From: a virus
IMG/VR virus record: IMGVR_UViG_3300010389_000149
Coordinates: 1-23,195 of that record
Direction: 5' to 3' (one strand)
DNA length: 23,195 nt
Shown here: positions 1 through 23,195 of the stretch, piece by piece
How positions within the stretch are numbered: position 1 is the first letter of the stretch
How the letters are laid out: the number at the start of each line of letters is the position of its first letter
Made by a program: the position numbers and the translations under genes
The notes under the pieces: model-generated
What the model saw: only the letters and a program-made list of their open reading frames with translations
What the model was told of the DNA's origin: nothing
Database searches by the model: none

Positions 1-501
1 CAAGGGCGTCAGGCGCTTGAGACCATTCCGAAAATCCGCAGCAACCTTTCAAACCTTAGGCGCGCCAAAGAACTTGTTGACAAAGAAGGCGCGCAGACTG
101 GCGCCATTGCTGAGCGCTTCCCGAGCTGGCGAGCGTCCACCATTGAGTTGCTGAATCTTCGCAATCAGTTGGGCATTGACGTTATCAACTCGGCAACGTT
201 TGGCGCGCTTAGTGAGTCAGAGCTTGAGCTTGCATTGCAAACGGCGCTTCCGACAAAGATGGACCAGGAAGAACTGTCTAACTGGATTCAAAGCAAGATT
301 GACGCGCAAGAGAAACTGGCAACCTACATGGAAGACGCGGCGCTATTCTTCCTTCGCGGTGGATCGGCGGCAGATTGGCTTGAACAGGAACGGATGAAGG
401 CAAAGGGCATGCCGACTGGAGAGCAACCGGCAACGCCAGCCGCTACCCAAGCCCCACCAACCTCCACACAAGGCTTTTCGATCCGGGGGGTTCGTCAATG
501 A
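1..501 (+). CDS. Putative DNA-ejection / internal virion protein, C-terminal part (5' end cut by window)
   Basis: The reading frame is open from base 1 to the TGA at 499-501, so only the last 166 residues are visible and the true start lies to the left. The visible part is a helical, charged stretch. It contains a segment around LGIDVINSATFGALSESELE, which I recall from phage virion proteins encoded near tailspikes, and a Trp-rich end (SNWIQSKIDAQEKL, then DWLEQERMK). A Pro/Thr/Ala-rich tail of about 30 residues follows. No catalytic motif is visible. Its place just before another large virion protein and the tail genes fits the ejection-protein cluster of P22-like phages (gp7/gp20/gp16), but this is from position and general resemblance, not a firm family match. 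A TTG at 148 could be read as a start but lies inside the longer open frame. It overlaps the next gene by 4 nt (ATGA). Confidence 0.6.
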   Translation, partial: QGRQALETIPKIRSNLSNLRRAKELVDKEGAQTGAIAERFPSWRASTIELLNLRNQLGIDVINSATFGALSESELELALQTALPTKMDQEELSNWIQSKIDAQEKLATYMEDAALFFLRGGSAADWLEQERMKAKGMPTGEQPATPAATQAPPTSTQGFSIRGVRQ

Positions 502-2498
502 TTTATGAAATTGAGGCGCCAGATGGTCGAATCCTTGAGGTCGAAGGTCCAGAAGGCGCCAGCGATGAACAGGTGTTGCAAGCCGCCGCGCAACTGTACA
601 ACGATCTGGTAAAGCAAGCGCAAGCGCTATCGCCTCAGCAACTCTCCGGTGAGATCCCTGTTGTCGATCCGGTTTTGTCGCAATTCCTCGCAGGTCCAGC
701 GCCACAAGAACCAGAACGCGGCATCGGTGAGACGCTTGTCGGCGCAGGTGAAACAGCGCTCAGCCTGGCAACTGGCATTCCCGCAGCCGTGACCATGCCA
801 GCCGGTGCGCTTAGTGGCCTGGTTGGTGCGGTTATGTCTGGCGAGTACGGCACGCCACAGGGCGCTCAGCGCGTCGCACAGGCGGCGCAAGAGGCCGCAG
901 GCTTGACTATGTACCAGCCACGCACAGAAGCCGGTAGAGAGATGCTAGGGGCGGTTGGTGAGGCCGCATCGGTCATCCCTCCAGTGATGCCGATGGCGCC
1001 ACAACTGGCAGCGGCGACTAGGCTGGCGCGTCCCGCCGCTGCACCAGCAGTGCGGGCAGCGGGTGAGACCGTGGGCGAAGCTACTGGCGCAATGCGCGAA
1101 CGAGCCGGACAACTGATGGCGCGTGAAGTGTCGCCAGAGGAATTGCGGCTACGTTCCGCAGGGGCAGCAGAGGTCGAAGGCGCAAGGCGGCGCGTGGAGA
1201 CTGCCAGAGGGCTTCCTGTACCCGTTGAACTGACCAAAGGTGCAGCGGCTAGGGATCCTGATCAGATCACCTTCGAGCGGGCGCAGATGAAACAAGCGCT
1301 TGGCGGTCCGTTGCGTGACAGGATTGAGGAAAACAACCTCCAGATCCTCCAGAACTTTGACGCATTTGTCGATATGTCTGGCGAAGATGCTGCCCGCATT
1401 CTTGGCGCTGGTCCGGCAGAAGTCGGGCGCACAGTCATTGATTCGCTGAAGGAAGGATTGCAGCGCCAGAAGAACAAGGTCAACGTCGCCTACCAAAAGG
1501 CGCGGGCAGCAGGCGAGACAAAAGAACCCGTGGACGTTGACACGCTGGTCAGCTACATGAACGACGCGCAGGCTGAACGGGCGACCGCGCCAATCGTTGA
1601 GACGCTACGCAAGATCATGATCAGGGACAAACTCGCAGAAGTCGGTCCTGATGGGAACCTGAGACCAGTGCCGAAAGTTGGCTATGACGCGGTGATGAAT
1701 CGCCCTGGCGTCTCCACTGTGAACATCGATGACCTGGAGCGGTTCCGTCAGGCAGTCAACAAAAACGCAGGGCTTGAGCCGACCAACGTTCGCCAGGCCA
1801 CCATCATCAAAGGCATTATTGACGACCTGACCGAAGGCAAGGGCGGCGACTTGTACGAGAAGGCGCGCAAGCTTCGCAGAGAGCAGGCAGAAGTGTTTGA
1901 GAATCGGGCCGTGGTGGCGCGTTTGGTTGAGAACGTTGCCAACATGGACGACCCGAGAGTGGCGGCTGAAAAGGTCTTCGAGAAGTCGATCAAGAACGCC
2001 TCTCTGGACGAGATCAACTTCCTCAAGGATACGCTGAACAAGAAAACCGGCAAACGTGGCAAACAAGCATGGAAGAACCTGGAAGCCGCAACGGTCAACT
2101 ATATTCGTGACAAGGCACTGACGACCGCCACGGATTCCGCAGGCGAGCGGATTGTTTCGCCAGCGGGGCTGACTCGGGCAGTTGAAGAACTCGACGCCAA
2201 CGGCAGGCTTGAGGCGATTTTCGGAAAGTCCCGCGCTCAGCAGATGCGTGACTTGGCGGAGGTGTCGCGCTACGTCGCAACGGCTCCACCTGGAGCAATT
2301 ATCAACACCAGCGACAGTACCAACTTGATTCTTTACGCGCTGGCCGAAACGGGAGCAGGATTCGCAATGACGGGTATTCCGGCGCCGGTGTTGTCGATCA
2401 TCAAGGCGAGCAAGGAATGGCGCGACAAGGCGAAACTCAAGAAACGCATCAATGATGCGCTTGAAGGTTCATCATTTGCTGAAACGCCGACCGAATAA
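498..2498 (+). CDS. Putative DNA-ejection / internal virion protein, 666 aa
   Basis: A 666-residue protein starting at an ATG that overlaps the previous stop, with a G-run just upstream as a possible ribosome site. The first 35 residues (MIYEIEAPDGRILEVEGPEG, then ASDEQVLQAA) form the short EIEAPDG-type module found at the N-terminus of many phage ejection and tail-associated proteins. Residues ~75-115 and ~145-190 are rich in Gly and Ala and weakly hydrophobic, as in proteins that must cross or line a membrane channel. The middle (~200-560) is charged and helical with heptad-like stretches. Residues ~605-640 are again hydrophobic and the C-terminus is basic. Length and composition fit the large ejection proteins of podoviruses, which leave the capsid and help DNA cross the envelope. 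No lytic transglycosylase motif was seen. Function is inferred from composition and position between a virion gene and the tail adaptor. Confidence 0.6.
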   Translation: MIYEIEAPDGRILEVEGPEGASDEQVLQAAAQLYNDLVKQAQALSPQQLSGEIPVVDPVLSQFLAGPAPQEPERGIGETLVGAGETALSLATGIPAAVTMPAGALSGLVGAVMSGEYGTPQGAQRVAQAAQEAAGLTMYQPRTEAGREMLGAVGEAASVIPPVMPMAPQLAAATRLARPAAAPAVRAAGETVGEATGAMRERAGQLMAREVSPEELRLRSAGAAEVEGARRRVETARGLPVPVELTKGAAARDPDQITFERAQMKQALGGPLRDRIEENNLQILQNFDAFVDMSGEDAARILGAGPAEVGRTVIDSLKEGLQRQKNKVNVAYQKARAAGETKEPVDVDTLVSYMNDAQAERATAPIVETLRKIMIRDKLAEVGPDGNLRPVPKVGYDAVMNRPGVSTVNIDDLERFRQAVNKNAGLEPTNVRQATIIKGIIDDLTEGKGGDLYEKARKLRREQAEVFENRAVVARLVENVANMDDPRVAAEKVFEKSIKNASLDEINFLKDTLNKKTGKRGKQAWKNLEAATVNYIRDKALTTATDSAGERIVSPAGLTRAVEELDANGRLEAIFGKSRAQQMRDLAEVSRYVATAPPGAIINTSDSTNLILYALAETGAGFAMTGIPAPVLSIIKASKEWRDKAKLKKRINDALEGSSFAETPTE

Positions 2499-2504
2499 AC
2501 CTGC

Positions 2505-2510
2505 TACATT
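2505..2510 (+). promoter_or_regulatory. Weak candidate extended -10 promoter before the tail gene block
   Basis: In the 39-nt gap after the 666-aa gene, TACATT at 2505-2510 is directly preceded by TGC, resembling an extended -10 element. No convincing -35 is present. The tail genes may simply be read through from upstream. Confidence 0.2.
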
Positions 2511-2537
2511 TACACAGAACAACCGGAGAGTGACACC

Positions 2538-2879
2538 ATGGCAAGCAGCTCACAGATTCCATTCGCGCCCCTTGGCGACACCGTGACGTTCACAGCAGCC
2601 ACCACACCGCCGACAGCGGTTCAGGCGCCTGTTAAGGTCACAGAGACCAGCGTCGGACAATTTCGTATCGTCAATGTTGGCACAGTGACGGTGTTCCTTG
2701 GCACTGGTGCCACAGCAGCGGAGGCACAAGCCAATGCGGATTCTGGCACGCCTGCAAAGTCGATTCCGCTTGTACCTGGCGCGGTGGAGATCCTTCGTTT
2801 CCCGCCTGCGTCGTACTTCAGCGGCGACACAGCCAGCGGCACAGCAGTCATCTACATCACACCAGGTCAGGGGCTCTGA
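2538..2879 (+). CDS. Small putative virion structural protein, 113 aa
   Basis: A 113-residue protein with a clear ribosome site (CGGAGAG, 7 nt before the ATG). The sequence is rich in Thr, Val, Ala and Pro with alternating hydrophobic residues, which suggests an all-beta fold. It has no signal peptide, Cys pair or membrane segment. Phrases such as FRIVNVGTVTVFLGTGATAA are reminiscent of small beta-sandwich decoration or tail-associated proteins of phages, but I do not recognise a named family. It sits 39 nt after the putative ejection protein and 1 nt before the head-binding adaptor, so a structural role at the tail or capsid surface is the simplest reading. That role is inferred from context. 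Confidence 0.7.
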   Translation: MASSSQIPFAPLGDTVTFTAATTPPTAVQAPVKVTETSVGQFRIVNVGTVTVFLGTGATAAEAQANADSGTPAKSIPLVPGAVEILRFPPASYFSGDTASGTAVIYITPGQGL

Positions 2880-2880
2880 T

Positions 2881-3366
2881 ATGACAGCGCTCAGCGTCAA
2901 GCCTCCGTTTCCAATCTTTACGGACACGGCAGGACAGCCTGTCGAAGACGGGTTCATCTACATCGGGGTCGCCAACCAAGACCCGGTGACGAACCCGATA
3001 ACGGTCTATTGGGATGCGGCGCTGACCATTCCGGCCTCGCAGCCGATCAGAACCTTGGCGGGTTATATCTCAAGAGCGGGTACGCCTGCGCGGCTGTTTT
3101 CTGGCGTTAACTATTCGATAGTCGTCAAGAACAAGAACAACGCGCTGGTGTATCAGTCTTTGAATGACAATGCGTTTTCTGGCGGTGTAGTGGTTCTTAA
3201 CGCGACAGGAACAGGCTCTCAGACCATATTTGCTGTGTCGTCTATACCATCGGCCATTTACATCAATGGCGTCTATCAGAACCAGAACACTTACACGGTT
3301 GGGGCCGGAACGATCACGTTCTCCGAAGCGCCTCCGGTCACGTCCACTATTGAGTTTGTGCTGTAA
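2881..3366 (+). CDS. P22-tailspike-type head-binding adaptor protein, 161 aa
   Basis: Residues ~8-95 match the head-binding domain of the P22 tailspike family: a PIFTDTAGQPVEDGFIYIG start, then NPITVYWDAALTIPASQPIRT, then a GYISRAGTPARLF segment and SIVVKNKNNALVY. In P22 this domain trimerises and docks the spike to the tail hub. Residues ~100-161 form a second small beta domain (AIYINGVYQNQNTYTVGAG, SEAPPVTSTIEF) common in phage fibres. The protein ends there, so the domain is not fused to a receptor-binding beta-helix as it is in P22. The start chosen is the ATG at 2881, 1 nt after the previous stop. A frame extending upstream to 2698 would overlap the previous gene and lacks homology. Inferred role: adaptor that anchors the following fibre and spike proteins to the virion. 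Confidence 0.85.
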   Translation: MTALSVKPPFPIFTDTAGQPVEDGFIYIGVANQDPVTNPITVYWDAALTIPASQPIRTLAGYISRAGTPARLFSGVNYSIVVKNKNNALVYQSLNDNAFSGGVVVLNATGTGSQTIFAVSSIPSAIYINGVYQNQNTYTVGAGTITFSEAPPVTSTIEFVL

Positions 3367-3378
3367 GGAGCGCGGATC

Positions 3379-3924
3379 ATGTTGAAGACAGCATCGAAAC
3401 TGGTCAGTGCAGATCAGATCATCACTCCGGTTACGCTGGCTGATGATCTGACGCTTTCGACCGGCAATCTTGTTATTGGCACCAGCGGAAAGGGTATTGA
3501 TTTTTCCGCAACGCCTGGGACTGGCACAAGCGAACTGCTTGATGATTACGAGGAAGGGACGTGGACGCCGGAAATATCAGCATTCACGAACCCAACTTTA
3601 ACGTACACGTCGCAAATTGGTCAGTATACAAAAATTGGTGATGTTGTTTATTGTCGTTTGTATTTAGATTTTGATATTACAGTTGGTGGTATTGGTGCTT
3701 TAATTTCATCGTTGCCATTTGCCGCTGCAAATTTAAGCACAGCGTATCAGCATTCGCTGATGGGTTATGAAGCATCTACAAACGTAGAACCAACAAAAAT
3801 GGGTGGTGTTGAGTTTGGGACTGCAACGATGCGTTTATATCGAGACATTGCGGCAACTACGACAAGCGCGTCTGTGACAGGCACAAGAGCGTTTTATATC
3901 CAATTTTTTTACTTTGCAGGGTGA
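3379..3924 (+). CDS. Tail fibre / receptor-binding-type protein with YEEGTWTP motif, 181 aa
   Basis: A 181-residue protein starting 12 nt after the adaptor, with AAGGAG at 3365-3370 overlapping the previous stop codon and 8 nt before the ATG. The N-terminal ~60 residues look like a shaft or linker (LADDLTLSTGNLVIGTSGKG). The DDYEEGTWTPEI motif near residue 56 marks a beta-rich domain that recurs at the ends of many phage fibre and tail proteins, followed by a YTKIGDVVYCRLYL-type strand pattern. No enzymatic residues are evident. The first third has backbone-like GC, but from about 3580 onwards the gene becomes strongly AT-rich, suggesting its distal domain was exchanged. Likely a fibre or receptor-binding part; the ligand is unknown. 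Confidence 0.7.
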   Translation: MLKTASKLVSADQIITPVTLADDLTLSTGNLVIGTSGKGIDFSATPGTGTSELLDDYEEGTWTPEISAFTNPTLTYTSQIGQYTKIGDVVYCRLYLDFDITVGGIGALISSLPFAAANLSTAYQHSLMGYEASTNVEPTKMGGVEFGTATMRLYRDIAATTTSASVTGTRAFYIQFFYFAG

Positions 3925-3933
3925 GGTGACAAG

Positions 3934-5424
3934 ATGGCTCTTACAAAAGTCACTTACTCAATGATCGACGGTTTGTTGGTAAATGTTAAAGACTTTGGTG
4001 TTGCGGCTGATGGTCTTACAGACGACCGAGCTAATATTCAAGCAGCCTACGACGCAACACCTGACGGTGGGACATTGGTCTTTCCAAGTAGTCAAACACT
4101 CAGAATAAATTCAAAACTGATATTCAATCGTTCTGTGAATGTTGATTTTTCTGGATGCACCTTACTTCTTGATAATTCTATAAGTCCAAACAATCACCAC
4201 TTTAATGTTTTTTCTCAGACCGATGCTGAAGTCACTTGGACTGAGACGATCAACCAAGGCACATATACGTTTACGGCGGCAAATACTCTTAGCGTTGGCG
4301 ACAGCATTGTTTTGTTTCTTGGAACAGATCCATACGACCCAAACGAACAACATTTTGTCCGAGTATGTAATGTTATTTCTGCATCTGCGGCTGCGTTCAC
4401 TGTTGATGTGCATGTTCCGTACAACATAAATGGCACAACGCACAAATACGCAAAAATTACAAACTTGGTTTCCAACGTTACGTTTAAGAACCTGAACATT
4501 GACTATGTGGCAGGAACGACGCCTGACACCAACATCTTTGCTTATTATATTTACAACGTCAGATTTGAAAACATTACAGCAACGAAATGCAGGATTCTGC
4601 TGACCGTGTTCAAGTCGCACAACGTTGATGTTGTAAACGTCGACGCAACAGTTGTTCGGTCTGGCATTTCTAGCCACGGTCGCGTGTTTACAGGCTACCA
4701 GCTTGAGAACACCAGCCTGGAAAACATTGCAGCATACGGATCAGATAATGAACAGATGCTGTTCTTAGAAAGTTGGTGCCGTGGCGTCAAGATCAAAAAC
4801 TTGCAACTGAACTCCACAAACACATCCCAGACGTCTGCGATGGTGTGGGTGTCTGGCGGGTCTTACGATGTTGAGATTGACGGGTTCTTGTTTTCTCCAG
4901 CGACTGCGGTTGATGTGGTTGGCACCGGCGGGACACCGTCCGATTACAGGATCAAGAATCTTCGCATGTTGGCTCAACCTTCTTTCGTTGACATGCGAAA
5001 GGTTGAAAGTTTCGCTGACGTGCCAAAAGGTGTCAGCTTCATGGGGCCGCTTGGTACTGTGCAGAACCGCGCAGAAGGCACACTTACAACCAGTGGGACA
5101 AAATATGTTTCAATCGCTAATGGTGTGCTCCGCAGGTTGTGGGTTTATGCTGAAAGCATCACCGATCTTGCAGTCTATGTTGCAAACAGTAACGGTGATG
5201 TTTCCAACATTACTTCACAGCTTACTGCCAATCAATGGAAAGAAGTAAACGCTGGATACAACTATGGAGGGTTGTTTGCAGCAAATAATCCGACATTTCC
5301 AACAAAGACAGTTCAGCTTTTTGCCGGAGCTGGTTTTCCAGCAACACAAAAAGTTTCGATTGTCGCTGAATATTGGTCAATTGATGCAAATGCAAATACG
5401 TTTAGAGTTGAAACCGCATTTTAA
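3934..5424 (+). CDS. Pectate-lyase-fold (beta-helix) tailspike, 496 aa
   Basis: A 496-residue protein with GAGGTG at 3923-3928 as ribosome site. The N-terminus (MALTKVTYSMIDG) followed by NVKDFGVAADGLTDDRANIQ and DGGTLVFPSSQT is the classic start of a pectate-lyase-superfamily right-handed beta-helix tailspike. The centre shows repeated Asn-ending turns (VKIKNLQLNST, VEIDGFLF, YRIKNLRML) expected of helix rungs. The last ~120 residues (from about TTSGTKYVSIANGVL) form a separate beta domain, possibly for trimerisation or glycan binding. Spikes of this fold usually bind and cut or deacetylate surface polysaccharide; no catalytic residues can be assigned by eye. The gene is AT-rich compared with the backbone. 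It has no head-binding domain of its own, so it presumably attaches through the upstream adaptor. Confidence 0.8.
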   Translation: MALTKVTYSMIDGLLVNVKDFGVAADGLTDDRANIQAAYDATPDGGTLVFPSSQTLRINSKLIFNRSVNVDFSGCTLLLDNSISPNNHHFNVFSQTDAEVTWTETINQGTYTFTAANTLSVGDSIVLFLGTDPYDPNEQHFVRVCNVISASAAAFTVDVHVPYNINGTTHKYAKITNLVSNVTFKNLNIDYVAGTTPDTNIFAYYIYNVRFENITATKCRILLTVFKSHNVDVVNVDATVVRSGISSHGRVFTGYQLENTSLENIAAYGSDNEQMLFLESWCRGVKIKNLQLNSTNTSQTSAMVWVSGGSYDVEIDGFLFSPATAVDVVGTGGTPSDYRIKNLRMLAQPSFVDMRKVESFADVPKGVSFMGPLGTVQNRAEGTLTTSGTKYVSIANGVLRRLWVYAESITDLAVYVANSNGDVSNITSQLTANQWKEVNAGYNYGGLFAANNPTFPTKTVQLFAGAGFPATQKVSIVAEYWSIDANANTFRVETAF

Positions 5425-5435
5425 GGGAAACAATC

Positions 5436-5696
5436 ATGGCACTTAAAAAAGATTTTACAAAAATTCAAGATGGTTTTGACGGAACGCTTGTTGCAAAAGA
5501 CGTCTATTGGAGAGTTTGTTACATTCAAGGTGACAAAACTCTCATTAAATACAGAATTGAAGGAAAAGTGGGAAGCGCATTTATCCACGGAAACGAGTAT
5601 TCTTTTGTTCCATCTATGGGTGACAAAAATTTTATCAAACAGGCTTATGAGCATGCTAAGGGCTTGCCAGAATTTTCTGATTCGACAGATTGCTAA
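5436..5696 (+). CDS. Hypothetical phage protein following the tailspike, 86 aa
   Basis: An 86-residue protein (ribosome site GGGAAA upstream of the ATG) in the AT-rich tail cassette. It starts MALKKDFTKIQDGFDGTLVA, continues with beta-prone strands, and ends with NFIKQAYEHAKGLPEFSDST and a final Cys. Proteins with a similar C-terminal FIRQAYLHLKTLPEF-type ending occur right after tail fibre genes in other phages, where their role is unknown. No membrane segment or catalytic motif is present. It could be a spike-associated, chaperone-like or structural protein; position is the only guide. Confidence 0.65.
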   Translation: MALKKDFTKIQDGFDGTLVAKDVYWRVCYIQGDKTLIKYRIEGKVGSAFIHGNEYSFVPSMGDKNFIKQAYEHAKGLPEFSDSTDC

Positions 5697-5714
5697 TTTA
5701 TTAAGAGGTTGACC

Positions 5715-5957
5715 ATGGCACTTGCAAAACGCGAAATTGTTGACAAGATCGAAGTGACCGAGTCCGGTCACGTCCAAGTACGCACAGCCACGCGCATCGT
5801 GGAGGACGGCACGATCATCAGCCAGTCTTTCCACCGTCACGTCATCGCACCGGGCGACGACTACAGCAACGAAGACGCTCGCGTCCTCGCCATCTGCGCA
5901 GCCACGCACACACCAGAAGTGATTGAGGCTTATCGTGCAACACTTTCTCCCGACTGA
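5715..5957 (+). CDS. Hypothetical phage protein, 80 aa
   Basis: An 80-residue protein. The ATG at 5715 is preceded by AAGAGG at 5703-5708 with 6 nt spacing, which favours it over an in-frame TTG at 5709. The sequence (MALAKREIVDKIEVTESGHV, then a beta-prone middle and an acidic C-terminal helix with AICAATHTPEVIEAY) resembles small phage tail-region proteins that carry a VRTATRIVEDG-type strand. Base composition returns to the GC-rich backbone here, marking the right border of the AT-rich tail cassette. Its end overlaps the endolysin start by 23 nt, so the two are probably translationally coupled. Function unknown. Confidence 0.65.
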   Translation: MALAKREIVDKIEVTESGHVQVRTATRIVEDGTIISQSFHRHVIAPGDDYSNEDARVLAICAATHTPEVIEAYRATLSPD

Positions 5958-6300
5958 GTTTCGCTGCGGTTGCGGGTGCGGCCTTGGCGTGGAGTCCATG
6001 AGCGAGGACACGCTGACGCTGATTGACGCCTGTCGGGCATTGGCTGGCGTTCCGTTTGTGATCACGTCAAGCATCCGCTGTGTGGCGCATAACAACGCCG
6101 TGGGCGGTGCGGATAGGTCGGCGCACGTTACCGGGCATGCGGTGGATATCAAAGCGATAGACAGCCACACGCGCCACCTCATCCTGAATGCTGCCTTTCG
6201 TCTCAAAGTGCCGCGAATCGGGATTGCAAAGACCTTTATCCACCTCGACAACAGCCCACACTTGGCGGCGGGTGTCGTCTGGCTTTACGGGAGTAAGTAA
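5935..6300 (+). CDS. Endolysin, peptidase M15 family, 121 aa
   Basis: A small zinc peptidase of the M15 type, which cuts peptide cross-links of peptidoglycan at the end of infection. The motif SAHVTGHAVDI supplies H64 and D71, and FIHLDNSPH supplies H103, giving the expected His-Asp-His zinc site. SSIRCVAHNN before it is also typical. The N-terminus FRCGCGCG is the Cys-rich lead found in short phage members. There is no signal peptide and no cell-wall-binding domain, as expected for a Gram-negative host, so it needs a holin for export. I chose the GTG at 5935 because GAGG lies 6 nt upstream; an in-frame TTG at 5923 would add four residues. It overlaps the previous gene and abuts the next (TAATG), at the head of the lysis cassette. 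Confidence 0.85.
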   Translation: MQHFLPTEFRCGCGCGLGVESMSEDTLTLIDACRALAGVPFVITSSIRCVAHNNAVGGADRSAHVTGHAVDIKAIDSHTRHLILNAAFRLKVPRIGIAKTFIHLDNSPHLAAGVVWLYGSK

Positions 6301-6596
6301 TGGGCGACGTGACAGAATACCGACTGGATGCTTTGGAAGGCTCAGTGCGTGAGATCAAGGACGCAGTGGGCAGCATCGCCAAGTCGCTCGATACGCTTGC
6401 CAGGCTGGAGGAACGCCACCAGGAGACGCGAGACAGTCTGACTAGGGCGTTTAATCGCATCGAGGATCACGAAGTCAGGCTACGCAAGACAGAAGCAGAA
6501 GTGCCGACCACGCGCCTTGTGAAGACCTGGGTCATCGCTGGCGTGACCGGCCTTGTTGGCATCGTGGCCAGCATGCTCGTTGGGAAGTTGGTCTGA
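6300..6596 (+). CDS. Coiled-coil, C-terminally membrane-anchored lysis-cassette protein, 98 aa
   Basis: A 98-residue protein whose ATG shares its A with the endolysin stop, with GGGAG 7 nt upstream. Residues ~5-68 are highly charged with heptad spacing (EYRLDALEGSVREIKDAVG, LARLEERHQETRDSLT), predicting a coiled coil. Residues ~74-96 (WVIAGVTGLVGIVASMLVG) are a single transmembrane helix. This is the layout of XhlA/hemolysin-type and similar holin-accessory proteins. It lies between the endolysin and a 41-aa membrane protein, so a role in lysis (holin accessory or antiholin) is likely but not shown by any diagnostic motif. Confidence 0.7.
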   Translation: MGDVTEYRLDALEGSVREIKDAVGSIAKSLDTLARLEERHQETRDSLTRAFNRIEDHEVRLRKTEAEVPTTRLVKTWVIAGVTGLVGIVASMLVGKLV

Positions 6597-6721
6597 TGTT
6601 TGCCCAACGCCTGGCGCTCAGCATCGGCTTTCTGGCGGGAGTTCCGGTCTTGCTGGTGCTGGTGTCGCTGGTCGTTCTCTACACTGGCCTGGTGGTCATC
6701 TGGAAGGACGACATCAAATGA
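6596..6721 (+). CDS. 41-aa membrane micro-protein in the lysis cassette
   Basis: A short ORF of 42 codons whose ATG overlaps the preceding TGA by 1 nt and whose TGA overlaps the next ATG by 4 nt. The product begins MFAQRLALSIGFLAGVPVLL and continues through a long hydrophobic stretch (about 25 residues rich in Leu and Val) to a charged tail, WKDDIK. That predicts one transmembrane helix, or two short ones with a Pro break. The exact fit into a chain of overlapping genes is strong evidence that it is translated, although its ribosome site is weak. It may be a small holin, antiholin or holin regulator. Confidence 0.7.
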   Translation: MFAQRLALSIGFLAGVPVLLVLVSLVVLYTGLVVIWKDDIK

Positions 6722-7113
6722 TCCAGGCACTGATACCCGTACTGGCGCCAATACTCGGCAAGGTCCTCGACAAAGCGATCCCTGACAAAGATGCGCGAGA
6801 GAAAGCGCAGGCTGCGGCACTCTCGCAGCTTATGGAGCACCAGCACGAGATCGAGCAGGCAGCCGGGCAGATCATCAAGACCGAGGCAGCGTCATCGCAC
6901 TGGCTGGCAGCCAACTGGCGGCCGCTCACCATGCTGACATTCACAGCCTTGATTGTCGCCAGGTGGTTCGGGTTTGCAGCGCCAGAACTTAGCGAGGCAG
7001 AATACCTGGCGTTGTGGGATATTGTGGAGATCGGGCTTGGTGGTTACGTTGGGCTTAGGACAGTTGAAAAGATAACGCCAGCTTGGACGGACGCTATCAA
7101 GAGCAGGAAATAA
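6718..7113 (+). CDS. Holin, 3TM type, 131 aa
   Basis: A 131-residue protein starting at the ATG at 6718, which overlaps the micro-gene stop and has AAGGA upstream. It opens with an amphipathic helix (MIQALIPVLAPILGKVLDKA IPDKDAREKAQ), then a charged helical region (QLMEHQHEIEQAAGQIIKTE AASSHW). The motif ANWRPLTMLTFTALIVARWF begins the membrane part, with a second hydrophobic stretch around DIVEIGLGGYVGLRTVEK. The KAIPDK...AREKA, AxSxxxxANWRP and GGYVGLR features are those of the 3TM holin family (PF11351 type) of phages and gene-transfer agents. It would permeabilise the inner membrane to release the endolysin. An in-frame frame extending upstream to 6553 is shadow sequence. Confidence 0.8.
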   Translation: MIQALIPVLAPILGKVLDKAIPDKDAREKAQAAALSQLMEHQHEIEQAAGQIIKTEAASSHWLAANWRPLTMLTFTALIVARWFGFAAPELSEAEYLALWDIVEIGLGGYVGLRTVEKITPAWTDAIKSRK

Positions 7114-7167
7114 CATACCCGCCAAGCCTATGCCCGACGGGGTATGCTCAAATCGTTGCGGGTTTTT
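7114..7167. terminator. Structured region between converging operons, candidate terminator
   Basis: Between the + strand holin and the - strand MazG-like gene, CATACCC (7114-7120) can pair with GGGTATG (7140-7146). Alternatively ACCCGC (7117-7122) can pair with GCGGGT (7158-7163), which runs into a T-tract at 7163-7167. The second form ends the + strand transcript. The - strand lacks a comparable T-run, so termination in that direction is less certain. Confidence 0.5.
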
Positions 7168-7459
7168 AATCTTTGACGAAAACGCCTCCCTCCATCCGTC
7201 CGCTACGCTTGGCTATGACGTTGTAAGCCGTCCTCAGGCAGTCTTCGACGCGCAGCCCGTTCATGTGCGCCTGAATGATGAGCGTCACCATCACGTCGCC
7301 AATGGCGTCGATGATTTCGGCGTCGTTTTCTTCCTGGACCGCCTTCAGCAGCTCGTTTGCTTCCTCAATCGTTTTCCAGGCTTGTCCTTCCCTGGTGCCG
7401 TTGTCCAGGATCCCTTTCAGTCGTGCCCATTCGATCGTGTTCTGTATCAGGTCGTTCAT
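7166..7459 (-). CDS. MazG-like nucleotide pyrophosphohydrolase, 97 aa
   Basis: A 97-residue all-alpha protein of the MazG / dUTPase-like pyrophosphohydrolase superfamily, which hydrolyses nucleoside triphosphates to monophosphates. The metal-binding pattern is visible as IEEANELLKAVQEE (EExxE) followed by EIIDAIGDVMVTL (ExxD). The start is the ATG ending at 7459, with AGGAAAC as ribosome site; an upstream extension lies inside the neighbouring gene. It overlaps the DUF3310 gene by 4 nt. In phages such enzymes may clean the nucleotide pool or lower host alarmones; which applies here cannot be read from the sequence. It is the last gene of the leftward operon. Confidence 0.8.
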   Translation of the reverse strand: MNDLIQNTIEWARLKGILDNGTREGQAWKTIEEANELLKAVQEENDAEIIDAIGDVMVTLIIQAHMNGLRVEDCLRTAYNVIAKRSGRMEGGVFVKD

Positions 7460-7668
7460 GCTTCGGTTTCCTCTTTGATAAGTCTCTCCAAGTACCACCG
7501 GGCTTTGCGCAAGTCTTCCACGCCACCTTTGTCTTGGTAGCGCCACAGATACTTGATGACGTTACCCCGGAGAAACCCCTTAAACTCCGCACCGAGTGCC
7601 GCCTGAATGGCGACGATGCACTCGATGCTGCCGCTGGTGTAGTGTGCTGGTCCGTTTACGCTGTCCAT
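7456..7668 (-). CDS. DUF3310 family protein, 70 aa
   Basis: A 70-residue protein with the whole DUF3310 signature: PAHYTSGSIECIVAIQAALG, then EFKGFLRGNVIKYLWRYQDK and GGVEDLRKARWYLERLI. The family is very common in tailed phages, often next to nucleotide-metabolism genes, and is sometimes labelled nucleotide kinase without biochemical proof. The start codon overlaps the stop of the upstream gene by 1 nt and its own stop overlaps the MazG-like start by 4 nt, so the two are likely co-translated. No membrane or signal features. Confidence 0.85.
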   Translation of the reverse strand: MDSVNGPAHYTSGSIECIVAIQAALGAEFKGFLRGNVIKYLWRYQDKGGVEDLRKARWYLERLIKEETEA

Positions 7669-7988
7669 CAGTATTTCCCCTCCAACTCTTGCAGGACGTG
7701 ATACATCAACTCTATGCGCCCATCATCTGTATGGATGCGCTGCTCGCCAAGCCACTCGGCTACGCCTTCCAGTGCACGCAGCATAACGGCACAATCAGCC
7801 TGGCGGCGGATAGAGACCTTTACCAACTCCAGCCGCGGCCACTTCAAATGGAATCCGTCCGTGTCCTTTTCGGGCACGATCCCGCACACGGCGCCAGTTC
7901 CGTAGTACGTAGCGCGGAGCACGTTTTTATTCATCATCAAAATTTTGGCGGCCTCGCCGGTCCCGACCCACTCTCTAGGCTTGCTCAT
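7668..7988 (-). CDS. Hypothetical protein with possible N-terminal helix-turn-helix, 106 aa
   Basis: A 106-residue protein led by a strong ribosome site (AAGGGGAAAGACA directly before the ATG). Residues ~7-50 (WVGTGEAAKILMMNKNVLRA, then a strand, then LKWPRLELVKVS) have the shape of a MerR/excisionase-type HTH: tGEAAk helix, turn, second helix, wing. The C-terminal half (RRQADCAVMLRALEGVAEWL) is helical. No family is recognised with confidence. It overlaps the XF1762-type gene upstream by 14 nt. It might bind DNA, but the HTH assignment rests on pattern only. Confidence 0.65.
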   Translation of the reverse strand: MSKPREWVGTGEAAKILMMNKNVLRATYYGTGAVCGIVPEKDTDGFHLKWPRLELVKVSIRRQADCAVMLRALEGVAEWLGEQRIHTDDGRIELMYHVLQELEGKY

Positions 7989-8445
7989 TGTCTTTCCCCT
8001 TCGTGTTTATTTCCCAACGTACTCTTGATATCCCAGCTGATCCGATATCAGCCCTGGGGCGTGAAGGAGTGTCCCATCCTTTGTTTGAAGGAAGTTCCTT
8101 CGCCTTTGTCCACCCAACTGCTCGCAATGAGGCTCCAGATTCATCGTGTTGCGTGTATGTAATGCAGCGCACGTAGCCCATTGCTTTCGCCGCTCGCCAT
8201 ATCGCGCCATAAAGCATCGAGTTGGCATTCTTGTCTCCGAGCGTGCAGGTGCGATTGACCTCTAAGGTCAGACCGTCGTCAAGATGCCGCGCTATTGGTC
8301 GTCCAGCTGTGGCAACGCCAATCAGAACACCAGACTCGTTCTCAAGGCCGATGCTGAACTTGTGCCCTGTTGGCGGCTTGTTGTGGCGGTGGTGTTCTTT
8401 GATGAACGCCTTCGCGCAAGCCAACGTGATCGGAACGATCCTCAT
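7975..8445 (-). CDS. XF1762 family protein (GNAT-like), 156 aa
   Basis: A 156-residue protein with GGAGG 7 nt before its ATG. It shows the family pattern almost throughout: MRIVPITLACAKAFIKEHHR HNKP, then GHKFSIGLENESGVLIGVAT AGRPIARHLDDGLTLEVNR, then NANSMLYGAIWRAAKAMGY and SLRAVGWT. This matches the XF1762 family of phage and prophage proteins, which have an acetyltransferase-like (GNAT) core. The substrate is unknown. It lies in the run of small overlapping genes, overlapping the zinc-ribbon gene by 4 nt. A role in modifying a host or phage component is possible but not shown. Confidence 0.8.
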   Translation of the reverse strand: MRIVPITLACAKAFIKEHHRHNKPPTGHKFSIGLENESGVLIGVATAGRPIARHLDDGLTLEVNRTCTLGDKNANSMLYGAIWRAAKAMGYVRCITYTQHDESGASLRAVGWTKAKELPSNKGWDTPSRPRADIGSAGISRVRWEINTKGKDNEQA

Positions 8446-8636
8446 TCATGATCCTCCAACTTTTGGAGTCCCTTTTCGTTTTCAGACTCCACAACCGGCT
8501 TGGTGTACCCAACAGGCGCTTGTCCTGGTTCAAGCTTCCACGGCATCCACTGGCCGCAGCAGCAATACTTCAGGTCAAGGGTGCGCATCAGCGCCAAGTC
8601 CTCGGACCCGCAAGACCAACACCTTGACGTGCTCAT
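8442..8636 (-). CDS. Small Cys-rich (zinc-ribbon-like) protein, 64 aa
   Basis: A 64-residue protein starting at an ATG that overlaps the stop of the PAPS-reductase-like gene by 4 nt; the ribosome site is weak, so coupling to the upstream gene is likely. It has CWSCG (C6, C9) and a YCCCGQW cluster (C25-C27), spaced as in a small zinc ribbon, followed by an unstructured acidic C-terminal half ending EKGLQKLEDHE. No catalytic domain is present. Its tight link to the PP-loop gene could mean the two work together, but small zinc ribbons are also common stand-alone phage proteins. The longer frame reaching 8732 is inside the neighbour and was not used. Confidence 0.7.
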   Translation of the reverse strand: MSTSRCWSCGSEDLALMRTLDLKYCCCGQWMPWKLEPGQAPVGYTKPVVESENEKGLQKLEDHE

Positions 8637-9580
8637 TCGCACAGCCCATAAGTTGATGAGCAGGCGCTGACGTCCTGCTCCATCAGCTTGAACATATCCC
8701 ACTGGTGGCCGCCTCTGCCGGTTTTGCTCCACTCCACCTTCTTGTAAATGTTGCCGAGCGCGTAAAAGTCTGTGTTAGGGTCTTTGGATGGGTACGCAAA
8801 GAACGTCGAGCTAACGCTCTTGGTAGCTTGTGTCACGACACGTTCCCATTCCGCGATCCGATCAATGTGCTCGGGGAATCGTGACGCCACCTCGAACAGT
8901 TCGCGCTTGTTCGTGTTGATACAGGGCATGCAGCCCACGCGACCCATCCCTTGCTTGTACAAAGGATTCGGCTCCACGCCGTGTTTGCGGTGCTGGGCGA
9001 AGACCTGCTCAACATTCCAATGCAAGATTGGACGGAAGATCAGGAAGCCCTCTTTTTCTGGTTCCCACTGGCCGAACTCCACGTCGCGCTGCGGAAGTTT
9101 GGCGCGACTGGCGCTCTCTTCCGCGCGCACACCGCGCCAGGACTCGAGGAACTTCTTCCCTTTCATTACTTCCATCAAGTGCTTGTCTGCAACTTCGCGC
9201 TTGAGGTACTGGGTGCAGAACTGCGCCATTCTGCTTGGGAACCTTCCCTTGATGATACAGAGGTCAAGGAATGGATTCCCCGTCGGTCCCTTGTCGAACA
9301 CTGCCAGCACACGTTCAACGTTCGCTTGGTCCACTCCCTTCTCTGGCCACTTGTCTCTGACATAGTCTCGGCGCTTCCACCACCAGTCGGTGAAGTCAGC
9401 CTTGAGTTTGGCGATCTTCACGCCGGTCTTTTGTTCGAGGTAGTCCACGTACTCATACGTGGCTTCATGCTCGTTTCCTGTGTCGCAGAACATCGCAGAC
9501 ACAGGGGACTCTGATTGCTCCAACGCCAACAGCAGGCTTGCCGTACTGTCTTTGCCTCCACTCACTGACACAAGAATCAT
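8633..9580 (-). CDS. PAPS-reductase / PP-loop family protein, 315 aa
   Basis: A 315-residue PP-loop ATPase-type protein. SGGKDS at residues 7-12 is the ATP pyrophosphate-binding loop. FCDTGNEHEATYEYVDYL, SRMAQFCTQYLKRE (C122), WRGVRAEES and CMPC (C217, C220) match the phosphoadenosine-phosphosulfate-reductase family as found in phages. The three Cys are arranged as in members that carry an Fe-S cluster (for example DndC-like enzymes), though that link is by pattern only. Further Cys sit at 307 and 314. The ATG at 9580 has GGAGGGG 5-6 nt upstream, so I prefer it to longer starts. The true substrate is open: sulfate reduction, sulfur insertion into nucleic acid, or another adenylation reaction. 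It overlaps a 25-aa membrane micro-gene upstream by 4 nt. Confidence 0.85.
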   Translation of the reverse strand: MILVSVSGGKDSTASLLLALEQSESPVSAMFCDTGNEHEATYEYVDYLEQKTGVKIAKLKADFTDWWWKRRDYVRDKWPEKGVDQANVERVLAVFDKGPTGNPFLDLCIIKGRFPSRMAQFCTQYLKREVADKHLMEVMKGKKFLESWRGVRAEESASRAKLPQRDVEFGQWEPEKEGFLIFRPILHWNVEQVFAQHRKHGVEPNPLYKQGMGRVGCMPCINTNKRELFEVASRFPEHIDRIAEWERVVTQATKSVSSTFFAYPSKDPNTDFYALGNIYKKVEWSKTGRGGHQWDMFKLMEQDVSACSSTYGLCE

Positions 9581-9654
9581 TTGAACCCCTCCACGAATAA
9601 ATAACATGCCGCCAGGTAAAGCGCGATCAGCCAGATCACTTCGAGGGGGCGCAT
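9577..9654 (-). CDS. 25-aa membrane micro-protein overlapping the PAPS-reductase-like gene
   Basis: A 26-codon ORF on the minus strand. The ATG (plus-strand cat at 9652-9654) is preceded by AAGGGGAGG about 5 nt away, one of the best ribosome sites in the window. The TGA overlaps the ATG of the PP-loop gene in the usual ATGA manner. The product starts MRPLEVIWLIALYLAACYLF and ends VEGFK: one transmembrane helix with almost no soluble part. It overlaps the end of the upstream 76-aa membrane-protein gene by 19 nt. No family can be named. Confidence 0.65.
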   Translation of the reverse strand: MRPLEVIWLIALYLAACYLFVEGFK

Positions 9655-9866
9655 ATCGCCTCCCCTTTATAGGCGGGCCATCCGGCCTCGCCTTTGCTCG
9701 ATTTGTAAAGCTCGACCATCGAGCAGTATATGTCTACTTCCATTTGCGGATCGTCACCGCCAGCGGCTAGGAACAGCCCGATGGCGATGGCGCCTAAGAC
9801 GACCAGCCAGCGGTTTCTGATGCGTTCTTCCTTTGTCAGGATTCTTGTGGCGCCTCGTTTGCGCAT
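9636..9866 (-). CDS. Membrane-anchored hypothetical phage protein, 76 aa
   Basis: A 76-residue protein with GAGAGGTT as ribosome site. A basic N-terminus (MRKRGATRILTKEERIRNR) is followed by a hydrophobic helix (WLVVLGAIAIGLFLAAGG, residues ~20-37) and then a short acidic, Cys-containing domain (DIYCSMVELYKSS, GWPAYKGEAIC). By the positive-inside rule, the C-terminal domain with its two Cys would face the periplasm. A CxMVELYK...GWPAYKGE-type tail is a pattern I recall from hypothetical phage proteins of beta- and gammaproteobacterial hosts, with no known function. Possible roles include superinfection exclusion or envelope changes, but this is a guess from topology. Confidence 0.65.
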   Translation of the reverse strand: MRKRGATRILTKEERIRNRWLVVLGAIAIGLFLAAGGDDPQMEVDIYCSMVELYKSSKGEAGWPAYKGEAICAPSK

Positions 9867-9870
9867 GGTG

Positions 9871-10347
9871 TCAACCTCTCAGCTTGGCAAATGCAGACGC
9901 CATCGCGCCCTGCAAAGGCTCTGGCTTTGGCAGTTCTTCAGTTGGGCGAACGTTCTCTCCCTGCACCAACCCCATCGCCGCTAACACGGCGTCGGGGATG
10001 TCTCTGCCTTCCCCATTGATCAAGGCAGAATAACGGGCAGAGCGCCTCTTATACCCGTACGTCTTAACGACCGCCTCGGCAGTCAACCGGAGCAGGTTAG
10101 CTTCGCCGTTGGATTGGAGACTCATCTGGGACAGCACAACAGCGCCGCCCACGACTTCCACGTCACTTGTGAGCCAGAACCATTCTCCGGTCTGGCCTGG
10201 CGTGACCTCCCAAGTATCAAACCCGGCCACTAGGCCAAGGTGGCGTATCGTGCCCTGCACCGGGCGCATCAATTCGACCTCGGTCAGGTCACCGACGAGG
10301 CTAATGCCCCATCGGTGGTTGGTGCTGGATTTTGTGTAATGGTTCAT
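9871..10347 (-). CDS. Hypothetical protein, 158 aa
   Basis: A 158-residue protein starting after GAGGAAAAGACG. The N-terminal part is beta-prone and aromatic (WGISLVGDLTEVELM, then LVAGFDTWEVTPGQTGEWF and LTSDVEVVGGAVVLSQM). Residues ~95-115 are basic (VVKTYGYKRRSARYSAL), and the C-terminus is a Pro/Glu linker plus a short helix (EELPKPEPLQGAMASAFAKL). The short linker and terminal helix could be an interaction tail. No signal, membrane segment or known motif was recognised. It lies 4 nt from the 76-aa gene downstream and is separated from the gene upstream by 43 nt containing a small hairpin. Confidence 0.6.
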   Translation of the reverse strand: MNHYTKSSTNHRWGISLVGDLTEVELMRPVQGTIRHLGLVAGFDTWEVTPGQTGEWFWLTSDVEVVGGAVVLSQMSLQSNGEANLLRLTAEAVVKTYGYKRRSARYSALINGEGRDIPDAVLAAMGLVQGENVRPTEELPKPEPLQGAMASAFAKLRG

Positions 10348-10366
10348 CGTCTTTTCCTCAGTCAGT

Positions 10367-10382
10367 GCGCCATCCTTGGCGC
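10367..10382 (-). other. Intercistronic hairpin GCGCC-6-GGCGC
   Basis: In the 43-nt gap between two leftward genes, GCGCC (10367-10371) and GGCGC (10378-10382) form a 5-bp stem with a 6-nt loop. No T-run follows on either strand, so it is not a standard terminator. It may be an RNA processing or stability element, or chance. Confidence 0.3.
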
Positions 10383-10390
10383 GGGTGTTA

Positions 10391-10615
10391 TCAGATTACC
10401 TGGATGCGGTCGGACCAATCACGGATCACCTCGCGGGCGGTCCGGGCTGGCTTCTGCACATTGTTTATTTCACCGCCGAACATCTGAACGTCGGCGGTAA
10501 AGTAAAGATAGAACTCGTCGATACTTTCTACGGTCCCTTCAAGATAGCAGTCGTATTCGCCCTCGAAGTCGAAACTTCTGATGCGATCCCCTACTTGTAC
10601 TTGGTGAATGTTCAT
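10391..10615 (-). CDS. Hypothetical protein, 74 aa
   Basis: A 74-residue, moderately acidic protein. The chosen ATG ends at 10615, with GAGG 8 nt upstream; longer frames reach into the next gene in a different reading frame and give low-complexity Arg-rich sequence. The first 45 residues look like a small beta-barrel (VQVGDRIRSFDFEGEYDCYL EG), a pattern seen in several small phage proteins that carry a VGDRVRSFDFPG-type start and a DCYVEG motif. The C-terminus is helical and basic (KPARTAREVIRDWSDRI). Function is unknown. It is the second gene of the leftward operon, 2 nt after the acidic 53-aa gene. Confidence 0.65.
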   Translation of the reverse strand: MNIHQVQVGDRIRSFDFEGEYDCYLEGTVESIDEFYLYFTADVQMFGGEINNVQKPARTAREVIRDWSDRIQVI

Positions 10616-10617
10616 GG

Positions 10618-10779
10618 TCAGATCCTCACGGTCAGGATGTCGTAGGCTTCTTCTACGACTTCTTGGTCGGTGACGCCAAGTGCCAGCAAAGCTTCGCCGT
10701 CTTCCAGTGCGGCGATTGCCGCGTCTACGTCGCCTTCGGTCAGGGCTAACAGAGTGTCGATCAGGTCTTGTGCAGTCAT
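10618..10779 (-). CDS. Very acidic small protein, first gene of the leftward operon, 53 aa
   Basis: A 54-codon ORF whose ATG (cat at 10777-10779) follows AAGGGGAAAGACG, a strong ribosome site. By my count the product has 13 Asp/Glu and one basic residue. It is predicted to be helical (MTAQDLIDTLLALTEGDVDA, then LALGVTDQEVVEEAYDILT). No Cys, signal or membrane segment is present. It is the first gene transcribed leftwards from the Cro-like control region, the position where phages often keep host-takeover or anti-defence genes. Small acidic phage proteins sometimes mimic DNA, but nothing in this sequence proves it. No family recognised. Confidence 0.65.
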   Translation of the reverse strand: MTAQDLIDTLLALTEGDVDAAIAALEDGEALLALGVTDQEVVEEAYDILTVRI

Positions 10780-10829
10780 CGTCTTTCCCCTTTGTGTCGT
10801 TGAGGTTTATCCCCAACCAGTGAGTACAG

Positions 10830-10868
10830 ATTACTAGTAATGACTGCTAACGGTCAAGCCCATATAGT
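10830..10868. promoter_or_regulatory. Divergent promoter/operator region controlling the leftward operon and the Cro-like gene
   Basis: A perfect 12-bp palindrome, ATTACTAGTAAT, lies at 10830-10841. On the + strand it overlaps a candidate -35 (ATGACT, 10840-10845) that is 17 nt from TATAGT (10863-10868), in front of the Cro-like gene. On the - strand its left half reads AGTAAT, a candidate -10 placed 16 nt after TTGACC (plus-strand GGTCAA at 10852-10857), in front of the acidic 53-aa gene. A dimeric repressor bound to the palindrome would therefore touch both promoters. The gap from 10780 to 10898 holds no other gene. Confidence 0.5.
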
Positions 10869-10898
10869 AAGTTTTTTTCACCACTTGAGGAAAAACCC

Positions 10899-11099
10899 AT
10901 GATGACGCTCTCAGACTATGTTCAACTTCACGGCCGCAACGTGACGGCCAAGCGCATGCGCATGAGTCCGGCAGCTATCACGTACATGATTCGGGATAAG
11001 CGCGATATCTTCGTTGAGCAGATGAGTGACCGGGTGCAGGTGGTAGAGTTCAAGGTGCTGGCGGAGTTTGCCACACCTGGTTCGACAGAATCCGACTGA
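10899..11099 (+). CDS. cro: Lambda Cro-like transcriptional repressor, 66 aa
   Basis: A 66-residue protein aligning by eye with lambda Cro over its length: MTLSDYVQLHGRNVTAKRMR against TLKDYAMRFGQTKTAKDLG, then MSPAAITYMIRDKRDIFVE against VYQSAINKAIHAGRKIFL, and a C-terminal beta hairpin (RVQVVEFKVLAEF). The HTH recognition helix corresponds to SPAAITYMIRDKR. Two ATG codons are adjacent (10899 and 10902); GAGG at 10887-10890 could serve either. It is the only rightward gene among leftward ones and faces the operator palindrome at 10830-10841. No CI-type partner repressor is visible nearby. Likely role: shutting down early promoters as infection proceeds. Confidence 0.8.
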   Translation: MMTLSDYVQLHGRNVTAKRMRMSPAAITYMIRDKRDIFVEQMSDRVQVVEFKVLAEFATPGSTESD

Positions 11100-11103
11100 C
11101 CGA

Positions 11104-11229
11104 TCACTGGCGCAGCCCGAACACCTCAGCAAGCTCAGCCTGTTTCATCTGGCGAGTGAAGTACAGCTCTCGGATCTTCTCAGCCTTGGTGTAGTCCATG
11201 TGGCGGTAGTGGCGTTTGGGTGCTATCAT
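11104..11229 (-). CDS. 41-aa helix-turn-helix micro-protein
   Basis: A 42-codon ORF whose ATG is at 11227-11229 (cat), with GAGGAAAG 8-12 nt upstream. The product has a basic lead (MIAPKRHYRHMDYTKAE) and then KIRELYFTRQMKQAELAEVF, which reads as the first two helices of an HTH of the kind found in small phage and sigma-region-4-like proteins; it ends at GLRQ. Related HTH proteins usually continue with a recognition helix after this point, so it may be a truncated relic or a minimal dimerising protein. Its stop codon lies 4 nt from the convergent Cro-like stop. Confidence 0.5.
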   Translation of the reverse strand: MIAPKRHYRHMDYTKAEKIRELYFTRQMKQAELAEVFGLRQ

Positions 11230-11262
11230 GTCTGCGTCTTTCCTCAAGTGATGTTGGTTTGG

Positions 11263-11298
11263 TAGGCGTCTGACTTTCCCCCAGGCGCCTATTTTTTT
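11263..11298 (+). terminator. Rho-independent terminator after the Cro-like gene
   Basis: TAGGCG (11263-11268) pairs with CGCCTA (11286-11291), followed by seven T at 11292-11298. It would stop rightward transcription from the Cro-like gene before it runs antisense into the replication operon. The right arm covers the stop codon of the SNF2 helicase gene on the other strand, where there is no T-run. Confidence 0.55.
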
Positions 11299-12629
11299 GC
11301 GCGTAGCGCGTCCAGTAGCGCGGCTTGCGTCGCGTCCTTGCTTTGCAGCACAGCCATGACACGCTCATCAAGACAGCCTTCAGCGATGAGGTGGACGATG
11401 CGGACCGGCTTCGTTTGACCCTGGCGGTGCAGTCTGGCGTTGAATTGTTGGTAATGCTCAAGCGACCACACCAAGCCAAACCACACAGCCAGCGCCCCAC
11501 CGCCTTGCAAGTTCAGGCCGTGTCCAGCCGACGCGGGATGGGCCAGCAGCATTCCAATCTCACCATCGTTCCAGCGCCGCAGCGTCTCAGGGTCTTTGTC
11601 GAGCACAACGGCGTCGGGGAATCGCTTACGCAGCCGTTCCAAGTCATGCCGGAAGTTGTACGCCACAAGGACCGGCTCGTCGTTCGCTTCGACAATATCG
11701 GCCAGGGCCTCTAGCTTGGCGCTATGCACTTCAGACCATGCAACCGAGCCGTTGAGATACGTGGCGCCGTTGCACCATTGCAACAGCTTACCAGCCAACA
11801 CCGCAGCCGTTGACGCTTCCAGTTCCTCGCCGTCCTCCAGCGTGACTAACAGTTGGGCCTCAAATTCGGTGTAACGGTCTTTGACCTTGGCGGGCAGTTG
11901 GACGCGCTCCACAAGGTCGATACGCTCAGGCAGCGACAGATAATCAGACGCGCTCATGCTCAGCCAAGTGTCAGCGAGCAGCGCGTGAATGATCTTCTCG
12001 GACCCGTCGCGCAACTTCCACGAGAAGCCGTTGAAAGATTGCTCGAAAAACCGCTGTTTGAACCCGGTGTAGGTCTTCCCCAGGGCGTCTCCCTTGTCGA
12101 TCAAGTATTGTTGCGACCAGAGATCCAGCAGACTGTTCGGGCTTGGTGTGCCGCTGAGCAGGACCATGTAACGGACCAGCGGCATGACCCGGCGTAAGGC
12201 TTTGAATCGTTCAGCGCTTGGTGACTTGAACGACGACGACTCATCGATGACCACGCAATCGAACGGCCACCGCTGTTTGTAGTGCTCCGTGAGCCAAGGG
12301 ACATTTTCGCGGTTGATGACCACCACGTCGGCGGGATCAAAGAGAACAGCCTGGCGTTGGCGGATCGAGCCGAGACACAAGTTGATCTTCAGATGCCGCA
12401 GATGCGACCACTTGCTTGCTTCCTGGCGCCAGACAGACAGCGCCACGCGCAAAGGCGCGACGATGAGCACGCGACGTACTGCGCAGGACTCCAGCAGATC
12501 AGCGACAGCGGTCAGCGTGGAGACCGTTTTTCCTAAGCCCATCTCAAGTGCCAGGCCGCAGCGTTCCTTGTCCACGATCCAGGACACAGCCCGCTCTTGG
12601 TATGGGTGAAGATCAGACCGAGAAGGCAC
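11289..12629 (-). CDS. SNF2-family DEAD/DEAH-box helicase, 446 aa
   Basis: A superfamily 2 ATPase of the SNF2 type, common in phage replication blocks. Visible motifs: Q-like DLHPYQERAVSWI at the N-terminus, motif I LEMGLGKT (~28-35), motif Ia LIVAPLRVALSVW, motif II VVIDESSSF (~127-134, D-E-S-S in place of D-E-A-H), motif III LLSGTPSPN (~158-166), and motif VI QFNARLHRQGQTKPV near the C-terminus. It probably moves or remodels DNA and may work with the VRR-NUC protein next to it. The start chosen is GTG at 12627-12629 because GGAGG lies 6 nt upstream; no in-frame ATG fits. It overlaps the VRR-NUC gene by 17 nt. Short for the wider SNF2 family but usual for phage members. Confidence 0.85.
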   Translation of the reverse strand: MPSRSDLHPYQERAVSWIVDKERCGLALEMGLGKTVSTLTAVADLLESCAVRRVLIVAPLRVALSVWRQEASKWSHLRHLKINLCLGSIRQRQAVLFDPADVVVINRENVPWLTEHYKQRWPFDCVVIDESSSFKSPSAERFKALRRVMPLVRYMVLLSGTPSPNSLLDLWSQQYLIDKGDALGKTYTGFKQRFFEQSFNGFSWKLRDGSEKIIHALLADTWLSMSASDYLSLPERIDLVERVQLPAKVKDRYTEFEAQLLVTLEDGEELEASTAAVLAGKLLQWCNGATYLNGSVAWSEVHSAKLEALADIVEANDEPVLVAYNFRHDLERLRKRFPDAVVLDKDPETLRRWNDGEIGMLLAHPASAGHGLNLQGGGALAVWFGLVWSLEHYQQFNARLHRQGQTKPVRIVHLIAEGCLDERVMAVLQSKDATQAALLDALRAKK

Positions 12630-12876
12630 GCGCAGCCTCCAGAGAGTCGATGACGCGCACGTCACAGCCCAAGGCGCGGCGGCGTTCGTGGTCCTTCGCT
12701 TGCGAGGGTGTGGGCGCCTTCCCTGGCGCCTTACACTCAACAAACACCACGCGACCACCTGGTAGCGTCACAATGCGATCAGGCACCGAGCGCATCCCGC
12801 TGTTGAACTTCTCGCACATCCCGCCTAGTTCCCTCACGCGCTTCACCAGCGCCTGTTCTATCGTCTTCTCAAGCAT
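12613..12876 (-). CDS. VRR-NUC domain nuclease, 87 aa
   Basis: A stand-alone VRR-NUC domain of the PD-(D/E)xK nuclease superfamily. The catalytic set is visible: E7 in TIEQALVKRVRELG, the PDR of SVPDRIVTLPGGR (D33), ECK in VVFVECKAPG (E47, K49) and Q59 in TPSQAKDHER. Such phage proteins act on branched DNA; family members include the FAN1 nuclease domain and phage Holliday-junction resolvases. The ATG at 12876 has GAGGAC just upstream, and the gene overlaps the polymerase stop by 8 nt and the SNF2 start by 17 nt. The VRR-NUC/SNF2 pairing is a repeated arrangement in phage genomes, suggesting joint work in DNA processing. Confidence 0.85.
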   Translation of the reverse strand: MLEKTIEQALVKRVRELGGMCEKFNSGMRSVPDRIVTLPGGRVVFVECKAPGKAPTPSQAKDHERRRALGCDVRVIDSLEAARAFSV

Positions 12877-14668
12877 GTAGTCCTCGGTTAACCATTTCGT
12901 TTCGCAGTTGCTCGGCTTTAGCGATGTACCAGCCATGATCCACGTCCTCGGGGAATGCGTCGGGCAAGTCCATGAGCGGACGACAGCCGTCCGAGTTCGG
13001 GACTTTGTTTTGGTTGCGCGCGTAGCGAATGCAGGTCTGTTCGTCGATTGCCGACGACTTGTAGAAGCGCACCGCTTTACCCAGGTCCTCGCCACACCAG
13101 ACAGCGCCACCGTCAACCCGGCGGACCGTCACGAACTGGCGGATATCGCGGCATCCGGTGATCGTGTCAGCAATGGGCGTCTTGTCTGCAAACCATCGTG
13201 CGACCGCCTGGTAGACAATCAGGCCGTCAGGATTTTTTGCCAGACTTGGCGGGGCGAAGACTCCCTTACCCTTGATCGTGCCGTCAGTCTTGACGGCGCA
13301 ATAGTTGTTCACGTCACGCGATGCCAACACGCGATAATCCGTTCGCTCCAACTCGTAAGTCGTCTCCAGTTCCCAGTCAAACATCAGTTCTTCAACTACT
13401 GGCGCCAGGTGGTCAGGGTGATAGATGACGATGCCGTCGGTGTTCGCAGACACGACACGGACGCCGCGACCCTCTAGCGCTTCGATCAGCATCAGTAGCG
13501 CAAGTTGTCCGGTGATCGTGGTCTGAATCAGCAACTCTGGCGCGTAAAGCTTGGAATACTTGGAGCCAAACTTTCCGAACGAGCCATTAAGGACAATCTT
13601 CAGCGTGTCAGCAGTCACCTTGTCGCCGCTACGCTTGGCAGCCAGACGGCGGGTGATGATGCTCTGATAAAGGTCGAGGAACGGGGCGCCAAGGGCGTCA
13701 GGCGCCAGGCGTTGCTGCATGATGATGGACGGGTAATAACTCGCCACGTCGTAATCCGCGAGGATCATACCTGGCGTGCGGTAAATCGTCTGGCACTTCT
13801 CGCAAGAGTGAAGACCGCCGATGCCCATCTGATAGACGCTCTCGCCTATCTGGATCTTGGTCTCTCGCAGCCAGGCAGGCATCACCACAGAGCCAGTCGA
13901 GCCAACGCTGAACGGGTGCGCGAGAATCTGACGGTAGATCATGCTGAGGGCTTTGGTCTCGAACGACACAAAGCCGGGGTCTTTGTAGTGGAAGGCATGG
14001 CCGTCAGGGATAGTCGGCTTGCTGTACTCTTGACCGGTCAGGGTGGACAACTCGCTTATGATCAGATGCTCGGCGATCTGGGCGTCGGATCGACTCCGGA
14101 AGTCTTGCCCGTACTGGTCGCTCATGGCTTTGCGGAGTTCGATCTGCGGCATGAGCGCGTCAAGCAGCAGACCGGTGGTCTCCAGGTCGTTGACGCAGTA
14201 TTCCACCAGTTGCTTGCGCTGGTCCGGCGTGATGCTGGCGTCAGGGTCGATCGGGAGACTTTGCAGGCGTGGCGCGTGCAGGCGTCCGCCGTAAATTTTG
14301 AGGCTGGCATTGCCTATTGGGAGTTCGATCAGGTCGATATGTTGCCAGGCTTGCGGGACCGTGATCTTCAGTTCTTTCAGCACGCGCCAGCCTGGTAACT
14401 TACTCTTGATGATGGTATCCGACGCTTGCTTTAAATCGCCACAGGACGCGCCAGAGAGCGCGTAGGCAATCAAAGGCATATCGTAGTGGTTGCCGTTAAA
14501 CGTCACGCTTGTAGAGCCTGTGAGGACCTTCCGCAGGCTTTTGACTTGCTCAGCATCAAGCCGTCCGGCTTTACCGTGGCATGACCAGAACTTGCGCTTT
14601 TTGGTTTGGTGGTGTTGGGCAGCGACCAGAAAATAGTCGCGGTAGACTTCGATATCGATGATGACCAT
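12869..14668 (-). CDS. Family B DNA polymerase with 3'-5' exonuclease, 599 aa
   Basis: Replicative polymerase. Exonuclease motifs: DIEVYRDYF (D5, E7), FNGNHYDMP (N58, D63) and YCVNDLETT (Y157, D161). Polymerase motif A: DYDVASYYPSI (residues 305-315). Motif B: KIVLNGSFGKFG (K357, N361). Motif C: SANTDGIVI, with N409-T410-D411 where most family B enzymes have D-T-D; the second, metal-binding Asp is kept. Length is at the short end of the family, near the protein-primed enzymes, but no terminal-protein gene is seen. It sits in a block where many related phages carry a family A polymerase instead. A 63-nt gap with a strong hairpin separates it from the DUF2815 gene upstream. Confidence 0.85.
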   Translation of the reverse strand: MVIIDIEVYRDYFLVAAQHHQTKKRKFWSCHGKAGRLDAEQVKSLRKVLTGSTSVTFNGNHYDMPLIAYALSGASCGDLKQASDTIIKSKLPGWRVLKELKITVPQAWQHIDLIELPIGNASLKIYGGRLHAPRLQSLPIDPDASITPDQRKQLVEYCVNDLETTGLLLDALMPQIELRKAMSDQYGQDFRSRSDAQIAEHLIISELSTLTGQEYSKPTIPDGHAFHYKDPGFVSFETKALSMIYRQILAHPFSVGSTGSVVMPAWLRETKIQIGESVYQMGIGGLHSCEKCQTIYRTPGMILADYDVASYYPSIIMQQRLAPDALGAPFLDLYQSIITRRLAAKRSGDKVTADTLKIVLNGSFGKFGSKYSKLYAPELLIQTTITGQLALLMLIEALEGRGVRVVSANTDGIVIYHPDHLAPVVEELMFDWELETTYELERTDYRVLASRDVNNYCAVKTDGTIKGKGVFAPPSLAKNPDGLIVYQAVARWFADKTPIADTITGCRDIRQFVTVRRVDGGAVWCGEDLGKAVRFYKSSAIDEQTCIRYARNQNKVPNSDGCRPLMDLPDAFPEDVDHGWYIAKAEQLRNEMVNRGLHA

Positions 14669-14697
14669 GAGGAGTAGCCTCTTTGTGGTTTGGGAGA

Positions 14698-14720
14698 CTG
14701 GCGCCGGGTGAGGGCGCCAG
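14698..14720 (-). other. 8-bp intercistronic hairpin between ssDNA-binding and polymerase genes
   Basis: CTGGCGCC (14698-14705) and GGCGCCAG (14713-14720) form a perfect 8-bp GC-rich stem with a 7-nt loop in the only sizeable gap of this part of the operon. Neither strand has a T-run after it. It may stabilise or process the upstream mRNA, or cause partial termination so that the ssDNA-binding protein is made in excess over polymerase. Confidence 0.45.
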
Positions 14721-14731
14721 GTAAAGCAGGA

Positions 14732-15259
14732 TCAGAACGCGAACTCGTCAGCCTCCATATCGGATCCGAAGGCGTCAAACTCAGAGACGGACACGCCACC
14801 ATCTGCAAACGGCTCGCCGTCTTTGGCGAACTGCACACCGTCGAGTTGTGCGTTGATGCGCTTGCCGTACTGGTTATTTTGAGCCCACAGGCTGAAAATG
14901 GCGTTGACGTAACAGCCTGCATAGATGCGGTTGTCTTCCTCGGTCAAGGGCGACTTGTCGCGGTCGATGACCAAGGGCCGCTTCTTTGTCGATGCTTTGA
15001 TGGTGTAACAGCCCTGATAGCCGTCCTTGTCCGACTCGTCGCCATCCTTCAGGCAGATCTTGTCAGCGGGAACTTTGGTCTTCAGTTCATCGCGCATCAT
15101 GCGCGTGATTTCGGTTTTGATCTGTTCGATGACTTGGGCGTGGTCCTTCTTGTCCAGAATGAAGGTCGCCTCAAACTTGCCGGTGGACTCGCCACCGAAC
15201 GTGGCATGATGGAACAGGGAAGGGAAGGACAGACGGACGTTTGCTACTTTGACTTTCAT
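14732..15259 (-). CDS. DUF2815 family, ssDNA-binding-type protein, 175 aa
   Basis: A 175-residue protein with the DUF2815 pattern: KVKVANVRLSFPSLFHHATF, GKFEATFILDKKDHAQVIEQ, a GYQGCYTIKASTKKRPLVID segment, then YAGCYVNAIFSLWAQNNQYG and INAQLDGVQFAKDGEPF. This family is an OB-fold ssDNA-binding protein of phages. The tail is acidic and ends in Phe (SEFDAFGSD, EADEFAF), like the protein-interaction tip of bacterial SSB. It would coat single strands at the fork and contact replication partners. Ribosome site AAGGAAAAAA lies before the ATG. A separate promoter may lie just upstream, consistent with a need for high dosage. Confidence 0.8.
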   Translation of the reverse strand: MKVKVANVRLSFPSLFHHATFGGESTGKFEATFILDKKDHAQVIEQIKTEITRMMRDELKTKVPADKICLKDGDESDKDGYQGCYTIKASTKKRPLVIDRDKSPLTEEDNRIYAGCYVNAIFSLWAQNNQYGKRINAQLDGVQFAKDGEPFADGGVSVSEFDAFGSDMEADEFAF

Positions 15260-15304
15260 GGTTTTTTCCTTTTGGTTTTGGTTGAGCCGTTGGTCGGCGC
15301 TTTC

Positions 15305-15332
15305 AGTATAGGCGATCAGTCGAAGTCTGCAA
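15305..15332 (-). promoter_or_regulatory. Candidate internal promoter for the DUF2815 gene
   Basis: On the minus strand TATACT (plus 15305-15310) matches the -10 consensus at 5 of 6 positions and lies 16 nt after TTGCAG (plus 15327-15332), a weak -35. It sits at the end of the DUF2800 gene and would start a transcript about 40 nt before the ssDNA-binding protein gene. Confidence 0.35.
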
Positions 15333-16395
15333 CGGAAATTCCGATGGCGGGGCGCTTGTCTGATTCAGGCACCAGCGTTGGCTTGCCTGGTGGGATCGTG
15401 ATCAGGTCGGAGACCTTGGCAAAGTTCTTTTTACCTAGCGCCTTCTCGGCCTTGGCAGGCGAGAGAACGCTGCGCTCGTAGGCTTTGTCCTCGCCAAGCA
15501 GCGAAACAAGCTTGTCTCCGGCCTCGTCAATGTCACGCCACTGGCGAAGGCTTCGACCTTCCACCAGCTTAAACCCGGCAAAGCCAGTGCCGTCGTTCAG
15601 GCGCTTGGTGACGTGCGTTTCGATAGCGTCGAACCAAGAGAGGATCAGGCGCTTGTTCTCGAGGGCGGTGCGGATCTGTTCGTCAGTCATGGCGATGGGA
15701 TTCTCCAGGCCGTCAAAGTCTTCGATGATGGTGTCTTGCACCAGCTTAGCCAGGGCCGGGCAGGTCGCCTTGGCTTTGCACCATTGGCATTGCTTCTCAC
15801 CTGGCACGCGCGGCGCGTCGTCCGATAGCGCCAGGGCTGCGCGTTCTTTCACGTACTCGCCCCAGGCGCGCAGATCGTCCACGCTTATTTCCCACACACT
15901 GACGTGATCAAGGCGTGGCTGGTGGATATGCAGCATGACCTTGCTGATGCCATCCAGCGCCCACTCAAAGTCATTGAGCACGCCCAAGGCGTACAACATC
16001 CCCTGGGGATTGTGCTCAGCATCCACGCGCAATCCCTTACCAAACTTGAGGTCAATGATGTGGATGATGCCCATTGTGGGGTCGATGGTGATGGCGTCAG
16101 CAGTGCCGAAGCCATCAGGCGCCCAGGGTGAGAAGTCCACGCGGGTCTCGACAAACAACTCGTTGCCGTGAGACACCAAGCGAACATAGTCAACGTAGGC
16201 TTGGATTGGCTCCAGGAAATCGACTTCAGGCGCAGTCTTGCCGGTCAGCAGGGCCTCGGCCACAGAGTGGGCTAGCGTCCCTTCCTCGGCAAAGGATGAG
16301 GTCGTCTCGGGGATGCCTTCCTCGGCCTTCACGCTGCCAGGGCAAGCGATCCAGCGGTGTGCGCCACTGGCGCTCAATTTGGCGTGGTCGGTCAT
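15316..16395 (-). CDS. DUF2800 family nuclease (PD-(D/E)xK, Fe-S type), 359 aa
   Basis: A 359-residue protein of the DUF2800 family, related to the RecB/Cas4 nuclease fold. N-terminal SASGAHRWIACPGS supplies C18; the active-site set is H43 (LAHSVAEALL), D100 (FGTADAITI), D115 and K117 (IIDLKFGKG), and Q131 (NPQGMLYALG). The cluster CQWCKAKATC (C203, C206, C212), together with C18, is arranged like the 4Fe-4S site of Cas4/AddB nucleases. It probably trims DNA ends in replication or recombination. Its ATG overlaps the end of the upstream gene by 4 nt. DUF2800 and DUF2815 genes side by side are a standard phage replication pair. Confidence 0.85.
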   Translation of the reverse strand: MTDHAKLSASGAHRWIACPGSVKAEEGIPETTSSFAEEGTLAHSVAEALLTGKTAPEVDFLEPIQAYVDYVRLVSHGNELFVETRVDFSPWAPDGFGTADAITIDPTMGIIHIIDLKFGKGLRVDAEHNPQGMLYALGVLNDFEWALDGISKVMLHIHQPRLDHVSVWEISVDDLRAWGEYVKERAALALSDDAPRVPGEKQCQWCKAKATCPALAKLVQDTIIEDFDGLENPIAMTDEQIRTALENKRLILSWFDAIETHVTKRLNDGTGFAGFKLVEGRSLRQWRDIDEAGDKLVSLLGEDKAYERSVLSPAKAEKALGKKNFAKVSDLITIPPGKPTLVPESDKRPAIGISVADFD

Positions 16396-16724
16396 GACAG
16401 CGCCTCCAGGGCTTGCTTAGCGGCGATCAGGTCGTCTTCCTTGAGGTCTGCGATGGTCGCCACACCGAACAGCCCAAGGGTTCCCTTGATCGAATCCTTT
16501 CCGGCTTTGCCTTCCTTCACGAGTCGCATGCACAGCGCCTTGAGTTCCGCGTGCGTCGGGGTCTTGGCCTTCAGTTTGGTGACGTTGGCGGGTGGCGCTT
16601 CGGGGACTGGCGCCTCGGGAACTGGCTCAGGCGCCTGGACGTTTTTCGGCGTGGCGTATTGCTCCACGAAGGGCAGCAGACGCTCAAGGGCGGTGGCGAT
16701 GCGTTCCAGTTTATCTTCTAGCAT
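16392..16724 (-). CDS. Coiled-coil phage protein, first gene of the replication operon, 110 aa
   Basis: A 110-residue protein starting at the ATG ending at 16724, with AGGAAAC upstream; the longer frame to 16811 crosses the operator region. Residues 1-25 are a leucine-zipper-like helix (MLEDKLERIATALERLLPFV), then a Pro/Ala/Glu linker (~32-58). The C-terminal ~55 residues (THAELKALCMRLVKEGKAGK DSIKGTLGLFGVATIADLKE) are a small helical domain with a fold pattern seen in many phage hypothetical proteins placed before DUF2800. It may dimerise by the N-terminal helix and bind a partner with the C-terminal domain. No enzymatic motif. Confidence 0.7.
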   Translation of the reverse strand: MLEDKLERIATALERLLPFVEQYATPKNVQAPEPVPEAPVPEAPPANVTKLKAKTPTHAELKALCMRLVKEGKAGKDSIKGTLGLFGVATIADLKEDDLIAAKQALEALS

Positions 16725-16741
16725 TTTGGCGTTTCCTTGTG

Positions 16742-16779
16742 GTTTCAGTTCTAGTTGAGTCTCAACAAATCGTTGAAAC
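16742..16779. promoter_or_regulatory. Nested inverted repeats, candidate operator between divergent operons
   Basis: The 109-nt gap between the leftward replication operon and the rightward regulator/primase genes holds two almost concentric dyads. The inner one is GTTGAG-T-CTCAAC (16754-16766) and the outer one is GTTTCA (16742-16747) with TGAAAC (16774-16779). The right outer part, CGTTGAAAC, also resembles the inner half-site. This is what an operator bound by two dimers of a Cro/YdaS-type protein could look like. Clear sigma-70 promoters could not be assigned; TAGACT (16791-16796) is a possible + strand -10. Confidence 0.5.
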
Positions 16780-16833
16780 AGTGCTAAGGTTAGACTACCC
16801 TTGCGGGGCAATCAAGTATTTTTGGAGGGTCAA

Positions 16834-17043
16834 ATGATCAGCGATGTGGTGGCATGGTTTGGCGGTCAGAGCGAGACGGCCAGGGCGGTCGGCGTCTCGT
16901 CTCAAGCCGTCTTTAATTGGCTGGAGCGTGGCAAGATTCCGCCAGCAAGAGCGATTCAGATAGAGCGCCTGACGGCGGGACACTTCAAAGCAGTGGAGAT
17001 TAGCGACAATGGACACGGGACAGAAGATGACAGGCAAGCGTGA
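16834..17043 (+). CDS. YdaS/Cro-like transcriptional regulator, 69 aa
   Basis: A 69-residue protein with GGAGGG (16824-16829) before the ATG at 16834. MISDVVAWFGGQSETARAVG followed by VSSQAVFNWLERGKIPPARA and IQIERLTAGHF is the pattern of the YdaS/Cro family: first helix, GGQSETARAVGVSSQAV HTH, and the W.ERGKIPPARAxxIE segment. The C-terminal ~20 residues are polar and probably disordered. It lies next to the nested dyad at 16742-16779, its likely operator, and its 3' end overlaps the primase gene by 35 nt in another frame. A frame extending to 16801 lacks a suitable start. Inferred role: control of the two divergent replication transcripts. Confidence 0.8.
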   Translation: MISDVVAWFGGQSETARAVGVSSQAVFNWLERGKIPPARAIQIERLTAGHFKAVEISDNGHGTEDDRQA

Positions 17044-19492
17044 AATTTTCCCGGTGGTTAAGGTCTGGGACAAGACAAAGAAGAAGTGGAACAAAAGACC
17101 AGCTGTGCGCGGATCATGGCAAGGCTATGAAGCCACAGCCGCAGAGATGGACAGAGCGGAGAACCTTGGCCTCGGTATTCCGCCTGGTCGCGTGGTGGTG
17201 GACGTTGACGCATACAAAGGCACGACGACAGATCAGATCGACGCGGCCTTGGGCGTGTCACTTGATTGGGACGGCGCCAGGATTCAGCGGACAGTTTCGG
17301 GCGGTGAGCATTATTGCTTTCTACTGCCAGAGGGTGCGGTGGTCAGGCAAGGCGACTCGCTTTTGGGCGTGTCAGGCTTTGACACCAGGGCGACGGGCAA
17401 GGGCTGGATATGTTCAGGGGACGGCTACGAAGACTTGACGGTGCTCGGTCTGCCGGATGCCTTGTGGGAGGAAGACTTCCCCGTGTTGCCGATGGAGGCG
17501 GTGGAGGCGATCAACGGCAAGTCTGGCGTGGCGGTCGTTGAGGATGATCCTTTCGCCGATGATGGACTGTCAGGGCTTGAGGTCGCTATCGCTTCGCAGC
17601 CGTTGGACGGGATCGGGGATGCCGAGATCGAGGAATATTTGAACCGACTCGGTGACGACTATCTGACGACTTACGACAAGTGGGTCAAAGTCGGGATGGC
17701 TATCCACCACCAGGTCGGCGGGGCGGTGCGTGGCGCCAATATGTGGGCGGCATGGTCTCGACAGTGTGACGAGCGAGAGCTGTGCAACGCGCAAGGCGTC
17801 AGGGTCGAGTTCGATGGTGACGAGATCAAGCGGAAGTGGCATTCCTTCGGGCAGCGGTCCATGACCAAGCCGGTGCGCTTTGACTACGTGATAGCGGCAG
17901 CGGGTGGGCGGTTGCGTGAAGTTGCGGCGGTAGGCGATCAGACGCTCTTTGAGGACGTTTTGCAGGATGCGCGGAACGTTGATGGGGTGGAGGCGTATCA
18001 ACGCTTAAAAGAGCGCGTGGGGCGTTTGGGCGTGCGTCAGTTGCCGCCAGACTTGCGCGAGATGATTGCAAAAGAGGTCTGGGACATTTGGGCGAAGGGT
18101 GCGGGCGTCGCGCTAGGGCAGATCAAGCGGGCGTTTGCACCAGGGAAGGTTAAACGCGAGGTGGTTGGGGAGCCGGACGCTGACGGGGAAGTTCAGCGCC
18201 CGGCATGGCTCGAGGATTGGGTATACATCGAGAGACCGACGCTATTCTACAGCATAGACAAACGCTATGGAATCAAGCGCGAGGCGTTTAACGCCAAGTT
18301 CGACCGGATGCCCGAGGTCATTATGTCCGAGAAGCGTGCAGCGGACTATGCGTTGGTGGATATGCGCTTGCAGACGGTCGTTGACGACTTCTACTTTCCA
18401 GGCGCCGCGGACCTGTTCGAGTACGAGGACAAGTTGATGGTTAACTCGTACATCGACAGGCGCGTCGAGCCGCTGGACGTGTGGGACGATGAGGCGCTTG
18501 AACTGGTGGCGCTGTTTGAAGGGCAAATGGCGATGCTGTTCTCGGACGCAGGGGAGCGCGGAATCGTGCTGGACTGGATGACCTACGTCATCAACAATCC
18601 CGGCAAGCGGATCAATTGGGCGTTGTTCATCCAAGGCGCGGAAGGGATCGGAAAGTCGTATGTGGTGAACACGCTTCAGTATGTAATGCGCGATGCCGTG
18701 AAGACCGTGGAAGCCTCAGCGATCAGCGGACGCTTCACGTCATGGGCTCACGGTTCGCTGGTGGTAGCGGTCGAAGAAATCAGAATCAGCGGTCAGAACA
18801 AATGGGAAGTCATCGACCGGCTGAAACCCTTCATCACCAACGACACCATCCAGATTGAGGAAAAGGGCCGCGATCATCGGGTGGTCGCCAACTTCTCAAG
18901 CTTCATCTTTCTCAGCAATCACAAAGACGCGATTCCGCTGGTCGAAGGCGATCGGCGTTATGCAGTCATCTTTTCGGACATTCAGACCCAGGAGCAGCTA
19001 TTCGCCGCTACAGGTGGACGCGAGGAAGCGTCGCGCTACTTTGATCGGCTGTTTGCTTTGAGCCAGAAGCGACCCGACGCGCTGCGGCGGTACTTCATGG
19101 ACCGGAAAGTGTCTCCCGACTTCAGGCCACAGGGGCGAGCGCCAGAGACGAAAGCGAAGGCGATCATGCGCGAGATGAACGTCTCGCCAGAGCAGAATGA
19201 GGTTGAGGACGCCATTGATAAACACGACTGCGCGATCATCAACAGAGACCTGGTGGACGTTACCTGGTTGCGGAATTTGTGCGACATGGAGAACGACCCG
19301 CTGCCACAGAAGCGCGCCTTGAGCAAAATCATGGAGCGGTTGGGCTATGAATTGATCGAGGGACGGCGCATCAGAATCGCAAAGACCAAGGTCAATCACT
19401 ACATCTACAGGACGCCAAACGTCACCGACGGGCAAGCGCGCCAGATTGTCCGACAATTCCACGATGAAACCGACGAGATAGCGCCGTTTTGA
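17009..19492 (+). CDS. Primase-polymerase / SF3-type helicase fusion, 827 aa
   Basis: An 827-residue multidomain replication protein. Residues ~1-165 are a bifunctional primase-polymerase (AEP) domain with the catalytic DVD (VVVDVDAYKG, D65 and D67), H101 in SGGEHYCF, and FDTRATGKGWICS (~124-136). Residues ~208-280 match a PriCT-type linker (YDKWVKVGMAIHHQVGG, then NMWAAWSRQ and KWHSFG). The C-terminal half is a VapE/DUF5906-like superfamily 3 helicase: Walker A GAEGIGKS (543-550), Walker B LVVAVEEIRI (~590), and FIFLSNHKDAIPLVEGDRRY as arginine-finger region. It likely primes and unwinds at the origin. The ATG at 17009 has GGAG 10 nt upstream; an ATG at 17027 is the alternative. It overlaps the regulator by 35 nt and ends before a strong terminator. 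Confidence 0.85.
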   Translation: MDTGQKMTGKREIFPVVKVWDKTKKKWNKRPAVRGSWQGYEATAAEMDRAENLGLGIPPGRVVVDVDAYKGTTTDQIDAALGVSLDWDGARIQRTVSGGEHYCFLLPEGAVVRQGDSLLGVSGFDTRATGKGWICSGDGYEDLTVLGLPDALWEEDFPVLPMEAVEAINGKSGVAVVEDDPFADDGLSGLEVAIASQPLDGIGDAEIEEYLNRLGDDYLTTYDKWVKVGMAIHHQVGGAVRGANMWAAWSRQCDERELCNAQGVRVEFDGDEIKRKWHSFGQRSMTKPVRFDYVIAAAGGRLREVAAVGDQTLFEDVLQDARNVDGVEAYQRLKERVGRLGVRQLPPDLREMIAKEVWDIWAKGAGVALGQIKRAFAPGKVKREVVGEPDADGEVQRPAWLEDWVYIERPTLFYSIDKRYGIKREAFNAKFDRMPEVIMSEKRAADYALVDMRLQTVVDDFYFPGAADLFEYEDKLMVNSYIDRRVEPLDVWDDEALELVALFEGQMAMLFSDAGERGIVLDWMTYVINNPGKRINWALFIQGAEGIGKSYVVNTLQYVMRDAVKTVEASAISGRFTSWAHGSLVVAVEEIRISGQNKWEVIDRLKPFITNDTIQIEEKGRDHRVVANFSSFIFLSNHKDAIPLVEGDRRYAVIFSDIQTQEQLFAATGGREEASRYFDRLFALSQKRPDALRRYFMDRKVSPDFRPQGRAPETKAKAIMREMNVSPEQNEVEDAIDKHDCAIINRDLVDVTWLRNLCDMENDPLPQKRALSKIMERLGYELIEGRRIRIAKTKVNHYIYRTPNVTDGQARQIVRQFHDETDEIAPF

Positions 19493-19504
19493 GCACCAAG
19501 GCTA

Positions 19505-19530
19505 GGGGCGCAATCTTTGCGCCCCTTTTT
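19505..19530 (+). terminator. Strong rho-independent terminator after the primase-helicase gene
   Basis: GGGGCGCAA (19505-19513) and TTGCGCCCC (19517-19525) form a perfect 9-bp stem with a 3-nt loop, followed by TTTTT at 19526-19530. It starts 12 nt after the stop codon and separates the replication transcript from the packaging genes. Confidence 0.9.
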
Positions 19531-19531
19531 G

Positions 19532-19751
19532 TTTTGCGCACCTCTTTGCGCACCTTCCTAAGTTATTGATTTTATTTCTATAACTAACTAAAAGTGCTTA
19601 AAGTGCTCAAAATATAATGAAATAGCAGGGAATAGGGGAGAGAGAAAAATAGGGGGAAAAGGGTCGTATGAATATCGTAATTTCGTATATGAGTAATACA
19701 AGAAATTTTGAGCACTTTGCGCTTTCTGCGCACATTGCGCACTTTTGCGCA
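19532..19751. other. Non-coding repeat block: TGCGC iterons, 14-bp inverted repeat and purine tract; candidate replication origin
   Basis: The 388-nt gap from 19493 to 19880 holds no convincing gene. After the terminator come TTTTGCGCAC (19532-19541) and TTTGCGCACC (19545-19554). At 19718, 19727, 19736 and 19746 TGCGC recurs every 9-10 bp, mostly as TTGCGCA. AAAGTGCTCAAAAT (19600-19613) is perfectly inverted at 19705-19718, and AAAGTGCT is directly repeated with a 9-bp period at 19591 and 19600. Between the arms is an AT-rich stretch with a nearly pure purine tract (~19625-19663). Iterons flanking an easily melted segment, right after the primase-helicase gene, are typical of a replication origin. 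A packaging site or multi-operator promoter is the alternative. Confidence 0.5.
19613..19618 (+). promoter_or_regulatory. Perfect TATAAT -10 box inside the repeat block
   Basis: TATAAT at 19613-19618 directly follows the left arm of the 14-bp inverted repeat, so a protein bound to that arm could block it. No good -35 lies 16-18 nt upstream (AAAAGT). It could start a rightward transcript into the packaging genes or an origin transcript, or be incidental to the AT-rich sequence. Confidence 0.3.
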
Positions 19752-19765
19752 TTTCGCCGTGGTGT

Positions 19766-19794
19766 TTGACTCTCGGTTGCCGTTGTGGTGTGAT
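19766..19794 (+). promoter_or_regulatory. Candidate promoter for the packaging operon
   Basis: TTGACT (19766-19771) lies 17 nt before TGTGAT (19789-19794), matching sigma-70 consensus at 5 of 6 and 4 of 6 positions. Transcription would start near 19801, about 80 nt before the chosen start of the small terminase gene. Confidence 0.45.
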
Positions 19795-19880
19795 TGCGTG
19801 GACGGTGACTACTTCACCTGGTGGATACTCCACGATTGAACGTCAACGCGAACCCGGACGCACAACCGGAGATTAGGGTT

Positions 19881-20270
19881 ATGGTAAATCGGACACACAA
19901 GCCGACCGAAGAAACGCGAGCCCAGGTCAGGGCGCTTGCGGCATTCGGGACGGATCAAGAGCACATCGCTAAGTTTGTTGGGTGCAGTCACCCAACGCTG
20001 CGCAAGCATTATCCTGACGAGCTTAAGTTTTCGGCTATAAATGCGAACGCTCAGGTCGGGCAGTTCCTGTACCACATGGCGAGCGGGAACGCGCTGCGAG
20101 ACGGCGCGACGCATGGCGAATGCTCAAGGGCCGCGATGTTTTGGGCTAAAACCCGAATGGGTTGGCGCGAGACGGACCGACTTGAGCACACTGGCGCAGA
20201 CGGTTTGCCAATCACGTTCCAGCGCATAGAGCGCGTGGTCATCGATGCCAAGACCGAAGACGAAGACTGA
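19881..20270 (+). CDS. terS: Terminase small subunit, 129 aa
   Basis: A 129-residue protein: MVNRTHKPTEETRAQVRALA followed by AFGTDQEHIAKFVGCSHPTL RKHYPDEL, an N-terminal HTH typical of small terminases, and then an oligomerisation helix (ANAQVGQFLYHMASGNALRD) and RAAMFWAKTRMGWRETD, also characteristic. It recognises the packaging site and feeds DNA to the large subunit. I chose the ATG at 19881, with GGAG 9 nt upstream; a GTG at 19821 in the same frame would add 20 residues but has no ribosome site and the extra residues do not look like family sequence. The C-terminus is acidic (DAKTEDED). It overlaps the large subunit by 26 nt. Confidence 0.8.
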   Translation: MVNRTHKPTEETRAQVRALAAFGTDQEHIAKFVGCSHPTLRKHYPDELKFSAINANAQVGQFLYHMASGNALRDGATHGECSRAAMFWAKTRMGWRETDRLEHTGADGLPITFQRIERVVIDAKTEDED

Positions 20271-21495
20271 AGGCAGTCTACAGATCCCGACGCCACGTTG
20301 GGCGCTGCCGTTCCTGAAGCCTGCGCGCTACAAAGGCGCCTGGGGCGGACGAGGGACGGGAAAGAGCCACGAGTTTGCCCAGATGGTCATCGAGGCGCAC
20401 ATCCTTGACCCGTCACGCTCCACGGTCTGCGTGCGTGAGTATCAGAAGTCCCTGAAGCAATCGGTCAAGCGCCTGCTCGAAATGAAGATCGAGGCGCTTG
20501 GTGTCGGGTCTTGCTTCGAGGTGCAGGACAAGATGATCAAGAACAAACACGGCTCCGGCCTGATCATCTTCGAGGGGATGCAGAACCACACCGCGGACAG
20601 TATCAAGAGCTTGGAGGGCTTTGACTGCGCCTGGGTGGAAGAAGCGCAGAGTCTCAGTCAGAAGTCGCTAGATATGTTGCGCCCAACGATCCGCAAACCC
20701 GGCAGCGAACTCTGGTTCACCTGGAACCCGCGCAACGCCACCGACCCGGTGGACGCCTTGCTCCGCAGTGACAACCCGCCGCCTGACGCAATCATTCAGC
20801 GCGTCAACTTCGAGGACAATCCCTGGTTCCCTGACGTGCTCCGCGATGAGATGGAGTACGACCGCAAGCGCGACCCAGACAAGTTTCAGCACATCTGGCG
20901 CGGAGAGTATCTGCGCAACTCCGAGGCCCGAGTGTTCCGCAACTGGCGCGTGGAAGACTTCGACACGCCAAGCAATGCGATGTTCAGGTTTGGGGCTGAC
21001 TGGGGCTTTGCTTCAGATCCGACTGTCCTGGTGCGCTGCTACATTGACGGCAGAACGCTCTACATTGATCATGAAGCATGGCAAATCGGGTGCGATATCA
21101 TCGACACGCCCGAACTGTTCATGAGCATCCAGGGCGCTGAGAAGTGGCCTATCGTGGCGGACAGTTCCCGGCCTGAAACCATCAGTCACATGCGCCGACA
21201 CGGTTTCCCGAAGATGCTGGCGGCGGTGAAGGGGCAAAAGTCGGTCGAAGAAGGTATTGAGTGGCTGAAATCGTATGATATTGTGGTACATCCACGATGC
21301 ACGCACACGATTGATGAGTTAAGCTTATACTCGTACAAGACCGACACGACGACGGGTGCAGTGCTTCCTGTTCTGGAGGACAAGAAAAACCACGTCATCG
21401 ACGCGCTGCGTTATGCGCTGGAAGGTCTGAGACGAGCGGCCAAGACGAAACAGCCGCAAGGATTCGCGCCGATGGCGACAGCAAACAGGTGGTGA
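20245..21495 (+). CDS. terL: Terminase large subunit, PBSX type, 416 aa
   Basis: The packaging motor and nuclease. Walker A is GGRGTGKS (34-41), with the adenine-side segment PRYKGAWGG-like before it (ARYKGAWGG). Walker B is DCAWVEEAQ (127-135, catalytic E after D/V stretch), and the coupling segment is WFTWNPRNATDPVD. The RNase H-like nuclease domain begins FRFGADWGFASDP (D252), continues with IVADSSRPETI, and ends with KKNHVIDALRYALEGL, giving the expected acidic triad. The order and spacing fit the PBSX/phage T3SU-type terminases of about 400-450 residues. It follows the small subunit with a 26-nt overlap and ends 1 nt before the portal start codon. Confidence 0.9.
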   Translation: MPRPKTKTEGSLQIPTPRWALPFLKPARYKGAWGGRGTGKSHEFAQMVIEAHILDPSRSTVCVREYQKSLKQSVKRLLEMKIEALGVGSCFEVQDKMIKNKHGSGLIIFEGMQNHTADSIKSLEGFDCAWVEEAQSLSQKSLDMLRPTIRKPGSELWFTWNPRNATDPVDALLRSDNPPPDAIIQRVNFEDNPWFPDVLRDEMEYDRKRDPDKFQHIWRGEYLRNSEARVFRNWRVEDFDTPSNAMFRFGADWGFASDPTVLVRCYIDGRTLYIDHEAWQIGCDIIDTPELFMSIQGAEKWPIVADSSRPETISHMRRHGFPKMLAAVKGQKSVEEGIEWLKSYDIVVHPRCTHTIDELSLYSYKTDTTTGAVLPVLEDKKNHVIDALRYALEGLRRAAKTKQPQGFAPMATANRW

Positions 21496-21496
21496 A

Positions 21497-23195
21497 ATGG
21501 CAAGGCTGAGCAAAGAACAGCGACACGCGAACATTCATGCCGAAGCGATGGCGCAGTTCGATGATATCCAGTCTGCCCTGCGCGACGAGCGTCTGCAATG
21601 TCTCCAAGACCGCAGATTTTATTCGATCTGCGGCGCGCAGTGGGAAGGCCCGCTGGGAGAGCAGTTCGAGAACCGTCCCAAGTTTGAGGTGAACAAAATT
21701 CACCTTGCCGTCATTCGCATCATCAACGAATACCGGAACAACCGCATCACCGTTGATTTCGTCAGCAAGGAAGGCGACGAGTACGACGAGTTGGCGGACA
21801 CTTGCGATTCCCTGTTTCGCGCAGATGAGCAGGACAGCACAGCCGATGAAGCCTATGACAACGCCTTCGAAGAAGCCGTGGGCGGTGGTTATGGCGCCTT
21901 CCGGCTGCGCACTGAGTACGAAGACGAGGAAGACGACGAGGACGAGCGGCAGCGCATCCGGTTTGAGCCGATCTACGATGCCGATTCGTCCGTGTTTTTT
22001 GACCTGAACGCCAAGCGCCAGGACAAAGCAGACGCTAACCACTGTTTCGTCATCACGTCAGTGAGCCGCAAAGCGTACATCGCAGAGTGGAACGACGACC
22101 CGTCAAGCTGGCCCAAAGAGATTCACCAGCACGAGTTCGACTGGCTGACGCCTGACGTTGTCTACGTCGCGGAGTATTACCGGGTCGAGGAAAAGCGCGA
22201 GACGGTGAGGATCTTTCAGGCGCTGGACGGCAGCGAGGAACGCTACCGCCAGGCAGACTTCGAGAACGACCCGAACCTTGAAGAAACACTGGCGGCCATT
22301 GGCTCCGTCGAAGTCAGGCAGAAGCCGATCAAAGTGCGCAAGGTCCGCAAGTACATTATGTCAGGCTCAAAGATTCTGGAGGACTCCGGCTACATCGCCG
22401 GGTCTTGCATCCCGATCATCCCGGTCTACGGCAAGCGCTGGTTCATCGATAACGTGGAGCGCTGCATGGGTCATGTGCGCTTGGCGAAGGACGCGCAGCG
22501 CCTGAAGAACATGCAACTGTCCAAGCTTGGCGAGATCAGCGCGCTGTCCAGTGTCGAGAAGCCGATCTTCACGCCTGATCAGGTTGCCGGTCATCAGATG
22601 ATGTGGGCAGAGGACAACCTCAAGAATTACCCGTACATCCTGGTCAACAAGATCACCGGCCCAGACGGGAATGAGATGGCATCCGGCCCGCTTGGCTACA
22701 CCAAGCCGCCAGTCATCCCGCCTGCGCTTGGTGCCTTGCTCCAGTTGACCGAACAGGACATGACGGAGATTCTTGGCAACCCGGCAGGCGCTGACAAGAT
22801 GGTGTCCAACATCAGCGGCAAGGCCGTTGAGATGATTCAGCAGCGTGTGGACATGCAGGCTTACATCTACATGTCCAACTTCGCCAAGGCTGTGCGCAGA
22901 GCGGGTGAAGTGTGGCTGAGCATGGCGCGTGACGTGTACGTCGAGCCCAAACGCAAAATGAAAGGCATCACCGAGTCGGGCGAGATGGAGACCATTGAAC
23001 TGATGGTTCCTCGCATGAGCGAAGAAGGCGAGATCGAGAACGAGAACGACCTGAGCGAAGCGAAGTTTGACGTGGCGGTCGAGGTCGGACCGACCAGCAC
23101 CAGCCGCCGTGAGTCCATGTCGCGCTCCATCATGAACGTCATGGCGCTGACGCAAGACCCGGAGACGCTGCAAGTGCTGACCGCCATGCTGATGA
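21497..23195 (+). CDS. Portal protein, P22-like, N-terminal 566 residues (3' end cut by window)
   Basis: An ATG at 21497, 1 nt after the large terminase stop, opens a frame that stays open to the window edge (566 codons seen). It has the P22-type portal pattern: DRRFYSICGAQWEGPLGEQF, then RPKFEVNKIHLAVIRIINEY RNNRITVDFV, an acidic loop (EYEDEEDDEDERQR), FEPIYDADSSVFFDLNAKRQ DKADA, and a C-terminal-half segment with VYGKRWFIDNVERCMGHVRL and PPALGALLQLTEQDMTEILG. The dodecameric portal is the gate through which DNA enters and leaves the capsid. P22-type portals are near 725 residues, so about a fifth is missing here. It places this phage in the short-tailed P22-like structural group. Confidence 0.85.
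   Translation, partial: MARLSKEQRHANIHAEAMAQFDDIQSALRDERLQCLQDRRFYSICGAQWEGPLGEQFENRPKFEVNKIHLAVIRIINEYRNNRITVDFVSKEGDEYDELADTCDSLFRADEQDSTADEAYDNAFEEAVGGGYGAFRLRTEYEDEEDDEDERQRIRFEPIYDADSSVFFDLNAKRQDKADANHCFVITSVSRKAYIAEWNDDPSSWPKEIHQHEFDWLTPDVVYVAEYYRVEEKRETVRIFQALDGSEERYRQADFENDPNLEETLAAIGSVEVRQKPIKVRKVRKYIMSGSKILEDSGYIAGSCIPIIPVYGKRWFIDNVERCMGHVRLAKDAQRLKNMQLSKLGEISALSSVEKPIFTPDQVAGHQMMWAEDNLKNYPYILVNKITGPDGNEMASGPLGYTKPPVIPPALGALLQLTEQDMTEILGNPAGADKMVSNISGKAVEMIQQRVDMQAYIYMSNFAKAVRRAGEVWLSMARDVYVEPKRKMKGITESGEMETIELMVPRMSEEGEIENENDLSEAKFDVAVEVGPTSTSRRESMSRSIMNVMALTQDPETLQVLTAMLM

Follow-up and report, generated by a model that had tools for sequence, protein, structure and literature searches.

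Few environmental tailed phages have a known origin of replication. Does the repeat-rich DNA just downstream of a primase-helicase gene in the viral contig IMGVR_UViG_3300010389_000149 serve as the origin of this phage? We analyzed the whole of this linear contig (23,195 bp), which we call the window. An earlier note on this DNA had proposed a replication origin next to a gene for an SF3 initiator. We infer that this is correct: the layout of the repeats is kept in relatives, and in the close relative L002 the gap has not changed at all. Specifically, we think that positions 19530-19755 are the phage's replication origin and that it is served by the initiator encoded immediately upstream (probability of roughly 0.85).

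Ten copies of one iteron in three blocks

Between positions 19489 and 19754, the window contains ten copies of one ~10-bp iteron, TTGMGCACTT, in three blocks. The array lies directly downstream of the primase-polymerase/SF3 helicase gene, as the earlier note had said, and in fact it begins at the stop codon of this 827-codon gene: the iteron-like TTGAGCACCA (19489-19498) overlaps the stop. The other direct copies on the left are both TTGCGCACCT (19534-19543 and 19546-19555). These are 12 bp apart, which fits the 11-13 bp spacing in the grammar that we describe below. They are followed by a pyrimidine- and AT-rich slot of 35 bp (19556-19590; 80% AT and 37% purine) and then by two inverted copies, which read TTAAGCACTT (19592-19601) and TTGAGCACTT (19601-19610) on the minus strand. 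Next is a purine-rich AT tract of 95 bp (19612-19706; 66% AT and 73% purine), which is a candidate DNA-unwinding element. The right block has five direct copies: TTGAGCACTT (19708-19717), the degenerate TTGCGCTTTC (19717-19726), CTGCGCACAT (19726-19735), TTGCGCACTT (19735-19744), and TTGCGCATTT (19745-19754). All features other than the inverted copies are given on the plus strand.

The repeats that had been noticed earlier are all present. There are six TGCGC elements (at 19535, 19547, 19719, 19727, 19736, and 19746), four of which are 8-10 bp apart; a perfect 14-bp inverted repeat, with AAAGTGCTCAAAAT at 19600-19613 as its left arm and ATTTTGAGCACTTT at 19705-19718 as its right arm; a repeat with a 9-bp period (AAAGTGCT at 19591 and 19600); and, in the tract, the AT-rich and purine-skewed segment. 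Because AAGTGCTCAA is the reverse complement of TTGAGCACTT, all of these repeats are the same motif.

The repeats exceed what is seen in shuffled sequences. Across 19531-19765, the best 8-mer (allowing up to 1 mismatch) has 8 copies, versus a mean of 3.2 and a maximum of 6 in 1000 shuffles, and the longest perfect inverted repeat is 14 bp, versus a maximum of 13 in 1000 shuffles. The motif is not over-represented across the window as a whole (53 observed, 56 expected); it is clustered at the array. A TTGCGCC pair at 19506-19524 forms the stem of the intrinsic terminator of the primase gene (19504-19536, plus strand; 10-bp stem, 3-base loop, and a T run) and is not an iteron by itself. We regard an opposite-strand open reading frame of 81 amino acids (19588-19833) as spurious: it lies opposite the AT tract and the iterons, and its composition in L002 is odd.

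The cumulative GC skew, which the earlier note had expected to switch at the origin, does not switch at 19.6 kb within this 23-kb fragment. In the related Burkholderia phage AH2, the minimum of the cumulative skew (~55 kb) is about 2.5 kb away from the array. We did not use this as support for an origin because gene orientation also changes there.

The putative initiator

The 827-aa protein (encoded at 17009-19492, plus strand) combines a PrimPol-type N-terminus, a PriCT-2 domain, a DUF5906/VapE SF3 helicase, and a predicted C-terminal winged helix. Pfam identifies the PriCT-2 and DUF5906/VapE-like domains (PF19263, 5e-20), and the protein is assigned to a phage DNA primase family, PHROG 1156. 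The helicase part matches the CTR of the NrS-1 polymerase by sequence (5.5e-13) and by fold (1.6e-18); D5-type helicases and PriRep1 in complex with double-stranded DNA are lower-ranked matches. In the AlphaFold (AF2) model of the protein (pLDDT 87.5, pTM 0.52), residues 727-805 (19187-19423, plus strand) form a predicted DNA-binding domain with the winged-helix order of helices (H) and strands (E): H727-738, E748-750, H751-760, H768-777, E781-790, and E795-801.

An unchanged gap in a close relative

We found only one close relative, L002, whose initiator protein is 97% identical. From 19470 to 19780 there are zero differences in 311 bp, while ~13 differences would be expected given the local divergence of 4% at the end of the gene. 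In the flanking DNA, identity is 82-97% in most 150-bp blocks and drops to 73-77% around the other non-coding gap, which precedes the primase gene. Although a recent exchange may also account for the unchanged stretch, the differences end in the final codons of the gene and begin again beyond the array. Beyond the gap, L002 has a 1.27-kb gene (8872-10137 in L002) for a protein similar to ParB-domain proteins and DNA methyltransferases, which separates the gap from the gene for the small terminase subunit (TerS); the window does not have this gene.

Relatives with unrelated iterons share the layout

We gathered homologous genes from viral contigs, bacterial genomes, phage records, and plasmids. 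After removing similar gaps, we had 119 non-redundant loci. In most of them, the DNA after the stop codon is rich in repeats, and the repeat words are very different. The 350 bp 3' of the stop codon were enriched in repeats (above the limit from shuffles) in 74 of the 119 loci, versus 1 of 119 windows within the genes.

Where the layout is kept, the blocks come in the same order as in the window: direct iterons, a pyrimidine-rich slot that in some loci holds an IHF-like box, an inverted pair, a purine tract of ~98 bp, and direct iterons again. We turned this order into a spacing grammar that ignores the sequence of the iteron. It calls for two iterons 11-13 bp apart; an inverted iteron 40-66 bp beyond them, which may be doubled at 6-10 bp; a tract of 75-132 bp; and then a pair of direct iterons with a spacing of 6-15 bp. 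We derived the grammar from a discovery set, in which it was found in 25 of 80 loci, 0 of 400 shuffles, and 1 of 369 control windows. In a hold-out set of later loci from the same protein family, with the rules unchanged, it was found in 16 of 53 new non-redundant gaps, versus 0 of 265 shuffles and 0 of 271 control windows. Overall, 33 of the 119 non-redundant gaps (28%) satisfy the strict grammar, and many visibly similar arrays miss it by a single spacing. Of these 33 gaps, 32 have a pyrimidine-rich slot and 32 have a purine-rich tract; the tract averages 98 ± 13 bp and 62% purine.

If the array were an origin, then the repeats should persist in the same gap of related phages, as the earlier note had pointed out. 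The layout does persist after homologous primase-helicase genes in phages, in loci from bacterial genomes, and in a small plasmid. The iteron words in these relatives include TTGCGCA, GCACCCC, CGCCCCA, TCGGACC, TCGAACC, CTCGATC, TTGTCAC, GTTACCT, CTGTAAC, and CTGAGAG. Because the words differ so widely, selection acts on the layout. We found no such array 3' of the more distant homologs from YuA, KpV52, MSW-3, and Scuro.

The plasmid is pW47-1 from Proteus mirabilis, which is circular and 8955 bp. Its DUF5906/PriCT-2 gene is followed by an array of GGTTACA (grammar score of 11). The plasmid's annotated genes do not include a terminase. It also carries a tape-measure gene and may be a phage- or satellite-derived replicon. 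It is the only one of five plasmid homologs that fits the grammar: three others have repeats in other layouts, and the one from Moellerella has little.

Extra clusters of TTGCGCC iterons precede the main array on two of the contigs, from Methyloprofundus (L093) and Tolumonas (L094); on the Tolumonas contig, a block of about 86 bp that holds three iterons is repeated. Also, a 4401-bp record labeled "Enterococcus phage Efm 3-10" (OR844947.1) matches residues 382-781 of our query, as does the primase of phage Chi, at nearly the same identity. This record may be mislabeled or contaminated.

Other possible roles for the array

Could the array be a packaging site instead? The repeats of a cosB- or pac-like site would bind TerS, which is encoded 70-130 bp downstream, and the IHF-like box would correspond to the IHF site in the cosB of phage lambda. 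The cosB site also has R sites (PMC6092414). In the window, the genes for TerS and the large subunit (TerL) directly follow the array, and in BcepNazgul the annotated cos overhang is about 600 bp 3' of the primase gene. In AH2, whose cos has been mapped (PMC3483164), GGTCCGAA iterons are found on both sides of cos (L410/L411; 57548-58013 and 190-207), which implies that the putative origin of AH2 is interleaved with cos. However, the array does not travel with the terminase genes. AH2's own TerS and TerL are encoded 9-11 kb away, and in L002 the methyltransferase gene lies between the unchanged gap and TerS. Among the 56 non-redundant loci whose downstream DNA extends for 2.4 kb or more, just 8 have a TerL of the window's type there (other types of terminase could be missed), and 8 loci without this type of TerL satisfy the grammar. 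The array in pW47-1, a plasmid with no annotated terminase, also argues against packaging because a plasmid must have an origin but has no need of a packaging site, although this one may come from a phage or satellite. Overall, we consider a packaging site to be very unlikely. The heptamer TGCGCAC resembles the cos of Casjensviridae, but we did not use this: it is also a copy of the iteron, and the iteron words differ in relatives.

It seems similarly improbable that the array is a regulatory region with multiple operators, at which a regulator (such as a Cro-like protein) would control the late operon that starts with TerS. The array is indeed preceded by the primase gene's terminator and followed by the late genes, and there is a Cro/YdaS-like gene upstream of the primase. 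But we found no sigma-70-like promoter within 19400-19900, copies of the motif are not clustered before the Cro-like gene or the primase gene, and the array is found downstream of the primase regardless of the next gene. Nor is a purine-rich AT tract of ~98 bp between inverted iterons a feature of operators. Finally, the array might act as a stem-loop or an RNA element (a stem-loop origin as in pRN1, a transcript 3' end, or a structured RNA) rather than as binding sites for a protein. The inverted copies can pair: a single strand across this region folds better than shuffles do (z = -2.4), and a 14-bp perfect and a 25-bp imperfect inverted repeat, both of which are made of iteron copies, enclose a loop of 69-91 bp. 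An origin of this type has been proposed 3' of related genes, including that of phage BIP-1 (PMC4234260). However, there is no match in Rfam, and the relatives have several direct copies per block at a fixed spacing, neither of which is needed for a hairpin to pair. We give the stem-loop explanation hardly any credence.

An IHF-like box in the slot

The slot contains TAAGTTATTGATT (19559-19571, plus strand), which is an exact match to YAANNNNTTGATW, which we take to be the IHF consensus. Across the slots of the 33 grammar-positive relatives, on the same strand as in the window, 7 have an exact match and 15 have a match with at most 1 mismatch, versus 0.06 and 1.7 for shuffles; there are none on the other strand. 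The remaining 18 slots lack the box at this threshold. IHF could possibly bind in the slot (19556-19590).

We also considered the box as a marker for origins and rejected it: when we scanned viral contigs for exact copies of TAAGTTRTTGATTTTA, one of the 84 sites had an upstream primase and satisfied the grammar. Many unrelated viral contigs (L127-L206) have TAAGTTRTTGATTTTA in intergenic DNA and upstream of promoter-like sequences, sometimes as tandem or inverted copies. It appears to be a general site, for IHF or for another protein, and is not tied to origins next to primases.

How the origin might work

If the array is the origin, then the 827-aa protein would bind the ~10-bp iterons via its C-terminal winged helix, as suggested by the structural model and by what is known of the family. 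The iterons on either side of the 95-bp purine-rich AT tract point in opposite directions, so SF3 rings that assemble on them would be turned toward each other and might melt the tract. This is by analogy to other SF3 initiators, such as papillomavirus E1 and the T antigen of SV40. The DNA may also be bent at the IHF-like box, which lies between the left iterons and the inverted pair, although most of the relatives' slots lack it. The primase domain would then start DNA synthesis, and the phage's DNA polymerase (12869-14668) would presumably extend the primed DNA.

Comparison to known origins

The location of the origin 3' of the initiator gene has been tested experimentally in PICIs (PMC6092414) and in pRN1 (PMC4234260). 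In PICIs, two sets of iterons flank an AT-rich region 3' of the initiator gene, and the origin of EcCICFT073 has been tested; no other known bacterial replicon was reported to share this organization (PMC6092414). As in the window, the origins of PICIs and SaPIs are directly 3' of the initiator gene and have an AT-rich region between sets of iterons, and, as in these phages, the iteron words differ between elements. The Pri protein of EcCICFT073 also has a DUF5906-type SF3 helicase (PF19263, 5e-10), but it has a D5_N region where the window's initiator has PrimPol and PriCT-2. The origin of EcCICFT073, with TCTACC iterons, has a grammar score of 0; its iterons are more symmetric, and their spacing and orientation are unlike the window's. 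Also, PICIs are satellites that depend on a phage, whereas the window is from a tailed phage with its own DNA polymerase and structural genes.

The pRN1 plasmid has a stem-loop origin 3' of ORF904, which encodes a PrimPol-SF3-winged-helix protein, and the same was proposed for BIP-1 (PMC4234260). Both pRN1 and BIP-1 (BPP-1) resemble the window in having an HTH gene, a PrimPol/SF3/winged-helix gene, and an origin immediately downstream, and the BIP-1 protein has PriCT-2 as well. A stem-loop of ~100 nt without iterons was proposed for those replicons, while the window has iterons in three blocks. We suggest that stem-loops of the pRN1/BIP-1 type could be inverted iterons.

The primase-helicase of NrS-1 (PDB 6k9c and 6lrb) is the best relative of the window's SF3 part by both structure and sequence. 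Phage P4 has its origin elements, ori and crr, in two distant parts of the genome, and the primase domain of its alpha protein is of the bacterial type instead of the PrimPol type. Like the predicted architecture of the window's initiator, alpha combines a primase, an SF3 helicase, and an iteron-binding winged helix (PMC4234260). NrS-1 has an 8-nt recognition sequence for priming, with two copies in the genome, which is a possible origin (PMC7102993). Members of the Casjensviridae (BcepNazgul, AH2, and Chi) have related primase-helicase genes followed by repeat-rich DNA, and AH2's GGTCCGAA iterons fit the grammar. In BcepNazgul and AH2, cos is beside the repeats, and AH2's terminase genes are elsewhere, whereas in the window TerS and TerL adjoin the array and TerL is of the Terminase_3 type.

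We found no description of the three-block layout in tailed phages in the open-licence literature. An origin organization that was described as exclusive to phage satellites (PMC6092414) would extend to free-living phages, with implications for how a satellite and a helper phage could share, or avoid, the origin of the other. Because the grammar does not depend on the iteron's sequence, it could allow origins to be predicted from a contig wherever there is a PrimPol/PriCT-2/DUF5906 gene.

Iteron words and the winged helix

The dozens of natural pairs of proteins and iterons might reveal how the winged helix of an SF3 initiator reads DNA. Across loci, the similarity of the iterons tracks the identity of residues 741-827 best, and only weakly (Spearman correlation of 0.34, partial correlation of 0.16). 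In one clade, whose proteins are about 65-71% identical, some members have TCTAACCT at all of their iterons, while other members have TCGAACCT throughout. Since the copies are uniform within each member, the iterons seem to change together.

One locus, L294, is a mosaic. Compared to L291, it is 64-73% identical from 500 to 200 bp upstream of the stop codon and 85-97% identical from that point to the end of the array, so the last ~200 bp of the gene and the array (to 400 bp past the stop) are from a different lineage than the preceding ~300 bp. This fits the exchange of the DNA-binding domain and the origin as one piece, and plain linkage would also explain it. We consider it an even bet that these loci represent a family-wide class of origins in tailed phages, with three blocks arranged by one fixed grammar, in which the iterons change together, the winged helix and the origin are an exchangeable cassette, and each phage has its own private code.

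Neighboring genes

Directly upstream of the initiator gene is a small gene for a Cro/YdaS-like HTH protein (16801-17043, plus strand; P22_Cro in Pfam, 2.2e-16; carph-isopro in NCBIfam). There is a Cro gene at the same place upstream of the primase in AH2, and a regulator in Chi. We label the Cro/YdaS-like gene, the initiator gene, and the array as a repressor-initiator-origin cassette.

On the other side of the non-coding gap are TerS and TerL, as identified with Pfam and PHROG. The length that the earlier note gave for the small terminase, 129 amino acids, reflects the choice of an ATG codon: the reading frame opens at a GTG codon at 19821 and encodes 149 amino acids. Besides TerS, the Terminase_3-type TerL, and the DNA polymerase, the window encodes a helicase and a nuclease.

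Farther away, positions 3500-5700 are a low-GC island (38-49% GC, versus about 57%) with a gene for a pectate-lyase-like protein (3934-5424) inside it; the island is likely to be a recently acquired tail-spike module. A phosphoadenosine phosphosulfate reductase-like gene (8633-9607, minus strand) adjoins the replication genes.
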